Shown: positions 1 through 64,000 of the stretch, one piece after another
How positions within the stretch are numbered: the first letter of the stretch is position 1
Layout: each line of letters opens with the position of its first letter
NCBI RefSeq assembly: GCF_016125575.1
Contig: NZ_WGLM01000004.1
Coordinates: 436,501 to 500,500, forward strand
DNA from: Limimaricola sp.
Lineage (GTDB): Bacteria; Pseudomonadota; Alphaproteobacteria; Rhodobacterales; Rhodobacteraceae
Reading direction: 5' to 3'
DNA: 64,000 bases
Position numbers and translations under genes: made by a program
The notes under the pieces: generated by a model
Told to the model about the DNA's origin: nothing
Seen by the model: only the letters and a program-made list of their open reading frames with translations
Database searches by the model: none

Positions 1-743
1 GGGATCTGGCTGACCAGCCCGTCACCGACCGTGAGGATCGAATAGGTCTCGAACGCGCGGGCGAGCGGCATTCCGTGAAACCCCACGCCCATCACCAGCC
101 CCATCACAAGGTTCAGCCCGGTGATCAACAATCCCGCCACCGCGTCGCCCTTGACGAATTTCGACGCGCCGTCGAGTGAACCGAAGAAGGTCGTCTCGGC
201 CTGTTCGTTCTCGCGCCGGCGCTTCGCCTCGGCATGGTCGATTGCGCCCGCGCTCATGTCCGCGTCGATGGCAAGCTGCTTTCCCGGCATCGCGTCGAGG
301 GCAAAGCGCGCGCCGACCTCGGCCATCCGCGTGGCGCCCTTGTTGATGACCACGAAGTTGACGATCAACAGCACCCCGAAGACGACGAGGCCCAAGAGCA
401 CCGACCCGCCCATCACGAAATCGGCGAACCCTTCTATCACATGACCGGCCGCGGCGGTGCCGGTATGGCCGCGGCCGATGATCAGCTTCGTGGACGAAAC
501 GTTCAGCGAAAGCCGCAGCATCAGCGAGGCCAGAAGCACCGTGGGGAAGGCCGAGAAATCCAGCGGGCGCTCGATGAAAAGCGTGACCGTGAACATCAGG
601 ATCGCCAGCGCAAAAGAAGCCGCCAGCCCGATGTCGAGGATCCATGATGGCACAGGCAGCACCATCATGACGATGACGGCCATCAGGGCGAGGGCCATCA
701 TCACGGTCGGCTGGAAGAGGTTGCGCAGGCTGGGGTGCCACAT
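1..743 (-). CDS. flhA: Flagellar export gate protein FlhA (N-terminal part, cut by window start)
   Basis: FlhA forms the nonameric membrane ring of the flagellar type III export gate. The visible 247 residues begin MWHPSLRNLF. They contain several membrane helices and the FHIPEP-family stretch around residues 60-125, with FIERPLDFSAFPTVLL, LRLSLNVSST and VVINKGATRMAEVGARF. The cytoplasmic domain lies beyond the window edge. The ATG is three bases after the stop of the upstream transglycosylase gene, so the two are translationally close. It is the last visible gene of the minus-strand flagellar arm. Family assignment is very secure; only the C-terminus is unseen. Confidence 0.96.
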   Translation of the reverse strand, partial: MWHPSLRNLFQPTVMMALALMAVIVMMVLPVPSWILDIGLAASFALAILMFTVTLFIERPLDFSAFPTVLLASLMLRLSLNVSSTKLIIGRGHTGTAAAGHVIEGFADFVMGGSVLLGLVVFGVLLIVNFVVINKGATRMAEVGARFALDAMPGKQLAIDADMSAGAIDHAEAKRRRENEQAETTFFGSLDGASKFVKGDAVAGLLITGLNLVMGLVMGVGFHGMPLARAFETYSILTVGDGLVSQI

Positions 744-746
744 ATC

Positions 747-1484
747 TCAACTCCCCGCGTCGAGCGGGAAGAGCGAGCCCGCGCTGCGCCGGGCCGAGCC
801 GGCCCGAAAGAGCGGGAAGGTATCCGAACGGGGCACTGGGGAGGCGGGCGAGGGGGCGGCAAGGGCCAACCGCGGCGGGCCCGCTGCGGGGTTCGGGCCC
901 GCCGAAGCGCCTTCGGCTGCGGCGCGAAAGTGGTCGAAACGGTCGCGATACTGGCTGGCCCGGCTTGAATCGCGGGAATGATAGGCCCCGGCGGCAGCGG
1001 ACCAGTCGCCCAGTTCGGCATGCAGCCGCGACAGAAACCGCGCGGCGTAAAGGGCGTTGGCATCGGGCGCCATCATCTGGTCGAGCGAGGTGAACTGCGT
1101 GCCGTGCCACCGATAATTCAGCTGGAAACAACCGATGTCGAAACTGCGCTCGCCGGCGGCGAGGGTTTGTTGTGCGAAGTCCAGCGCATCCTGCGCAGCT
1201 GCGAACCAGTGACCTGTTCCACCGGCATTGACGGCCCAGGGCCAGGGCTGGACCGTGCCATCGATCTGCCGTCCGGTTTCAACCTGCGCGATGGACACAA
1301 GCACGCTATAGGGCACGTCCGTTGCCGCGGCGGCCCGTCGCGCGGCGGCGAGACAGGGTCCATCGGCCGACGCCAGCGTCATTGACGGCAGCAGGTACAG
1401 GCAAAGGACCAGCTGGAAGGATGGGCGGCGGTGATGCCGCCCTGATGTCACGTGGCGCTGGGGCGCGCGGGCGGGCAAACGCAT
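747..1484 (-). CDS. Flagellar-cluster lytic transglycosylase (SLT domain)
   Basis: Predicted exported peptidoglycan lyase of 245 residues. A basic N-terminus and a hydrophobic stretch near residues 23-38 look like a signal peptide. The SLT fold follows, with a likely catalytic Glu in SIAQVETG, the FDIGCFQLNY segment (family GLMQ-like motif) and AAGAYHSRD near residue 170. Its place between a stator-operon protein and flhA suggests local opening of the cell wall for rod or stator assembly; that role is inference. The ATG used has only a poor ribosome site; an in-frame GTG 11 codons downstream is an alternative. The last 50 residues are Ala/Pro-rich and low complexity. Confidence 0.85.
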   Translation of the reverse strand: MRLPARAPQRHVTSGRHHRRPSFQLVLCLYLLPSMTLASADGPCLAAARRAAAATDVPYSVLVSIAQVETGRQIDGTVQPWPWAVNAGGTGHWFAAAQDALDFAQQTLAAGERSFDIGCFQLNYRWHGTQFTSLDQMMAPDANALYAARFLSRLHAELGDWSAAAGAYHSRDSSRASQYRDRFDHFRAAAEGASAGPNPAAGPPRLALAAPSPASPVPRSDTFPLFRAGSARRSAGSLFPLDAGS

Positions 1485-1529
1485 GTGGCAAAGCGCTTTC
1501 TGCTGCTTCCTTGCCGGCAGCCTAGGGCC

Positions 1530-1545
1530 CGAATCTTGAGATTCG
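1530..1545. repeat. Palindrome carrying two GANTC sites upstream of the transglycosylase gene
   Basis: The 72-base gap between the large exported-protein gene and the transglycosylase gene holds a perfect inverted repeat, CGAATCT-TG-AGATTCG. Each arm contains a GANTC sequence, the CcrM methylation site of alphaproteobacteria. A second palindrome, AAAGCGCTTT, lies at 1490-1499 just before the transglycosylase start. Either could be an operator or an RNA hairpin. Function is not shown by sequence. Confidence 0.5.
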
Positions 1546-1556
1546 GTAACCCGCGG

Positions 1557-3695
1557 TCAGAGGCCCGGGGCGGTTCCGCTTGCCGGCGGGGCGAAGCGCG
1601 ACAAGAGGCTGGTGACCAACGCGCGGGTCTGGTCGGCTTGCGCCAGCGCGTCCTGCCCCAGCGCAAGGCTGGGTGGCGTCGGAGTGGTGGGCGTCGCGCG
1701 GTCCAGCATCGCCCGGCCGGCTTGCGACAGCAGGGGATCATCACTCTTGGCCAAACGGGCCCAGTCACCCGCCAGCCACGCCGCACCGCCGATGGCAACC
1801 GGGTCCGCGCCCGGTACGGTGGCGCCCTTGCCCGTCGCCTGCCCGTCGATCAACGCGCGCAGACGGCGGCGCTCGACCATGGCCGAGCGATCGGCCTCGT
1901 CCTGCAGCAACGGGCGCGCGGCCGCGCCAAACCCAAGGTCGATCAAGCGCGCGGCGACAAGGTTCTGCGTTGCCGAGTCGACCGGACCGGGCAAACCCGG
2001 CAGACTTTGGCGCAGGAAGGTGGCATCGTCGGCGGCGCGCGTCATCTCGATCACCACGGTGGACCGGGTGCGCCGGGCGAAGCTATCGGGCAACGGTGTG
2101 GCCGCGTCGTTCAGCAGGGCGAGCGCATCGGCATAGCGGCCAAGGCGCGCCAGCAGCGGCGCCTCGGCAGCGGCAAGGCGCGCGGCCTCGGCAGTGCCGC
2201 GGTTCTGGAATCGCAACGTGTCGGCCAAACCGACAAGGCCCGGATCTATTGGTTCACCGGTTTGCAACAACAGGTCAAAAAGCCGGGAAAGGTCCGCAGG
2301 GGGCAGCGTGCTGTCAGTCCGGGCCATCTCGGTCAGGCGGCGGATTGCGGAGTCGGGTGTGCCTGTATCGGCGGCCAGCGCGGCCTCGGCGCTGACCATC
2401 GCGGGGCCGGCAGCGGGGCTGCTGCGGCCAAGCACGTCGGCCGCGGGGCCGGGCAGCCCCGCCACACGCAGCGCATCGGCCAGGCGCGGTGCCAGTTGCG
2501 CCTGCAACAGCGCCGGCAGCGCGCGGTGGACCCGCTGGACGAGGGCGGCGTCGATGGTTCGGCCGCCGATCCTGCCACCGGCTGCGATAAGCGACCAGAA
2601 CGCGATATCACCCGGGCATCCTGTCTGGTCGGCGAGGATAGCGGTTGGTGGCGGGCGCCCGTCGACAACGGCCGCAAGGGCGGCAAGGATGTCGTGGCGG
2701 CGCGAGCGGGTGGCGCCTTGCCGCAGCGCCGCGTCCGCCTCGGCACCGAAGCCGAAAGCGACATAGGTGCGCGCAAGGGCAGTCAGCGCGGCCGGATCGA
2801 CGCGGTCGAGATCGGCCACCAGCGCGCGGCGCCGTGCGCCGAGCTGTGCAACAAACCCCGTATCGTCGACCCAACTGGCGATATCTAATTCGGCATCGCT
2901 CAGGCAGGCACCGCCATCCTCGGTCAGCTGTCGCGGGTTTGGTATCGCGGGCGCGTCACGATCAATGCTGGTTTCAAGGTGGAGGCCCGGCACTTTTGGA
3001 TCGGTCACCAGCGCCGGTGCGGGGGGGGCTGCCGACGGCATCGTCTCGGCGGTTGCCACTATCGGTGTCGGGTCAGCTGCAGGTTCCGCGATGGCTGGCG
3101 GCGCGGCCTTTGTCACCGGCGTCAACAGGCCCTGCGTGGCGGCCCGGGCGATCCCATCGACAATGTCCTGCTGGACCCGGGCCAAACGCTCGGCCTGCAT
3201 GGGAGAGGGGCCAGCATCGAAGGGCAGGCCCGGCGGCATGGGGGTGGCGGCCGCCGACAACACTGGCGGCAAGAGTGGTGTGGCCGAGACGGAATCAAAT
3301 CGCTGTTCGAACCGCCGATCGGTCGGCGGGCCGTCGACGATATCGATCACCAGCCTTTCCGGCCGCCACAGGAATGCGCGCGCATGGCAATCGCAAGCCA
3401 GCGCAAGTTGCAGTTCGCCCGCCGCTGTCGGCATGACATCGCGCAGGCGCGCGCGCGGGATCCGATCAAATATGCCGGCAGGATCGAATCCGTCGGGCGC
3501 AGGATCGATCCGAAGAAGATATCCTTCCGCACCCCGGCCCAACTGCCAGTCAACGCCGGGGGGAAGCGTCAGGACGAGGCGGGAAAACCCCGGATGCTCG
3601 CCGCTGCGAAAGCGCACCGGCTCTGCCACGGCAGCCGACGGGCCGGGCCATGACGCCAACCAGACAAGCGCGGCAAGAAGCGCGAGCCGCGTCAT
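1557..3695 (-). CDS. Uncharacterised exported protein of the flagellar stator operon
   Basis: I do not recognise a named family over the whole 712 residues. A clear signal peptide ends near residue 25 (cleavage around SAAVAEP). Residues 27-125 look like an AMIN-type beta domain: VRFRSGEHPGFSRLVLTLP, then ELQLALACDCHARAF and RLVIDIVDGPP. A Pro/Ala-rich linker follows to about residue 250. The rest is Ala/Leu-rich helix-turn-helix repeats suggestive of a TPR or alpha-solenoid. It overlaps the motA stop by 4 bases (ATGA), so it is coupled to the stator gene. A periplasmic scaffold linking the stator or rod to peptidoglycan is plausible but is inference. Confidence 0.8.
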   Translation of the reverse strand: MTRLALLAALVWLASWPGPSAAVAEPVRFRSGEHPGFSRLVLTLPPGVDWQLGRGAEGYLLRIDPAPDGFDPAGIFDRIPRARLRDVMPTAAGELQLALACDCHARAFLWRPERLVIDIVDGPPTDRRFEQRFDSVSATPLLPPVLSAAATPMPPGLPFDAGPSPMQAERLARVQQDIVDGIARAATQGLLTPVTKAAPPAIAEPAADPTPIVATAETMPSAAPPAPALVTDPKVPGLHLETSIDRDAPAIPNPRQLTEDGGACLSDAELDIASWVDDTGFVAQLGARRRALVADLDRVDPAALTALARTYVAFGFGAEADAALRQGATRSRRHDILAALAAVVDGRPPPTAILADQTGCPGDIAFWSLIAAGGRIGGRTIDAALVQRVHRALPALLQAQLAPRLADALRVAGLPGPAADVLGRSSPAAGPAMVSAEAALAADTGTPDSAIRRLTEMARTDSTLPPADLSRLFDLLLQTGEPIDPGLVGLADTLRFQNRGTAEAARLAAAEAPLLARLGRYADALALLNDAATPLPDSFARRTRSTVVIEMTRAADDATFLRQSLPGLPGPVDSATQNLVAARLIDLGFGAAARPLLQDEADRSAMVERRRLRALIDGQATGKGATVPGADPVAIGGAAWLAGDWARLAKSDDPLLSQAGRAMLDRATPTTPTPPSLALGQDALAQADQTRALVTSLLSRFAPPASGTAPGL

Positions 3696-4561
3696 GCCGC
3701 GGCCTGCCGCAGCGCCTTGAGCGCCTCTTCAAGATCGCCGTAACTGGGCCTGTTCGCGCCCGGCGCGTTCTGCCGCCCCACCTCGATGCAGATCGCCGGC
3801 GGGTGACGGTGCAGGTTCGCCACCAGCACTTCGCGGATCATCTGGTAGAAGTGCCCGTCCTCGCCAAGAACCGTCGTCAGACGCTGTGCAAAGGGGCTGA
3901 CAAGCCCATAGGCCAGAAACACGCCCAGAAACGTGCCCACCAGCGCGCTGCCGATCATCGCGCCAAGGATCTCGGGCGGCTGATCGATCGAGCCCATCGT
4001 CTTGATCACACCCAGCACGGCGGCGACGATTCCCAGCGCGGGCAGGCCATCGGCCACGGCCTGCAGCGCATGCGGTGAATGCATCGCGCGGTGATGCGTC
4101 GCCTCGATCCGCTTTTCCAGCACCTCTTCCACCTGATGCGGATCGTCGTAGTTCATCGCCGCCGAGCGCAGCGTATCGCAGATCAGCGACACCGCCTCGT
4201 CATCGGCAAGGATCACGGGGTATTTCTGGAAGATGGCCGAGTCGTCGGGCCGTTCGATATGCTCTTCAATGGCGACGGGGCTGCTGCGGGCCAGTCGGAT
4301 CAGCTCGTAAAGCAGGCAAAGCAGGTCGCGATAGTCGGCCGGCTTCCAGCGCGGTCCCTTGAACACCCGGCCAATGTCTCGCACCGTGTGCTTGATCGCG
4401 CCAAGGTCGTTGGACAGAACGAAGGCCCCGACCCCGGCGCCGCCGATCATGATCATCTCGAAAGGCAACGCCTCGATGATGATCTCGATCTTGCCGCCGT
4501 GGACCATGTAGCCCCCGAACACCATCACGAAAATGATCGCTATGCCGATGATGCCGATCAA
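3692..4561 (-). CDS. motA: Flagellar motor stator protein MotA
   Basis: MotA is the membrane subunit of the proton-driven stator. The 289 residues fit the family (about 285-295). Four membrane segments are visible, near residues 1-20, 33-51, 171-190 and 198-222. The cytoplasmic loop includes the charged stretch SSPVAIEEHIERPDD that contacts FliG in the family. The conserved proline of TM3 is P174 in LPALGIVAAVLG. The start is TTG, chosen because a good AGGAG site lies 7 bases upstream and no ATG is close. A 4-base overlap couples it to the next gene. The usual partner motB is not adjacent. Confidence 0.95.
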   Translation of the reverse strand: MIGIIGIAIIFVMVFGGYMVHGGKIEIIIEALPFEMIMIGGAGVGAFVLSNDLGAIKHTVRDIGRVFKGPRWKPADYRDLLCLLYELIRLARSSPVAIEEHIERPDDSAIFQKYPVILADDEAVSLICDTLRSAAMNYDDPHQVEEVLEKRIEATHHRAMHSPHALQAVADGLPALGIVAAVLGVIKTMGSIDQPPEILGAMIGSALVGTFLGVFLAYGLVSPFAQRLTTVLGEDGHFYQMIREVLVANLHRHPPAICIEVGRQNAPGANRPSYGDLEEALKALRQAAA

Positions 4562-4627
4562 CGCGCCGCTCCTGTCCTTGCCCTGCGCAGCCTCGCACGG
4601 CCCCGTTAATGAAACCTCTCGGCGCGC

Positions 4628-5194
4628 CTAGTGCGTTGGCGCTGCCGCATTGCGACCGGCAAGGATCACGCTGACGGCATAGGCGGTGTCGGGTTGCAGC
4701 CCGGCCATCACGGCCGCCGCGGCGTCCGGACGCATCCGGCCCAGAAAACCGGCGGCAAAGGCCGGGTCCATCTGTTCGAACACGGCAGCGGCATCCTTGG
4801 GCTTCATGTTTTCGTAGACTGTCGTCAGCTGGCCCAGGTCCTTTTCGGCGGCGGTCTGGGCAACGGCCAGCGTCGCTTCTAAAGCGGCCTTCGCGGCGTC
4901 AAGCGCGGCAATCCGGTCATCAACCTGCGCCTGTGCGACCTTCAGTGCCTGTATCCGGTCGGCGATTTGCGCCTCGCGCGCCGAAAGATCGGCATCGCGC
5001 TGGCGGAACGCGGCCAGCATTGCCGAAAGCTGCGCGTCGTCGGGACAGGCCGCTCCGGGCACCACGGCGGTGCCCTGTGGGGCCGAGCCTGTCGCCATCG
5101 CCTGTTCCGCCACGCCGCCCAGCCGCATCATGGCCGAAAGAACCAGCAGCGCCACGAGAAGCGGCAGGATGCCCTGAACACGGCGCCGGGTCAT
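4628..5194 (-). CDS. MotE-like periplasmic flagellar protein (MgtE-N domain)
   Basis: 188 residues with an N-terminal signal anchor (LPLLVALLVLSAMM), a coiled-coil region around residues 55-120 rich in A/Q/D heptads, and a C-terminal MgtE intracellular-N-like module (VYENMKPKDAAAVFEQMD, FLGRMRPDAAAAVM). This layout matches alphaproteobacterial MotE, a periplasmic chaperone for the stator-associated MotC. The gene start overlaps the previous gene by 4 bases, and a GAAGGA ribosome site is present. The location between fliL and motA supports a stator role. The family is secure; exact partner use here is inference. Confidence 0.85.
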   Translation of the reverse strand: MTRRRVQGILPLLVALLVLSAMMRLGGVAEQAMATGSAPQGTAVVPGAACPDDAQLSAMLAAFRQRDADLSAREAQIADRIQALKVAQAQVDDRIAALDAAKAALEATLAVAQTAAEKDLGQLTTVYENMKPKDAAAVFEQMDPAFAAGFLGRMRPDAAAAVMAGLQPDTAYAVSVILAGRNAAAPTH

Positions 5195-5541
5195 GCTCCG
5201 ATTCCTTCGAGACTACGCAGGAACCGGGGCGATTCGGGCGGCGCCTGCGGCGCCTCGTCGGGCAGATCGTGGAGCGAGGCCATCAGCAGTTCCAACCGGC
5301 GCGCTGCCGCCTCGGCCCGCGCGGTCGCCTCGGCCATATGTGCGGCCTGCTCGCTGCTGGCGGCGCGGGCGCGCTCCAGCGTGCGGGTCAGGTCATCGAC
5401 CTGCGCCGACATCACGGCCACGGCGCCGCTGACGCCTTCGCGCATGTCGGTGAAGCGGCGCAGCCGTCGGGCCAGCACGTGGCAGTAGAATCCGGCCCCC
5501 AGCGCCCCGGCGGCCAGCAGGATGTTCGCAATCATGTCCAT
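5191..5541 (-). CDS. Small membrane-anchored coiled-coil protein of the flagellar operon (DUF6468-like)
   Basis: 116 residues: one N-terminal membrane helix (about residues 3-20), a basic patch RRLRR, then a long helix likely to form a coiled coil (residues 35-95), and a Pro-rich tail ending SPRFLRSLEGIGA. It resembles the short proteins encoded between fliL and motE in alphaproteobacteria, which I recall as DUF6468; that name is from memory. A strong AAGGA site precedes the ATG and the stop overlaps motE by 4 bases. It probably acts with the stator or basal body, but no function can be read from the sequence. Confidence 0.75.
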   Translation of the reverse strand: MDMIANILLAAGALGAGFYCHVLARRLRRFTDMREGVSGAVAVMSAQVDDLTRTLERARAASSEQAAHMAEATARAEAAARRLELLMASLHDLPDEAPQAPPESPRFLRSLEGIGA

Positions 5542-5559
5542 CGGCGTTTCCTTTCGCGC

Positions 5560-6054
5560 TTAGTTCAGGACGAATTCCATGATCAGCAGGTCTTTCACCT
5601 GCCCCTCGCCAGTGACGATCTGGATCCGGCGCAGCATTTGCCCGCGCAGCCGTACAAGGCCCGTCGGATCCTCAAGGTCGGCCATCTCGACCGCACGCAG
5701 GTAGGTGTTGAGGACGTCGACGATTCGCGGTTTGACCGCCGTGACGGCGTCCACCTTGTCCGGCGCGACTTCAAGCTGCGCCGAGAATCGAAGAAATCGC
5801 TGCTGGCCCGCGCCGGATAGCGACACGACCAGCGGATCAAGCGCAACAAACGCAGTCTTCACCACGGGCGCTGACGGGGCGTCGGTGGAACTGGCGGCCG
5901 CCTCGGTCGTTCCATGCGTACCGCCGAAGGGCAGTGTCCCCTGCATCAGGACGAATCCCCCGCCACCTCCGACGATTGCCAGAACAAGCCCCACCAGCAG
6001 CGGCATGCGCGAGCGCTTCGGGGCAGGCGGGACGGGATCGGCGGCGGTGGTCAT
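5560..6054 (-). CDS. fliL: Flagellar basal-body-associated protein FliL
   Basis: FliL surrounds or supports the stator in the inner membrane. The 164-residue product has a basic start (PKRSR), one membrane helix at about residues 17-36 with a GGGGG run, a linker, and the periplasmic FliL domain (VALDPLVVSL, RFLRFSAQLEV, IVDVLNTYLR, ending VKDLLIMEFVLN). I start at the ATG of MTTAADP because GAGG lies about 7 bases upstream; an in-frame ATG 11 codons earlier lacks one. It heads the minus-strand stator/flhA arm and faces fliF across a 121-base promoter region. Confidence 0.93.
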   Translation of the reverse strand: MTTAADPVPPAPKRSRMPLLVGLVLAIVGGGGGFVLMQGTLPFGGTHGTTEAAASSTDAPSAPVVKTAFVALDPLVVSLSGAGQQRFLRFSAQLEVAPDKVDAVTAVKPRIVDVLNTYLRAVEMADLEDPTGLVRLRGQMLRRIQIVTGEGQVKDLLIMEFVLN

Positions 6055-6100
6055 CGGCTGTCCTCGTGGTTGCGGGTGGCCTCTCATAGCCCGGCAGGGA

Positions 6101-6115
6101 CTAACCGATTGTTAA
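6101..6115. promoter_or_regulatory. CtrA-like box between fliL and fliF
   Basis: The sequence CTAA-N7-TTAA (on the other strand TTAA-N7-TTAG) matches the CtrA consensus TTAA-N7-TTAA at seven of eight positions. It sits in the only divergent promoter region of the flagellar cluster, 47 bases from the fliL start and 60 bases from the fliF start. CtrA control of motility genes is known in Rhodobacterales. Binding here is inferred from sequence. Confidence 0.6.
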
Positions 6116-6175
6116 GTCTGATCGCGCATTGAGGGGTTGAGCGGGCAGAAGGCCCGTGGTGCGAGGAGGCAAGCC

Positions 6176-7759
6176 TTGGACGCTGTGTTGTCGCTTTGGA
6201 GAGGGCTGGACCTGCGCCGCCGTATGGCCGTCATCGGTGCCACGCTGGCCGTCTTTGCAGCGGTGCTTTTGCTGGCAGCGCGCACCGGTCAAGGCGACAT
6301 GGCACTGCTTTATTCCGGGCTAGACCCGACCGCCGCGGGCGAGGTGCTGACCGCGCTCGATCAGCAAGCCGTCAAGTATGACGTGCGCGGCAGCGCGATC
6401 TATGTCGATGCCAGCCGGCGTGACGTTTTGCGGATGACGCTGGCCGGGCAGGGCCTGCCGGCGTCGTCGGCTCAGGGGTATGAAATCCTCGACGGGCTGT
6501 CGGGTTTTGGCACTACGGCGCAGATGTTCGATGCGGCCTACTGGCGCGCGAAGGAAGGCGAACTGGCGCGCACCATCCTTGCAAGCCCCTATGTTCGTGC
6601 GGCGCGGGTTCATATCTCTACCCCGGCGGCCAGCCCCTTTGCCCGCGACCAGCACCCGACAGCGGCGGTGACCGTCACGACCAGCGGCGGCGCACTGTCG
6701 GGCGCGCATGCACAGGCCGTGCGCTATCTCATCTCCGGTGCGGTGGCGGGCATGGCGCCCGAGGATGTCGCGGTGATCGACGCCGATCGCGGGCTGATCC
6801 CGGCCGACGATGCAGCGGGGCTGCCGGGCGCCAGCGCCCGTGCGGCAGAGTTGCGTGACAGGGCCACCCGGCTGCTGGAGGCGCGGGTGGGGCCGGGCAA
6901 TGCCGTGGTCGAGGTTAGTCTCGAACCCGTCACCCAGACCGAGAAGGTGACCGAGCGCACCATCGCCCCCGACAGCCGCGTCGCGATCAGCACCGATGTT
7001 CAGGAAAAAACCGATGCATCACAGGATGCACAGGGCAATGCTGTCACCGTCGCCTCGAACCTGCCGGCCGGTGCCGGGGCGGGCGGGGGCAGCACCGGCG
7101 GCTCCTCCAGCAGTGGCAGCGAGACCCGGCAGCTGACTAATTACGACGTGTCCGAAACCCGGCGCGAGGTCGTACGTGCGGCCGGCGCGGTCAAGCGGCT
7201 GACGGTGGCAGTGCTGGTCAACGACACTGTCGTGACCGATTCCGCAGGCAAGGCCACCGTGACGCCGCGCAGTCCCGACGAACTTGATGCGCTCAAGGCG
7301 CTGGTCGCCTCGGCAGTGGGCCTCGACGAGACTCGAGGCGACGTGATCACCATCCGCGCAATGGCCTTCGAGGCGCTGTCCCCCCCGGGGACAGAGGCCG
7401 CAGTCGCGGCGACCCAACCGCTTGATACGATGACCCTGATCCAGGTTGGCGTACTGGCGCTGGTCAGTCTGATCCTTGGGCTGTTCGTTGTCCGTCCAGT
7501 GCTGCTGTCGGGGCGCACGGCCGCCTTGCCGCCGCCGATGCCGGCAATGCTGCCGGGCACAACCGCAAGCGCCACCGCTGCGGCAACCGGCGATGCGCTG
7601 GCCCTGCCCGGCGGCTCTGTCAAGGTTGAAGCCACCCCTCCCGAACCCGAGGCCGACCCGGTCGAGCGGTTGCGCGCCCTGATCGACAGCCGCCAGAACG
7701 AGACGTTGCAGATCCTGCGTAGCTGGATCGAAGAGCCCGAAGAGGCGGAACAGGCCTGA
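6176..7759 (+). CDS. fliF: Flagellar MS-ring protein FliF
   Basis: FliF builds the MS ring in the inner membrane. Two membrane helices frame a large periplasmic region: TM1 near the start (MAVIGATLAVFAAVLLLAA) and TM2 (MTLIQVGVLALVSLILGLFVV). Between them are the ring-building YscJ/FliF domain (QGLPASSAQGYEILD, YVRAARVHIS) and a Gly/Ser loop. I choose the TTG at 6176 because GAGGAGG at 6163-6169 lies 6 bases upstream; an earlier in-frame TTG at 6137 has no such site. That gives 527 residues. The C-terminal tail RLRALIDSRQNETLQILRSW is the FliG-binding type. The stop overlaps the next ATG (TGATG). Confidence 0.95.
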   Translation: MDAVLSLWRGLDLRRRMAVIGATLAVFAAVLLLAARTGQGDMALLYSGLDPTAAGEVLTALDQQAVKYDVRGSAIYVDASRRDVLRMTLAGQGLPASSAQGYEILDGLSGFGTTAQMFDAAYWRAKEGELARTILASPYVRAARVHISTPAASPFARDQHPTAAVTVTTSGGALSGAHAQAVRYLISGAVAGMAPEDVAVIDADRGLIPADDAAGLPGASARAAELRDRATRLLEARVGPGNAVVEVSLEPVTQTEKVTERTIAPDSRVAISTDVQEKTDASQDAQGNAVTVASNLPAGAGAGGGSTGGSSSSGSETRQLTNYDVSETRREVVRAAGAVKRLTVAVLVNDTVVTDSAGKATVTPRSPDELDALKALVASAVGLDETRGDVITIRAMAFEALSPPGTEAAVAATQPLDTMTLIQVGVLALVSLILGLFVVRPVLLSGRTAALPPPMPAMLPGTTASATAAATGDALALPGGSVKVEATPPEPEADPVERLRALIDSRQNETLQILRSWIEEPEEAEQA

Positions 7760-8370
7760 TGCCCGCCTTGCTGCGCCTCGAAGATTTTGATCTGCCGCGC
7801 GCCACGCCGGCGGATGACGGCCCGCCGCCGCCCTCGCCCGAATACCTCGCCGGTCATGCTGCCGGCCTCGCCGATGCAGCGGCCGCGCAGGCCGCTCAAC
7901 AGGCCGGACTGACCGAGGCCGCATTGCGCCTTCTCAACGATCTTGCATTCACCCATGCCGAGGCGCGCGGCCACGTCATGGCGGCCCTGCGGCCGCTTTT
8001 CGCCGCGATCGCGTCGCGCCTTTTGCCCGAAATGGCACATGTCGTCCTGGGCGCGCACCTTGCCGAGGGCCTTGGCCGCGCTGCCGCCGCGGCGTCCGAG
8101 GTGCCACTGGTGCTGCACCTGCATCCTGATACTGCCAGCCGGCTGGCCCCGCTCCTTGACGAGGTCGAGGGCCTGCGCCTTGTCCTGCGCCCCGATCCGG
8201 GTCTCGATCCATTGCAGGCCCGCTGGGCCACGGGCGACGGGGAAACCGAGCTCGACCTTGACGCGCTGGTCAACGAGATCCGCACCGTGCTTGCCGCCAT
8301 CCATCCCCCGTCTGAAGGAGAGACCGCCGATGAACGACCAGCCCAAGCATCCGCTCAAGGACAGCCTTGA
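7759..8370 (+). CDS. FliH-like flagellar export regulator
   Basis: 203 residues, Ala-rich and helical in the first half (AAAQAAQQAGLTEAALRLLNDLA) with a more conserved C-terminal part (VVLGAHLAEGL, VPLVLHLHPDTASRLAPLL, LVLRPDPGLDPLQARW). This pattern and its location right after fliF match FliH, the negative regulator and adaptor of the FliI export ATPase. Sequence similarity in this family is low, so the call rests partly on position. It overlaps fliF by 1 base, and its end overlaps the fliN start by 41 bases. No fliG lies between fliF and this gene, which is unusual. Confidence 0.72.
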   Translation: MPALLRLEDFDLPRATPADDGPPPPSPEYLAGHAAGLADAAAAQAAQQAGLTEAALRLLNDLAFTHAEARGHVMAALRPLFAAIASRLLPEMAHVVLGAHLAEGLGRAAAAASEVPLVLHLHPDTASRLAPLLDEVEGLRLVLRPDPGLDPLQARWATGDGETELDLDALVNEIRTVLAAIHPPSEGETADERPAQASAQGQP

Positions 8371-8623
8371 ACACCCATTGCGCAACGTGCCCATCGAGAT
8401 CGCCGTGACCGTCGGCCGAACCCGCCCGCTTGTGCGCGACCTTCTGACGATGGGTGAAAACGCGGTTCTGCCGCTCGACCGCCGCATCGATGACCCCGTC
8501 GAACTGTGGGTCGGCGACCGCCTGATCGCGCGCGGCGAACTGCAGGAGATGGAGGGCGGCGAACCCGGGCAATTGGCTGTCCGCCTGACAGAGGTCACGT
8601 CGCTTGCCCCCGACCCGTCCTGA
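8330..8623 (+). CDS. fliN: Flagellar motor switch protein FliN
   Basis: FliN is part of the cytoplasmic C ring that switches motor direction. The 97-residue product consists almost entirely of a SpoA (FliMN-C) domain: VPIEIAVTVGRTRPLVRDLL, VLPLDRRIDDPVELWVGDRL, IARGELQEMEG and VRLTEV. The ATG at 8330 has GGAG about 10 bases upstream, and it lies inside the 3' end of the fliH-like gene in another frame. A much longer open frame extends upstream but is only an overlap with the fliH-like gene. The next gene, fliP, starts 3 bases after the stop. Confidence 0.93.
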   Translation: MNDQPKHPLKDSLEHPLRNVPIEIAVTVGRTRPLVRDLLTMGENAVLPLDRRIDDPVELWVGDRLIARGELQEMEGGEPGQLAVRLTEVTSLAPDPS

Positions 8624-8626
8624 ACC

Positions 8627-9352
8627 ATGCGCGCGCTGATCCTTCTTTCACTTGCGCTGGCATTTGTCGCCCATCCGGCCGCGGCGCAGGATCTGACGCT
8701 GTCGTTGGGAAATGATGCGTCGCTCAGCGCCCGCACTGTCCAGCTTTTCGTGCTGATCACGGTACTCAGCGTCGTGCCGGGGCTGGCGATCATGATCACC
8801 TGCTTTCCTTTCATCGTCACCGTGCTGGCGATCCTGCGTCAGGCGCTGGGCCTGCAGCAGTCGCCGCCCAACATGCTGATCGTCAGCCTCGCTCTGTTCC
8901 TGACCTATTTCGTGATGGAACCGGTCTTTACCGCCGCATGGACCGCGGGCGTCGACCCGTTGCTGGCCGGCAAGCTGACGATGGAGCAGGCCTTTGCCGC
9001 GGGTATCGCGCCATTCCGCACCTTCATGGCGGGCCGGATCGCTCCCGACACCTTCCACGCGCTGGCCGCCCTGCGCCCCGACCTTGCCACCGCCACGCCG
9101 GTGGGCGATGCGCCACTGTCGGTGTTGATCCCTTCGTTCATGCTCAGCGAGATTGCCCGTGCTTTCCAGGTGGGATTCCTGATCTTCCTGCCGTTTCTCG
9201 TGATCGACCTCGTCGTTTCGGCGGTGCTGATGTCGATGGGCATGATGATGGTGCCGCCCGCCATCGTCTCGCTACCGTTCAAGCTGGCCTTCTTCGTGGT
9301 CGCAGACGGATGGACGCTGCTGGCAACCAGCCTTGTGCGCAGCTATTTCTAG
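8627..9352 (+). CDS. fliP: Flagellar export gate protein FliP
   Basis: FliP forms the core of the type III export channel with FliQ and FliR. The 241 residues carry a cleavable signal peptide (ending AHPAAAQ) and the family's membrane segments. Signature stretches are PNMLIVSLALFLTYFVM, IAPFRTFM, and the C-terminal ARAFQVGFLIFLPFLVIDL plus LMSMGMMMVPP. Length is normal. It is the last gene of the plus-strand arm. A convergent gene ends 20 bases downstream, so fliQ and fliR are not here. Confidence 0.96.
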   Translation: MRALILLSLALAFVAHPAAAQDLTLSLGNDASLSARTVQLFVLITVLSVVPGLAIMITCFPFIVTVLAILRQALGLQQSPPNMLIVSLALFLTYFVMEPVFTAAWTAGVDPLLAGKLTMEQAFAAGIAPFRTFMAGRIAPDTFHALAALRPDLATATPVGDAPLSVLIPSFMLSEIARAFQVGFLIFLPFLVIDLVVSAVLMSMGMMMVPPAIVSLPFKLAFFVVADGWTLLATSLVRSYF

Positions 9353-9372
9353 GCCACTTCTGCGCCCCGGCG

Positions 9373-10983
9373 TCAGTCGATCGGGGCGAAATTGTCAGCC
9401 CGGGCCCGGTCCCAGCGGGTCTTGTAGCCAAGCGCGTCCTGTCCCTTTTCTAGCAGGAAACCTTCGGGCAGGTATGGGAAGGCCTCGTCGCCGGTCACCA
9501 TGTTCCCGTCATTCTGCCGGGTCATGAAGTGGCGCGGCAGGAAATGGCGCGGGTCTTCCAGCCCGGCGGCACCGGCCATTTCGCCCAGCGCTTTCAGCGT
9601 GTTGGCATGAAACCGCGCGACCCGCGTGCTCTTGTCACCCACGTCAAGCGCGCGCTGGCGCAACGGATCCTGCGTGGCCACGCCGACCGGGCAGCGGTTG
9701 GTGTGACAGGACTGCGCCTGGATGCAGCCCACCGCGAACATGAAACCTCGGGCCGAGTTGCACCAATCGGCCCCCAGCGCCAGTGCGCGGGCGATGTCGA
9801 AGGCCGAAATCAGCTTGCCCGCCGCGCCAATCTTGATCCGGTCGCGCAGCCCGGCACCGCGCAGCGTGTTGTGCACGAAGGTCAGCCCCTCGACCATCGG
9901 CATGCCGACATGGTTGGCGAATTCCAGCGGCGCGGCACCGGTGCCGCCCTCCTTGCCATCGACGACGATGAAATCGGGGGTAATGCCGGTTTCCAGCATC
10001 GCCTTGACGATACACATGAATTCGCGCCGGTGCCCGATGCACAGCTTGAACCCCACGGGCTTGCCAGCCGACAACTCGCGCAGCTGGCGCATGAACTCCA
10101 TCAGCTCCAGCGGTGTACTGAAGGCGCTGTGCGCCGAAGGCGATATGCAATCCTTGCCCATCGGCACACCGCGCGCCTCGGCGATCTCGGGCGTAACCTT
10201 TGCGCCGGGCAGGACCCCGCCATGACCGGGCTTGGCCCCTTGGCTCAGCTTCAGCTCGATCATCTTGACTTGCGGGTCGGCGGCCTGCGTCTTGAAGGTG
10301 TCTGGCGCGAACTTGCCTTCATCGGTGCGGCACCCGAAATAGCCCGACCCGATCTCCCAGATCAGGTCACCCCCCGGCTTGCGGTGATAACGGCTGATGC
10401 TGCCCTCACCGGTGTCATGTGCAAACCCGCCAATCCGCGCGCCGGTATTCAGCGCAAGGATCGCGTTGGCCGAAAGCGCGCCAAAGCTCATCGCCGAGAT
10501 GTTGTAGAGCGAGGCATTGTAGGGCTGCGTGCAGTCCGGCCCGCCGATGGTCACCCGAAAGTCCGTGTTGTCGACATGCACGGGTTTGATCGAATGGGTC
10601 AGCCAGGAATAGCCCGATTCATACACCCGCAGCCGGGTGCCGAACGGGCGCTTGTCCTCCACCCCCTTTGCGCGCTGGTAGACCAGCGACCGCGCGTCAC
10701 GGCTAAAAGGCTCTTCGTCGTTGTCGCTTTCGATCAGGTATTGCCGGATTTCCGGGCGGATCCCCTCGAACAGGAACCGCATGTGGCCGATCACGGGATA
10801 GTTGCGCAGGATCGAATGCGCCGGTTGCACGAGGTCTCGCAGGCCCAGTACCGTCAGAAATCCGAAGATCGCGACAGCGATCCACGCCCAGTCCGACCAG
10901 ACCAACAGAACCAGCGAGCCGAGTGTCAGTGCCGCAACGGCCGCGAGCGCGGTGTAGCGTTCCATCGAGCGCAAGGTGTGCAT
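9373..10983 (-). CDS. FMN-binding glutamate-synthase-family protein with two N-terminal membrane helices
   Basis: 536 residues. Two membrane helices occupy about residues 10-45. The rest is the FMN/2-oxoglutarate-binding domain of glutamate synthase large subunit: ISAMSFGALSANAI, GTGEGSIS-like DTGEGSISRYH, IELKLSQGAKPGHGG, VVDGKEGGTGAAP and IKIGAAGKLIS. The cysteine cluster CIQAQSCHTNRCP matches the 3Fe-4S site. The glutaminase domain is absent, so it cannot use glutamine on its own. Such stand-alone GltS-like proteins are widespread; the substrate is not certain. A GAAGAG site precedes the ATG. The last stretch runs convergent to fliP. Confidence 0.88.
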   Translation of the reverse strand: MHTLRSMERYTALAAVAALTLGSLVLLVWSDWAWIAVAIFGFLTVLGLRDLVQPAHSILRNYPVIGHMRFLFEGIRPEIRQYLIESDNDEEPFSRDARSLVYQRAKGVEDKRPFGTRLRVYESGYSWLTHSIKPVHVDNTDFRVTIGGPDCTQPYNASLYNISAMSFGALSANAILALNTGARIGGFAHDTGEGSISRYHRKPGGDLIWEIGSGYFGCRTDEGKFAPDTFKTQAADPQVKMIELKLSQGAKPGHGGVLPGAKVTPEIAEARGVPMGKDCISPSAHSAFSTPLELMEFMRQLRELSAGKPVGFKLCIGHRREFMCIVKAMLETGITPDFIVVDGKEGGTGAAPLEFANHVGMPMVEGLTFVHNTLRGAGLRDRIKIGAAGKLISAFDIARALALGADWCNSARGFMFAVGCIQAQSCHTNRCPVGVATQDPLRQRALDVGDKSTRVARFHANTLKALGEMAGAAGLEDPRHFLPRHFMTRQNDGNMVTGDEAFPYLPEGFLLEKGQDALGYKTRWDRARADNFAPID

Positions 10984-11098
10984 GTTCTCTTCGTCCTTCC
11001 GGTTGCGCCTTTCCGGATCACGCTAGCAGCAATGGCGCACGAGGGGCGACCCCTTACAATCAGCGGTGAGCCCGCGGCGCGAACTGCGCATCGCCGGT

Positions 11099-12541
11099 CT
11101 AGTCTGGCGCCAGTCGCACCGGCGGGCGGCGGTGACACCACGGGCGCGCGGCCTCCAGTTCGGCGCAAAGCGCGATAAGCTCTTCGTCGGCGCCGAAGGG
11201 CGCGGCGACGTGAACCCCCACCGGCAGCCCGTCCTCGGTCCAGTGCAGCGGCATGCTGGCGGCGGGCTGGCCGCTGGCGTTGAAGGCCGCGCAGAATGGC
11301 GAATAGGCAAAGACGCCACCGGGCCCGATGCGGAAGCCCTCGTAATCCTCGGTGTCATGCGCAAAGCGGCCCACCTCGGCCGGCGGCTCGGCCAGCGTGG
11401 GGCTGACCAGAATATCCCAATCGGCAAAAAAGTTCGCCATCTCGCGGCCATAGGCGTGGATACGTTCGACGGCCGCGAGGTAATCGGCGCCGCTGATGCC
11501 CTCGGCATAGGCCAGAGCCCCGCGCGAAACGCCTTCAAGATCGCCCGGCAACAGATCACGCCCGCGTGCGGCCAGCGCCCCGCGCACACCAAGGGCCGTG
11601 CCGCAGGCAACGATCTGCGTCCATGCCCGCATCATGCTCTCGTGGTCGGCCTGTGGGCGGGCGAGGTCCACATCATGGCCCAGATCGGCCAGCAGGGCGC
11701 CGGTCTCGGTCACTGCGCGGGTGCAGTCGGGGTGAACGGCCGCGCCGCTGAAGGTCGTGGGGCAAAGTGCCACGCGCAGCCGCCGGGGCGGCGCGGCGAT
11801 GGCGGCGCGGTATCCCTTTTCCATCGGCGGGGCCCAGTAGGGCGCGCCGCTGTCCGGCCCGGCGCAAGCGTCCATCAGTGTCGCATTGTCGCGCACCGAA
11901 CGGGTCAGAAAGCCGTCGATCGACATTCCGGCCCAGCCTTCGCCAGCATCCGGTCCGTCAGGAAACCGCCCACGGGTTGCCTTGAACCCGAACAACCCGC
12001 AACTCGACGCCGGGATCCGCACCGACCCACCCCCGTCCGAGCCATGCGCGATGGGCACGATCCCTGCCGCCACCGCCGCCCCCGCGCCGCCCGAGGAGCC
12101 GCCCGAGGTGCGGGTCAGATCCCACGGATTGCGCGTCGGCCCGCCATAGACGGCAGCCTCGGTCGCCGCGCCGATCCCGCCCTCGGGTGACGTGGTGCGC
12201 CCGAAGGTGACCACGCCCGTTGCCGCGATCCGCTCGAAGATTGTGCTGTTGCGCCGATAGGTCGTGTTGCGCAGCAGGGCCGAGCCATTGTGCGACGGAA
12301 ACTCCACCGCCTCGCAGCCCAGATCCTTCAGAAGGAACGGCACACCCCGGAACGGCCCCTGCGGCAGCCCCTCGCGGATGTGGCGCCGCGCCGTGCGTTC
12401 CTGCACCAGCACCACGGCGTTCAGCCTCGGGTTCAATGCTGCGACCCTCTCCAGCGCCGCGTCCAGCAACTCGTCCGGGCTAACCTCGGCGCGGGCGACC
12501 AATGCGGCCAGACCGGTTGCATCATGGGCTTCGTAATCCAT
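11099..12541 (-). CDS. Amidase (amidase-signature family)
   Basis: 480-residue amidase-signature hydrolase. The Ser-cisSer-Lys triad is visible: K72 in FLLKDLG, the cis-Ser in TSGGSSGG near residues 149-150, and the nucleophile S173 in [11 protein letters not shown]. The end is typical ([21 protein letters not shown]). The start is the ATG at 12541, which has a strong AAGGAGGG site. Reading further upstream runs into the divergent ABC gene. It acts on an unknown carboxylic amide. It is not GatA in context, since no gatB or gatC is adjacent. No signal peptide is seen, so it is cytoplasmic. Confidence 0.92.
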
Positions 12542-12649
12542 CGCCGGCCCCTCCTTGGCGACAGTTGACTCCGCCCCGTCCCGATGCGCAAGCCGTCCCT
12601 TCCCCTGCGCCCCCCGTCGCACTAGGTTCTCCCTCGAAAGAGAGGGACC

Positions 12650-13576
12650 ATGCCAGCCATCGTCCAGGTCCGTGACCTGACCAAGCGTTACGCATCGGGC
12701 TTTACCGCGCTCGACAAGGTCAACCTCGACATCGAGGAGGGCGAGATCATCGCGCTTCTCGGCCCCAACGGTGCGGGCAAGACGACGCTGATCTCCACCA
12801 TCTGCGGCATCACCGTGCCGACCTCTGGCAGCGTCAGCGTGGGCGGGCATGACGTGGTGCGCGATTTCCGCGCCGCGCGCAGCCTGATCGGGCTGGTGCC
12901 GCAGGAGATCAACCTTGAACCCTTCGAGAAGGTGTTCAACACCGTCAGCTTCACCCGCGGCCTTTTCGGCAAGCGCCGCGACGATGCATTTATCGAAAAA
13001 GTGTTGGCCCAGCTTTCGCTGCTGGACAAGAAAGACAGCACCGCGCGGCAGCTTTCGGGCGGCATGCGCCGGCGCGTGCTGATCGCCAAGGCGCTGGCGC
13101 ATGAACCGCGCGTGCTGTTTCTGGACGAGCCCACCGCCGGCGTCGACGTAGAGCTGCGTAAGGACATGTGGGAGGTCGTGGCCGAGCTGAAGAAATCCGG
13201 CGTCACGATCATCCTGACGACCCATTACATCGAAGAGGCCGAGGCGATCGCCGACCGCATCGGCGTGATCAACAAGGGCCGTATCCTGCTGGTCGAGGAC
13301 AAGGCCGCGCTGATGAAGCGGATGGGGCGCAAACACCTTGTCATCGAACTTGTCGATCCGGTGACCACGCTGCCCTCCGGGCTGGAGCAATACGGGCTGC
13401 AGCGCAGCGAGGACGGTCAACACCTGACCTACGACTACGACACCACAGGCGAGCGCACTGGAATCACCCGCCTGCTGGCCGATCTGCAGGCGGCGGGCAT
13501 CAAGATGCGCGACTTGCGGACCGCTGAAAGCAGCCTCGAGGAAATCTTTGTCGGGCTTGTGAAGGAAAACGCATGA
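12650..13576 (+). CDS. ABC-2 exporter ATP-binding protein
   Basis: 308 residues with a full nucleotide-binding domain: Walker A GPNGAGKT at residues 38-45, Q-loop VPQE near 84, signature LSGGM at 135-139, Walker B VLFLDE at 155-160 and a switch His in LTTHY. A C-terminal extension of about 80 residues ends [10 protein letters not shown], as in DrrA/NodI-like ATPases. AGAGAGGG precedes the ATG. It overlaps the permease gene by 4 bases and divergently faces the amidase gene across 108 bases. The substrate is unknown. Confidence 0.93.
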
Positions 13577-14334
13577 ACCTGCGCGCCATCTTCGCGATTT
13601 ACCGCTTCGAGATGACACGGTTCTTCCGGTCCATCCTGCAATCGCTGGTTTCGCCGGTGATCTCGACCTCGCTTTACTTCGTGGTCTTCGGCGCCGCCAT
13701 TGGCAGCCGCATCACCCAGGTCGAGGGGGTCAGCTACGGCGCCTTCATCGTGCCGGGGCTGATCATGCTGTCGGTGATGACGCAGGCCACGTCGAACGCC
13801 AGCTTCGGCATCTACTTTCCCAAGTTCATCGGCACGATCTACGAAATCCTGTCGGCCCCTGTCACCTTCATCGAAATCACGATCGGCTATGTGGGCGCGG
13901 CGGCAACGAAATCGCTGATCATCGGGTCGGTGATCCTGGCCACCTCTTTTCTTTTCGTCGATGTCCACATCGCCCACCCCCTGGCGATGCTGGCCTTCCT
14001 TCTGATGACCTGCATCAGCTTTGCCCTCTTCGGTTTCATCATCGGCATCTGGGCGGGCAATTTTGAACAGTTGCAGCTGATCCCGCTCTTGATCATCACG
14101 CCGCTGGTTTTTCTGGGCGGCAGTTTTTATTCCACCACCATGCTTCCGCCGTTCTGGCAGGTGGTGACATTGCTCAATCCGGTGCATTATCTGATTTCCG
14201 GCTTTCGGTGGTCTTTCATCGAACAGGCTGACGTGCCGATCGGGATCAGCCTGCTGGCCATCGCGACATTCATGGCGCTTTGCCTCTCGGCGATCTGGTG
14301 GATCTTCCGCACCGGCTGGCGCATTCGGCAGTAA
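13573..14334 (+). CDS. ABC-2 type transporter permease
   Basis: 253 residues with six predicted membrane helices, no signal peptide, and the ABC-2 family pattern: [44 protein letters not shown], and [20 protein letters not shown] followed by [12 protein letters not shown]. This resembles the YadH/NodJ group. The ATGA overlap with the ATPase gene shows the two form one exporter. The substrate, perhaps a lipid or polysaccharide, cannot be decided from sequence. Confidence 0.92.
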
Positions 14335-14375
14335 CCGGCTTGTCCCGCGTTGCGCCCCTGCCTAAGTGAAAGCCC

Positions 14376-15173
14376 ATGCAGTTGAACCTCCCCTTCATCA
14401 ACCGTCCCCCGCTTGTCGCGGTGATCCGCTTGCAGGGTGCTATCGCCAATGCCGCGCGGGGGCTTGACGATCCGGGCCTCGGGCCGGTGATCGAACGGGC
14501 CTTTGCCAAGGGCAAACCAACCGCCGTTGCGCTGCAGATCAACTCGCCCGGAGGCTCGCCGGTACAATCCTCGCTGATCGCGGCGCGGATCCGGCGGCTG
14601 GCGGACGAAAAGAAGGTGCCAGTCTTCGCCTTCGTCGAGGATGTCGCGGCATCGGGCGGCTACTGGCTCGCCTGCGCCGCGGACGAGATCTTTGCCGACC
14701 GCGGCTCTATCCTCGGCTCCATCGGCGTTATCTCGGCCGGCTTCGGCCTGCACGAGGCCATCGCGCGCTACGGCGTCGAACGCCGGGTCCATACCGCCGG
14801 CACCTCGAAATCCATGCTGGACCCGTTCCGCCCCGAAAAGCCCGAGGATGTGGCCCGGCTGGAAGGGTGGCTGACCGACCTGCACGCCTATTTCATCGAC
14901 CATGTGAAATCCCGCCGTGGGCCGCGCCTCAAGGACGATCCTGCGCTTTTCTCGGGCGAGGTCTGGATCGGCGACAAGGCCGTCGAAGTGGGCCTTGCCG
15001 ACGCGATCGGCCACCTTGTGCCCACGATGAAGGCCCGGTTTGGCGACAAGGTGCGCTTTCGCCGCTATGCGCCGCGCCGTTCGCTGTTCCAGCGCTTCGG
15101 CGCGCAAATCGTCGGCGACGTGATCGACGGGGTTGAGGAGCGCGCGGCCTACGCGCGGTTCGGCATCGGGTGA
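14376..15173 (+). CDS. S49-family (SppA/SohB-type) serine peptidase
   Basis: 265 residues of a single ClpP-like S49 domain. Catalytic Ser is S93 in VAASGGYWLACAADEI; the likely base is K145 in GTSKSMLDPFRP. The stretch ALQINSPGGSPVQSS forms the oxyanion part. No signal peptide or membrane helix is visible, so unlike SppA it may act in the cytoplasm or at the membrane surface, as signal-peptide or membrane-protein fragment peptidase. Its stop overlaps the start of a 56-residue microprotein gene (GTGA), which in turn overlaps an antiporter gene, making a three-gene unit. Confidence 0.9.
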   Translation: MQLNLPFINRPPLVAVIRLQGAIANAARGLDDPGLGPVIERAFAKGKPTAVALQINSPGGSPVQSSLIAARIRRLADEKKVPVFAFVEDVAASGGYWLACAADEIFADRGSILGSIGVISAGFGLHEAIARYGVERRVHTAGTSKSMLDPFRPEKPEDVARLEGWLTDLHAYFIDHVKSRRGPRLKDDPALFSGEVWIGDKAVEVGLADAIGHLVPTMKARFGDKVRFRRYAPRRSLFQRFGAQIVGDVIDGVEERAAYARFGIG

Positions 15174-15340
15174 TCGTCAAGGTCGTCACCCTGTTTCTTG
15201 TCGGGATCATGATCCTCGGCATTTTCGGCAAGTTCCGCTTTCCGGGGCAAGACCGGCTGGCTTCGGCGAAGTGCCCACATTGCGGGCGTTTTCGCATCGG
15301 TAAGGGGCCATGCCCCTGCGGTGGGAAGGGACGCGGCTGA
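15170..15340 (+). CDS. Membrane-anchored zinc-ribbon microprotein (56 aa)
   Basis: A short gene starting with GTG, which overlaps the S49 peptidase stop by 4 bases and ends in TGATG with the antiporter gene. The product has one hydrophobic helix (residues 3-20), a short basic neck, and four cysteines, C35-x2-C38 and C48-x-C50, in SAKCPHCGRFRIGKGPCPCGG. This looks like a zinc ribbon on the cytoplasmic face. Overlaps on both sides and codon-perfect packing argue that it is real. I do not recognise a named family. It may regulate or recruit the neighbouring peptidase or antiporter (inference). Confidence 0.8.
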   Translation: MIVKVVTLFLVGIMILGIFGKFRFPGQDRLASAKCPHCGRFRIGKGPCPCGGKGRG

Positions 15341-16263
15341 TGGCTTGGCTGATGGTCCTGGTGGGCCTCGTGATTCTGCTTTTTGCGGGCGACGCGCTGG
15401 TGAAGGGTGCCGTCAACCTGTCGCTACGGCTGGGCGTGCCCGCGTTGATCGTATCGCTGACCATCGTGGCCTTTGGTACCTCGGCACCGGAGCTTCTGGT
15501 CTCGATCCAGGCAGTGATGGACAATGCCTCGGGCATCGCGCTGGGTAACGTGGTGGGGTCGAACACGGCCAATATCCTGCTGGTGCTGGGTATCCCGGCG
15601 CTGATCACCACTATCCATGCCAGCCGGTCCGAGACGCGCAACAGCTTCGTGCAGATGATCGGCGCAAGTCTTCTGTTCATCGCGCTCTGCGCATTCGGCA
15701 CGCTGACATGGATCAGCGGACTGGTCCTGCTGGTCGGGCTGGCGTTGATGCTGGCCCATGCCGGGCGGTCCGCCGCGCGCCAACGCGAGAGCGATGTCGA
15801 AGGGGCCGATCCGGACATGCCTTGGCCGTGGATCATGGCCTTTCTTGTCGGGGGCCTTGTTGGTCTGCCGCTTGGCGCGCACCTTCTGGTCGAGGGCGCA
15901 GTCAGCATCGCCCGCGCCTATGGCGTCAGCGAAACCGTGATCGGGCTGACCCTTGTCGCCATCGGCACGTCGCTGCCGGAACTGGCGACCACCGTGATGG
16001 CCGCTCGGCGTCAGCAGGCCGACGTGGCGCTGGGCAACGTCATCGGGTCGAACATGTTCAACCTTCTTGGCATCATGGGCATCGCCAGCCTTGTCGGGCC
16101 CGTTCAGGTTGATCCGATGTTCCTGACGCGCGATCTCTGGATCATGCTCGCCGCGTCGCTGCTGCTGGTTCCGGCCGTGTTTTTCGGGCGCGATCTTACC
16201 AAGGCATGGGGCGTGGGCTTGTCGGCACTCTATCTGGTCTATCTGATGGCCGTGCTTGGCTGA
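15340..16263 (+). CDS. Calcium/sodium antiporter (CaCA family, YrbG-like)
   Basis: 307-residue inner-membrane cation exchanger with about ten helices. Both alpha repeats are visible: FGTSAPELLVSIQA with ALGNVVGSNTANILLVLG, and IGTSLPELATTVMA with ALGNVIGSNMFNLLGIMG. The acidic residues of the two TSxPE motifs bind the ion in this family. I start at the ATG at 15340, overlapping the stop of the zinc-ribbon gene (TGATG). An earlier in-frame ATG at 15310 lies inside that gene and adds no conserved sequence. It forms an operon with the S49 peptidase and the microprotein. Confidence 0.92.
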   Translation: MAWLMVLVGLVILLFAGDALVKGAVNLSLRLGVPALIVSLTIVAFGTSAPELLVSIQAVMDNASGIALGNVVGSNTANILLVLGIPALITTIHASRSETRNSFVQMIGASLLFIALCAFGTLTWISGLVLLVGLALMLAHAGRSAARQRESDVEGADPDMPWPWIMAFLVGGLVGLPLGAHLLVEGAVSIARAYGVSETVIGLTLVAIGTSLPELATTVMAARRQQADVALGNVIGSNMFNLLGIMGIASLVGPVQVDPMFLTRDLWIMLAASLLLVPAVFFGRDLTKAWGVGLSALYLVYLMAVLG

Positions 16264-16273
16264 GGAGACGGCA

Positions 16274-17053
16274 GTGGACAAACGGGCATTGGTGACAGGC
16301 GCAGGCGCCCGTCTGGGACAGGCGATGGCCATTTACCTTGGCCAGCGCGGCTTTGACGTGGCCGTCCACTACGCCGGGTCCAAAGACGGCGCCGAGGAGA
16401 CCGCTGCCGCCATTCGCGCCGCGGGCCGCCGCGCGGTTACCCTTCAGGCCGACCTGCTGGACGAAGACGCCACCCAAGGACTGGTCCCGCGCGCGATGGA
16501 GGCATTGGGCGGCCCGCTGGGCTGCCTTGTAAACAACGCGTCCATCTTCGAATACGACACGCTTGCAAGTGCTACGCGCACCGGCTGGGATCGGCACATC
16601 GAGTCCAACTTGCGTGCGCCGTTCGTGCTGACGCAGGCGATGGCCGCCCATGTCCCCGATGCTAATGAAGACAATGGTGAACCGATCGCCACGGGCCTAG
16701 TCGTCAACATGATCGACCAGCGGGTGCTGAAACCCACGCCCGAATTCATGACCTACACCATCGCCAAGATGGGCCTTTGGGCCTTTACCCGCACCGCTGC
16801 ACAGGCGCTGGCGCCGCGCGTCAGGATCAATGCGATCGGCCCCGGCCCGACGTTGCGTGGCGCGCGCCAGACCGCCGAACATTTCCGCAAACAACGCGCG
16901 GCGACGATCCTTGGCCGCGGCGCGAACCCCGCCGACATCACCGCGGCCTTGGGATATTTCCTCGATGCGCCTGCCGTGACGGGCCAGATTCTTTGTGTTG
17001 ATGGCGGTCAGCATCTTGCCTGGAAGACGCCCGACGTGCTTGGGCCCGAGTGA
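16274..17053 (+). CDS. SDR oxidoreductase, FolM/pteridine-reductase-like
   Basis: 259-residue NADPH-dependent short-chain dehydrogenase. It has a Gly-rich cofactor loop GAGARLGQA, the NNAS motif (LVNNASIFEYD), and the active-site YxxxK (YTIAK). The SDR serine position reads NMID, with an Asp in its place, which is the PTR1/FolM pattern; those enzymes reduce dihydropteridines. The GTG at 16274 is chosen because GAGGAG lies 6 bases upstream. The gene begins 10 bases after the antiporter stop, so it may be cotranscribed. An exact substrate (dihydromonapterin or dihydrofolate) is inference. Confidence 0.85.
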   Translation: MDKRALVTGAGARLGQAMAIYLGQRGFDVAVHYAGSKDGAEETAAAIRAAGRRAVTLQADLLDEDATQGLVPRAMEALGGPLGCLVNNASIFEYDTLASATRTGWDRHIESNLRAPFVLTQAMAAHVPDANEDNGEPIATGLVVNMIDQRVLKPTPEFMTYTIAKMGLWAFTRTAAQALAPRVRINAIGPGPTLRGARQTAEHFRKQRAATILGRGANPADITAALGYFLDAPAVTGQILCVDGGQHLAWKTPDVLGPE

Positions 17054-17339
17054 CCCAAGGGCAGAGTTGTGCACCGCGTCACGGGTTCGTTACAAATCGT
17101 TCATGATTCCTTATGTTTTTCAGTGATTTGCGACGCATCAGAAATAATTCGTATTGTTTTCAATGACCTGCAAAGTCGCCCAAAAAATAGGCAAGTAGAT
17201 CAGGCGACAGGAAAACAAGGCAGATTCCCCCGTCTCCACGCTTCACCCCCAAGGTTATCCACAAAAAACGGGGATAGCTTTGCTCTTGAACTTGCGCCGA
17301 TTATCCTCCTTGCCAGAGCAGAATCACGAAAGTCCGCCC
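17054..17339. promoter_or_regulatory. AT-rich promoter region upstream of uvrC
   Basis: This 286-base gap is clearly richer in A and T than its surroundings. A possible sigma-70 promoter has TTGCGA at 17128-17133 and TATTGT at 17152-17157 (18-base spacer). A perfect DnaA box lies at 17255-17263. GANTC sites occur at 17105, 17223 and 17321. No LexA-type repeat was seen. No ORF here looks coding. Confidence 0.45.
17255..17263 (+). promoter_or_regulatory. Perfect DnaA box upstream of uvrC
   Basis: TTATCCACA is identical to the strong E. coli DnaA-box consensus and is followed by a run of A. It lies 77 bases before the uvrC start codon. I noticed no second copy in the window. DnaA as a regulator here is inference. 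Confidence 0.5.
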
Positions 17340-19220
17340 ATGGCTGACGACATCTCCAGCCCCGCCGCGCCCGCCCTGACGGGCTATGCCTGCATCCAGG
17401 CCTACCTGCGGACGCTCGACACCTCGCCGGGCGTCTACCGGATGCTCGATGCGGAAAGCCGCGTGCTTTACGTCGGCAAGGCGCGCAACCTCAAGGCGCG
17501 GGTCAGCAACTATGCCCGTCCCGGCGGTCATTCGCCCCGGATCGAGCGGATGATCCACGAAACTGCGGCGATGATGTTCCTGACCACGCGCACCGAGACT
17601 GAGGCGCTGCTGCTGGAACAGAACCTCATCAAGCAGCTCAAGCCGCGCTACAACGTGCTGCTGCGCGACGACAAGTCGTTCCCCAATATCCTGATCCCGC
17701 GCGACCATCCCTTTCCGCAGGTCCGCAAGCATCGCGGCGCGAAGTCGGAAAAAGGCGACTATTACGGTCCGTTCGCCAGCGCCGGCGCAGTCAACCGCAC
17801 GCTCAATCAGCTGCAGAAGGTCTTTCTGCTGCGCAACTGCACCGATTCGATGTTCGCCAGCCGCACCCGGCCGTGCCTGCTCTACCAGATCAAGCGCTGT
17901 TCGGCGCCCTGTGTCGGCCTGATTTCCGAGACCGATTACGCCGCTTCGGTCCGCGATGCGGCGCAGTTCCTGTCGGGCAAGACCACGGCAATCCAGGAAA
18001 CGCTGGCCACCCAGATGGCTACCGCCGCCGAGGCGATGGAATACGAACGCGCCGCGGCCCTGCGCGACCGCATCCGCGCGCTGACGCAGGTGCAGACGGC
18101 GCAGGGGATCAACCCCCGTGGCGTGGCCGAGGCTGATGTCATCGCGCTCCATATCGACGGCGGGCAGGCCTGCGTTCAGGTCTTTTTCATCCGCGCCAAC
18201 CAGAACTGGGGCAACCACGATTTCTACCCCCGCATCAGCGGCGAGGAGGACCCTTCGGAGGTGATGGAAGCTTTCGTCGGCCAATTCTATTCCGACCGCG
18301 AACCGCCGCGGATGCTGCTGCTGTCCCACGGCCTCGACAACGAGGATCTGATGGCCGAGGCGCTGGCCGACAAGGCCGGGCGCAAGGTCGAAATCGCCGT
18401 GCCCCAGCGCGGCGAAAAGGCCGAGCTTGTCTCAGGCGCACAGCGCAACGCGCGCGAAAGCCTTGCACGCCGCATGTCGGAAACCGCGACGCAAGCCAAG
18501 CTGATGCGTGGACTGGCCGAGGCGTTCGATCTCGATGCGCCGCCGAAACGGATCGAGGTTTACGACAACAGCCACATTCAGGGCACCAACGCGGTTGGTG
18601 CGATGATCGTCGCCGGGCCCGAGGGGTTCGAGAAGGGCCAGTATCGCAAGTTCAACATCAAGTCCGAGGCGGGTGCCAATTCCGACGACTTCGGCATGAT
18701 GAAAGAGGTTCTGACGCGGCGCTTCGAACGTCTGTTGAAGGAAGACGCCGATCGTAGCTCTGGCCAGTGGCCCGATCTCTTGCTGATCGACGGTGGCGCC
18801 GGGCAGGTCAGCGCCGTGGCCGAGATCATGGCCGAACTGGGGGTCGAGGACGTGCCGATGATCGGTGTCGCCAAGGGCATCGACCGCGACGCCGGCAAGG
18901 AAGAGTTTTACCGCCCCGGCGACAGCCGCCCCTTTGCCCTGCAGCGCAATGACCCGGTTCTCTACTTCATACAGCGGATGCGGGACGAGGCGCACCGGTT
19001 CGTCATCGGCACCCATCGCGCGAAGCGGTCCAAGGCCATCGGCGCCACCCCGCTGGACGAGGTGCCCGGCGTGGGCGCCACGCGCAAACGCGCCTTGCTA
19101 GCGCACTTCGGCAGCGCCAAGGCCGTGTCGCGCGCCAACCTCGCCGACCTCAAGGCGGTCGATGGCATCTCGGAAACGCTGGCGCAGACGATCTACGACT
19201 TCTTCCACGCTCGCGGTTGA
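17340..19220 (+). CDS. uvrC: Excinuclease ABC subunit C
   Basis: UvrC makes both incisions in nucleotide excision repair. The 626-residue protein has the N-terminal GIY-YIG nuclease (GVYRM at residues 31-35, [13 protein letters not shown] near 43-55), the Cys region [13 protein letters not shown], a UVR domain ([15 protein letters not shown]), the RNase H-like nuclease domain ([24 protein letters not shown]) and two helix-hairpin-helix units at the end ([25 protein letters not shown]). I start at MADDISS; the earlier in-frame TTG-type start lacks family residues. The ribosome site is weak (GAAAG). Length is normal. Confidence 0.97.
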
Positions 19221-19248
19221 CGCAAGCGGGCGCCGCGGGTCTAGTCGA

Positions 19249-19281
19249 TCCGCCGCGCAGGCGGACGGGACGCGCCTTTTT
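19249..19281 (+). terminator. Weak hairpin terminator after uvrC
   Basis: TCCGCC-GCGCA-GGCGGA forms a 6-base-pair stem 29 bases after the uvrC stop, followed 12 bases later by a run of five T. The gap between stem and T run makes this a weak candidate. Confidence 0.35.
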
Positions 19282-19359
19282 CATTGGCCGCCCCGGCTGA
19301 CGCCCGACATGGCGATTGATGACGGCCCTTTCATGCCCTGACCTGCGGATTTTGCACCG

Positions 19360-19923
19360 ATGACCCAAGACCCCGGCCCGACGCGCAGCCCGGAATTCAT
19401 CCTGCCGGGCAAGGTGGCGAACGGTATTGTCGGCGTGGCCATCATCATCGCGGCCATCGTGGGCGTGCTGCTGGCCCTCGTCGCCGGCTCATGGTCCGAT
19501 CCGGCCACCATCGCCTGGCTTCTGCTGGGGCTGGTCGGGGCGGTCGCGCTGGGCCTTGGCATGATCAACGCATGGCGCACGCCCGCGCTGACAATCCGGC
19601 CGGGCCAGATCTGCGTGCCCAGCTTCTTCGGAGAGCGACGGATCACCGTCCGGCCGGGCGAGCTTGTCGCCGAACTGTTGGCCACGCCCGTAAATGGTGG
19701 CAACAGGGTGGGACCGATCGAGGCGAACAGGTTCGTCCACCTTTTCGTCCGGGATGCCGATGGCAGGCCGGTGCAAATCCTTGCGATGCACCCTGCCGCG
19801 CCCGAGGTCGACAAGGTTCGCCGCGCGCTCGGCGACATCGCCGGTCTCAGGGTCGTTCCGGCAGGGCGCGCGCCGGGGGCGAAACGCCCCGTCCCCGACC
19901 CGTCAAGCTGGGACGTGCCATAG
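19360..19923 (+). CDS. Membrane protein of unknown function (PH-like C-terminus)
   Basis: 187 residues. Two membrane helices occupy about residues 19-43 and 51-68. The C-terminal two thirds is a soluble beta-rich domain (ALTIRPGQICVPSFFGERRITV, VHLFVRDADGRPVQI) that resembles bacterial PH-like domains, but I cannot name a family. The tail is Pro/Arg-rich. It stands alone between uvrC and the convergent sbmA gene. Its layout resembles that of the gene after rsmE at 48.7 kb, though I see little direct identity. Confidence 0.7.
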   Translation: MTQDPGPTRSPEFILPGKVANGIVGVAIIIAAIVGVLLALVAGSWSDPATIAWLLLGLVGAVALGLGMINAWRTPALTIRPGQICVPSFFGERRITVRPGELVAELLATPVNGGNRVGPIEANRFVHLFVRDADGRPVQILAMHPAAPEVDKVRRALGDIAGLRVVPAGRAPGAKRPVPDPSSWDVP

Positions 19924-19955
19924 CCCGCGGTTGAGGGAACCGGAGCTATCACGCC

Positions 19956-21212
19956 TCAGTTCATGGGCACTTCTTCGCCCTTGAACTGGGTCGACTCGAT
20001 GGGGTTCTGCGGCAGCCCTTCAAAGGCCCTCTCGAACGCGCGCAGGCGTTTGTAGATCGACTGCAACTCGACGATCGTGGTCCACGAACTGACGAGGTAC
20101 TGGAAAGAGCCCGAAACCTGCCCGAAGGCCGTCAGGATCTGTTGCAGCACGCCGTATGTAATCTTCCCGGCGGCGATGGTGGGGATCAGGATGAAATAGG
20201 CGAAGACGTTGTCCGCCTGAATGTACATGCCCCGGAAGATGTTGAAGTAGGCGTAGTGAAAATAGAGGCGGAAGTAGTTCTTGCGCACCGCTGCAAACAT
20301 CTCGGCCACCGTCGCAGGTTGCGCGCGGTTCTCGTCATCTTCGCCAAAGACCAGCTCCTTGCGGTAGGCCGCCTCGACCCGCTGGTTGCGGAAGTTCAGC
20401 CCCGGCAGCTTGATCCCCGCGACCGCCAGCAGCAATGTGCCGAAGACCGACCAGCCGATCGAGGCCCAGAGAAGCGCATGCGCCAGCGGGCCGATGATGG
20501 GTAACTCGGCGACGCTGTCCGACAGAACGTAGAGGATCGGCAGGAAGGCAAAGAGCGTCATGATCGAATCGATCAGGGCGACACCCAGATCCTCGACAAT
20601 GCTGGCAAAGCGCATCGTGTCTTCCTGGATCCGCTGCGATGCCCCCTCGATCTGGCGCACCTTCGGCCAGCGCGACATGTAGTAGTCGTTCATCGCGGTG
20701 CGCCAACGAAAGACGTAGTGGCTGACGAAGAACTTCGTCGCGACGTAGACCAGCATCCAGACGAAGGCGATCGAAGCGAAGATCGCGATCAGTCGGTAGA
20801 ACTCGGATGCCTGCACACTTCCGGGTGTTTGCAGGGCGCCTTGAACCGCGTCGAAGAAGGGCCGCCGCCAGTTGTTCAGCGCCACCGAGACCTGCACGCT
20901 GTAGTAATCCGAAAAGATGATCAGCGACGAACCGATGATCGCCCACCATTGCCAGCGATGCGGGCTGAGGATGAACCATGCCGTCGCGAAAATGCCGACG
21001 CACAGGATGCAATAGATGTAGAACCATAGGAATTGCGGAGTGATGAAGTAGCCAAGCCCGATCACGGGCGCGGCGTTCGGGTCTGTCACGGGGAACCCGA
21101 CGAGGGTGCCCATGTTCTCGCCGCCCCAGTACCAGAAACCAACGGTGATGGCCGCCCAGACAAGGACCGAAAGGAAGAAGGCCTTCGGCCGCGGGAAGAA
21201 GGATACGAACAT
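19956..21212 (-). CDS. Peptide transporter of the SbmA/BacA family
   Basis: 418-residue inner-membrane importer that takes up proline-rich peptides, microcins and related compounds in this family, driven by the proton gradient. The SbmA/BacA pattern is seen throughout: FFPRPKAFFLS at the start, NNWRRPFFDAVQ, FRWRTAMNDYYMSRWPKVRQIEGASQRIQEDTMRFA, and FNIFRGMYIQADNVFAYFILIPTIAAG. The start at MFVSFF is preferred over an ATG 14 codons earlier because AGGAG lies in front of it. It has no ATPase domain of its own. Rhizobial BacA homologues are needed for symbiosis; a role in free-living marine bacteria is unknown. Confidence 0.92.
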   Translation of the reverse strand: MFVSFFPRPKAFFLSVLVWAAITVGFWYWGGENMGTLVGFPVTDPNAAPVIGLGYFITPQFLWFYIYCILCVGIFATAWFILSPHRWQWWAIIGSSLIIFSDYYSVQVSVALNNWRRPFFDAVQGALQTPGSVQASEFYRLIAIFASIAFVWMLVYVATKFFVSHYVFRWRTAMNDYYMSRWPKVRQIEGASQRIQEDTMRFASIVEDLGVALIDSIMTLFAFLPILYVLSDSVAELPIIGPLAHALLWASIGWSVFGTLLLAVAGIKLPGLNFRNQRVEAAYRKELVFGEDDENRAQPATVAEMFAAVRKNYFRLYFHYAYFNIFRGMYIQADNVFAYFILIPTIAAGKITYGVLQQILTAFGQVSGSFQYLVSSWTTIVELQSIYKRLRAFERAFEGLPQNPIESTQFKGEEVPMN

Positions 21213-21388
21213 GCGCGATGGCTCCTCGCCCAAAGGGAAACGCAGCCGCGGCAACCCGCGACCGTCTCAGGCGGGCAAGCTAGGGCGTTTGCTGGACAAA
21301 GCGCAATCTTCCGCCGCTGCAACCGCGAAATCGTGATGCGGTCGGCTGTCTCTTTCGCAACAGCGCGGCATTGTGTAAGCCTCGCGTC

Positions 21389-22009
21389 ATGAGGTGGACG
21401 CTGCCCAATACCCTGACCGTCCTGCGCCTGGCCGCCGCGCCCGGCGTCGCGGTGATGTTCCTCTATTTCCACCGCCCCGGCGCAGACTGGGCGGCGCTGA
21501 TCCTCTTTGTCCTTGCCGCGATCACCGATTACTTCGATGGCTACCTCGCCCGCGCGTGGAAGCAGGAATCGAAATTCGGCACCATGCTTGACCCGATCGC
21601 CGACAAGGCGATGGTCATCATCGCGCTTCTTGTCATCACCGGCTTTTCCGGCATGAACCCGTGGATCCTGTTGCCTGCGACGCTGATCTTCTTCCGTGAG
21701 GTCTTTGTTTCGGGCCTGCGCGAGTACCTCGGCGCCACCGCCAAGCTGTTGGCGGTCACGAAACTGGCCAAGTGGAAAACCACGGCGCAGATGGTTGCCA
21801 TCGCTATCCTGTTTCTCGGGACTGGGCTCGATTATCTCGAGCGGGGGCGCGGGCCCACGGTTGGTGGACTGGCGCGGCTGTCGGATGGTCCTGCCGGCTG
21901 GGCGACACTTGTTGGCATTATCCTTCTCTGGGTCGCGGCCGTGCTGACTCTGATCACCGGCTGGGACTACTTCCGCAAATCGCTGCCGCACTTGCGGGAT
22001 CAGACATGA
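21389..22009 (+). CDS. pgsA: CDP-diacylglycerol--glycerol-3-phosphate 3-phosphatidyltransferase
   Basis: PgsA makes phosphatidylglycerophosphate, the first committed step to phosphatidylglycerol. The 206-residue membrane protein carries the CDP-alcohol phosphotransferase motif D-G-x2-A-R-x8-G-x3-D-x3-D in DYFDGYLARAWKQES and FGTMLDPIADK. Multiple helices follow. The ATG at 21389 matches the family start RWTLPNTLTVLRLAAAP; an upstream GTG is less likely. It overlaps moaD by 4 bases (ATGA), coupling lipid and molybdopterin genes in one operon. Confidence 0.95.
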   Translation: MRWTLPNTLTVLRLAAAPGVAVMFLYFHRPGADWAALILFVLAAITDYFDGYLARAWKQESKFGTMLDPIADKAMVIIALLVITGFSGMNPWILLPATLIFFREVFVSGLREYLGATAKLLAVTKLAKWKTTAQMVAIAILFLGTGLDYLERGRGPTVGGLARLSDGPAGWATLVGIILLWVAAVLTLITGWDYFRKSLPHLRDQT

Positions 22010-22254
22010 TCGAGGTGCGCTATTTCGCATGGGTGCGCGAACGCATCGGCCTGTCGCACGAACGGGTCGAAACGCAGGCGCGCACCGTGGCCGACCTTGT
22101 CGACGAGTTGAAGGCACGCGACGACGATCACGCCCGCGCCTTTGCCGACCTGCGCGCCCTGCGCGTGGCGATCGACCAGGATCTGTCGGAATTCGATGCG
22201 TCGCTCGACGGTGTGCGCGAGGTGGCGTTCTTTCCGCCGATGACCGGAGGCTGA
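22006..22254 (+). CDS. moaD: Molybdopterin synthase small subunit MoaD
   Basis: 82-residue ubiquitin-like sulfur carrier for molybdopterin synthesis. It begins MIEVRYFAWVRERIG, as the family does, and ends in the required Gly-Gly (PPMTGG), whose terminus is thiocarboxylated by MoeB. It starts inside the pgsA stop and is followed one base after its stop by moaE, its partner subunit. The assignment is secure from the terminal motif and neighbours. Confidence 0.94.
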   Translation: MIEVRYFAWVRERIGLSHERVETQARTVADLVDELKARDDDHARAFADLRALRVAIDQDLSEFDASLDGVREVAFFPPMTGG

Positions 22255-22255
22255 G

Positions 22256-22699
22256 ATGCTGGACATCCGCATCGAACCCATGCCGTTCCACGCCGGACCG
22301 GAGCTTGATCGTTTCACGGCGGCCACCGCCGGCGCCGGGGCCGTTGTCAGCTTTACCGGCATCGTGCGCGATGTTGCGGCCGGCCTGACCGCGATGGAGA
22401 TCGAACATTATCCCGGCATGACCGAACGTGCCGTTACCGCGATGGCCGAGACCGCGCGCGACCGGTGGGGTCTGTCAGGTGTGCTTGTCATCCATCGATA
22501 TGGCATTCTCGATGCCGGGACGCCGATCATGATGGTCGCAACAGCCGCGCAGCACCGCGCTGCGGCGTTCGAGTCGGCCGAATTCCTGATGGATTACCTG
22601 AAATCCCGCGCCCCCTTCTGGAAGAAGGAACTGACGCGGGAAGGGGCCAAGTGGGTCGCCGCCACCGACGAGGACGAGGCCGCGCTAGGCCGTTGGTGA
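22256..22699 (+). CDS. moaE: Molybdopterin synthase large subunit MoaE
   Basis: MoaE carries the active site that inserts two sulfurs into precursor Z, using MoaD as donor. The 147 residues include GAVVSFTGIVRD, MEIEHYPGMTE, VLVIHRYGILDAGTPIMMV and the catalytic lysine region SRAPFWKKE followed by GAKWV. Length is normal. An AGGCTGAG site precedes the ATG. The last 15 bases overlap the end of the convergent tag gene. Confidence 0.95.
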   Translation: MLDIRIEPMPFHAGPELDRFTAATAGAGAVVSFTGIVRDVAAGLTAMEIEHYPGMTERAVTAMAETARDRWGLSGVLVIHRYGILDAGTPIMMVATAAQHRAAAFESAEFLMDYLKSRAPFWKKELTREGAKWVAATDEDEAALGRW

Positions 22700-23275
22700 C
22701 AGCGGTCCGTCGTGGCAGGGGCAGCCCACGAGGTGATCGTTGACCATGCCAACCGCCTGCATGAAGGCATATACGATCGTCGGCCCGCAGAACCGGAACC
22801 CCTCGGCCTTCAGATCGCGCGAAATCTGCCGCGACAGGGCGGTTTCCGTCGGCACCTCGGCCGGGCTGACCCAGCGGTTCTGCACCGGCTCGCCCCCGAT
22901 GCGATCCCAGAGGAAGCGGTCGAACCCCTGCCGCGCCTCGATCCGCTGCCAGGCCCGCGCATTGCCGATCGTCGCCTCGATCTTGCCGCGGTGGCGCACG
23001 ATGCCGGGATCGCCCAGCAGGCGAACGACATCGGCCTCGCCCCAAGCGGCGATGACGTGCGGATCGAATCCGGCAAAGGCGCGGCGGAAATTGTCGCGCT
23101 TGCGCAGGATGGTGATCCAGCTCAGCCCGGCCTGAAACCCGTCGAGGATCAGCTTTTCCCACAGCGCGCGACTGTCGCGCTCGGGCACGCCCCATTCGGT
23201 GTCGTGGTAGGCCACGTAAAGCGGATCGGTCCCCGCCCAGGGGCAGCGCCCCGCATTGCCTTCAATTGCAGACAT
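22685..23275 (-). CDS. tag: DNA-3-methyladenine glycosylase I
   Basis: Tag removes 3-methyladenine from alkylated DNA. The 196-residue protein starts near CPWAGTDPLYVAYHDTEWG, containing C11 and H24, and ends with NDHLVGCPCHD, whose H181 and C185 complete the zinc snap of the family. The catalytic-pocket segment LWEKLILDGFQAGLSWITIL carries the conserved Glu and Trp residues (Glu in EKL). Length is normal. It runs convergent to moaE and divergent from the EAL gene. Confidence 0.95.
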   Translation of the reverse strand: MSAIEGNAGRCPWAGTDPLYVAYHDTEWGVPERDSRALWEKLILDGFQAGLSWITILRKRDNFRRAFAGFDPHVIAAWGEADVVRLLGDPGIVRHRGKIEATIGNARAWQRIEARQGFDRFLWDRIGGEPVQNRWVSPAEVPTETALSRQISRDLKAEGFRFCGPTIVYAFMQAVGMVNDHLVGCPCHDGPLSPTA

Positions 23276-23299
23276 TTCGCCCCGGTTCCGCCGCCTGTC

Positions 23300-23314
23300 T
23301 TAACCTGTTCTTAG
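23300..23314 (+). promoter_or_regulatory. CtrA-like box upstream of the EAL gene
   Basis: TTAA-CCTGTTC-TTAG matches the CtrA consensus TTAA-N7-TTAA at seven of eight positions. It has the same form (TTAA-N7-TTAG) as the box in the fliL/fliF gap. It ends 34 bases before the EAL gene ATG in a 73-base intergenic region. Binding is inferred. Confidence 0.6.
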
Positions 23315-23348
23315 CCCTGCGCCGCCCAGCCTGCACCAGCACCTGGGG

Positions 23349-24161
23349 ATGCAAGAAATGATCCTGCCCGACCTGCAGCCGCGCGCCTTTGACGCGACCA
23401 CGCCCCGCGACCCGTTCGAGGCCGCGATGGCCAGCCGCGACGGCGATGTGATGGGCATGGTGCGGCAGGCGCTGGCCGAAGGCAACGCGCAACTGGCCTT
23501 CCAGCCGGTCGTCGCCGCGCACAGCCACCAGCCGGTATTCCACGAGGGGCTGGTGCGGCTGCGCGACGCTGGCGGCCGGATCATCCCCGCGCATCAGTTC
23601 ATGCCATGGGTCGAGGAAACCGACCTTGGGCGCGAGATCGATTGCGCCGCGTTGCGTCTGGGCCTCGACATGCTGCAGGACAACCCGCGCCTGCGGCTGT
23701 CGCTGAACATGTCCGCCCGCTCGATGGGCTATGGCAAATGGCGTCAGATCCTGAATGAGCGCCTGCACGGCGACCGCCGGATCGGCGAACGCCTGATCCT
23801 TGAAATCAGCGAGGGGTCGGCGATGCAACTGCACGAGGTGGTGATCCGATTCATGGCCGAACTGCAGCCCATTGGCGTGTCGTTCGCGCTGGACGATTTC
23901 GGCGGCGGGCTGATCTCGTTTCGGCTGCTGAAGGATTTCTACTTCGATATGGTCAAGATCGACGCCGGCTATACCAGCGGGATCGAGGCCTCTCCCGACA
24001 ACCAGGTTCTTGCCGAAGCGCTGATCACTGTCGCCCACCAGTTCGAGATGTTCGCGGTGGCCGCGGGCGTTGAAACAATCGCCGAAGTCGAGATGCTGCA
24101 ATCGCTCGGCGTCGATTGCCTGCAGGGCTATCACTTTGGCGTGCCGAAGTTCACGCTCTGA
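23349..24161 (+). CDS. Stand-alone EAL-domain c-di-GMP phosphodiesterase
   Basis: 270-residue cytoplasmic EAL protein with no sensor, GGDEF or membrane part. Catalytic residues look intact: E66 in HEGLVRL (an EGL variant of EAL), N120 in LNMSARS, E152 in LEISE, D182-D183 in LDDFGGG, K203 in VKID, E242 in GVETIAE and Q259 in LQGYHFG. It should therefore hydrolyse c-di-GMP to pGpG. A CtrA-like box precedes it, suggesting coordination with motility. The ribosome site is modest (GGGGATGCAAG region). Confidence 0.92.
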   Translation: MQEMILPDLQPRAFDATTPRDPFEAAMASRDGDVMGMVRQALAEGNAQLAFQPVVAAHSHQPVFHEGLVRLRDAGGRIIPAHQFMPWVEETDLGREIDCAALRLGLDMLQDNPRLRLSLNMSARSMGYGKWRQILNERLHGDRRIGERLILEISEGSAMQLHEVVIRFMAELQPIGVSFALDDFGGGLISFRLLKDFYFDMVKIDAGYTSGIEASPDNQVLAEALITVAHQFEMFAVAAGVETIAEVEMLQSLGVDCLQGYHFGVPKFTL

Positions 24162-24320
24162 TCGCGGCTGCCCCTTGCCACCACGCTGCCCGCCGGGTCC
24201 TTCGGCATTGCCCTGCTCGCCCGGAGCCCCTAAACAGGCCACAACCGCCGCGACCAGAGCGGCCCTCCGCTCGCGGAAGACGCGCCTGGCCCGGCACGAT
24301 CGCCAGAGAAGGACTTCCCC

Positions 24321-25496
24321 ATGACCAATGTCGTAATCGCATCCGCCGCCCGTACCGCCGTGGGCAGCTTCGGCGGTTCCTTCGCCACCACGCCCGCGCA
24401 TGATCTTGGCGCCGCCGTCCTGCAAGAGGTTGTCGCCCGCGCCGGGATCGACAAGGCCGAGGTCAGCGAAACGATCCTCGGTCAGGTGCTGACTGCCGCA
24501 CAAGGCCAGAACCCGGCCCGCCAAGCCCACGTCAACGCCGGCCTGCCGATCGAGGCTGCTGCCTGGGGCATCAACCAGGTCTGCGGTTCGGGCCTGCGCG
24601 CGGTCGCGCTGGGCGCCCAGCACATCCAGCTGGGCGATGCAGCCATCGTGCTGGCCGGTGGACAGGAAAGCATGACCCTTAGCCCCCATGCCGCGCCGCT
24701 GCGCGCCGGACAGAAAATGGGTGACATGGCCTTCATCGACACGATGATCCGCGACGGGCTGTGGGACGCCTTCAACGGCTACCACATGGGCCAGACGGCC
24801 GAGAACGTGGCCTCGCAATGGCAGATCAGCCGCCAGATGCAGGATGAATTCGCCGTGGCCAGCCAGAACAAGGCCGAAGCGGCGCGCGCCGCTGGCAAGT
24901 TCCAGGACGAGATCGTGGCCTTCACCATCAAGACCCGCAAGGGCGACATCGTGGTCGACACAGACGAATACATCCGTGCCGGGTCCACGATCGAATCGAT
25001 GACGAAATTGCGGCCCGCCTTCACCAAGGATGGCACCGTCACTGCCGGGAACGCGTCGGGCCTGAACGACGGCGCGGCGGCGACCCTGCTGATGTCCGAC
25101 AAGGACGCCGAGAAGCGCGGGATCGAGCCGCTGGCGCGGATCGTGTCCTACGCGACCGCGGGCGTCGATCCGTCGATCATGGGCGTCGGCCCGATCGCGG
25201 CCAGCCGCAAGGCGCTGGAAAAGGCCGGCTGGAAGGTCTCGGACCTTGATCTGGTCGAGGCGAACGAGGCCTTCGCGGCACAGGCCTGCGCGGTCAACAA
25301 GGACATGGGCTGGGATCCGTCCATCGTGAACGTGAACGGCGGTGCCATTGCCATCGGCCACCCGATCGGCGCCTCGGGCGCGCGCATCCTCAACACCCTG
25401 CTGTTCGAAATGAAGCGCCGCGGTGCCAAGAAGGGCCTTGCCACGCTGTGCATTGGCGGCGGCATGGGCGTGGCAATGTGCGTCGAACGCCCCTGA
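24321..25496 (+). CDS. phaA: Acetyl-CoA C-acetyltransferase (beta-ketothiolase)
   Basis: 391-residue thiolase that condenses two acetyl-CoA into acetoacetyl-CoA. The acylated Cys is C88 in [10 protein letters not shown]; the other catalytic residues lie in [11 protein letters not shown] (His) and [10 protein letters not shown] (Cys). AAGGA precedes the ATG. The acetoacetyl-CoA reductase gene follows after 68 bases, so the pair supplies 3-hydroxybutyryl-CoA for polyhydroxybutyrate. PHA synthase is not in the window. A 158-base region before it has no obvious promoter motif. Confidence 0.95.
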
Positions 25497-25506
25497 CGAC
25501 CTGATC

Positions 25507-25530
25507 CCGCGCCCCGGAGGAGGGGCGCGG
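25507..25530 (+). repeat. Strong hairpin between phaA and phaB
   Basis: CCGCGCCCC-GGAGGA-GGGGCGCGG is a perfect 9-base-pair stem with a 6-base loop, 10 bases after the phaA stop. No T run follows at once, so it is not a classical terminator. It may stabilise the phaA mRNA end or set the phaA/phaB ratio. The loop sequence looks like a ribosome site. Confidence 0.6.
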
Positions 25531-25564
25531 ACCCTATTCACAAAGACATTCGGAGGAGAACCCC

Positions 25565-26290
25565 ATGTCCCGAGTTGCCCTTGTCACCGGTGGATCGCGC
25601 GGCATTGGCGCCGCCATTTCCAAGGCGCTGAAGGCCGCAGGCTATAGCGTGGCCGCCACCTATGCCGGCAATGACGAGAAAGCCGCGGCCTTCACCGCCG
25701 AGACCGGCATCAAGACCTACAAGTGGGACGTGGCCGATTACGAGGCCTGCAAGGCCGGCATCGCACAGGTCGTGGCCGATCTCGGCCCGATCGAAGTGCT
25801 GGTAAACAACGCCGGCATCACGCGTGACGCGCCTTTCCACAAGATGTCGCCCGCACAATGGTCCGAGGTGATCGGCACCAACCTTAACGGTCTGTTCAAC
25901 ATGACCCACAACGTCTGGCCCGGCATGCGCGAGCGCAAGTTCGGCCGCGTCATCTCGATCAGCTCGATCAACGGGCAGAAAGGCCAGTTCGCGCAGGCCA
26001 ACTACGCCGCCGCCAAGGCGGGCGACATCGGCTTTACCAAGGCGCTGGCGCAGGAAGGCGCGCGCGCCGGCATCACCGTCAACGTCGTGGCGCCCGGATA
26101 CATCAACACCGAGATGATGAGCACGATCCCCGAAAAGGTGATGAACGAGGTCATCCTGCCGCAGATCCCCGTGGGCCGGCTGGGCGAAGCCGACGAGATC
26201 GCGCGTTGCGTGGTGTTCCTCGCCTCCGATGAGGCCGGGTTCATCACCGGATCGACCCTGTCGGCCAATGGCGGGCAATACATGATCTAA
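25565..26290 (+). CDS. phaB: Acetoacetyl-CoA reductase
   Basis: 240-residue NADPH-dependent SDR giving (R)-3-hydroxybutyryl-CoA. It has the cofactor loop VTGGSRGIGAAISKAL, the NNAGITRD motif, ISSINGQKGQFAQANYAAAKAG with catalytic Ser, Tyr and Lys, and a typical end FITGSTLSANGGQYM. The GQKGQFGQ-like segment separates PhaB from FabG. A strong GGAGGAG precedes the ATG. It follows phaA in the same direction and is closed by a hairpin-T terminator. Confidence 0.95.
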   Translation: MSRVALVTGGSRGIGAAISKALKAAGYSVAATYAGNDEKAAAFTAETGIKTYKWDVADYEACKAGIAQVVADLGPIEVLVNNAGITRDAPFHKMSPAQWSEVIGTNLNGLFNMTHNVWPGMRERKFGRVISISSINGQKGQFAQANYAAAKAGDIGFTKALAQEGARAGITVNVVAPGYINTEMMSTIPEKVMNEVILPQIPVGRLGEADEIARCVVFLASDEAGFITGSTLSANGGQYMI

Positions 26291-26313
26291 GGCCGCGGTC
26301 CATACCGCGTTGC

Positions 26314-26341
26314 GGGCCGGTCCATCGGGGCCGGCCCTTTT
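26314..26341 (+). terminator. Rho-independent terminator after phaB
   Basis: GGGCCGG, a 10-base loop, then CCGGCCC forms a 7-base-pair GC stem followed directly by TTTT. It lies 24 bases after the phaB stop and ends the phaAB unit. Confidence 0.75.
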
Positions 26342-26357
26342 CGTGTGACCTGCCCCG

Positions 26358-27233
26358 ATGACCCGTTCTGCCGCCACTGCCACCGGATTTGCCGCCGTCC
26401 TTCTCTGGGCGCTGCTGGCCGTGCTGACCGTCGCCAGCGCACCGGTGCCGCCGCTGCAGTTGAACGCCATCTGCTTTGCCATTGGCGGTGGTGTGGGGGT
26501 GATCTGGGTGCTGCTTACCGGCGGGCTGGCGCAACTGGCGCGCGTGCCCTTGCCAGTCTATGCCTTCGGCATCGCGGGGCTGTTCGGCTATCACGCGCTC
26601 TATTTCGCGGCGCTCAGGATGGCGCCGCCCGCGCAGGCCGGGCTGATCGCCTATCTCTGGCCGCTGCTGATCGTCCTGTTCTCGGGGCTCTTGCCGGGCG
26701 AGCGGCTGCGCGCAGGTCATATCCTTGGCGCGCTGACGGGGTTCGCCGGGGCGGCGCTGATTGTGCTGGGTCCGGTCCTTCGCACGGGCTTTGGCGGCGC
26801 GGCGCTGCCAGGCTACGGGCTGGCCTTTCTCTGTGCGCTGACATGGTCCAGCTACTCGGTCATCTCGCGCCGTTTGGGCCGCGTGCCAACTGCTGCTGTC
26901 GCGGTGTTCTGCCTTGGCACGGCCGCGCTTTCTGCGCTGCTGCATGTTGCCGTCGAGCCAACGGTGTGGCCCACGACATCCGCCGGATGGTTTGCCGTCA
27001 TCGCACTTGGCCTCGGCCCGGTCGGGCTGGCCTTCTACGTCTGGGACATCGGCGTCAAGAAGGGCGACATTCAGTTGCTTGGCGTCGCGTCTTACGCGGC
27101 ACCGCTGCTGTCCACCCTTGTGCTTATCGGCGCAGGCATCGCGCCTGCGACGCCGCGCCTACTGGTCGCAGCGGCGCTGATCACCGGCGGTGCGGCGGTG
27201 GCGGCGCGCGCCACCGGCCGCACGCGGGCCTAG
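26358..27233 (+). CDS. DMT-superfamily (EamA) transporter
   Basis: 291-residue membrane protein with about ten helices arranged as two EamA repeats. The first ends near GAALIVLGPVL and the second near LITGGAAVAARATG. The motif QAGLIAYLWPLLIVLFSGLLPGERL is the usual repeat-1 end. Substrates of this family are metabolites such as amino acids or nucleosides; the one here is unknown. Its stop overlaps the convergent DUF465 gene by 4 bases. No good ribosome site is seen before the ATG. Confidence 0.88.
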   Translation: MTRSAATATGFAAVLLWALLAVLTVASAPVPPLQLNAICFAIGGGVGVIWVLLTGGLAQLARVPLPVYAFGIAGLFGYHALYFAALRMAPPAQAGLIAYLWPLLIVLFSGLLPGERLRAGHILGALTGFAGAALIVLGPVLRTGFGGAALPGYGLAFLCALTWSSYSVISRRLGRVPTAAVAVFCLGTAALSALLHVAVEPTVWPTTSAGWFAVIALGLGPVGLAFYVWDIGVKKGDIQLLGVASYAAPLLSTLVLIGAGIAPATPRLLVAAALITGGAAVAARATGRTRA

Positions 27234-27397
27234 TTCGTCGACAGGCGGCTGATCTCTTCCTTGAGTTGCAGTTTCTGCTTCTTGAGCTTCGCGATTTCCA
27301 GATCATCGGCGCCGAGGCTGCGCTGGGCCGCTTCCACCGCCTCGGAGAGGCTTTGGTGCTTCTTACGCAACTCCTGCAAATGCGAACTCAATGTCAT
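27230..27397 (-). CDS. YdcH/DUF465-family coiled-coil microprotein (55 aa)
   Basis: A short gene with a strong GAGGAGG site in front of its ATG. The product begins MTLSSHLQELRKKHQSLSEA and contains LEIAKLKKQKLQLKEEI, which match the DUF465 pattern (H-x2-L-x6-H-x2-L ... LKKxKLxLKxEI). It is a single helical hairpin. Function in the family is unknown. It overlaps the end of the DMT gene by 4 bases. Confidence 0.88.
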   Translation of the reverse strand: MTLSSHLQELRKKHQSLSEAVEAAQRSLGADDLEIAKLKKQKLQLKEEISRLSTN

Positions 27398-27518
27398 GGT
27401 CGTCCTCCTCTGTCAGGGTTTCGTCGGATTCAGTGCACCACACTTTTGCAAATCTGTCACCTGCCAAGGCGGCGCCCGGCCCGCGACCCAACGATGCCGG
27501 CCAAGGCTTGCCGAAAGG

Positions 27519-28295
27519 TTAATCCCGCAGCGGCAGCGCGGCGCCGTCACGCAGAATTGCGCGCGCCAAGGGGCTGTAATCCTCGCCATCGTGCCCATGC
27601 ACCGGGCCGTCATGCAGCACCAGCGGGGCCGACAGGTGAAAGGCCGCCCGCCCGCCCTTCCTTGCCCCCAGAACGAACAACGTGGCAGCCCGGCCCCCAC
27701 GCGGCGCCAGCGGGCGCAGCACGACGGAGCCCACTCGCCCCTCCAGTGCCGTCAGGACCTCCGGCAGGCGCGCGATTCGCTGGATCAGTGTCAGTTGCCC
27801 GCCCGGGCGCAAACGCCGCGCCGCCACGGCGATCCAGTCGGCCAAGGGCGTGTCGCCGGCCAGTGCCACGTCGCGGCCCGGATCGGTGGCGGCGGTGCTG
27901 GCGGCTCTGTCGTAATAGGGCGGATTGGCGATGACATGGTCGAAGCCGCGCTGGCGCAGGTCTGCCGGCAGGGCGGCAAGGTCGGCGGTGATCACCTCCA
28001 GCGCCATGCCGTTGGCCGCCGCATTCGCCTCGGCCAGCGCGGCATAGTCCGGCTGCACCTCCACCCCCGTCACCGTCAGGTCCGGCACGCGGGCCATCAG
28101 GCATAGCGCCGCAGTGCCCACGCCGCAGCCAAGCTCCAGCACCGTCTGGCCCGGCTGTGCAGAGGTCGCCGCGGCCAGCAACACCGCGTCCACTCCGGCG
28201 CGAAATCCGCGCACAGGCTGCCGGATGCGCAGCCGCCCGCCAAGGAATCCGTCTTCGGTTGTCGCGCCGCGCTCAGCTGCCGGTGTCGATGTCAT
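27519..28295 (-). CDS. tRNA1(Val) A37 N6-methyltransferase-like (TrmN6/YfiC)
   Basis: 258-residue SAM-dependent methyltransferase. It has the SAM loop VLELGCGVGTAALCL, the acidic GVEVQPDY, and the adenine-methylating NPPY motif in VIANPPYYDRA. The start DGFLGGRLRIRQPVRGFRAGVDAVLLAA is typical of the TrmN6 group, which has the motif GFRAG(I/V)DAVLLA. The target adenine is inferred from the family. The first 23 bases overlap the 3' end of the upstream DUF2007 gene, suggesting cotranscription. Confidence 0.88.
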   Translation of the reverse strand: MTSTPAAERGATTEDGFLGGRLRIRQPVRGFRAGVDAVLLAAATSAQPGQTVLELGCGVGTAALCLMARVPDLTVTGVEVQPDYAALAEANAAANGMALEVITADLAALPADLRQRGFDHVIANPPYYDRAASTAATDPGRDVALAGDTPLADWIAVAARRLRPGGQLTLIQRIARLPEVLTALEGRVGSVVLRPLAPRGGRAATLFVLGARKGGRAAFHLSAPLVLHDGPVHGHDGEDYSPLARAILRDGAALPLRD

Positions 28296-28488
28296 TGTCC
28301 CGCATCACCGCCCGCGCCATGAACAGGTCGGCATCCCGCACCATGATCCGGCGCGGCAAAATGCCAAGGCTGCCGTCGAGGATGCTCATGTTTACGTCCA
28401 ATTCGAACCAGTCTATACCCTCGCCGTTCAGAAGGGCGGTGGCAAAGGCGATGACCGTCGGGTCGTTGGTGCGCAAAAGCTCTTTCAT
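28273..28488 (-). CDS. DUF2007-family small protein
   Basis: 71 residues beginning MKELLRTNDPTVIAFATALL, the typical start of DUF2007 proteins, and continuing with WFELDVNMSILDGSLGILPRRIMV. I prefer this ATG to one nine codons earlier because of family fit. The fold is ferredoxin-like and the family is described as a putative signal-transducing protein with unknown function. It is divergent from ispB (60 bases between starts) and overlaps the trmN6-like gene. Confidence 0.82.
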   Translation of the reverse strand: MKELLRTNDPTVIAFATALLNGEGIDWFELDVNMSILDGSLGILPRRIMVRDADLFMARAVMRDNDIDTGS

Positions 28489-28547
28489 GGCCCATGAGGT
28501 AAGGTGCCCCCGCATCTTTGTCCATTTCTGTTACGGGAGTTGTCGCG

Positions 28548-29549
28548 ATGAACCTCGATGTCGCCGCCAGCACGCCGCTTGACCGGCTGTCCGCGGCGCT
28601 GACCGCCGATCTCGATGCGGTCAACGCGATGATCCGTGCGCGTATGGCGTCAGAACACGCCCCGCGCATCCCGCAGGTGACTGCCCACCTGATCGAGGCC
28701 GGGGGCAAGCGCCTGCGCCCGATGCTGACGCTGGCCGCCGCGCGGCTTTGCGGTAATCGCGGGCCCTATCATGTCCACCTCGCCGCGACGGTCGAATTCA
28801 TCCACACCGCCACGCTGCTGCATGATGATGTGGTCGACGAAAGCCACCAGCGGCGCGGCCGCCCCACCGCCAACCTGCTTTGGGACAACCAGAGTTCGGT
28901 GCTAGTGGGCGATTACCTGTTTGCCCGCTCGTTCCAGCTGATGGTCGAGACCGGGTCGATCCGCGTGCTGGATATCCTCGCAAATGCTGCCGCTACCATC
29001 GCCGAGGGCGAGGTGTTGCAACTGACCGCCGCGGGCAACCTTGCGACCACCGAAGAGACCTATCTGAAGATCGTGCGCGGCAAGACCGCGGCGCTGTTTT
29101 CGGCTGCGACAGAGGTGGGCGGCGTGATTGCAGGTGCGCCCGAGCCGGTTGTGCGTGCGCTTTACGATTATGGTGACGCGCTGGGCGTGGCCTTCCAGAT
29201 GGTCGATGACCTGCTGGATTTCGGCGGCACTGCCGCGGTGATCGGCAAGAATACCGGTGACGATTTCCGCGAGCGCAAGCTGACCCTGCCCATCATCAAG
29301 GCCATTGCCGCCGCCGATGCCGAGGAACGCGCCTTTTGGGAGCGGACGATCGGCAAGGGCCGGCAGGAAGAGGGTGATCTGGCCCAGGCCATGGCCCTGC
29401 TGACCCGCCACGGCGCGCTGGAACAGGTCCGGCAAGAGGCGCTGCGCTGGGCCGCCCATGCGCGGGCGCAACTCGATCTTGTGCCTGCGCACGAGATTCG
29501 TCCGATGTTGGCCGATCTTGCCGATTATGTTGTCGCCCGGCTGAACTAG
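28548..29549 (+). CDS. ispB: Long-chain polyprenyl diphosphate synthase (quinone side chain)
   Basis: 333-residue trans-prenyltransferase of the octa/decaprenyl type. The two Asp-rich motifs are DDVVD at residues 93-97 (first) and DDLLD at 220-224 (second). The conserved RLRP follows AGGK near residue 55. Residues before the first motif are small (TATLL), in line with a long product, probably the ubiquinone-10 side chain. The ATG at 28548 has GGGAG upstream. The chain length is inference. The gene ends 3 bases before the convergent ispE gene. Confidence 0.92.
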   Translation: MNLDVAASTPLDRLSAALTADLDAVNAMIRARMASEHAPRIPQVTAHLIEAGGKRLRPMLTLAAARLCGNRGPYHVHLAATVEFIHTATLLHDDVVDESHQRRGRPTANLLWDNQSSVLVGDYLFARSFQLMVETGSIRVLDILANAAATIAEGEVLQLTAAGNLATTEETYLKIVRGKTAALFSAATEVGGVIAGAPEPVVRALYDYGDALGVAFQMVDDLLDFGGTAAVIGKNTGDDFRERKLTLPIIKAIAAADAEERAFWERTIGKGRQEEGDLAQAMALLTRHGALEQVRQEALRWAAHARAQLDLVPAHEIRPMLADLADYVVARLN

Positions 29550-29552
29550 CGT

Positions 29553-30422
29553 TCAGCCCAACAGCGGCGCGGCCACCACCCACCATGTCGGCTCGCGCAG
29601 CTGGATCGCCTGCGCGGTGCGGCGTGCCGCATCGACATCCGACACCAGCCCGACACATGTCGCACCAGAGCCTGACATGCCCGCCCAACGCACCTTGGGC
29701 TGCGCTGTCAGAACATCCAGCACCTGACCGATCTCGGGCGCCAGCGTGACGGCGGCTGCCGTCAGGTCGTTGCGCTGACGCCCCAGCCACGCCGTCAGCC
29801 TGTCAAGGTTCAGCCTTGCCGGCAGCGCTTCCATCGCCGCGTTTTCGGTGCCGGCCAGTGCCGCGAAGACATCGCGCGTCGGCACGTTCACACGCGGGTT
29901 AACCAACACCAGCCCCGCCGCAGGCAGTGCCGGCACGGGTGACAGTGTCTCGCCAATGCCCGTCATACGAACGGGGCGGGGCGAGGACATGCACACCGGC
30001 ACGTCGGCCCCCAGTGCCAGAACCCGTGGATCAGTCGCGTCCAGCGGTGCAACCCGCCAGAGTTCGGCCAACAGCGCCAGCGCCGCAGCGGCATCTGACG
30101 ATCCGCCGCCCAGACCCGCAGGGTGGGGAAGGTGCTTTTCAAGACTGATCGCCGCACCGGTGCTGACGCCCCGCGCCTCGCGCAGAAGGGCGGCTGCGCG
30201 CAGGACCAGGTTGCTGCCGTCGCTTGGCACGCCCTCGGCGAAGGGGCCATTGACGCTCAGGTTCAGGTCCGGGGCAAGCCGCGCAGCCAGACGGTCGGCA
30301 ATTCCGGCAAAAACCACCAGCGAATCAAGCTGATGATAGCCGTCGGCCCGGCGCCCGGTCACATGCAGCGTCAGGTTGACCTTGGCCGGGGCCAGTGCTG
30401 GATGGCCGGCCCTACTGGGCAC
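29553..30422 (-). CDS. ispE: 4-diphosphocytidyl-2-C-methyl-D-erythritol kinase
   Basis: GHMP-family kinase of the non-mevalonate isoprenoid pathway. The 289 residues start APAKVNLTLHVTGRRADGYHQLDSL and carry the ATP loop PAGLGGGSSD at residues 101-110 and a C-terminal MSGSGATCVGL. No ATG fits; the GTG at 30422 is chosen, which overlaps the end of the TPR gene by 11 bases. A longer frame upstream is only the shadow of that gene. The product feeds isoprenoid supply, as does ispB just downstream on the other strand. Confidence 0.93.
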   Translation of the reverse strand: MPSRAGHPALAPAKVNLTLHVTGRRADGYHQLDSLVVFAGIADRLAARLAPDLNLSVNGPFAEGVPSDGSNLVLRAAALLREARGVSTGAAISLEKHLPHPAGLGGGSSDAAAALALLAELWRVAPLDATDPRVLALGADVPVCMSSPRPVRMTGIGETLSPVPALPAAGLVLVNPRVNVPTRDVFAALAGTENAAMEALPARLNLDRLTAWLGRQRNDLTAAAVTLAPEIGQVLDVLTAQPKVRWAGMSGSGATCVGLVSDVDAARRTAQAIQLREPTWWVVAAPLLG

Positions 30423-32115
30423 CGCTGGCCGCGCCAAGCGGCGGCGCGCCTTCCTCGGCCAGCACGGCGTCCAGCCCCACGGCCAACTTGCGACGGATCC
30501 GCGCGGCTTCCTTTTCGTCCGGCCCGAACGACAACGTGCGCTGCCACTGGAACCGCGCCTCGGACTTGCGGCCCACGGCCCACAGCACATCGCCCAGATG
30601 ATCGTTCACGACCGGGTCGACAGGCTCGAGCGAGGCCGCGCGTTCCATCTGCACGATCGCCTTGTCGTATTGGCCCAACCGGTAGAGCGCCCAGCCAAGG
30701 CTGTCGACGATGGCGCCGTCGTTGGGCTGCGCCGCCACGGCCTTCTGGATCATGGCCAGCGCCTCGTCGAGCTTCTCCTTCCGCTCGACCAGCGAATAAC
30801 CGAGGTAATTCAGCACCTGCGGCTGGTCGGGGTTCAGGTCCAGCGCCTTGCGGAAATCGGCCTCGGCCTTGGGCCAGTCGCCCATCCTCTCGTAGGTGAT
30901 GCCGCGGGTGTAGTGAGTGACCCAAGCCGTCTTGTCGTCGGGCGCGTAAAGGTCCAGCGCCTTGGTATAGGCGGCATTCGCACCGGCCATGTCGCCAGAC
31001 TGGCGCAAGAGGTCGCCCAAGGTGCCCTGCACGATCGGCAGATCGCCATGGCTGCGCGCCAGTTGCTTGAGCACCTCGATCGCCGCATCAAGCCGGCCGG
31101 ACTGGCGCAGCGCCTCCGCCCGCCCCAGTTCGGCAGCGTGGGACGACGGGTCGTCGCTTGGAACCTGCCCATAGGTCGCCTCGGCCAGATCGTAGCGGCC
31201 CAGCCGATCCAGCAGATCGGCAACCTGCAGGATTGCGTCGGTATTGCCGGGGTCCAGCACCTGCGCGGCGCGGGCATAAACCAGGACTACCGCATCGTCG
31301 GCCTGTCCGTTCAGGGCCTGCGCCACGGTGAAATACATCTCGGCCAGCCCGCTGCGGGCATCACGGACCAGCGTGAAGGGAATGGTCTCGCCCTTGGTCA
31401 GCCGGTCCTTCAGGGCGGTCAGTTCCGGATCGGGCTTTGGACCGAATGTATCGGTCAGCATCTTGACCGCATCCGGATCCCGGCCAAGCTGGCTAAGAAC
31501 CTGCGCCCGCGCGATGGCGGCGCGGCGGGTGCGTGGCAGGCCCTGGTCGGGCGTCATCGACAGGATCTTTTCGGCATTCTCGAAATCGCCCGCCACGGCA
31601 AAGGCCAGCGCCTTGTGATAAAGGCCGAAGGCCTTGAGGCCCGGCGAGTTGGCCACGTCGTCGAAGGCGGCCAGCGCCTTGGTCATCTTCCCCTCGCCGA
31701 CAAAGGCCCATGCCTGCGATAGCCCGTCGACCAGTGGCACCGTGGTATGCCCGGCCTCCAGCGCGCTGAAGATGTCGGCCCAGTTGCCCGATGTCGCGGC
31801 ATCGACCGAAAGCACGATGTTGGCAGTGGGGTTGGCCTGCCCGGAATCGACGACCTGTCGCGCAACATCGGCGGCCTTTGCGAAATCGCCGAGGCCCACA
31901 AGGGCCGACAGGTCGCCGGCCATCAGATCGGTGTTGCCGGGATCGGCCTTCATCGCGTCGGCGTAATATTTTGCCGCCGTTTCAAAATCATGCGTTGCAT
32001 CGGCCTGGCGCGCCGCAAGATAGGCACCCGGGTTCGGCGCGGCCCCGGCAAGCCCGGGCAGGGCGGCCAGCGCAGCGGCGGCAAGGGTGATGACAAGGCG
32101 CGTCGGTCTGGTCAC
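30412..32115 (-). CDS. Exported TPR-repeat protein
   Basis: 567 residues with a signal peptide (LVITLAAAALAALPGLAGAAP) and about a dozen TPR units. The clearest are in the second half: AYTKALDLYAPDDKTAW, GDWPKAEADFRKALDLNPDQPQVLNYLGY, and GQYDKAIVQMERAASLEPVDP. The start is GTG with a good GAGAGGGAAG site. It is predicted periplasmic or lipid-linked at the outer membrane, acting as a scaffold for protein complexes. Its end overlaps ispE, so the two are coupled. The role is not known. Confidence 0.88.
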   Translation of the reverse strand: MTRPTRLVITLAAAALAALPGLAGAAPNPGAYLAARQADATHDFETAAKYYADAMKADPGNTDLMAGDLSALVGLGDFAKAADVARQVVDSGQANPTANIVLSVDAATSGNWADIFSALEAGHTTVPLVDGLSQAWAFVGEGKMTKALAAFDDVANSPGLKAFGLYHKALAFAVAGDFENAEKILSMTPDQGLPRTRRAAIARAQVLSQLGRDPDAVKMLTDTFGPKPDPELTALKDRLTKGETIPFTLVRDARSGLAEMYFTVAQALNGQADDAVVLVYARAAQVLDPGNTDAILQVADLLDRLGRYDLAEATYGQVPSDDPSSHAAELGRAEALRQSGRLDAAIEVLKQLARSHGDLPIVQGTLGDLLRQSGDMAGANAAYTKALDLYAPDDKTAWVTHYTRGITYERMGDWPKAEADFRKALDLNPDQPQVLNYLGYSLVERKEKLDEALAMIQKAVAAQPNDGAIVDSLGWALYRLGQYDKAIVQMERAASLEPVDPVVNDHLGDVLWAVGRKSEARFQWQRTLSFGPDEKEAARIRRKLAVGLDAVLAEEGAPPLGAASGAQ

Positions 32116-32243
32116 AGGGCTTCCCTCTCGTGGCGTCCGGGCGACCCTAGCCAAGCCTCGGGGCAGCTGCAATCGCCCCGGCCCGGCTGCGGCAGAAACC
32201 CGCGTTCCGGACACTGCGCCCATGCGCGGCGGCGGGATGCAAA

Positions 32244-33896
32244 TCACATGTTCGGGTAATTCGGCCCGTCGCCGCCCTGCGGCACTGTCCATGTGATGTT
32301 CTGGCTGGGATCCTTGATGTCGCAGGTCTTGCAGTGCACGCAGTTCTGGAAGTTGATGACGAAGCGTGGCTCTTTGCCCTCTTCGCTGACCACCTCGTAA
32401 ACGCCGGCCGGGCAATAGCGCTGCGCAGGTTCGGCGAACTTCGGCAGGTTCACCCCGATCGGCACGCCCGCATCCGTCAGGCGCAGGTGGCAGGGCTGGC
32501 CTTCGGCGTGGTTGGTCATGGCGAAGCTGACGTTGGTCAGCCGGTCGAAGCTGATCTTGCCGTCTGGCTTGGGATAGTCGATGGCCTTGTGCCTTGATGC
32601 GGGTTCGGTCGCCGCGGCATCGCTCTTCCCGTGCTTGAGCGTACCAAGCAGCGACAGGCCGAACAGGTTGTTCGTCCACATGTCGAAGCCGCCCAGCCCC
32701 AGCGAGGCCAGCAGCCCGTACTTGGACCACAGCGGCTTGACGTTGCGCACCCGTTTGAGATCCTTGCCCACTGGCCCGGACTTCAGCGCGGTGTCGTAGG
32801 CACTTAGCGTATCGCCGGCCCGGCCCGCTTTGATCGCCTCATGCGCTGCCTCGGCCGCTGCGATGCCCGAGTGCATCGCGTTGTGGTTGCCCTTGATCCG
32901 GGGCACGTTGACCAGCCCCGCGGAACAGCCCAGCAGCGCGCCGCCCGGAAACGCCGTCTGCGGGATCGACTGCCAGCCGCCCTCGCTGATCGCGCGCGCG
33001 CCGTAGGCCACGCGCTTGCCGCCCTTCAGCAGATCCGCCACCACCGGGTGATGTTTGAACCGCTGAAACTCCATGTAGGGGTAAAGGTAGGGGTTGCGGT
33101 AGTTGAGGTGAACCACGAAGCCTACGTAAACCTGATTGTTGTCAAGGTGATAGATGAACGATCCGCCCCCGGCATTGCCGCCCAGCGGCCAGCCCATCGT
33201 GTGCGTCACGGTGCCGGGGCGATGCTTGGCTGGATCGATCTCCCAGATCTCCTTCATCCCAAGGCCGTATTTCTGCACGTCTGACCCGCGCGCCAGATCG
33301 AATTTCGCGATCACTTGCTTGGACAGAGAGCCGCGCACACCCTCGGAGAGGAACACGTACTTGCCGTGCAGCTCCATCCCCGGTTCGTAGGCGTCGCCGG
33401 GCGTGCCGTCGGCGTTCAGGCCAAACTCACCCGCGACCACGCCCTTGACCGCGCCGTCTTCGGCATAGACCAGCTCGGAACAGGACATGCCGGGGAAAAT
33501 CTCCACCCCCAGCGCCTCGGCCTGCTCGGCCATCCAGCGGCAGACATTGCCCATCGAAACGATGTAGTTGCCGTGGTTCGACATCAGCGGCGGCATCATC
33601 CAGTTGGGGACGCGCACATGCCCGGCATCGCCCAGCATGAAGAAGTTGTCTTCCTTCACAGGCACGTTCAGCGGCGCGCCCTTGTCTTTCCAGTCGGGGA
33701 TCAGCCGATCAAGGCCCGACGGGTCAAGCACGGCACCCGACAGGATATGCGCCCCCACTTCGGAGCCCTTCTCGAGTACCACCACGTTCAGATCGGCATC
33801 GAGTTGCTTCAGCCGGATCGCAGCGGACAGGCCCGCCGGGCCCGCGCCAACGATCACGACGTCGTATTCCATCGACTCGCGGACGATATCGGTCAT
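32244..33896 (-). CDS. Electron transfer flavoprotein-ubiquinone oxidoreductase
   Basis: 550-residue membrane-bound enzyme that passes electrons from ETF (acyl-CoA and amine dehydrogenases) to ubiquinone. It has the FAD loop GAGPAG at residues 17-22, quinone/FAD domain signatures (GAHILSGAVLDP, SEGVRGSL, HTMGWPLG) and C-terminal 4Fe-4S cysteines in RYCPAGVYE and NCVHCKTCDIKDP. The ATG at MTDIVRES has GGGAG upstream. The acyl-CoA dehydrogenase at 41.6 kb is a possible electron source. It is divergent from greA across 318 bases. Confidence 0.96.
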   Translation of the reverse strand: MTDIVRESMEYDVVIVGAGPAGLSAAIRLKQLDADLNVVVLEKGSEVGAHILSGAVLDPSGLDRLIPDWKDKGAPLNVPVKEDNFFMLGDAGHVRVPNWMMPPLMSNHGNYIVSMGNVCRWMAEQAEALGVEIFPGMSCSELVYAEDGAVKGVVAGEFGLNADGTPGDAYEPGMELHGKYVFLSEGVRGSLSKQVIAKFDLARGSDVQKYGLGMKEIWEIDPAKHRPGTVTHTMGWPLGGNAGGGSFIYHLDNNQVYVGFVVHLNYRNPYLYPYMEFQRFKHHPVVADLLKGGKRVAYGARAISEGGWQSIPQTAFPGGALLGCSAGLVNVPRIKGNHNAMHSGIAAAEAAHEAIKAGRAGDTLSAYDTALKSGPVGKDLKRVRNVKPLWSKYGLLASLGLGGFDMWTNNLFGLSLLGTLKHGKSDAAATEPASRHKAIDYPKPDGKISFDRLTNVSFAMTNHAEGQPCHLRLTDAGVPIGVNLPKFAEPAQRYCPAGVYEVVSEEGKEPRFVINFQNCVHCKTCDIKDPSQNITWTVPQGGDGPNYPNM

Positions 33897-33991
33897 CTCG
33901 GTGGTCTCCCCAACGTGGCGGGATCGGCCCGCAGTTCCGTCGCGCAACGGGTTAGCCCAACGTGCCGGGCCGGGCAATCACGACACAGCGT

Positions 33992-34027
33992 AAAACGGGT
34001 CGCCGGTGCGCGCTCGCGCGCCGTTTT
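33992..34027. repeat. GC-rich palindrome in the ETF-QO/greA gap
   Basis: AAAACGG and CCGTTTT arms enclose an inner GCGCGC-TC-GCGCGC repeat. The element lies in the 318-base divergent region. It could be an operator or an RNA hairpin; the T run after the inner stem gives it a terminator look for plus-strand RNA. Confidence 0.4.
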
Positions 34028-34130
34028 CTGACAAGGCCCACAAATTCGCCGGTTTCATGCGGCCTGCGCCACTCCGCGCGCGGGTTTTTGCCCTTTGCTT
34101 CCGCGCAGCACCCGGTGCAGTCTGGACCTA

Positions 34131-34161
34131 TTGACTTTCGCGCCCGCCGATTTGGTATGAG
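34131..34161 (+). promoter_or_regulatory. Candidate greA promoter
   Basis: TTGACT at 34131-34136 and TATGAG at 34156-34161 are placed like sigma-70 elements, although the spacer is 19 bases. A strong -35 and weak -10 is usual in alphaproteobacteria. The start of transcription would be about 45 bases before the greA ATG. The rest of the gap (33897-34130) shows no gene. Confidence 0.5.
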
Positions 34162-34214
34162 GGGCCAGACTTCGCCTTGCCAGACACCTGCCCGATACTC
34201 GAAGGACACCGACG

Positions 34215-34685
34215 ATGCAGAAGATCCCGCTGACCCGCTCAGGCTTTGACAAGCTCGATGCCGAGCTCAAGCAGCTCAAGTCGGTCGAACGCCCGGCCAT
34301 CATCCGCGCCATCGCCGAAGCGCGCGAGCATGGCGACCTGTCGGAGAATGCCGAGTATCATTCCGCCAAGGAAAAGCAGTCTTTCATCGAAGGCCGCATC
34401 AAGGAGCTGGAAGGCGTGATGTCGCTGGCCGAGGTGATCGACCCGTCCAAGCTGTCGGGCGCGGTCAAGTTCGGCGCCACGGTCGTGCTTTACGAGGAAC
34501 AGACAGATTCTGAAAAGACGTTCCAGATCGTCGGCGAATACGAAGCCGACATCGAAAGCGGCCGGATCAATATGAAATCGCCGATCGCGCGGGCGCTGAT
34601 CGGCAAGGACGAGGGTGACGTGGTCGAGGTGCGCACGCCGGGCGGCGAACGCACCTACGAAATCGTCTCGATCAGCTTCAACTGA
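34215..34685 (+). CDS. greA: Transcription elongation factor GreA
   Basis: GreA rescues backtracked RNA polymerase. The 156-residue protein has the N-terminal coiled coil (residues 10-75) with the tip motif [15 protein letters not shown], whose acidic residues reach the polymerase active site, and the C-terminal FKBP-like domain ([28 protein letters not shown]). AGGACACCGACG lies before the ATG. Length is normal. The next gene follows after 29 bases and may share the transcript. Confidence 0.97.
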
Positions 34686-34714
34686 CCGGCGCAGGCCGCG
34701 CCGGGGGACGGGAC

Positions 34715-35779
34715 ATGAACCAGGCCGAGGCCAACCGAACCGAGCGGAACCGGGATGCCGGAGCCCCCGTGATGCCGCCTGTCTCGCCCTCGTCCGCGCC
34801 CGACGGCGGCGCAGGTTCGGGCCCGGGTCTGACAGAGGTCGCCGCGGTTGCGCTGGGCATTGCGTGGCTCGTCGCTGCATCGGTGATCTTCATCGTGATG
34901 CCCGGCACCTCTTCCACGACGGCGGTCGATGGGGCGGACCCGTTGCGCTTCGTCATGGTCTTGCTGGCGGTCTTTCTGCCGGTCGCGATGATCTGGGTCG
35001 CCGCAGCCGCTGCACGTTCGGGGCGGATCATGCGTGAGGAATCGCGCCGGCTGCAGGTGGCCATCGACGCCATTCGCAAGGCCTACATCGCTGATCGGCA
35101 GGCGCGTGGCGCGGTGGCCCCGCCCACGACGGTCGAGCGCAAGCTTGACGAGATCGCACAGGCCGCGCGGCAGACCGAATCGACGCTCGCAGTTTTCGCG
35201 TCCAGCCGACCGGCTGCCAGCCGTGCGGTAATCCGCCCCGGCACCCCCGAACCGGCCGAGGAAGAACCGCGCCTGGCGTTGGGCACCTCGTCCGAAGAGA
35301 TGCAGCCGCCGTTGGCGCGGTCCGACCTGATCCGTGCGCTGAACTTTCCCGATACCGATACAGACGAGGTGGGATTTGCAGCGTTGCGGCGCGCCCTGAA
35401 GGACCGGCCCGCACGGCAATTGATCCAGGCAAGCCAGGACGTGCTGACGTTGCTGTCGCAGGATGGCATCTACATGGACGACCTGCGCCCCGATCGCGCC
35501 CGACCGGAAATCTGGCGCCGCTTTGCCGCCGGCGAGCGGGGCCGAGCAGTCGCGGCGCTTGGCGGCGTGCGCGACCGCACCAGTCTTGCCCTCGCCATCG
35601 GGCGGATGCGCGAGGATGCGATCTTTCGCGACGCCGCGCACCATTTCCTGCGCCGCTTCGACCAGATGCTCGTCGCGTTCGAGCCTGAGGCGAGCGACGA
35701 GGATCTTGTTGACCTCTCCGAAACCCGCACCGCAAGGGCCTTCATGCTGCTGGGTCGGGTCACGGGTGCCTTCGACTAA
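34715..35779 (+). CDS. Membrane protein of unknown function linked to greA
   Basis: 354 residues. A Pro/Gly-rich disordered N-terminus is followed by two membrane helices (about residues 41-62 and 79-100). A helical segment with coiled-coil character (residues 105-165) and a helical C-terminal domain come next (LIQASQDVLTLLSQDGIYMDDLRPDR, FRDAAHHFLRRFDQML). I recognise no enzyme motif. GGGACGGGAC precedes the ATG. The position after greA suggests cotranscription. Function unknown. Confidence 0.78.
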   Translation: MNQAEANRTERNRDAGAPVMPPVSPSSAPDGGAGSGPGLTEVAAVALGIAWLVAASVIFIVMPGTSSTTAVDGADPLRFVMVLLAVFLPVAMIWVAAAAARSGRIMREESRRLQVAIDAIRKAYIADRQARGAVAPPTTVERKLDEIAQAARQTESTLAVFASSRPAASRAVIRPGTPEPAEEEPRLALGTSSEEMQPPLARSDLIRALNFPDTDTDEVGFAALRRALKDRPARQLIQASQDVLTLLSQDGIYMDDLRPDRARPEIWRRFAAGERGRAVAALGGVRDRTSLALAIGRMREDAIFRDAAHHFLRRFDQMLVAFEPEASDEDLVDLSETRTARAFMLLGRVTGAFD

Positions 35780-35781
35780 GC

Positions 35782-36366
35782 CTAGGGCATGACCCTACGG
35801 ACCATTGTCGTTGCTGAGCGGAAGCCGAACACATGGTGCAGCATGCCGATGTTGTAATCGTCCACGGCGTGAAAGCCGCGCCGCTCGTATAGGGCCCGCG
35901 CGCGCGGATTGCTGTCGATCACGTCCAGTCGCACCTCGGCGTAGCCGCGCCGCGCCGCCTCGCGCGCGGCCGCCTCCAACAGCAAGGTGCCTACGCCGCG
36001 CCCGCGTGCCTCTGGCGCCACGAAAATACCGTCGAGCAGAAAGCGCGCATCATCGGCATCGCGCTCCAGCATTGTCAGCAGCAGGCTGCGCCAGCCCGCG
36101 CCGAAAAGGCCATAGATCGCCCGCATGTCGCCCAGATCGCCGCCCACCAGCGCGCCCTCGGCGGTCTTGAACCCGACAACGCCCAGCAGGCTGCCATCGC
36201 GATCATGTGCGCTGAAGGCATGATCGGGGCGCAGCACACGGGCGATGAAGGCCATGGCCAGTGGCTCCGGTCCCATTGCCAGCCCCAGCTTTGACCCGAA
36301 AGCGTGCCAGTAAAGGGCGGCGGCCCGGGCACGGTCCCGTTCGGGAATGCCCGGCGTCACGATCAT
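35782..36366 (-). CDS. GNAT-family N-acetyltransferase
   Basis: 194 residues with a complete GNAT acetyl-CoA site: FLLDGIFVAPEARGRGVGTLLLEAA contains the R/Q-x2-G-x-G/A loop, and the C-terminal RLDVIDSNPRARALYERRGF is the usual beta-bulge and helix. The acceptor substrate cannot be told. It overlaps mobA by 4 bases (ATGA), suggesting an operon with molybdenum cofactor maturation. The 3' end stops 2 bases from the preceding convergent gene. Confidence 0.9.
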   Translation of the reverse strand: MIVTPGIPERDRARAAALYWHAFGSKLGLAMGPEPLAMAFIARVLRPDHAFSAHDRDGSLLGVVGFKTAEGALVGGDLGDMRAIYGLFGAGWRSLLLTMLERDADDARFLLDGIFVAPEARGRGVGTLLLEAAAREAARRGYAEVRLDVIDSNPRARALYERRGFHAVDDYNIGMLHHVFGFRSATTMVRRVMP

Positions 36367-36974
36367 GCCAGCGCCAGTGCCAGCGTGCGGGCCACGGCAT
36401 GATCCGCGGGCGTGTTGATGTTGAAGAACGGATCGGGCCCCGATGGGACGCCTTCAAAAGCCGCGCTGGCCGCGCCAATGGCATCGGCAAAGACGCCCAC
36501 GCGCCGGCGCCCCTCGCTTAGCGCCTCGGCCAGTGCCGGGCGAAGGTCGACGTGCCAGAGTGCCGCGACCGGGTGCCGACGACCGCCCGAAGCTGCAACG
36601 GCGATTCGTCGCCCTTCGGTTTCGGCGGCCAGCAGCAGGCGCGGAACAAGGTCGCAAGGCAGGAAAGGCGTATCGCCCGGCACGGTCACCAGATGCGAGG
36701 CACCCTGTGCCGCGGCCCAGTCCAGCCCTGCCAGAACCCCGGCCAAAGGCCCCGCAAGTTCGCCCGGCGCATCCGGCAGAACCGGCAGGCCGTAGGCGGC
36801 AAAGCGCCCCGGATCGCCGTTTGCGTTCAGCGCCAGCGCCGCAACCTGCGGCGAGAAGCGGTCACGAACCTGCCCAAGGACGGTGTCCTTGCCAAGCGGC
36901 AGAAGCACCTTGTCGCCCCCGCCCATCCGCGCCGCAGTTCCCCCGGCAAGGATCACGCCAACGGGGCCGGTCAT
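36363..36974 (-). CDS. mobA: Molybdenum cofactor guanylyltransferase MobA
   Basis: MobA adds GMP to molybdopterin to form the guanine dinucleotide cofactor used by DMSO-reductase-type enzymes. The 203 residues start with LAGGTAARMGGGDK, the nucleotide-binding motif (L-A-G-G-x4-R-M-G-x3-K), and include VTVPGDTPFLPCDLV and FFNINTPAD. I start at the ATG giving MTGPVGVILAGG; a longer frame upstream is not conserved-looking. It is coupled to the GNAT gene by a 4-base overlap. Confidence 0.93.
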   Translation of the reverse strand: MTGPVGVILAGGTAARMGGGDKVLLPLGKDTVLGQVRDRFSPQVAALALNANGDPGRFAAYGLPVLPDAPGELAGPLAGVLAGLDWAAAQGASHLVTVPGDTPFLPCDLVPRLLLAAETEGRRIAVAASGGRRHPVAALWHVDLRPALAEALSEGRRRVGVFADAIGAASAAFEGVPSGPDPFFNINTPADHAVARTLALALA

Positions 36975-37097
36975 CGCAGGGCTCTGCTGCGGGGCAGGGT
37001 GGGGCAGCACATGGCGGCGATCCTCTCTGGCGATTGTCATTCTGTCTGTGCTTGGATAACCGGGCCGGGCCGCATTGCACAACAGGCCGCTCCGCCC

Positions 37098-37808
37098 ATG
37101 ACCGCCCGTCTTCCACGTTCCGCCTATATGCAAGGCTTGCGCGACGGCGCGCCATTTCTGCTGGTCCTGATCCCGTTCTCGTCGCTTTTCGGAATGGTGG
37201 CAGGGCAGGCCGGCCTCGATCTTGCTCAGATAATGGGCTTTTCGGTGCTTGTCATCGCCGGAGCGGCCCAGTTTGCTGCATTGCAGATGATGGTTCAGCA
37301 TGCCTCGATCCCGCTGATCCTGCTTGCCGCGCTGGCCGTGAACCTGCGGATGGCGATGTATTCTGCCGCACTTGTTCCCCATCTGGGATCGGCGCCGCTG
37401 TGGCAAAGGGCGCTGGTGGCCTATGTCAATTTCGACCAGACCTATGCCGTCTCTCTCGCGCATTACGAGGCGAATCCGCGGTTAAGCGTGGCCGAGAAGG
37501 TGGCGTTCTTTCTTGGTGTCGCCACGCCGATCACCCCAGCTTGGGTGGCGATGACGGCGCTGGGCGCTATGGCGGGGGCCGCCGTGCCGGATTGGCTCGC
37601 CCTCGATTTCGCGCTGCCCATCACCTTTCTTGGGTTGCTCGCGCCGATGCTGAGATCGCTGGCCCATGTCGCGGCGGCGGCGACCTCGGTCATTGTCGCG
37701 CTGTTGCTGGCGGGCCTGCCGGCGGGGTTGGGGCTGCTGGTTGCGGCTGCCTGTGCCATGGTCGCGGGCGCCGGTGTCGAGACGTGGATGGAGGGACGAC
37801 GGCCGTGA
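37098..37808 (+). CDS. azlC: AzlC-family branched-chain amino acid exporter subunit
   Basis: 236-residue membrane protein of the AzlC family. Signature stretches are GLRDGAPFLLVLIPFSSLFG, AGAAQFAALQMM and LAVNLRMAMYSAALVPHL. AzlC pairs with the small AzlD to export branched-chain amino acids. The AzlD gene overlaps the stop by 4 bases, which confirms the pair. The ribosome site before the ATG is weak. The long frame extending far upstream is a shadow of mobA. Confidence 0.92.
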   Translation: MTARLPRSAYMQGLRDGAPFLLVLIPFSSLFGMVAGQAGLDLAQIMGFSVLVIAGAAQFAALQMMVQHASIPLILLAALAVNLRMAMYSAALVPHLGSAPLWQRALVAYVNFDQTYAVSLAHYEANPRLSVAEKVAFFLGVATPITPAWVAMTALGAMAGAAVPDWLALDFALPITFLGLLAPMLRSLAHVAAAATSVIVALLLAGLPAGLGLLVAAACAMVAGAGVETWMEGRRP

Positions 37809-38140
37809 CGATGAGCGATGCGGACATCTGGCTGGTCATCGGCCTTCTTGCGGTGGGTACCTACCTGATCCGCTTTTCGTTTCTGGGCCTCATTGGCAGC
37901 CGGCCAATGCCGGCCGCGGTGTTGCGCCTGCTGCGCTTTACGCCGGTTGCGGTGCTGCCGGGGATGGTTGCGCCGCTGGTCCTGTGGCCCGCCGCCACCG
38001 GCGGGCATCCCGACATCGCACGCCTTGCCGCGGCGGCAGCGACGCTGGCCGCGGGCCTGTGGCGGCGCAACACGCTTCTGGCGATCGCGGCCGGCGCGCT
38101 GACGCTTTACGCGGGGCTCTGGCTGTTGCCTACGTCCTGA
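37805..38140 (+). CDS. azlD: AzlD-family exporter subunit
   Basis: 111-residue protein with about four helices: IWLVIGLLAVGTYLIRFSFL, FTPVAVLPGMVAPLV and the end LLAIAAGALTLYAGLWLLP fit AzlD. The GTG at 37805 is chosen over an ATG at 37811 because GGAGGG is 9 bases upstream and GTGA overlaps the azlC stop. The 3' end overlaps the convergent lipoprotein gene by 34 bases. Confidence 0.9.
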   Translation: MTMSDADIWLVIGLLAVGTYLIRFSFLGLIGSRPMPAAVLRLLRFTPVAVLPGMVAPLVLWPAATGGHPDIARLAAAAATLAAGLWRRNTLLAIAAGALTLYAGLWLLPTS

Positions 38141-38751
38141 TCAGAGCGGTGCGGGCGCAGCGTGGTGGTCACACCGGGCAGGGCGCCGAACTCGTCTGCC
38201 AGCCGCCCCGGAAAAAAGGTGGGGGTCAGCCCCTCGAACCCCGGCAGCGCACGCAGGATGCCGACGGTCGCATCCGTACAAAAGCCAGAGCCGACCGCAC
38301 CATGCGCCACCGCCAGTTGCAGCGCGCGCTCGGCCACCGCGGCGGGCACCTCGACGCGCTGCACCTCCAGACCGTCGCCGCCTTGGGCATAGAAGTTTTC
38401 GAAGACGTCGCGGGCCTGTGGTGTGATGCCAAACAGCACATCGTTGCGCTCGGGAATGCCGCTTGCCTTGAAAGAGCCAGAAGGATCGAAGACGACCCGC
38501 TGACTGGCATCGATCATCAGCGCGGTGTGCTGGCCCACGACAGAAGCTGCATCGGTTCGCGTGTAGAGGGTCAGCGCGGGCGGGCCCCTGTCACGGTAAA
38601 CGGCTGCGGCAATCTCGCTTTCCGGGGCGTTGACCGACGGCACAGTCGCGCATCCGGCCACCGCAAGCCCTGTCGTCAACGCAACTGCCCCGCGGATGGT
38701 CCGGCGGCTCAACGCGCCCTGCGCGTCCCGTTGATGGTCGCTTTCCTGCAT
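38107..38751 (-). CDS. Tat-type lipoprotein of unknown function, copy B
   Basis: 214 residues. The N-terminus has a twin-arginine SRRTIRG, a hydrophobic stretch and a lipobox VAGC (C34), so it is probably a Tat-exported lipoprotein. The mature part shares a clear pattern with the upstream neighbour: GPPALTLYTRT, GQHTALMIDASQRVVFDPSGSF, IPERNDVLFGITP and GFCTDATVGILRALPGFE. A conserved His (H75) and Cys (C158) could be a papain-like or permuted NlpC/P60 dyad; that is inference. It overlaps azlD at the 3' end. Confidence 0.8.
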   Translation of the reverse strand: MQESDHQRDAQGALSRRTIRGAVALTTGLAVAGCATVPSVNAPESEIAAAVYRDRGPPALTLYTRTDAASVVGQHTALMIDASQRVVFDPSGSFKASGIPERNDVLFGITPQARDVFENFYAQGGDGLEVQRVEVPAAVAERALQLAVAHGAVGSGFCTDATVGILRALPGFEGLTPTFFPGRLADEFGALPGVTTTLRPHRSDQDVGNSQSPA

Positions 38752-38809
38752 CGGACCCGTCCGCCGCAGCCTGCAATGGATACAAGCCTAGCCGCGGCCG
38801 GTCACGATG

Positions 38810-39472
38810 TCACCCGGGCTGACCTGCCGCCGCACCTTGCGGCCCGCCCGGCCCATTACCATTGCCGGTCTGCAGCGCCCGTTCGATCTGGCGCAGGGCG
38901 ATGGATTTGTCATCGCTGTCGGTCTCGCGATACTCGTGCGTGACGACGCCGGGAAAGCGCGCCAGCTGCTTTTCGAGATTGTCGGGAAACCACGTCGAAT
39001 GGATCGATTCGAAGCCCGGCAGCCGTTTGAGGATGCCGGAGGTCGCCAGCGTGCAATGCGCTTTGGCCACCGGGCCATTGGCCAGCGCCAGTTGCAGTGC
39101 CATCTCGGCCACCTCGGGGCTGACGTCAATTTCCTGGCTCACGGTGTAGTAGGTGATCCGCGAATGATACGAGATGTAATACTGCTCGATCCGCGGTGTG
39201 ATGCCGAAAAGCACGTCATCTCGTTCCGGGATCTCGGGCACGCTGAAAGATCCCGCCGGATCGAAGATCACGCGCTGGCTGGCGTTGATCATCAGCGACG
39301 AATGCGCGCCGTTGCCCGATCCCACGTTTTTCATCGTGAACAACGTCAGCGAGGGTGGGCCGTCGAAATGGTAAAAGGCCCGTGCAACCGCTTCGTCAGG
39401 CGCCCAGACATGCTGGGCACCGCATCCGGCAAGGGCAAGCGGCATCCCGATGAGAAATGTACGTCGATGCAT
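38810..39472 (-). CDS. Tat-type lipoprotein of unknown function, copy A
   Basis: 220 residues beginning MHRRTFLIGMPLALAGC, a twin-arginine signal with lipobox cysteine C17. Mature-part motifs parallel those of copy B: GPPSLTLFTMK, GAHSSLMINASQRVIFDPAGSF, IPERDDVLFGITP and AHCTLATSGILKRLPGFES, with H57 and C140 at matching places. GAAAGG precedes the ATG. The C-terminus is Gly/Gln-rich and low complexity. It lies between its paralogue and the aa3 subunit IV gene, all on one strand, likely as an operon. Function unknown. Confidence 0.8.
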   Translation of the reverse strand: MHRRTFLIGMPLALAGCGAQHVWAPDEAVARAFYHFDGPPSLTLFTMKNVGSGNGAHSSLMINASQRVIFDPAGSFSVPEIPERDDVLFGITPRIEQYYISYHSRITYYTVSQEIDVSPEVAEMALQLALANGPVAKAHCTLATSGILKRLPGFESIHSTWFPDNLEKQLARFPGVVTHEYRETDSDDKSIALRQIERALQTGNGNGPGGPQGAAAGQPG

Positions 39473-39494
39473 CGGAACGCCTTTCGCAGCAGGG

Positions 39495-39629
39495 TCAGCC
39501 GTTGACGAGGGCAAGGAAGATCAGAACGCACAGGATCACGATGACCCCGCGTGACACGAACCAGACGAAACCGTCGAAGGTTTTCTCGTGGGTACGGATG
39601 TCCATCTCGCCGTGCTTGTACTCCGCCAT
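39495..39629 (-). CDS. aa3-type cytochrome c oxidase subunit IV (44 aa)
   Basis: 44-residue microprotein starting MAEYKHGEMDIRTHEKTF, followed by a single membrane helix VWFVSRGVIVILCVLIFLAL. This matches the subunit IV of Paracoccus-type aa3 oxidase, one helix that packs on the side of the complex and is not needed for catalysis. A strong AGGAGAG precedes the ATG. The main oxidase genes are not in the window. It heads the lipoprotein pair. Confidence 0.9.
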   Translation of the reverse strand: MAEYKHGEMDIRTHEKTFDGFVWFVSRGVIVILCVLIFLALVNG

Positions 39630-39712
39630 CGCTCTCTCCTGTCGCAAATCGGGTTTTGCCGTGGGGATAGACGATTGAAACGCCGCTGTCACGCCTGCGT
39701 GTGCCGCCCGCG

Positions 39713-40174
39713 TCACAATGGCAGGGCCGTCGTGTCCTTGATTTCCTCCATCACGAAACTGGCCGAGATGTCCGAAAGCGGCACCTTGTCGATCAGCCGC
39801 TTGTAAAAGGCGTCATAGGCCGGCACGTCGGCCACCCGCACCCGCAGCACGTAGTCCAGATCGCCGGTCATCCGGTAGGCGCCCACCACCTCGGGCAGGG
39901 CGCGCAAGGCCGACTGGAACCGCTCCATCCAGCCCGGCTCATGCGCATTGGTGCGGATCAGGACCATCACGCTCAGCGGGCAGCCCACCTTCTCGGGCGC
40001 GACCAGCGCGACGCGACCGCGGATCACCCCCGCCGTCTCCATCGCCTTGATCCGCCGCCAGCAGGCATTGCGCGACAGTGCCACCCGCGCGCCGATCTCG
40101 TCGATGGGCAGGCTGGCATCGCGTTGCAGGATGGCCAGGATTCGCCGGTCTATGATATCAAGATCATGCTCCAT
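39713..40174 (-). CDS. Lrp/AsnC-family transcriptional regulator
   Basis: 153 residues: an N-terminal helix-turn-helix (DIIDRRILAILQRDASLPIDEIGARVALSRNACWRRI) and a C-terminal RAM ligand domain (PEVVGAYRMTGDLDYVLRVRV). It binds amino acids or similar ligands in this family. There is no ribosome site in front of the ATG. A palindrome begins 4 bases upstream and a direct repeat further up, so autoregulation is likely. The divergent DUF6356 gene could be another target. Confidence 0.93.
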   Translation of the reverse strand: MEHDLDIIDRRILAILQRDASLPIDEIGARVALSRNACWRRIKAMETAGVIRGRVALVAPEKVGCPLSVMVLIRTNAHEPGWMERFQSALRALPEVVGAYRMTGDLDYVLRVRVADVPAYDAFYKRLIDKVPLSDISASFVMEEIKDTTALPL

Positions 40175-40177
40175 GAC

Positions 40178-40217
40178 GGGATATTATCCCAACCTGACGC
40201 GCATATATAGGGATATT
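40178..40217. promoter_or_regulatory. Likely operator of the Lrp-type regulator
   Basis: GGGATA-T-TATCCC (40178-40190) is a perfect palindrome just before the lrp start. GGGATATT recurs at 40210-40217, 32 bases from the first copy, about three helical turns. Between them TATATA (40203-40208) may be a -10 element. This layout suits wrapping by an Lrp octamer. Confidence 0.6.
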
Positions 40218-40282
40218 TGAGACATCTTTACCGGCACACTCGGTTAGGATTCCACGCAAGCAAACACTGCAGGAGGCCGCCG

Positions 40283-40531
40283 ATGTCCGACACCACGCCC
40301 AGCTCCGCCCGCGCCGGCACCTTTGCCCGGTTGTTCCTCGATCATCCCGCCTCGGTGGACGAGACCTATTTCCAGCATATGCGATTCGCCGGCTGGTTCT
40401 CGTTCTGGCTGGCCACGGCGGCGGGCGCGGCGCTGTTGCACGCGATCGTCCCTGCGGTCTGCGAAACGACGGCCAGCCGCATCATCCGCCGCCTTTACGC
40501 CCGGATCGAGAATCGCCACGCGGCGCAATAG
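40283..40531 (+). CDS. DUF6356-family small membrane protein
   Basis: 82 residues. The pattern LFLDHPASVDETYFQHMRFAGWFSFWL followed by a single helix and a basic C-terminus fits DUF6356, which is recalled from memory. Function is unknown. A good CAGGAGG precedes the ATG. It is divergent from the Lrp gene and may be under its control. It ends 50 bases before the convergent hydrolase gene. Confidence 0.8.
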   Translation: MSDTTPSSARAGTFARLFLDHPASVDETYFQHMRFAGWFSFWLATAAGAALLHAIVPAVCETTASRIIRRLYARIENRHAAQ

Positions 40532-40581
40532 GCCAGCTATCAAATCCGGCCCATGGACGCGGACCTGCACGCTGCTGAGAG

Positions 40582-41619
40582 CTAAAGCGCCTGCCAGCGC
40601 CACGCATCATCTTCGGCCAGCCAGCGCCGCGCGCGCCCGGCCTGGTGCAGGTGGTTCAGGTGTGCCACCGTCTCGGCCAGAGCCAGACCAAAGACGTTCT
40701 CCCCGATCTCGCGCTTGAAGAGCGGTGCGAAGCAATCCACCGCCTTGCGCGGCGTGGCCAGGTGCGCTGTCAGCCGCGCCAGCGCGCCGTGATGGTTGTC
40801 GATCAACTGCTGCATCCGCACCGGCAGCCCGAGGAAGGGCAGCTTGTGTCCACCCAGCACCAGCTGATCCTCGCGCGCATGCGGGGCCAGCCGCGCGCAG
40901 GCGGCCAGCCAGTCGCTGACAGGGTCGGCTTCGGGTTCGGTCGGGTAGACGCCGATATTGGGGCTGATGCCCGGCAATATCTGGTCGCCGCCGATGACCA
41001 GCCCGTCGTCGCGGCTCCAGAAGGTCGCGTGTTCGGGCGCGTGGCCGTCGCCCATCCGCACGTCCCAGTCGCGCCCGCCCATGCGGATGACCTGCCCCTC
41101 GACCAGCCGGACATAGCCCAGCGGCAGCGGATCGACGCAATCGGCAAAGTTGAACGGCCGCTCCGCCTCGCGCCGGGCGCGCAGGGTCGGGTCCATCCCG
41201 GTGCGGGCATAGAAGGCGCGGCTTTCGGGCGGCAGCACGGCTTGCTCGTCCAGCACCAGCATCCGCGTCATCAGCCACGGGGTGCGCGGCATCCACAATT
41301 CGGCACCGCGCGCCACGAACCAGCCCGCAAGGCCCACATGGTCGGGGTGGTGATGGGTGACGATCAGCCGCGTCACCGGCCGGCCCGCCAGCGGTCCGTG
41401 CGCCATGACGCTTTCCCAGATATCGCGGGTTCTGGCATTGCCCAGCCCGGTATCGATCACCGTCCAGCTGTCACCATCGTCCAGCGCGAAGACGTTGACG
41501 TGGTCCAGCGCCATCGGCAGCGGCAGCCGCAGCCACAGTACCCCCGGCGCGATCTCTGTCGCCGCGCCAGGCGCAGGCGCCTCGGCATGGGGAAATCGCA
41601 GGGGCTGGGCGGTGTCCAT
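40582..41619 (-). CDS. Metallo-beta-lactamase-fold hydrolase
   Basis: 345 residues with the MBL zinc motif THHHPDH, a later GDGHAPEH and GGDQIL, and the ligand residues expected for two metals. It is followed by a helical C-terminal domain (LAHLNHLHQAGRARRW) typical of LACTB2-like hydrolases that act on thioesters or nucleic acids. The ATG overlaps the acyl-CoA dehydrogenase stop (TGATG), which suggests it serves the same pathway, perhaps as a thioesterase; that is inference. Confidence 0.88.
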   Translation of the reverse strand: MDTAQPLRFPHAEAPAPGAATEIAPGVLWLRLPLPMALDHVNVFALDDGDSWTVIDTGLGNARTRDIWESVMAHGPLAGRPVTRLIVTHHHPDHVGLAGWFVARGAELWMPRTPWLMTRMLVLDEQAVLPPESRAFYARTGMDPTLRARREAERPFNFADCVDPLPLGYVRLVEGQVIRMGGRDWDVRMGDGHAPEHATFWSRDDGLVIGGDQILPGISPNIGVYPTEPEADPVSDWLAACARLAPHAREDQLVLGGHKLPFLGLPVRMQQLIDNHHGALARLTAHLATPRKAVDCFAPLFKREIGENVFGLALAETVAHLNHLHQAGRARRWLAEDDAWRWQAL

Positions 41620-43316
41620 CACGCGGCCAGATCGTCTGGCGTGATCTCCATCAGCCCGTCTGCGCCGGCGCGAACATGTGCGATCAGCCCGGCATGTTCC
41701 GGCAGCATCCGGGTAATGAAGAAGGCGGCCATCCGCGCGCGGCCCGCATCGCCTCGCCGGGCGGCGGCAAGGTGCGCCTCGGCCCCCAGCACCAGCGCAA
41801 ACGCCCGCAAGTATGGCACCGCGCCCGCGAATCGGTCGGTCATGTCCTGCGTCACCAGCCACTCGGTGGTTTCGCGCAGCGATTCGGCCGCGTCCCACAC
41901 CGCGCCGGCCATATCCGGCAGTTCGGCCCGCGCCGCCTCGGCCCCGGTTTGCACCTCGTCCAGAAGCCTGAACGCGGCCTCGCCCCGGTCCATCATCTTG
42001 CGGCCGACAAGGTCCATCGCCTGGATGCCGTTGGTGCCCTCGTAGATCGCCGTCACCCGCACGTCGCGCAGGTATTGCGCCGCGCCCGTCTCCTCGATGA
42101 AGCCCATTCCGCCATGCACCTGCACGCCAAGGCTGGCCACCTCGATGCCGGTATCGGTGCCAAAGGCCTTGGCGATCGGCGTCAGCAGCGCCGCCCGCGC
42201 GGCCCAGCCCGCCTCGCCCGTGGCATGGCTCATGTCGATCGCCACCGCGCATTTCAGCGCGATCGCGCGGGCGGCAAAAACCTGCGCCTTCATGTGCGCC
42301 AGCATCCGCCGCACGTCGGCGTGTTCCACGATCGTGCCGGTTCCGCCCGCCTTGCCCTGCACCCGGCCCATCGCATAGGCCAGCGCGTGCTGATAGGCGC
42401 CCTCGGCCGCGCCCACGCCCTGCACGCCCACGCCCAGCCGGGCGTTGTTCATCATCGTGAACATCGCCGCCATGCCGCCATGCGCCTCGCCCACCAGCCA
42501 GCCGGTTGCCCCCTCGTAGGCCATCACCGCCGTGGGCGAGCCGTGCAGGCCCATCTTGTGCTCCAGGCTGACGACGCGCAGCGCGTTGCGCGCGCCAAGG
42601 CTACCATCGGCATTCGGGATGATCTTGGGCACCATGAACAGGCTGATCCCCTTGGTCCCCGGCACCCCGTCCGGCAGTCGCGCCAGCACGAGGTGGCAGA
42701 CGTTCTCGGTGAAATCGTTGTCGGCCCAGCTGATGTAGATCTTCTGGCCAGTGATGGCGTAGGTGCCGTCGCCGTTGGGCTCGGCCTTGGTGCGCAACGC
42801 GCCTACGTCGCTGCCGGCCTGCGGTTCGGTCAGGTTCATCGTGCCGCACCATTCGCCCGAGATCAGCTTTGGCAGGTAGGTTTCCTTCAGCGCGTCGCTG
42901 GCATGATGTTCCAGCGCCTCGATCTGGCCCTGGCTCATCAGTGGGTTCAACTGCAGGGCAAGGCAGGCGCCGGCCATCATGTCGTTGACGGCGGTGGTCA
43001 GTGCCATCGGTAGGCCCATGCCGCCATGCGCGGGATCGGCTGACATGCCCAGCCAGCCGCCCGTCGCGATCGCGCGGTAGCCATCGGCAAAGCCGGGCGA
43101 GGTGCGCACGACACCGTTTTCCAGCCGCGCCGGGTGGGTGTCGCCCGCCCGTTGCAGCGGCGCCAGCACCTCGTCGCAGACCCGCCCCGCCTCGGTCAAG
43201 ATCGCCTCCACGGTCTCGGCGCCGGCCTCGGCAAACCGGTCGGTGGCGGCGACGGCGGGATAGCCCGCGATGTCCAGCAGAAGGCGGAACTCGGCGATTG
43301 GCGAACGGAAGGGCAT
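41619..43316 (-). CDS. Acyl-CoA dehydrogenase (large, DmdC-like)
   Basis: 565 residues, longer than short-chain ACADs and of the DmdC or FadE-like size. It has MNLTEPQAGSDVGAL, IYISWADNDF, FIEETGAAQYLRDVR and the catalytic base Glu in YEGTNGIQ. It oxidises acyl-CoA, passing electrons to ETF and then to the ETF-QO in this window. The substrate cannot be set from sequence; a methylmercaptopropionyl-CoA enzyme (DmdC) is one option. AGGACACC precedes the ATG. It is coupled to the metallo-hydrolase gene. Confidence 0.92.
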   Translation of the reverse strand: MPFRSPIAEFRLLLDIAGYPAVAATDRFAEAGAETVEAILTEAGRVCDEVLAPLQRAGDTHPARLENGVVRTSPGFADGYRAIATGGWLGMSADPAHGGMGLPMALTTAVNDMMAGACLALQLNPLMSQGQIEALEHHASDALKETYLPKLISGEWCGTMNLTEPQAGSDVGALRTKAEPNGDGTYAITGQKIYISWADNDFTENVCHLVLARLPDGVPGTKGISLFMVPKIIPNADGSLGARNALRVVSLEHKMGLHGSPTAVMAYEGATGWLVGEAHGGMAAMFTMMNNARLGVGVQGVGAAEGAYQHALAYAMGRVQGKAGGTGTIVEHADVRRMLAHMKAQVFAARAIALKCAVAIDMSHATGEAGWAARAALLTPIAKAFGTDTGIEVASLGVQVHGGMGFIEETGAAQYLRDVRVTAIYEGTNGIQAMDLVGRKMMDRGEAAFRLLDEVQTGAEAARAELPDMAGAVWDAAESLRETTEWLVTQDMTDRFAGAVPYLRAFALVLGAEAHLAAARRGDAGRARMAAFFITRMLPEHAGLIAHVRAGADGLMEITPDDLAA

Positions 43317-43459
43317 GGCTCTGGTGTCCTGCGAATGGCGCTGCCCCGGGCTTGCCGCAGGCCCGCCGCCTTGGCAAGGCCGGGGTGCGGGTCTATGTCG
43401 GGGCGATCGCCCGGCAGGTTAGCCCTGCGCGCGCCGCCCTGAAACCGGAACGCCACGTC

Positions 43460-44410
43460 ATGACCGCGCCCGAGACGCTTCTTCTCGCCTCCGACGGACC
43501 GGGCCTTGCGCAGGCCGCGGCGCTGCTGGCGCAGGGCCGCCTCGTCGCCTTCCCGACCGAAACCGTCTACGGCCTTGGCGCCGATGCGCGCGATGACCGC
43601 GCGGTCGCCGGCATCTTCGCGGCCAAGGACCGGCCCAGTTTCAACCCGTTGATCGTCCATCTGCCGGACCTTGCCGCGGCCGAGGCGCTCTGCCTCTTCA
43701 CGCCCGAGGCGACACGTCTGGCCCAGGCCTTCTGGCCCGGCGCGCTGACGCTGGTCCTGCCCTTGCGGCCCGGCGCCGGCATCTCGGCCCTTGTCACCGC
43801 GGGGCAGGGCACGCTTGCCGTGCGCGTGCCGGACCACCCGGTCGCACGAGGCTTGCTGCGCGCCTTCGGCGGCCCGGTCGCCGCGCCCTCGGCCAACCCC
43901 TCGGGGCGGATCAGCCCGACCACGGCCGCGCATGTGCTGGCGGGCCTTGGCGGCCGCATTGCCGCGGTCGTCGATGGCGGCGCCTGTCCCGTGGGCGTCG
44001 AATCGACGATCCTAGGCTTTAACGGTGGCGTCACGCTGCTGCGCGCCGGCGGTCTGCCGTCCGAGGCTGTCGAGGCCTGCCTTGGCCATCCGCCCGCCGT
44101 ACCCGCCACCGGCGGTCCGGTCACTGCACCAGGCCAGCTTGCCTCGCACTACGCGCCGCAGGGCGCCGTCCGGCTGAACGCCACCGCCGCAGGTCCCGGC
44201 GAGATCATGCTGGGCTTCGGTCCCGTTGCGGGCGATCTCACGCTCTCGGCCAGCGGCGACCTGATCGAGGCCGCGGCAAATCTCTTTGCCCGTCTGCATG
44301 ACCTCGACGGGAGAGGCGCCACCCGCATCGCCGTCGCGCCCGTTCCCGAAACCGGCCTGGGCCGTGCGATCAACGACCGGCTGCGCCGCGCCGCCGCGCC
44401 GCGCCCCTGA
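43460..44410 (+). CDS. L-threonylcarbamoyladenylate synthase (Sua5/YrdC)
   Basis: 316-residue Sua5-type enzyme that makes threonylcarbamoyl-AMP for the t6A modification of tRNA. The YrdC domain has FPTETVYGLGADA, IFAAKDRPSFNPLIVH (KxR-type motif) and VAAPSANPSGRISPTTA, followed by the Sua5 C-terminal domain (ASHYAPQGAVRL). I start at MTAPETLLL; the frame continues far upstream only as an antisense shadow. It is divergent from the acyl-CoA dehydrogenase. Confidence 0.93.
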   Translation: MTAPETLLLASDGPGLAQAAALLAQGRLVAFPTETVYGLGADARDDRAVAGIFAAKDRPSFNPLIVHLPDLAAAEALCLFTPEATRLAQAFWPGALTLVLPLRPGAGISALVTAGQGTLAVRVPDHPVARGLLRAFGGPVAAPSANPSGRISPTTAAHVLAGLGGRIAAVVDGGACPVGVESTILGFNGGVTLLRAGGLPSEAVEACLGHPPAVPATGGPVTAPGQLASHYAPQGAVRLNATAAGPGEIMLGFGPVAGDLTLSASGDLIEAAANLFARLHDLDGRGATRIAVAPVPETGLGRAINDRLRRAAAPRP

Positions 44411-44441
44411 CGCTTCATCTTGCCTGAAATACTCCGGGGGA

Positions 44442-44515
44442 GGGGCCGTTCGGCCCCCGGGGGCGGAGCCCCCTGGCTATGACTCGGGCCATTCGGCCCC
44501 GGGGGCGGAGCCCCC
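44442..44515. repeat. Tandem pair of double-hairpin repeats
   Basis: Two near-identical units lie at 44442-44473 and 44486-44515. Unit 1 is GGGGCCG-TT-CGGCCCC then GGGGGC-GGA-GCCCCC; unit 2 is GGGCC-ATTC-GGCCC then the same GGGGGC-GGA-GCCCCC. Each half folds into a tight hairpin. They follow the Sua5 stop and a TGCCTGAAATACTCC leader, and abut the end of a convergent gene, so they may act as a bidirectional terminator or REP-like element. Confidence 0.75.
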
Positions 44516-44521
44516 TCGCGC

Positions 44522-44851
44522 TCAGCTGCCGCCGTGCTGCCGCTCGATATAGCTGCGCATCTCCTCGGCCTCGTGCCGCACCTCGCGCAGCGCATCCATT
44601 GCCGCGCGCAATTCCGCCTCGGTCTGGCTCAGCTGGTTGGTCAGTTCCGCCTCGCGCTGCTGCAGGTAGGTGATCGCCTGATCGCGCGTTTCCTCGGCCT
44701 CGTGCAGGGCCTGCGCCATCCGGTCCAGCTCGCCGATATCGGCCTTGGTGACGCGGGTGAAACGGTTGACCAGCCAACTGGCGAACCAGCCAAGGCAGAA
44801 AGCCACGAAGAGGATGATCGCCGTGGCGATGATGAATTCGCTTCTGTTCAC
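44522..44851 (-). CDS. Small membrane-anchored coiled-coil protein
   Basis: 109 residues. One membrane helix (about 5-27) is followed by a long coiled coil from residue 40 to 100 (MAQALHEAEETRDQAITYL, LTNQLSQTEAELRAAMDALRE). The start is GTG with GGGGG as ribosome site. I recognise no family. It lies 48 bases from the OmpA-type gene on the same strand and may be transcribed with it; a structural role at the inner membrane is a guess. Confidence 0.7.
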   Translation of the reverse strand: MNRSEFIIATAIILFVAFCLGWFASWLVNRFTRVTKADIGELDRMAQALHEAEETRDQAITYLQQREAELTNQLSQTEAELRAAMDALREVRHEAEEMRSYIERQHGGS

Positions 44852-44899
44852 GTCACGTCCCCCGGCAGCCTTTGCTGCCTCTTGCTGATCTTTCCCGCA

Positions 44900-46936
44900 T
44901 CAATCGCCCGATCCCTGGGGCGTCGCGCTGTCGGGCGCTGACGGCGGCACCGCGCCCGGCACGAAAACGCTGTCACCCGTCGCGGCATCGGCCGCTGGCG
45001 CTGCCGTTGCATCCGCCGGGGCAGGATCGTTCTGCGCAGCCGCTGCTGGCGCGGAATCGCCGCCTGCCGCGTCCTTTGCCGCGCCATCGCCTGATGCGCC
45101 ATCCTTTGCCGCGCCCTCCGCGGCCGGATCGGGCAAAAGCGAGATGGCGATGCGGCGGTTCGCTTCGCGCCCGGCCTCGGTGCTGTTGTCGGCAATCGGG
45201 TCGGCCTCACCATAGCCCTGCGCGACAATACCCGAAATATCCACCCGACGGGTCCGCAATGCGGTCAGAACGGCATTGGCCCGGTCCTTGCTCAAGGCAA
45301 GGTTCATCTCGGCGCGGCCCTGGCTGTCGGTATAGCCTGCGATTTCAAGGTGCATCGGCGGGCACTTCTGCAGGATCGCCGCGATCGCATCGACCACCTT
45401 GAGGCTGTCGGCGGTGATCCGGGCCGAGCCGGGATCGAACAGGATCTTGGTATCTGCAGTCACCCCGTGGATCTGGTCGATGCAATCCTGTGGGCTGGGC
45501 ATGTTCGCCATCGGGTCGGGCGGGGGCACGTAATCGACGTTGATGCGGAACTGCTGCGACTGGCCCACCTTGTCGACCAGCAGCTGCGAGATCTCGGCCC
45601 CGGCCGACGAACTGTCGGTCTTGCCGCTGACGGCAACGAGGTTGGGCGTGGCCTTGACCGTGCCTTCGGTCAACTTTGCCAGCGCATCAAGCGAGGCCAG
45701 AGCGCGAATCGTCCATGTTTCGGGCAGGCCGGGCACGACGCGTGTCTGCATCGTCACGTTGTCATGCCCGAAACGGGCATCAGCGTAGACGTTGACCAAT
45801 GCGTTGGTCCGGTCGTCAGGCAGCTTGCCGCTGACCGTCACCTTACCGTCCGACGTCAGGACCGCGCCGAATTCCTGCGGCCCGGAATCGGTTTGCACCG
45901 TCTGGGGCTGCGGTAGCGTGGCCTTCAGCACGAAAAGGTCGGGCAGCGCGTTGTCCAGCTCGCCGACGACCTTGTCAAAAAGCGCCTGGTCGGTGCCTTG
46001 CTGGGCGACCAGCGAGACGTCGGCATCGGTCAGCGTGACCGCGCCGCCGCCCAATTCCTTGACGGCCTTGATCGACAGGGCCACCGCATCGCCCCATGTG
46101 CCCGAGGGCACGCCCAGAGCCAACAGGCAGCTGGCCTTGCCTTGCAGCCCTGCATCAACGGCGGCGGCCACGATCTTGGCCTCGGCGGCCTCGGTGTCGG
46201 CCGCGCAGGCATCGAACCGCGCGCGGCCGTTTTCCAAGACGAAGCGGGTGGTGAACGGACTGATCACCGGGCGCGGCGCGGACACGGTGACCGAAACGGC
46301 CACGTTGGTCGGCGCCAGCCGCGCCAGATCGGATTCCAGTCGTCGCTTCTGGTCAGCGCTATCGGCAATCGCCTCGATGCTGACCCTCCCGGCACTGACG
46401 GAGATCTTGCTGCGCGGCAGCTGGTCGAGCGCGCGCAGCGCGTAGGCCATCGACGGGTACCACGCATCTGGGATGGCATATCTTGCCTCTTCCAGCAGGT
46501 CCGTCACGGGCTTGTCGCCGGCGATCTTGCGGATGCGGTCGGACAGCGCGGTACGATCGTAATCGGTCGGGATCAGACCGATCAGCGACACGCCGCTATC
46601 GTTGCGCAGGATCTCGATCTTGAATTCGGGCGGCGCGATGCCCTGAGGATCGACCACCGTCATGTTGTCGATCACCCGGCTGGCATCCACCACGCTGCCC
46701 GCGATCGAAATCGCCTTGAAGCGGCGTGCTTCGGAAGGTGCCGTGCCCTCGATGATGACCTGCAGGCCGTCGCCCAGCACGCTCGTCCACTTGTCGCCCG
46801 CATCGATCAGCGCCTCCTGGACCGCGATGACCGATCGTTCCTCCACCACATTCACCGCCACGCGCGCCGCGGCAAATGACATCAGGGCGGCGACGAGGAA
46901 GACCGCGACGGTCAGGAAAAGCGAGGAAAGACGCAT
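44900..46936 (-). CDS. OmpA-domain envelope protein with BON-like repeats
   Basis: 678 residues. An N-terminal hydrophobic helix (residues 5-24) acts as signal or anchor. A long periplasmic part with BON-like beta-alpha units follows (VIIEGTAPSEARRFKAISIAG, VTVSGKLPDDRTNALVNVYA). Then comes the OmpA peptidoglycan-binding domain near residues 500-620: LFDPGSARIT, EIAGYTDSQGRAEMNLALSKDRANAV and GYGEADPIADN. The C-terminal 60 residues are an Ala/Asp/Gly-rich disordered tail. It is probably a cell-wall-binding protein anchored in the inner membrane. Confidence 0.88.
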   Translation of the reverse strand: MRLSSLFLTVAVFLVAALMSFAAARVAVNVVEERSVIAVQEALIDAGDKWTSVLGDGLQVIIEGTAPSEARRFKAISIAGSVVDASRVIDNMTVVDPQGIAPPEFKIEILRNDSGVSLIGLIPTDYDRTALSDRIRKIAGDKPVTDLLEEARYAIPDAWYPSMAYALRALDQLPRSKISVSAGRVSIEAIADSADQKRRLESDLARLAPTNVAVSVTVSAPRPVISPFTTRFVLENGRARFDACAADTEAAEAKIVAAAVDAGLQGKASCLLALGVPSGTWGDAVALSIKAVKELGGGAVTLTDADVSLVAQQGTDQALFDKVVGELDNALPDLFVLKATLPQPQTVQTDSGPQEFGAVLTSDGKVTVSGKLPDDRTNALVNVYADARFGHDNVTMQTRVVPGLPETWTIRALASLDALAKLTEGTVKATPNLVAVSGKTDSSSAGAEISQLLVDKVGQSQQFRINVDYVPPPDPMANMPSPQDCIDQIHGVTADTKILFDPGSARITADSLKVVDAIAAILQKCPPMHLEIAGYTDSQGRAEMNLALSKDRANAVLTALRTRRVDISGIVAQGYGEADPIADNSTEAGREANRRIAISLLPDPAAEGAAKDGASGDGAAKDAAGGDSAPAAAAQNDPAPADATAAPAADAATGDSVFVPGAVPPSAPDSATPQGSGD

Positions 46937-46998
46937 TCAGGCGAGGGCCTTCGCTGGGACAGCCCGGCCCTTCTATGGCGTGGTGCGGGCAAGTTCAA

Positions 46999-47958
46999 TC
47001 AGAGCAGGGCCGCGACGGCGAAAAACAGCAAGGGGATCAGCCCGGCATCGCGGTTGGACCGGAACAGGCGCAGCAGGACCGCGCCGTCACCGGCGTCAAA
47101 CCGGGTCAGTTGCCATGCCAGATGCCAGCCCAGCGCCCAGGCGCCGCCCAGCGCCACCACAAGCGACAGGACCGAACGTTGACCCACCGCCAGCAAGATC
47201 GCCAAGCCCATCAGCAGAACCGTTCCGGCGAGAAAGGCGCGCAGCCAGCGCGGCGTTGCCGCGCCGAACAACCGCGCGGTCGATTTCACCCCGATCAGTG
47301 CGTCGTCCTCGGTGTCCTGGTGGGCATAGATCGTGTCGTAGAACAGCGTCCAGCAGAGGCCCGCCGCATACAGCACGATGGCTGGCAGGCCCAGCGCGCC
47401 GGTATGGGCGGTCCATGCCAGCAGCGCACCCCAGTTGAACGCGATGCCCAGAAACACCTGCGGCCACCACGTAAACCGCTTGGCGAAGGGATAGACCGCC
47501 ACGGGCACAAGCGCCACGATGCCCAGCGCGATCGCCGCGCCATTGAATGTCAGCAGAATGGCGAAGGCCACCAGCGCCTGTGCCACCATCCATGCCGCGG
47601 CACCCCGCGCGCTGACCTGCCCGGCGGGGATCGGGCGCGACCGGGTGCGTGCCACCTGCGCGTCAAAGTCGCGGTCCGTGATGTCGTTCCAGGTGCAGCC
47701 GGCGCCGCGCATCAGGAACGCGCCAAATGCACAGCCCAACGCGATCCATACATCACCCAGCCCCGCGCGCCCGTCCTGCAGTATCGCCAGCGCCAGCCCC
47801 CACCAGCACGGCAGCAGCAGCAGCCATGTCCCGATGGGCCGGTCCGCTCGGCTCAGCCGCAGGTAGGGGCGCGACCAAGCAGGTGCCAGACGGTCCACCC
47901 AGTTGCCGCGCACGGCATCGGCCACCTGCCCCACTGGCGCATGCGAATTCTCGGTCAT
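46999..47958 (-). CDS. ubiA: 4-hydroxybenzoate polyprenyltransferase
   Basis: UbiA joins the polyprenyl chain to 4-hydroxybenzoate in ubiquinone synthesis. The 319-residue membrane protein carries both Asp-rich motifs, NDITDRDFD and DTEDDALIGVKSTA, and about eight helices. The chain could come from the ispB product in this window. The ATG lies only 12 bases from the divergent rsmE ATG, with no clear ribosome site. The start at MTENSHAP is family-typical. Confidence 0.95.
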   Translation of the reverse strand: MTENSHAPVGQVADAVRGNWVDRLAPAWSRPYLRLSRADRPIGTWLLLLPCWWGLALAILQDGRAGLGDVWIALGCAFGAFLMRGAGCTWNDITDRDFDAQVARTRSRPIPAGQVSARGAAAWMVAQALVAFAILLTFNGAAIALGIVALVPVAVYPFAKRFTWWPQVFLGIAFNWGALLAWTAHTGALGLPAIVLYAAGLCWTLFYDTIYAHQDTEDDALIGVKSTARLFGAATPRWLRAFLAGTVLLMGLAILLAVGQRSVLSLVVALGGAWALGWHLAWQLTRFDAGDGAVLLRLFRSNRDAGLIPLLFFAVAALL

Positions 47959-47970
47959 ATGGTCGGTCCC

Positions 47971-48723
47971 ATGACAGCGAAGGTCAGGCTTTATGTAGAG
48001 CACCCGCTCGGGGCAGGGCAATCGGTTCCCCTGACCCCGCCGCAGGCGCATTATCTCTTCAACGTGATGCGTCTGGGTCCCGGTGCCGAGGTGCTTGTCT
48101 TCAATGGCCATGATGGTGAATGGGCCGCGGCCGTGGAAGGCGGCACCAAGCGTGGCGGCACGCTGGGCTGCGTCGCGCAGACCAAGGCCTTGCAGCTACC
48201 GCCCGATCTGTGGCTGATGTTCGCGCCGATCAAAAAGGCCCGGACCGACTTCATCGTCGAGAAGGCGGCCGAGATGGGCGCGGCGCGGATCATGCCGGTG
48301 ATCACCGCCTTCACCAATGCCGAAAGGGTGCGCGCCGACCGTCTGCGCGCCCATGCCATCGAGGCGGCCGAGCAATGCGGCGGCACCGTGGTGCCGCAGG
48401 TCGACGAGGCGCAGAAAATGGGCGCCGTGCTGGACCATTGGCCCGAGGGCCGCCGGTTGATGTTCTGTGACGAGGCGCTTGTGGGCTCGGGAGCGGCCCT
48501 GCTTGACGCGCCGCGCGGTCCATGGGCGATTCTGATCGGTCCCGAGGGCGGTTTTTCGCCTGATGAACGCGCCCGGCTGCATGCACTGCCATTTGCCCAT
48601 GCGGTCAGCCTTGGCCCTCGGATCCTGCGCGCCGACACCGCTGCCGTAGCTGCACTGACCCTCTGGCAGATGGCGCTGGGCGACTGGCGGGGGTTTTCCG
48701 GACCTGCCACCGCCCCTATCTAG
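47971..48723 (+). CDS. rsmE: 16S rRNA m3U1498 methyltransferase RsmE
   Basis: SPOUT-fold methyltransferase of 250 residues. It starts RLYVEHPLGAGQSVPLTPPQAHYLFNVMRLG and has the knot region ILIGPEGGFSPDERARL and VSLGPRILRADTAAVAAL. The ATG at 47971 is preferred; an alternative at 47959 would abut the ubiA ATG directly. There is no clear ribosome site. The next gene follows after 26 bases. Confidence 0.94.
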   Translation: MTAKVRLYVEHPLGAGQSVPLTPPQAHYLFNVMRLGPGAEVLVFNGHDGEWAAAVEGGTKRGGTLGCVAQTKALQLPPDLWLMFAPIKKARTDFIVEKAAEMGAARIMPVITAFTNAERVRADRLRAHAIEAAEQCGGTVVPQVDEAQKMGAVLDHWPEGRRLMFCDEALVGSGAALLDAPRGPWAILIGPEGGFSPDERARLHALPFAHAVSLGPRILRADTAAVAALTLWQMALGDWRGFSGPATAPI

Positions 48724-48749
48724 AAGCGAGGGTCGAGGAGGCGCGCGCG

Positions 48750-49277
48750 ATGGAATTCATGCGTCCAGAGGCGAAAGCCGCGCTCTGGCGCTGGCGCGAG
48801 GTGTTTGCGGCTTCTGCCGTGGTCCTTCTGGGGCTTTACTGGACGATCATCGCCTTCGGCGTCGCGCGCCTGTTCGGGGCCGTTGTTGCGGTACTTGGCA
48901 TTGCTCTGGCCTTCACCGCGTTTCAGCGCCTGCGGTTTGCGCAGTCGGGGCTGGGTCCCGGCATCGTTCGGGTCGATGAACGGCGGCTGGAATATCTTGG
49001 CCCGCTGACCGGCGGCATCCTTGATCTGGATGACCTTGTCGCGGTCGAGCTTGAACCCAAGGCCCGTCCCGCCCCGCACTGGATCCTGACCGGGCCGGGG
49101 GGCCAGATGGTGGCGATCCCCGTCAACGCCGCCGGGGCAGAGGCGCTGTTCGATGTCTTCGCCGCCTTGCCCGGCATCCGCACCGGCGCGATGCTGGCCG
49201 CCCTCGAACACACGCCAAGCGCGCGCGTCACTGTCTGGCGCGCACCTGCCCATCGGCTTCAGCGCAGGCTGCATTGA
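48750..49277 (+). CDS. Membrane protein of unknown function
   Basis: 175 residues with two membrane helices (about residues 18-36 and 40-58) and a C-terminal beta domain (PGIVRVDERRLEYLGPLTGGILDLDDLVAVELE, HWILTGPGGQMVAIPV). The layout resembles the 19.4 kb membrane protein and hints at a PH-like fold. GAGGAG lies before the ATG. It sits between rsmE and gshA on the same strand. No function can be given. Confidence 0.72.
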   Translation: MEFMRPEAKAALWRWREVFAASAVVLLGLYWTIIAFGVARLFGAVVAVLGIALAFTAFQRLRFAQSGLGPGIVRVDERRLEYLGPLTGGILDLDDLVAVELEPKARPAPHWILTGPGGQMVAIPVNAAGAEALFDVFAALPGIRTGAMLAALEHTPSARVTVWRAPAHRLQRRLH

Positions 49278-49338
49278 CTTCGGCTCCGGATCGCTTCACC
49301 TCTGCCGCCTGACCATCCATCCCAGCGGAGCCAGCCCC

Positions 49339-50712
49339 ATGTCCATTCCCCAGTCCGGCGGCGGGCCGATCGAACGCCACGAACAACTGGCCGAGTATCT
49401 CGCCTCGGGCTGCAAGCCGAAAGAGAGCTGGCGCATCGGCACCGAGCACGAGAAATTCGGCTATCTCGAAGATACGCTGATGCCGCTGCCCTATGACGGC
49501 CCCCGCTCGATCGTGGCGATGTTCGAAGGGCTGATCGAAAAGTTTGGCTGGTCGCCCGTGACCGAACAGGGCCGGATCATCGGCCTGACCTATCCCGACG
49601 GCGCCAATATCAGCCTTGAACCGGGCGGGCAGTTCGAACTGTCGGGCGCGATGCTGGAAACCATTCACCAGACCTGCGACGAGGTGAACGAACACCTGCG
49701 CGAGGTGCACGAGATCGCCGACAAGATCGGCGCGCGCTTTATCGGGCTTGGCGCGGCACCGATCTGGACACACGACCAGATGCCGCTGATGCCCAAGGGC
49801 CGATACAAGCTGATGAATGCCTATATGGGCCGGGTCGGAACCCACGGCACGCAGATGATGCGCCGCACCTGTACGGTGCAGGTGAACCTCGATTTCTCGT
49901 CCGAGCCGGACATGGTGCAGAAGATGCGCGTTGCTCTGGCGCTACAGCCGGTGGCGACCGCGCTTTTCGCCAATTCGCCATTTTTCGAGGGCAAGCCGAA
50001 CGGCATGAAAAGCTGGCGCTCGCGCATCTGGCGGGGCCTTGATGACAGCCGCACCGGCATGTTGCCATTCGTGTTCGAGGACGGTTTCGGCTTTGAGCGC
50101 TATGTCGAGTACATGCTCGATGTGCCGATGTACTTCGTCTACCGCGACGGCAAGTACATCGACGCGCTGGGCCAGTCCTTCCGCGATTTCCTGAAGGGCG
50201 AACTGCCCGCGCTGCCGGGCGAAAAGCCCACGCTGTCGGACTGGGCCGATCACCTGACCACCGCCTTCCCCGAGGCGCGGCTGAAGAAGTTCATCGAGAT
50301 GCGCGGCGCCGATGGCGGGCCGTGGCGTCGCCTTTGCGCGCTGCCGGCGTTCTGGGTCGGGTTGATGTATGATCAGTCCGCACTGGACGCGGCTTGGGAT
50401 CTGGTCAAGGGCTGGGACGCCGAGACCCGTGAGGGGCTGCGCGTGGCCGCGTCAGAGCAGGCGCTGGCGGCCAAGGTGAACGGCATCGACATGCAGGAAT
50501 TGGCGCGCGAAGTGCTGGCAATCTCGGAATCGGGGCTTCGGGCGCGGGCGCGCCCCGGTGCCGGTGGGCTGATTCCCGACGAGACGCATTTCCTCGACGC
50601 GCTGAAGGAAACCGCCGAAACCGGGATCACCCCCGCAGACGAGTTGCTGGCCCACTACAATGGCGACTGGAACGGCGACCTGACCCGGATCTACGCCGAC
50701 TACAGCTACTGA
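49339..50712 (+). CDS. gshA: Glutamate--cysteine ligase
   Basis: First enzyme of glutathione synthesis. The 457-residue protein is of the plant/alphaproteobacterial type, with WRIGTEHEKFGY near the start, QGRIIGLTYPDGANISLEPGGQFELSGA (ATP/glutamate site), RRTCTVQVNLDFSSE and SWRSRIWRGLDDSRTGMLPF. The ATG is chosen by family start (PIERHEQLAEYL). It ends at LTRIYADYSY. The DUF805 gene converges 7 bases away. gshB is not in the window. Confidence 0.94.
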   Translation: MSIPQSGGGPIERHEQLAEYLASGCKPKESWRIGTEHEKFGYLEDTLMPLPYDGPRSIVAMFEGLIEKFGWSPVTEQGRIIGLTYPDGANISLEPGGQFELSGAMLETIHQTCDEVNEHLREVHEIADKIGARFIGLGAAPIWTHDQMPLMPKGRYKLMNAYMGRVGTHGTQMMRRTCTVQVNLDFSSEPDMVQKMRVALALQPVATALFANSPFFEGKPNGMKSWRSRIWRGLDDSRTGMLPFVFEDGFGFERYVEYMLDVPMYFVYRDGKYIDALGQSFRDFLKGELPALPGEKPTLSDWADHLTTAFPEARLKKFIEMRGADGGPWRRLCALPAFWVGLMYDQSALDAAWDLVKGWDAETREGLRVAASEQALAAKVNGIDMQELAREVLAISESGLRARARPGAGGLIPDETHFLDALKETAETGITPADELLAHYNGDWNGDLTRIYADYSY

Positions 50713-50719
50713 GACCGGG

Positions 50720-51130
50720 CTAAAGCGTTGCGGTGCTGGCCACCGGGTCGGGTCCGAAACGGTTCGGCCCCGGTGTGCCGCGCCCGACCAGCCAGACCAA
50801 CAGCACGATAAAGCCCACGACAGGCACCAAGGCGATCAGCAGCCACCATGCGCTGCGGTCGTTGTCGTGCAGCCGCCGGGCCGCCACTCCCAATCCGGGC
50901 AGCAAGGTTACCAACATGAACAGTGTCGAGAATGGCGCAAAACCGGTGCTGCCGCTGATGCTGCCCGGTCCGACAACGGTGACCCCGAACAGCCGGATGT
51001 CGATGATCTCCAGCAGGAAGGTCACAACCATCACGAACAACACGAACCACCAGTATTCCGAGCGCGCTGCGCGGCCCGAGAAGGTGGCATATTTCCCAAA
51101 ACAGGTCTGAATCGACTCGGTGAATGTCAT
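50720..51130 (-). CDS. DUF805 membrane protein
   Basis: 136 residues beginning MTFTESIQTCFGKYATFSGRAARSEYWWFVLF, the characteristic DUF805 start. There are four helices, and the later ARRLHDNDRSAWWLLIALVPVVGFI is also typical. Family function is unknown. GGAGGACC precedes the ATG at 51130; a longer N-terminal frame lacks a ribosome site. Its 3' end is next to gshA. Confidence 0.9.
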   Translation of the reverse strand: MTFTESIQTCFGKYATFSGRAARSEYWWFVLFVMVVTFLLEIIDIRLFGVTVVGPGSISGSTGFAPFSTLFMLVTLLPGLGVAARRLHDNDRSAWWLLIALVPVVGFIVLLVWLVGRGTPGPNRFGPDPVASTATL

Positions 51131-51278
51131 TTGGTCCTCCACGGTCCCGTGATCACAGTGCCTGCGCCCTGCCCATCGCGCAAGTCTGGTATCCGCCGGG
51201 GTGACGGCATTGCGGCGCGCCACTTCGGCGCGTTAGGCTTTGGCAGGCGAAAGCCGCAAGAAGAGGGAGGATTTTTAC

Positions 51279-51581
51279 ATGCGTGATTTCTTCATTCGGT
51301 CGTTTGAGATGCTGATCAGCGTGATTTTGGCGCTGATCGCGCTGGGCATCCTGCTATTCGCCGGGTTCGTCGCCTTCGGCCAGCCGGGTGGGATGCAGGG
51401 CATGGGGCCAATGGGCGGAATGGGCCCGATGGCACAGGGCCCTCTGGCGGGCTTGCTGATCCTGATCGGTGGCGGGCTTTACCTGATCTTCATCGGTGGC
51501 CTGATGTATCTTGGTCTCGGGATCTACCACAACACGCGCCGCACCGCCGACGCGATCGAACGGATGGCCGGACAGCGTTAA
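51279..51581 (+). CDS. Small membrane protein with Gly/Met-rich loop
   Basis: 100 residues. Two membrane helices (about residues 10-30 and 54-80) flank a loop QPGGMQGMGPMGGMGPMAQG. The C-terminus HNTRRTADAIERMAGQR is amphipathic. AGGGAGG precedes the ATG. It is divergent from DUF805 and convergent with plsY. I do not recognise a family; the Met-rich loop could bind a soft metal such as copper, which is speculation. Confidence 0.7.
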   Translation: MRDFFIRSFEMLISVILALIALGILLFAGFVAFGQPGGMQGMGPMGGMGPMAQGPLAGLLILIGGGLYLIFIGGLMYLGLGIYHNTRRTADAIERMAGQR

Positions 51582-51596
51582 CGTCACAGGGCCAAT

Positions 51597-52208
51597 CTAT
51601 CCCGATTTGCCGCCAATCCGGCTTTCAGTGCCCGCGCGCAGGCGCTGGATATTGGCCCAGTGCCGGCCGTAGATCAGCACGGCCAGGAGCAGGCACAACA
51701 GCGCACCGGTGCCGTGACCCAGCAGCACGGCCCAGACGGGCGACAGGCCCGCCGCCGTCAGCGCGGCCAGCGACGAGTAACGGAACACCACGGCGATCAG
51801 CAGCCATGTGCCACAGGCCGCAAGGCCCACCGGCCAGGCCCAGGCCAGCAGGATGCCAAGGAAGGTTGCCACGCCCTTGCCGCCGCGAAAGCCCAGCCAG
51901 ACCGGGAAGCAATGGCCAAGGAAGGCGCCCAGCGCCGCCAGTTGCACCGCGTCGGGCGCGGCCAGCCAGCGCGCCAACAGCACCGCCACCGCGCCCTTGC
52001 CGCCATCGAGCAGCAGCGTCAGCGCGGCAGCGCCCTTGTTGCCGGTGCGCAGCACGTTGGTGGCCCCGATATTGCCCGAGCCGATTTTGCGGATGTCGCC
52101 AAGGTTCATCGCCCGCGCGATCAGCAGTCCGAACGGGACCGAGCCCAGCAGGTAGCCAAGCACCACCCAGAGGATCAGGACCGACCCCGCGCTTGTCAGT
52201 TCCGGCAT
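51597..52208 (-). CDS. plsY: Acyl-phosphate:glycerol-3-phosphate acyltransferase PlsY
   Basis: Membrane acyltransferase for the first step of phospholipid synthesis, using acyl-phosphate from PlsX. The 203 residues carry the three family motifs: GSVPFGLLIAR and GSGNIGATNVLR near the start, GHCFPVWLGFRGGKGVAT in the middle, and the end RHWANIQRLRAGTE. The ATG overlaps the pyrC' stop (TGATG); an adjacent GTG is an alternative. It forms the last gene of the pyrB operon. Confidence 0.95.
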   Translation of the reverse strand: MPELTSAGSVLILWVVLGYLLGSVPFGLLIARAMNLGDIRKIGSGNIGATNVLRTGNKGAAALTLLLDGGKGAVAVLLARWLAAPDAVQLAALGAFLGHCFPVWLGFRGGKGVATFLGILLAWAWPVGLAACGTWLLIAVVFRYSSLAALTAAGLSPVWAVLLGHGTGALLCLLLAVLIYGRHWANIQRLRAGTESRIGGKSG

Positions 52209-53503
52209 CACGCCCTCCCCGAAACGTCCACCCCGGCAACCCAGGTGCCCCGCACCTTGCCCTGCAACCGGGCGCCGTCAAAGGGGGTATTCTTCGATTT
52301 TGACAGAAGGTTCGCCCGGTCCAGCACGAAGGGTGCGTCGGGGTCAAACAGGACAAGGTCCGCCGGTGCGCCGTCAAGCAATCGTCCGGTCGGCAGGCCC
52401 AACCGCCGCGACGGATTGAGTGACAGCGCCGCGAACAGGCGCGGCAGGTCGATCTGGCCCGCGTGGTACAGCCGCAGCGCCGCAGGCAGCAGCGTTTCCA
52501 GCCCCACCGCGCCCGCCGCGGCCTCTTCGAAGGGCAGGCGCTTGCTTTCCTCGTCCTGCGGCGTGTGCATCGAGCAGATGATGTCGATCAGCCCTTCGGA
52601 CAGCGCCTGCACCACGGCCAGTCGGTCATCCTCGGACCGCAGCGGCGGGGTCAGCTTGAAGAAGGTCCGGTAATCGGCCACGTCCATGTCGTTCAACGTC
52701 AGGTGATGGATGCTGACGCCGGCGGTGATGTTCAGGCCGTTGCGCTTGGCGCGTTCCAGTGCGGGCAGGGCGCGGGCCGTAGTGATCTGGTCGGCATGGT
52801 ATTTCGCCCCGGTCATTTCCAGCAGCGAGATATCGCGGTCCAGCCCCATCCGCTCGGCCATCGGGCTGACGGCGGGCAGGCCGCGCAGGCTGGCGAACTT
52901 GCCGCTGGTCATCGCCGCGCCCGCAGACAGCCCCGGTTCCTGCACATGGCCGATCACCAGCGCATCCAGCGCGCGGGCATAGGACAGTGCGCGCGACAGT
53001 ACCTTGGTGTCTGTCACCACGCGGAACGCATCGGTAAAGGCGACCGCGCCCGCATCCTGCATCAGCCCGATCTCGGTCATCTCGCGGCCCTGCCGGCCCT
53101 TGGTCAGCGCCGCCATCGGCAGGACCCGCACGGGCGAGGCTTCGGCCGCGCGGCGCGAGACGAACTCCAGGATCTCCGGCGTGTCGATGGCGGGCGAGGT
53201 ATCGGGGCGGGTGACGATGGTGGTCACGCCGCCCGCCGCCGCCGCACGGCCCGCGGTGCGGAACGATTCCTTGTGCCGCTCGCCCGGCTCGCCGATCTTA
53301 ACGCCGATATCGACGATCCCCGGCGCAAGGCACAGGCCGCCACAGTCGATCACCCGCGCGCCCTTGTGACGGGCCTGCATGGTTTCGGGCGCCTCGGTGC
53401 AGACCTCGACGATCACGCCGTCGCGCACCAGCAGTGCGCCGGGCCCGTCGCGCAGCGCAACCGGGTCGATCAGCCGTGCATTGGCAAAAAGCGTCTCAGA
53501 CAT
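52208..53503 (-). CDS. Dihydroorotase-like protein without the zinc motif (PyrC'/PyrX type)
   Basis: 431-residue amidohydrolase-fold protein in the pyr operon. The metal-binding HxH of active dihydroorotase is missing: the expected D-x-H-V-H-L-R-E-P-G reads DIGVKIGEPG, with G67 and K69 in place of the histidines. The later DHAPH-type motif reads SMHTPQ, so the catalytic Asp is also lost. It should be inactive. In other bacteria such PyrC' proteins hold the aspartate transcarbamoylase in an active complex, and here pyrB lies two genes upstream. A true pyrC must be elsewhere. Confidence 0.9.
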   Translation of the reverse strand: MSETLFANARLIDPVALRDGPGALLVRDGVIVEVCTEAPETMQARHKGARVIDCGGLCLAPGIVDIGVKIGEPGERHKESFRTAGRAAAAGGVTTIVTRPDTSPAIDTPEILEFVSRRAAEASPVRVLPMAALTKGRQGREMTEIGLMQDAGAVAFTDAFRVVTDTKVLSRALSYARALDALVIGHVQEPGLSAGAAMTSGKFASLRGLPAVSPMAERMGLDRDISLLEMTGAKYHADQITTARALPALERAKRNGLNITAGVSIHHLTLNDMDVADYRTFFKLTPPLRSEDDRLAVVQALSEGLIDIICSMHTPQDEESKRLPFEEAAAGAVGLETLLPAALRLYHAGQIDLPRLFAALSLNPSRRLGLPTGRLLDGAPADLVLFDPDAPFVLDRANLLSKSKNTPFDGARLQGKVRGTWVAGVDVSGRA

Positions 53504-53514
53504 CGCCCGTTTCC

Positions 53515-54042
53515 CTACCTTGCGATCCAGACCATCAGGCCCATGAACCCCAGCATCGCCACCAGCGCGATCAGCGCCACCATGCCCATCGCGCGCCGGT
53601 CTGTCCCGCCGTTGGCGGGCGAGGCCATCACGCCTTTAGCGCCCTCTGCCGGCAACGGCTCGAACTGCACCGCGGGGCGGGCCACGTCGAACGTGCCCAC
53701 CAGCGCCAGCCGTGCATCGGGCCGCAGCAGCGCAGCCTGCCCCCGGAACGCCGCCGAGGGCACCACGAGGACATGGCCTTTCAGCGCATCCAGTCGCGCC
53801 GTTTCAGGCTCGACCTGTTTTGCCTGCGCGCCTTGCCCCTCGACGAGGTACAGCGCCAGTCCCAGCGGCGCGAGATCGTCCAGCGCGATCCAGTCCAGCC
53901 GCCCGATGTCGAGGTCGGGACATTCCAGCAGCGCCGCCGCTTCGACCAGCGTCAGCACGCGGCTGCCCGGCGCGGGCGGCTCCATGGCAAAGACGCGGAT
54001 CTTGTCGCGCTCGCCCGCCGGAATGCTGACCAGAACGCTCAA
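53515..54042 (-). CDS. Tail-anchored membrane protein within the pyr operon
   Basis: 175 residues: a soluble N-terminal domain ([43 protein letters not shown], here described only as a segment of about residues 29-70), a second half with [14 protein letters not shown], a linker, and a single membrane helix at the very end ([23 protein letters not shown]). The start is TTG, overlapping the pyrB stop by 4 bases. It is therefore coupled to aspartate transcarbamoylase. I do not recognise a family. It might tie pyrimidine enzymes to the membrane (inference). Confidence 0.78.
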
Positions 54043-54995
54043 ACCGTCACGCCCTTGGGGGCCCGCGCCGCGCGCAGGTTGCGCGCCAGCAGGTCCATCG
54101 CCGCCATCCGCACCGCCACGCCCATTTCCACCTGCGTCTGGATCACGCTGCGGTTGATGTCGTCGGCCAGCGTCCCGTCAATCTCGACGCCCCGGTTCAT
54201 CGGGCCGGGATGCATCACGATGGCGTCGGGTTTTGCATGGGCCAGCTTGGCAGCGTCAAGCCCGTAGCGGTGGAAATACTCGCGCTCTGACGGGATGAAG
54301 CCGCCATCCATCCGCTCCTTCTGCAGGCGCAGCATCATCACCACGTCGACGTCCTTCAGCCCCTTGGCCATGTCGTCGTACACCTCGACGCCGAAATCGG
54401 CGATGCCGGTCGGCATCAGCGTGGGCGGGCCGATCAGCCGCACGCGGTTTTCCATCTTGCCCAGAAGCAGGATGTTGGACCGCGCCACGCGGGAATGGGC
54501 GATGTCGCCGCAGATCGCCACGTTCAGCCGGTGCAACCGCCCCTTGGCGCGCCGGATCGTCAGTGCGTCCAGCAAGGCCTGCGTGGGATGTTCGTGCCGC
54601 CCGTCGCCGGCGTTCAGCACGGCGCAGTTCACCTTCTGCGCCAAGAGGTCCACCGCGCCTGACTGGCCGTGGCGCACGACCAGCAGGTCGGGCCGCATCG
54701 CGTTCAGCGTCAGGGCGGTGTCGATCAGCGTCTCGCCCTTGTTCAGGCTGGACTGCGACATCGCCATGCTCATCACGTCCGCACCTAGCCGTTTGCCGGC
54801 CAACTCGAAACTCGCCTGCGTGCGGGTCGAGGATTCGAAGAACATGTTGATCTGCGTCAGGCCCGCCAGCACGTCGCGGTGCCACTCGCCCCGCCGATTA
54901 TGCTCGGCATACTGGTCGGCCAGGTCCAGCAGGCTGCGGATTTCGTCGGGGTGAAGCTGTTCGATCCCCAGAAGGTGCTGTGTGCGCAATGTCAT
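54039..54995 (-). CDS. pyrB: Aspartate carbamoyltransferase catalytic subunit
   Basis: PyrB joins carbamoyl phosphate and aspartate, the first committed step of pyrimidine synthesis. The 318 residues carry the carbamoyl-phosphate loop [12 protein letters not shown] (SSTRT at 55-59), the HPTQ motif in [14 protein letters not shown] and the Asp-binding loop [11 protein letters not shown]. The pyrI regulatory subunit is absent. The operon continues with a membrane protein, a pseudo-dihydroorotase and plsY. It is divergent from the glycosylase gene across 122 bases with no attenuator seen. Confidence 0.96.
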
Positions 54996-55117
54996 GGCCG
55001 TCCCGGTCTGGCTGTCGCGCGGTTATAGGAAGCCGGGCCGGGCCGGGCAAGGCTGCCCATGCGTCGCGGCCCCTTTCGCCCCTGCACATCGGCAGGAAAC
55101 CGGCCTATTGTCGCGGC

Positions 55118-55906
55118 ATGGAAACGGGCATTGATCATCGCGCGGCGCGGGCGCTGCTGGAATGGCAAATGGAACTCGGCGCGGACGAGGCGATTCTCGA
55201 CGCGCCCGTCGATCGGTACAGTCTCGACCCCGCGCCCGCGCCCGTGTCGGCCGCTGCCCGACCCGCCAGCCCTCCCCCGGCGCTGCCCGAGGCCAAGGCC
55301 GATCCGGTAACCGAGGCGCGCAGCGCTGCGGCCGCCGCGCCCGATCTTGCCGCGCTTGCGGACGCGCAGGCGGCCTTTGAGCATTGCGAACTCAAACGTG
55401 GCGCGCGCAACTTCGTCTTTGCCGATGGCGACCCCGCCGCGCGGGTGATGATCATCGGCGAGGCGCCGGGGCGCGAAGAAGACATTGAAGGACGCCCCTT
55501 CGTCGGCCGCGCGGGGCAGTTGCTTGACAAGATGCTGACAGCCATAGGGATGTCGCGCACCGCGCCCGACCACGACCGTGCTGTCTACATCGCCAATATC
55601 CTGCCTTGGCGCCCGCCGTCGAACCGCACGCCGGATGCGGCCGAGATCGCGATGATGCTGCCGTTCGTCGAGCGGCATGTCGCACTGGCCAATCCCGATA
55701 TCGTCGTGCTGATGGGCAACACGCCATGTCAGGCGCTGCTGGGTCAGACCGGCATCACCCGGCTGCGCGGCCGCTGGGCCGAGGTGCTGGGCCGCCCGGC
55801 GCTGCCCACCTTCCACCCCGCCTACCTGCTGCGCACGCCTTCGGCCAAGCGCGAGGCATGGGCCGACCTGCTGACACTGAAGGCACGGCTTGAGGGCAAG
55901 GGATGA
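55118..55906 (+). CDS. Uracil-DNA glycosylase, family-4-like, lacking most Fe-S cysteines
   Basis: 262 residues. A Pro/Ala-rich N-terminal third precedes the glycosylase fold with GEAPGREED (motif 1, near residues 114-122), [13 protein letters not shown] and FHPAYLLR (motif 2, H233). The 4Fe-4S cysteines of family 4 are mostly gone: only C90 remains, with K93, W164 and M180 where cysteines are expected. It may be an iron-free variant. The gene overlaps lysE by 4 bases, and lysE overlaps moaB, making a three-gene operon. Confidence 0.85.
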
Positions 55907-56529
55907 TCGTCGATCCCCTGACGCTGGCCACCTTCGTGCCGCTTGCGCTGGCGCTGAACCTGACACCGGGGGCGGACATGTTGTTCTGCCTGGCCCAAGG
56001 CATGCGCGGCGGCGCCCGTCCGGCGCTGGCCGCGGCAGCCGGTGTGTCGCTGGCGTCGATGGTCAATGTGGCACTTGCGGGGCTGGGCCTTGGCGCGCTG
56101 ATCGCAGCAGAGCCACGCCTGTTCGCGGCCATCCGCTGGGCCGGCGTGGCCTACCTGCTCTGGCTGGGCTGGAAGACGTGGCATAGCGGATTGGCACGGG
56201 CCGACGCGCCGCCGGTGCGCCCCTCCCGCGCGCTGCGCGACGGGATGCTGGTGAACCTGTCGAACCCGAAGGTGATCTTTTTCATCCTCGCCTTCATCCC
56301 GCAATTCGTGGACCCCGCGCGCGGCCCGATTCTGCCGCAGTTCCTTGTCCTCGGCGCGATTCCGGCCATCGGCGGTTTCCTCGTCAATGGCACGGTCGGG
56401 GCGTTTGCGGGCTCGATCGGCCGCGCCCTGGCCCGCGACGTGCGGATCGAGCGGGTGCTGCGCCGCGTTTCAGCCTCCGTCTTCGGCCTGCTGGCCGTCA
56501 AACTTGCCCCCGAAAGCCACCCGTCATGA
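55903..56529 (+). CDS. LysE-family translocator
   Basis: 208-residue membrane exporter with six helices. Family features are the start [27 protein letters not shown], the AGVSLAS stretch, and [23 protein letters not shown]. LysE/RhtB proteins export amino acids or homoserine lactones; the substrate here is unknown. ATGA overlaps lie at both ends (glycosylase and moaB), so expression is tied to DNA repair and molybdopterin genes. Confidence 0.92.
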
Positions 56530-57062
56530 CCGCCCCCGAAAGAGCCTTCCTGCCCGTCCGCATCGCCGTCCTGACCGTCAGCGATACCCGCACGCCCCAG
56601 ACCGACCGGTCGGGCGATACGCTGGCCGAACGGATCACCGCCGCGGGCCATCTCCTTGCCGCGCGCGACATCCTGCCCGACGACCGCGCGCAGATCGCCG
56701 CGCGGTTGCGGCAATGGTGCGCCGATCCGGGCATCGACGTGGTGCTATCCACCGGCGGCACCGGCCTGACCGGGCGCGACGTGACCGTCGAGGCGCATCG
56801 CGATGTCTACGAGAAAGAGATCGAGGCCTTCGGCACCGTCTTTACCATCGTCAGCATGCAGAAGATCGGGACCAGCGCGGTGCAAAGCCGTGCAACCGGC
56901 GGCGTGGCGATGGGCACCTACCTGTTCGCGCTGCCCGGCAGCCCCGGCGCCTGCCGCGATGCCTGGGACGAGATCCTGGCCCCGCAACTCGACTACCGGC
57001 ACAAGCCCTGCAACTTCGTCGAGATCATGCCGCGGCTGGACGAGCACCTGCGGCGGAAATAG
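56526..57062 (+). CDS. moaB: Molybdenum cofactor biosynthesis protein MoaB
   Basis: MoaB adenylates molybdopterin in bacteria that use it in place of MogA. The 178 residues have VLTVSDTRTPQTDRSGD, the substrate loop STGGTGLTGRDVTVEA and ALPGSPGACRDAWDEIL. It joins mobA and moaDE as the third molybdopterin site in this window. It starts inside the lysE stop. A convergent gene ends 6 bases downstream. Confidence 0.94.
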   Translation: MTAPERAFLPVRIAVLTVSDTRTPQTDRSGDTLAERITAAGHLLAARDILPDDRAQIAARLRQWCADPGIDVVLSTGGTGLTGRDVTVEAHRDVYEKEIEAFGTVFTIVSMQKIGTSAVQSRATGGVAMGTYLFALPGSPGACRDAWDEILAPQLDYRHKPCNFVEIMPRLDEHLRRK

Positions 57063-57068
57063 ACGGCG

Positions 57069-57881
57069 TCAGCCGCCAGTGCAGCCGGTAATATCCACCG
57101 CCTCGTCGCGGCCCAGCACCGTGATGCGCAGCGACGACCGGTCGAGCATCAGCGGCTCACCCGCAGGCGGCGCCATCTCGGCGGTCGCGGTCAGCACACC
57201 ACCGTCGCGATGTGTCACCGGCTCGGACACCCAGACACGCGGATCGCCCGCCTCGATCACCACGTTTTCGGGCGCGCCGGCAGACGGCATGGAAATCTGC
57301 GCGGTCAGGCGCAGCCGATCCCCGGCGGGCGTTGTCCGGCAGGTGACGCCGCGCACCTTTGCGTCGTCAGCACTCAGCGGCTGGTCCAGCATTGCGCCAA
57401 GGATCACGGCGTCACGTTTGGGCTGGTCGGGCAGGTCTGCTGCAAAATCGAGGCTGACAGGCATGCACACATCCTGACAAACGCCGATGTCCAGCGTGCC
57501 TTGCAGTCGCGCTGGCCCGGCCTGAGGCAACGTGACCTTCACCGGGATCACCACTTGGTTTGTATAGCCGATGGTGCGCATACCGCCCGAATCGAAAACC
57601 TCGGGCACCGGCCAGAGAAACGTCGCGCCAGCAACGTTGCGCGATCCGGCCCACGTCACCTGCGGCGGAATCCCCGCATCGCCCGGACTGCGCCAGTAGG
57701 TGTGCCAGCCCGGCGCCAGAACCAGCCGCAAGGCGGCCATCTGGTGCCCGTCCGGCATACGCCAGCCCGGCAGCACCGTAACGGCGGCCACCTGCGACGG
57801 CAGCCCTTCGGCCTGCACGGCGACGGGTGCGGCAAAGCCGGCAAGACCGGCAAGAAGGATGGCGAGGCGGCGCATGGTCAT
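57069..57881 (-). CDS. Exported DsbD N-terminal-domain-like protein
   Basis: 270 residues with a signal peptide (LAILLAGLAGFAAPVAVQAEG) and a domain like the periplasmic alpha domain of DsbD/ScsB: LRLVLAPGWHTYWRSPGDAGIPP, WPVPEVF and IGVCQDVCMPVS with a C-x3-C pair. The membrane and thioredoxin parts of DsbD are missing, so it may accept electrons from a separate partner such as the TlpA-like protein at 59.2 kb (inference). Three clustered starts (GTG 57884, ATG 57881, ATG 57875) are possible; none has a strong ribosome site. Confidence 0.82.
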   Translation of the reverse strand: MTMRRLAILLAGLAGFAAPVAVQAEGLPSQVAAVTVLPGWRMPDGHQMAALRLVLAPGWHTYWRSPGDAGIPPQVTWAGSRNVAGATFLWPVPEVFDSGGMRTIGYTNQVVIPVKVTLPQAGPARLQGTLDIGVCQDVCMPVSLDFAADLPDQPKRDAVILGAMLDQPLSADDAKVRGVTCRTTPAGDRLRLTAQISMPSAGAPENVVIEAGDPRVWVSEPVTHRDGGVLTATAEMAPPAGEPLMLDRSSLRITVLGRDEAVDITGCTGG

Positions 57882-57979
57882 CACATGAGGGCCCGATCCT
57901 GCAATGTGAAGTCACGTTGCGGCGATCCTTCGCAGCGGCGCCCCTTGCCTGTGGTTCGCAGGCATCACATCTTGGGGAC

Positions 57980-58549
57980 ATGCGGAACGAAAGCGCCAAT
58001 TTCGTTGGAAAACTGCTGATCGCCATGCCCGGCATGGAGGATCCGCGGTTTCATCACGCGGTCATCTTCATCTGCGCCCATTCCGAGGATGGCGCGATGG
58101 GCCTGATCGTGAACAAGCCCACGCCCGAGATCCGCTTTACCGACCTGCTGGAACAGTTGCAAATCACGCCAGAGCCGTGCTTGCGCGACATCCGCGTGCA
58201 TTTCGGCGGTCCGGTCGAGAACGCGCACGGCTTCGTGCTGCACTCGGCCGACTACCGCTCGGGCAAAGGCACGGTGACGGTGGACGACACCACATCAATG
58301 ACCGCCACGCTGGATGTGCTTGAGGATATCGCGCATGGCCGAGGCCCCGAGAAATCCATGCTGGCGCTGGGCTATGCCGGCTGGGGGCCGGGCCAGCTGG
58401 AAGGCGAGATCGGCCGTAACGGCTGGCTTACCGCCGATTCCCGGCGCGACATCCTGTTCGGCCGCGCGAACGATCATAAATGGTCGGCCGCGCTGAAACA
58501 GCTGGGCATCGACCCGCTGACGCTGTCGGCGCAGTCCGGGCGAGCCTGA
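57980..58549 (+). CDS. YqgE/AlgH-family protein
   Basis: 189 residues. The family start GKLLIAMPGMEDPRFHHAVIFICAHSEDGAMGLIVNKP is present, along with VHFGGPVENAHGFVLHS and the end YAGWGPGQLEGEIGRNGWL. The family is conserved, but its biochemical role is unsettled. The ATG at 57980 has GGGGAC in front. It is divergent from the DsbD-like gene across 98 bases. Confidence 0.94.
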   Translation: MRNESANFVGKLLIAMPGMEDPRFHHAVIFICAHSEDGAMGLIVNKPTPEIRFTDLLEQLQITPEPCLRDIRVHFGGPVENAHGFVLHSADYRSGKGTVTVDDTTSMTATLDVLEDIAHGRGPEKSMLALGYAGWGPGQLEGEIGRNGWLTADSRRDILFGRANDHKWSAALKQLGIDPLTLSAQSGRA

Positions 58550-58587
58550 CCCTTGCTGACGCCTTCCAACTGATCCGGGCCCCGCGC

Positions 58588-58603
58588 ACATTCCTGAGAA
58601 TGT
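58588..58603. repeat. Inverted repeat between yqgE and the SMR-like gene
   Basis: ACATTC-CTGA-GAATGT is a 6-base-pair hairpin in the 92-base convergent gap. It may help end transcription, but no T run follows. Confidence 0.4.
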
Positions 58604-58641
58604 AGCATCGATGGATGTGAGGGCCTGAGAGGTCGCGAGGA

Positions 58642-58956
58642 TCAGGTCCAGGCGATCGCAGTACCGAGCAGAACAAGGCCGATGCCGGCAGTTTCTCGCG
58701 CGGAATAGGCCTCGTTGAAATGCAGTAATGATGCGGCCCCGATGATCACGACCTCGGCGCTGAGAATGCCGACATAGATTAGGCCAAGTCTCTCATTCTG
58801 AAGGGCGACCAACTCGAAGGCGCCGGCTGAAAGCAGAGTGACGACAATCAGCGCGGTGAGGCCTGGGGTTGGCACGCTCCACCAATACTTCATCGCCACC
58901 ATCGAAACGCAATAAAAGACAGCGGAAATAATCGCAAAAACTAAGACAGAGTTCAA
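58642..58956 (-). CDS. Small SMR/EamA-like membrane protein
   Basis: 104 residues with four predicted helices, the size of small multidrug-resistance proteins. The C-terminal pattern AEVVIIGAASLLHFNEAYSARETAGIGLVLLG fits one SMR or half-EamA repeat. The TM1 glutamate that is essential in EmrE is not visible (FAIISAVFYCVSMVAMKYWW), so transport chemistry is uncertain. The TTG start is chosen because GGAGG lies 7 bases upstream. The coding region and upstream gap are richer in A/T than neighbours, which suggests transfer. The 215 bases upstream (58957-59171) hold no other gene. Confidence 0.65.
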   Translation of the reverse strand: MNSVLVFAIISAVFYCVSMVAMKYWWSVPTPGLTALIVVTLLSAGAFELVALQNERLGLIYVGILSAEVVIIGAASLLHFNEAYSARETAGIGLVLLGTAIAWT

Positions 58957-59171
58957 AACAGGTCCTCCAAAATCCCAAGAAGGGCGGCACGGAAAATGAA
59001 CATAAAGAAATTGAGGGTACGATATCCGGCCACTTGAAGGAAGTTGGCAAAGCCATGTTGCGCATCTGAGTGAAGTTTCAAACGGGTCGCCTGCCGTCAC
59101 GGAAACCGCAGGCTACATCCGCTTTGCGCCATGGAACGATCGGTCACTCTGTCGGGATTGATCCCGGAGCG

Positions 59172-59789
59172 TCAGCCGCCGGGCTGACCGATCACTGCCG
59201 ACAGGATTGCCTTGGCACTGTCGCTGGACCAGTCGGCGTCGCCCTGAAGGCGGCCGACCTCCTGTCCTTGCCTGTCAACAATCAGGGTCACCGGCAGGCC
59301 GAGAATGCCAGCCTTGCGCGCGATCTGTTGCTGTGGGTCCATGTATCGCGGCAGGTTCTTCACCCCGATCTCGTCGAAAAACCGTGCCACCGCGTCAGGG
59401 CTGTTGCGGCCCGTGGCAATGGTGACGACCTGAAACTGATCGCTGCCCAGGGCCGTTTGCAGCGCCGCCAGTGTCGGCATTTCCTTACGGCAGGGTGCGC
59501 ACCACGTGGCCCAGAAATTGACCAGCAGGACCTTACCCTTGAGGTTTTCGAAGCTCACCGACTTGCCTGCCTCATCGGTGAAGCTGTCCGTGGGCAGCGG
59601 TACGGGTTTGTCCGAGAGGGCCAGCTTTTGCATGTCACCGGAGCGAAGTGCCGCCAGCGCCGAGGTGTCGGCAGAGGCGGCCTGCGCGGGCGCGTTTGCA
59701 GGCGGCGTGCGGGACGTATAAAGAACCGCGGCAACGGCCACCGCGGCAATCGCCACGACTGTGGCAAGGATCAGAACGGGGCGCTTCAA
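59172..59789 (-). CDS. TlpA-like thiol-disulfide reductase, membrane anchored
   Basis: 205 residues with an N-terminal membrane anchor ([21 protein letters not shown]), a linker and a thioredoxin domain whose active site is C97-A-P-C100 in [18 protein letters not shown] cis-Pro loop appears in LGLPVTLIV. It is exported and acts in cytochrome c or periplasmic thiol reduction. The TTG at 59789 is chosen; GGAGG lies 10 bases upstream within the argH coding region. Its start codon abuts the divergent argH ATG. Confidence 0.88.
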
Positions 59790-61178
59790 ATGACCAAGAC
59801 CTCCAATGCGATGTGGGGCGGCCGGTTCGCCGCCGGGCCGGACGCGATCATGGAGGCGATCAATGCCTCGATCGGGTTCGACCGGCGCCTTGCCGCGCAG
59901 GACATCGCGGGCTCGCGCGCCCATGCCGCCATGCTTGCCGCCACGGGCATCGTATCCGATAGCGACGCCGACGCCATCCGGGAAGGGCTTCTCACGATCT
60001 TGTCAGAGATCGAGGCGGGCGAGTTTGCTTTTTCGACCGCGCTGGAAGACATCCACATGAACGTCGAGGCGCGGCTGCGCGAGCTGATCGGCGCGCCCGC
60101 CGGCCGGTTGCACACCGCGCGCTCGCGCAACGACCAGGTCGCGGTGGACCTGCGGCTTTGGGTGCGCGAACAATGCGATGCCGTCGATACCGCGCTGGCC
60201 GCGCTGATGCGCGCGCTGGTGGGGCAGGCCGCGCAGGGGGCGGACTGGGTGATGCCGGGCTTCACCCACCTGCAGGTCGCGCAGCCTGTGACATGGGGCC
60301 ACCACATGCTGGCCTATGTCGAGATGTTCGCGCGCGACCGCGGCCGCTTTGCCGATGCCCGTGCCCGGATGAACGAAAGCCCGCTGGGCGCCGCCGCACT
60401 CGCCGGCACCTCCTTCCCGATCGACCGGCACATGACCGCCGCCGCGCTGGGCTTTGACCGGCCGATGGCCAACAGCCTCGATGCCGTGTCGGACCGCGAC
60501 TTCGCGCTGGAATTCCTTGCCGCCGCCAGCATCTGCGCGATGCATCTCAGCCGCCTGGCCGAAGAGCTGGTGATCTGGTCCTCGGCGCAGTTCCGCTTCG
60601 TGAAGATGTCCGACCGCTGGTCCACCGGCAGCTCGATCATGCCGCAAAAGCGCAACCCCGATGCCGCCGAACTGATCCGCGCCAAGATCGGCCGCATCTT
60701 CGGGGCCAATGTGGCGCTGATGACGGTGATGAAGGGCCTGCCGCTGGCCTATGGCAAGGACATGCAGGAGGACAAGGAACAGGTCTTCGACGCCGCCGAC
60801 AACCTGATGCTGGCGCTGGCCGCGATGACCGGCATGGTCGCCGACATGACCGCGCAGAAGGACGTGCTGCGCGGCGCCGCCGCCACCGGGTTTTCCACCG
60901 CGACGGACCTTGCCGACTGGTTGGTGCGTACGCTGGGCCTGCCCTTCCGCGAGGCGCATCACGTCACCGGTGCGCTGGTGGCCGAGGCCGAGGCGCGCGG
61001 GGGCGACCTGTCCGACTTGCCACTGGACGCGATGCAGGCAGTGCACCACCTTATCACCGCGGATGTCTTTACCGTGCTGGGGGTCGAGAACTCGGTCGCC
61101 TCGCGCACCAGCTACGGCGGCACCGCGCCCGCAAACGTGCGCGCACAGATCGCGCGCTGGGAGGAGGTGCTGAAATGA
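59790..61178 (+). CDS. argH: Argininosuccinate lyase
   Basis: Last enzyme of arginine synthesis, splitting argininosuccinate into arginine and fumarate. The 462 residues start [13 protein letters not shown] and have the superfamily signature [12 protein letters not shown] with the catalytic Ser, and [17 protein letters not shown]. The ATG directly abuts the TTG of the divergent tlpA-like gene, so the promoter must lie in that gene. The 3' end overlaps the small lipoprotein gene by 4 bases. Confidence 0.96.
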
Positions 61179-61294
61179 GAACGATGCTCGCCCTTGTCAC
61201 GCTGGCCGTGCTGGCCGCCTGCGGCGCGGACGGCGCGCCGACGCCGCCGAAACCGGCCGTCAGCGGCTCAATCACCATGGGGGTCAACCTCTGA
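61175..61294 (+). CDS. Small lipoprotein (39 aa), LptM/LppL-like
   Basis: A short gene packed between argH and the DUF2834 gene, with ATGA and TGATG overlaps. The product has a signal peptide and lipobox LAAC (C16), then [12 protein letters not shown] and a polar tail. The C-G-x2-G-x-P pattern and its place just upstream of lysA recall LptM (LppL/YifL), the small lipoprotein that helps LptD assembly in gammaproteobacteria. The match is to pattern and position only. GGAGGTGC provides a ribosome site. Confidence 0.75.
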
Positions 61295-61611
61295 TGGCCC
61301 CGATGCGCCTTGTCTATGCCGCGCTGGCGCTTTGGGGCGCGATCCACCCGATGGCGTGGTTCCTGTCCTACATGCGCGACACCGGCACCGGCCTCGGCGG
61401 GCTGATCGACGCGTGGTATGTCAACGCCTCGACCACAGGCCTGACGTGGGATCTCACGATTGCGGCCATCGCCGTGACGGTCTGGGTGCTGGCCGAGGTC
61501 AGCCAACGCCGCAACTGGTTGGCGCTGATCGCGATCCCGGCGACCTTCGGCATCGGCGTCAGCTGCGGCCTGCCGCTTTACCTGTTCCTGCGCTCGGCCC
61601 CGGCCAAGTAA
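61294..61611 (+). CDS. DUF2834 membrane protein
   Basis: 105 residues with three helices. The pattern RLVYAALALWGAIHPMAWF, the mid segment NASTTGLTWDLTIAAIAVTVWVLAE and CGLPLYLFLRS fit DUF2834. Function unknown. It overlaps the lipoprotein stop by 1 base (TGATG) and precedes lysA by 59 bases. Confidence 0.85.
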   Translation: MAPMRLVYAALALWGAIHPMAWFLSYMRDTGTGLGGLIDAWYVNASTTGLTWDLTIAAIAVTVWVLAEVSQRRNWLALIAIPATFGIGVSCGLPLYLFLRSAPAK

Positions 61612-61670
61612 CCCTTGGGCACGCCGCCGCTTCTGCTATGACGCGCGGACAGGCCGCGCAAAGGTGACCC

Positions 61671-62936
61671 TTGGACCATTTCCTTTACCGCAACGGGCAG
61701 CTTCATGCCGAGGACGTGCCACTGGCCGAGATCGCGGCCAGCGTCGGCACGCCGGTCTACGTCTATTCCGCGGCCACCTTGTTGCGCCATTATCGCCTGT
61801 ACGACGAGGCGCTGGCAGGCATGCCCCACCACGTTTGTTTCGCGATGAAGGCCCTGTCGAACCTCGCCGTCGTCAAGCTTTTGGGCGATGCCGGCGCCGG
61901 GGCCGACGTGGTGTCCGAAGGCGAATACCGCCGCGCCCGCGCCGCCGGCATCCCGGGCGACCGGATCGTGTTCTCCGGTGTCGGCAAGACGCGCGCCGAA
62001 ATGCGCGTGGCCCTCGAAGGTGGTATTCGTCAGTTCAACGTCGAGAGCGAGCCCGAGATGGACGCGCTTAATGCCGTCGCGCTGTCGCTTGGCACCGTCG
62101 CGCCCATCACCGTGCGGGTGAACCCGGATGTAGACGCGCGCACCCATGCGAAAATCGCCACCGGCAAGTCGGAGAACAAGTTCGGCATCCCGATTTCCCG
62201 GGCCCGCGCAGTCTATGCCCATGCTGCCGGTTTGCCGGGGCTGAAAGTGGTCGGCATCGACGTGCATATCGGCAGCCAGCTGACCGAGCTTGAACCTTTC
62301 GAATCGGCCTATCAGAAGGTCGCCGCGCTGGCGCTGGCGCTGCGTGCCGACGGGCACGAAATTTCGCGCCTCGACCTTGGCGGGGGGCTGGGCATTCCCT
62401 ACGCTCGCTCCAATGTCGCGCCCCCGCTGCCCTCGGACTACGGCGCGCTGATCCGCCGCACCGTGGGAGATCTTGGCTGCGAGATCGAGATCGAGCCAGG
62501 GCGGCTGATCGCCGGAAATGCGGGGATCCTGCTGACGCGGGTGATCTATGACAAGGCTGGCGAGGGGCGCGATTTCCTCATCGTCGATGCCGCGATGAAC
62601 GACCTGATCCGCCCCGCCATGTACGACGCCCACCACGACATCGTCCCGGTGATCGAGCCTGACCCGGACCTTGACCCGCGAGCTTATGACGTGGTCGGCC
62701 CGGTCTGCGAAACTGGCGATACCTTCGCGCGGGGCCGCATGCTGCCGCCGCTGGCGCCGGGTGATCTGGTCGCCTTCCGTTCTGCCGGAGCCTATGGCGC
62801 GGTCATGGCCAGCGAATACAACTCTCGCCCGCTGGTGCCCGAGGTGCTGGTGCAGGGCGACCGTTTCGCGGTGATCCGCCGACGCCCGACATTTGACGAA
62901 ATGCTGGCCCGCGATACCATTCCAGAATGGCTCTGA
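61671..62936 (+). CDS. lysA: Diaminopimelate decarboxylase
   Basis: PLP-dependent enzyme for the last step of lysine synthesis. The 421 residues include the PLP lysine K60 in CFAMKALSN, the Gly-rich DLGGGLGIPY, EPGRLIAGNAG, and PVCETGDTFARG with the active-site Cys. The start is TTG (AAAGG upstream); no ATG is near. It follows argH, the small lipoprotein and DUF2834 in the same direction. Length is normal. Confidence 0.96.
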   Translation: MDHFLYRNGQLHAEDVPLAEIAASVGTPVYVYSAATLLRHYRLYDEALAGMPHHVCFAMKALSNLAVVKLLGDAGAGADVVSEGEYRRARAAGIPGDRIVFSGVGKTRAEMRVALEGGIRQFNVESEPEMDALNAVALSLGTVAPITVRVNPDVDARTHAKIATGKSENKFGIPISRARAVYAHAAGLPGLKVVGIDVHIGSQLTELEPFESAYQKVAALALALRADGHEISRLDLGGGLGIPYARSNVAPPLPSDYGALIRRTVGDLGCEIEIEPGRLIAGNAGILLTRVIYDKAGEGRDFLIVDAAMNDLIRPAMYDAHHDIVPVIEPDPDLDPRAYDVVGPVCETGDTFARGRMLPPLAPGDLVAFRSAGAYGAVMASEYNSRPLVPEVLVQGDRFAVIRRRPTFDEMLARDTIPEWL

Positions 62937-62972
62937 TATGCTAGGCTTCCTGGCAAGAACGGGAGAAAGTCA

Positions 62973-64000
62973 CTGAGCGACCCTACAGACCCCATCGCGC
63001 ATCTGCGCAGGCCTGTCCTGCTGACGCGGGCCGGCCTCGCCGCCGAACGGGCCGTTCGGGCGTTCTGGCCGTTCTGGACGACGCTTTTTGTCATCCTTGC
63101 TCCGCTGATGTTCGGCTGGCAGGATCTGTTGCCGCTGGAATTGGCATGGGCCGGTGTCGTGGTGGCCGCCGCGGCGTTGGTCGTGACGGCTGCGATCGGC
63201 CTGCGCCGCTTCCGCTGGCCCACCACGGACGAGGCGCTGGCGCGGCTCGATGCCAGCCTGCCGGGCCGTCCGCTGGCGGCGATGGCCGACACCCAGGCCA
63301 TCGGCCTGCGCGATCCGGCCTCGGCCGCGGTCTGGATGGCGCACAAGGCGCGGATGGCGGCGCGCACGCTGGGGGTTCGCGCGGTCGAACCGGATCTGCG
63401 CGTCTCGGCGCGTGATCCATACGGCCTGCGGTATCTGGCGCTGCTGTTTTTCATCACGGCGCTTCTCTTCGGGTCGTTCTGGCGTCTGGGAGAGCCGCCG
63501 GTTGCGCCCGGCGGCGTGCAGGTCGCCGCAGCCGGCCCCGCTTGGGAGGGCTGGATTCAGCCGCCCGCCTATACCGGCAAACCCTCGCTTTACCTTGCCG
63601 ATCAGCCACCGGGCCGTCTCGCGGTGCCAGTGGGCAGCACCATTACCTTGCGGCTTTACGGCGACGTGGGCGCGCTGACCGTGGCCGAAACCGTGTCTGG
63701 GCGCACGGGGGAGGTGGGCAGCGCCAGCGACCCGCAACAGACCTTCAACGTGACGCAGGCTGGCACCCTTTCCATCGACGGGGCCGAGGGCGCGAAATGG
63801 AACGTGGTGACCGTGCCCGACCAGCCGCCAAGCGTTACCGTCACCGGCCCGGTTTCGGCCGATGCCAAGGGTCAGATGACGCTGCCTTTCAGCGCCAAGG
63901 ACGATTACGGCGTGCGCGCGGGAAGTGCGACCATCGCGCTGGATCTGTCCGCTGTCGACCGCCGCTATGGCCTGGCCACCGAACCTGATCCGCGTCCCGC
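62973..64000 (+). CDS. TIGR02302/DUF4175-type membrane protein (N-terminal part, cut by window end)
   Basis: At least 342 residues. Two close helices near residues 35-70 (FWTTLFVILAPLMFGW and LAWAGVVVAAAALVVTAAIG) are followed by WPTTDEALARLDASLPGRPL, a third helix YLALLFFITALLFGSFW, and an Ig-like region WEGWIQPPAYTGKPSLYL. This is the layout of the alphaproteobacterial TIGR02302 family that follows lysA. No ATG or GTG fits; the CTG at 62973 has GGGAG 7 bases upstream. Function in the family is unknown. The C-terminal coiled coil lies outside the window. Confidence 0.85.
   Translation, partial: MSDPTDPIAHLRRPVLLTRAGLAAERAVRAFWPFWTTLFVILAPLMFGWQDLLPLELAWAGVVVAAAALVVTAAIGLRRFRWPTTDEALARLDASLPGRPLAAMADTQAIGLRDPASAAVWMAHKARMAARTLGVRAVEPDLRVSARDPYGLRYLALLFFITALLFGSFWRLGEPPVAPGGVQVAAAGPAWEGWIQPPAYTGKPSLYLADQPPGRLAVPVGSTITLRLYGDVGALTVAETVSGRTGEVGSASDPQQTFNVTQAGTLSIDGAEGAKWNVVTVPDQPPSVTVTGPVSADAKGQMTLPFSAKDDYGVRAGSATIALDLSAVDRRYGLATEPDPRP

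Follow-up and report, generated by a model that had tools for sequence, protein, structure and literature searches.

A Rhodobacteraceae lipoprotein family with a predicted permuted NlpC/P60-like fold, encoded beside an oxidase subunit IV gene and on copper-resistance islands

A lipoprotein gene pair next to aa3 oxidase subunit IV

In the window, the whole 64,000-nucleotide stretch of Limimaricola sp. DNA analysed here, two adjacent lipoprotein open reading frames (genes A and B) lie on the minus strand next to the gene for an aa3-type cytochrome c oxidase subunit IV (Table 1). The product of this short neighbour matched COX4_pro_2 (E 4.2e-12, Pfam scan), in agreement with the preliminary description, and its gene lies upstream of gene A across a gap of 22 bp, the two probably forming one transcription unit. 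Both lipoprotein frames had also been placed correctly in that description: every motif that it quoted is present in the two proteins, and the positions that it gave for a His (H57/H75) and a Cys (C140/C158) were right, with their codons now located. Gene B and the convergent azlD overlap at their 3' ends over approximately 34 bases (38107-38140), and a gene for a DUF6356 protein (40217-40531, plus strand) is divergent from the Lrp/AsnC-type regulator gene.

Table 1. Features of the locus, with coordinates counted from the first letter of the window
Feature	Coordinates	Strand	Remark
azlD	37808-38140	plus	convergent; member of conserved chromosomal block
Gene B	38107-38751	minus	214 aa; second copy, same predicted fold as gene A
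Gene B Cys158 codon	38278-38280	minus	
Gene B Asp89 codon	38485-38487	minus	
Gene B His75 codon	38527-38529	minus	
Gene A	38810-39472	minus	220 aa lipoprotein; ordinary family copy, permuted NlpC/P60-like domain (predicted)
Gene A Cys140 codon (mature Cys124)	39053-39055	minus	candidate nucleophile near helix start; 100/100 relatives
Gene A Asp71 codon (mature Asp55)	39260-39262	minus	candidate third catalytic residue; 99/100 relatives
Gene A His57 codon (mature His41)	39302-39304	minus	candidate catalytic His; 100/100 relatives
COX4_pro_2 gene	39495-39629	minus	44-aa aa3-type cytochrome c oxidase subunit IV; PF07835
Lrp/AsnC-type regulator	39713-40174	minus	upstream of subunit IV; in block at 16/68 loci

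Gene A encodes a good RRTFL Tat motif and an LAGC lipobox, its mature part starting at Cys17, whereas the arginine pair of gene B (SRRTIRG) stands in a poor Tat context with a VAGC lipobox. Amongst 100 relatives, the lipobox was recognised by pattern in 99, the remaining one reading LMGC, but twin arginines were present in only 45-54, and many orthologues carry short plain Sec lipoprotein signals. Since approximately half of the relatives are devoid of twin arginines, export in folded form by Tat, initially put forward for the two proteins, is not a defining property of the family, although gene A itself has the motif.

Single-sequence search detected the family in 163 of 198 Rhodobacteraceae genomes, and profile search in 194 of 197 genomes from the order, all of them members of Rhodobacteraceae; a class-wide sample yielded five of 385 genomes, each again from this family. 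The lipoprotein gene is near-universal in Rhodobacteraceae in the wide (GTDB) sense, was not found outside as far as searched, and occurs as one copy per genome in most genomes. Close to universal in a major marine bacterial family, it is nevertheless without a model in the curated libraries searched, with Pfam, NCBIfam and PHROGs scans returning chance-level matches only. Sequence searches of the PDB gave chlamydial Dub1 (E 0.15-0.19) and, with the family profile, unrelated proteins, all of which were taken as chance matches.

Predicted fold and conserved residues

AlphaFold2 models of the mature proteins, built with 22 sequences, were confident for both gene A (pLDDT 91.3, pTM 0.86) and gene B (pLDDT 86.7, pTM 0.85). 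The best VIA-align rows for both models were all permuted NlpC/P60 proteins, unrelated rows having Z < 4. Gene A matched TseH (6v98; Z 8.8, rmsd 3.8, 132 aligned) and B. cereus 3kw0 (Z 6.7, rmsd 3.8, 127 aligned), followed by the PPPDE proteins 2wp7 and 3ebq (Z 3.8 and 3.7), and gene B matched TseH (Z 10.5, rmsd 3.9, 133 aligned), YiiX 2if6 (Z 8.6, rmsd 3.7, 129 aligned) and 3kw0 (Z 7.7, rmsd 3.7, 126 aligned), after which Z dropped to 3.7. All three of TseH, YiiX and 3kw0 belong to the permuted NlpC/P60 proteins, whose core is also present in PPPDE1 (PMC3142127; PMC12994826). Foldseek against the PDB and viral models found no significant match, so we base the fold assignment on the VIA-align rows and the agreement of the two models. 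The Z of 8.8 for gene A is near the chance range, but the 10.5 of gene B and the agreement of the rows argue otherwise. Both proteins are predicted to contain a papain-like core in permuted order, with the His in an N-terminal beta part and the Cys in a C-terminal helical part; the permuted papain or NlpC/P60-like fold proposed from the letters is thus supported by confident models and their top matches.

Residue conservation, counted over 100 distinct relatives in gene A mature numbering, singled out His41 and Cys124 (100/100 each), which lie 83 residues apart, and Asp55 (99/100), which by sequence position is at His41 +14. The His and Cys highlighted in the preliminary description are invariant, rather than varying freely. 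Asp70 and Gly39 were equally constant (100/100 each), as nearly were His87 (99/100), Arg89 (99/100) and Gln97 (98/100). The triad of BcPPNE (3kw0) consists of His49, Glu64 and Cys154, with Glu64 15 residues past His49; the same order His-acid-Cys and the similar spacing in our family argue for its placement in the permuted NlpC/P60 fold, and the invariant Asp could complete a candidate catalytic triad. In the pattern of conservation, His, Asp and Cys behave as an active site would, and the YHxR motif as a putative substrate- or partner-binding part that may be lost in second copies. Gene B is the only one of the 100 sequences without His87, and has Gln for Arg89; it keeps His/Asp/Cys but has lost YHxR; the remote second copy in genome G653 likewise keeps His, Asp-Pro-Ala-Gly and Cys, and lost YHxR too. 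This very remote member (2408-3115, minus strand, of its own locus) lies upstream of a subunit IV gene, and its Pfam scan gave chance-level matches only.

A non-catalytic structural or regulatory lipoprotein, in which fold and residues are kept for stability or partner binding, would accommodate several of these observations. The signature tyrosine of NlpC/P60 proteins is not evident, there being no conserved Tyr within 27 residues before Cys124 (Tyr83 is conserved elsewhere), loss of the gene is tolerated in some genomes, and the proteins are not known to have an activity. This role nevertheless appears quite improbable, given that His and Cys are fully invariant at the positions of the catalytic pair in permuted relatives, even in the second copy of G653.

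Genes A and B represent a genuine uncharacterised family inside a known superfamily, from whose described branches it can be distinguished. YaeF/YiiX-like proteins (PF05708, Peptidase_C92; YiiX 2if6, BcPPNE 3kw0) are alike in predicted fold (Z 6.7-8.6) and have the His-acid-Cys order in common, with a His-acid spacing of 14 here against 15 there. However, they show no sequence match to the family, the Pfam cut-off being unreached by genes A, B or any of 47 relatives and the HHalign comparison being at shuffle level and not significant (10/120 shuffles reach the score); in addition, their tyrosine is not evident here, and our family comprises lipoproteins confined to one bacterial family. A Peptidase_C92 (YiiX-type) gene is found elsewhere in the same Limimaricola genome, outside the window (G000:C4:805398-805826). 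Lnb/DUF4105 (PF13387, Lnb_N), the Bacteroides lipoprotein N-acyltransferase, belongs to the same superfamily, and a profile of 108 family sequences aligned with Lnb_N over 141 columns, His on His (GHT-type) and Cys on Cys (NC-type), in a weak match of HHalign probability 3% whose score was equalled by 2/250 column shuffles; the Pfam cut-off was again unreached by genes A, B or 47 relatives, and the Lnb_N loci fetched contain much longer frames. TseH (DUF6695), a permuted NlpC/P60 type VI effector and the best structural match for both genes, differs in sharing 5% identity and in acting as an effector in conflict contexts, whereas the family here is a core lipoprotein gene. With this family, the superfamily, recently found to include lipoprotein N-acyltransferases and phospholipases, gains a lipoprotein-anchored branch.

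The oxidase neighbourhood and second copies

Subunit IV was directly upstream of the lipoprotein gene in 67 of 68 chromosomal-type loci, making it the best-kept neighbour, and this adjacency persists at loci that lost most of the remaining block genes. Other members over the 68 loci are genes for a metallo-lactamase-like protein (n = 58), acyl-CoA dehydrogenase (n = 54), azlD/azlC (n = 54), DUF6173 (n = 48) and mobA (n = 45). In the Rhodobacteraceae block (34715-43316 of the window; also locus L126), acyl-CoA dehydrogenase, metallo-lactamase-like, (Lrp), DUF6173, subunit IV and lipoprotein genes are followed by convergent azlD/azlC, fdhD and mobA; in the window, no DUF6173 gene occurs between the Lrp gene and subunit IV. 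Literature searches on the subunit IV gene and its neighbours returned nothing direct.

The linkage to the oxidase noted at the outset holds as adjacency, but a functional partnership is weakened, as subunit IV is retained in 14 of the 17 genomes that have no lipoprotein gene and island copies stand without it. At two such loci (L172, L173) the lipoprotein gene is cleanly absent between subunit IV and azlD, and the idea that the lipoprotein is always tied to the oxidase was rejected on this survival of subunit IV; the link looks like a conserved operon rather than a strict partnership. At three further loci without the lipoprotein (L170, L174, L177), an apparent transhydrogenase alpha (pntA-type) gene, judged by eye, follows subunit IV.

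The aa3 oxidase is itself a copper enzyme, and the proteins might accordingly serve copper supply or assembly for this oxidase, or envelope copper handling, in which case His and Cys would bind metal instead of taking part in catalysis. The near-constant adjacency of subunit IV and the presence of SCO and PCu(A)C genes beside second copies on two plasmids speak for such a role. We nonetheless regard it as rather unlikely, because subunit IV persists after clean deletion of the lipoprotein gene, because it is not seen near the island copies, and because a single His and a single Cys separated by 83 residues, together with an invariant Asp and a papain-type fold, fit an active site better.

Genes A and B had been described as paralogues forming an enzyme pair. 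They are tandem homologues, 44% identical between the mature proteins (46-47% in genome searches) and far above chance, but a local origin is improbable: in the tree, gene B groups with Yoonia and Loktanella orthologues (100/86), within a set of nine (99/89). Local duplication was rejected on this placement, with the caution that the gene B branch is long (0.91 versus a median of 0.25). Gene B was probably acquired from a relative and then changed fast, subject to the same long-branch caution. Since it retains the same centre but an altered YHxR, it perhaps acts on another substrate. Tandem pairs are rare in other genomes, and the pair is a local oddity, most genomes having one copy; doublings were seen elsewhere in tandem (G169) and flanking subunit IV on both sides (G653).

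Copies on copper-resistance islands and the proposed function

Most second copies are without an oxidase gene; they lie on copper-resistance islands, with spare genes for Lgt, Lnt, L,D-transpeptidase, PBP2 and Dsb alongside. None of the 12 second-copy loci first examined had a subunit IV gene nearby. Neighbours included multicopper oxidase, L,D-transpeptidases, DsbB, Lgt and a P-type ATPase with a heavy-metal-binding domain at one locus (L129), ScsC/DsbA, DUF411, multicopper oxidase and a PBP transpeptidase at another (L133), and integrase, L,D-transpeptidase and DUF411 at a third (L127); within the L129 and L133 groups, the same neighbours were common at protein level. A multicopper oxidase gene also stands beside the second copy on a contig of genome G166, and the second copy of G650 has DUF2927 and YjbH neighbours, with no copper genes in the stretch examined.

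In a plasmid collection, 39 records contained the family, three of which are large replicons; the Ruegeria TM1040 record appears to be the ordinary subunit IV locus L109. Annotation was consulted for six plasmids (D. shibae pDSHI03, Salipiger pTPRO2, Neotabrizicola, two Gemmobacter and one Sulfitobacter), and all six encode multicopper oxidase and L,D-transpeptidase, with lnt in four, lgt in two, mrdA (PBP2) in two and SCO with PCu(A)C in two. Island copies occupy three separate places among the chromosomal copies in the tree, and capture by islands therefore occurred at least three times. Plasmids bearing Lgt are more numerous (129 records, compared with 39 for the family), so that islands of this kind carry the family only optionally. 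We consider the copper-island neighbourhood the best functional clue. Copper impairs lipoprotein acylation in E. coli (PMC6538781) and inhibits LD-transpeptidases (PMC9302775), and it has already been argued to be a selective force for new lipoprotein acylation systems, including LnsA, a permuted NlpC/P60 protein (PMC7387801). Repeated capture of the family beside lipoprotein and peptidoglycan maturation enzymes thereby offers a testable handle on the envelope processes that copper damages.

From the lipoprotein signal, the predicted fold, the three conserved residues and the recurrence on copper islands, all obtained by computation, we infer a Cys nucleophile, a thioester intermediate, an acyl substrate and copper sensitivity. 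A cysteine enzyme whose targets are acyl groups on lipids or lipoproteins of the envelope is the most likely product. Activation by the His would allow the Cys to attack an acyl carbonyl in a membrane lipid or in a lipoprotein, giving a thioester from which the acyl group would be hydrolysed or transferred in the manner of a phospholipase or acyltransferase (YiiX-, LRAT-, Lnb- or LnsA-like). Work through an exposed thiol would make the enzyme a plausible copper target, which would account for recurrent spare copies on islands, alongside the spare genes for Lgt, Lnt, L,D-transpeptidase, PBP2 and Dsb. The chromosomal copy is probably co-transcribed with oxidase subunit IV without being strictly tied to it. 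Envelope lipoproteins with a permuted NlpC/P60 Cys/His/Asp domain, an acyl-group activity, a copper-targeted thiol and spare island copies form the best explanation at hand, and one held tentatively, at somewhat below an even chance. Its broader version, in which a lineage-wide acyl enzyme of this kind tailors lipoproteins or lipids, is poisoned by copper and has been recruited repeatedly to islands as a copper-tolerant spare, is conceivable but doubtful.

Permuted NlpC/P60 members with acyl-group activity have been reported (PMC3142127; PMC12994826), including LnsA of Staphylococcus aureus, which acts in lipoprotein N-acylation with LnsB and for which copper was the proposed selective force (PMC7387801); LnsA is, however, from a Gram-positive organism and needs LnsB, and the likeness is drawn from its published description. 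Lit2, outlined in the same source as part of Listeria copper-resistance elements, is a copper-linked, mobile version of a gene for lipoprotein modification (PMC7387801), but it is another enzyme, an intramolecular transacylase, and resembles our island copies by context only.

The association with islands places the family in a copper context but does not identify an acyl substrate, and the same islands hold peptidoglycan and redox genes. Alternatively, the proteins might resemble canonical NlpC/P60 enzymes and trim peptidoglycan or proteins of the envelope as cysteine peptidases or amidases, which would suit an island cell-wall set with L,D-transpeptidases and PBP2. L,D-transpeptidase is the most constant island neighbour (6/6 plasmids, against 4/6 for lnt and 2/6 for lgt) and so keeps this activity in contention; an M23 peptidase gene also adjoins the family gene on the two Gemmobacter plasmids, and TseH was originally proposed to be an endopeptidase (PMC12994826). 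Such an activity is nevertheless unlikely, as TseH showed phospholipase activity in one assay (PMC12994826), no cell-wall-binding domain is seen in these proteins of approximately 200 aa, and the permuted order, in characterised members, is tied to a hydrophobic pocket and acyl substrates (PMC3142127). Between the two, we prefer the acyl-group enzyme, given the activity of characterised permuted members on acyl groups and the presence of lgt and lnt on several islands.

Islands on Rhodobacterales plasmids (L148-L153) carry apparent spare lgt, lnt, several L,D-transpeptidase, PBP2, DsbA/DsbB and CcdA genes, and such spare envelope-maturation gene sets on copper islands look like a general pattern.
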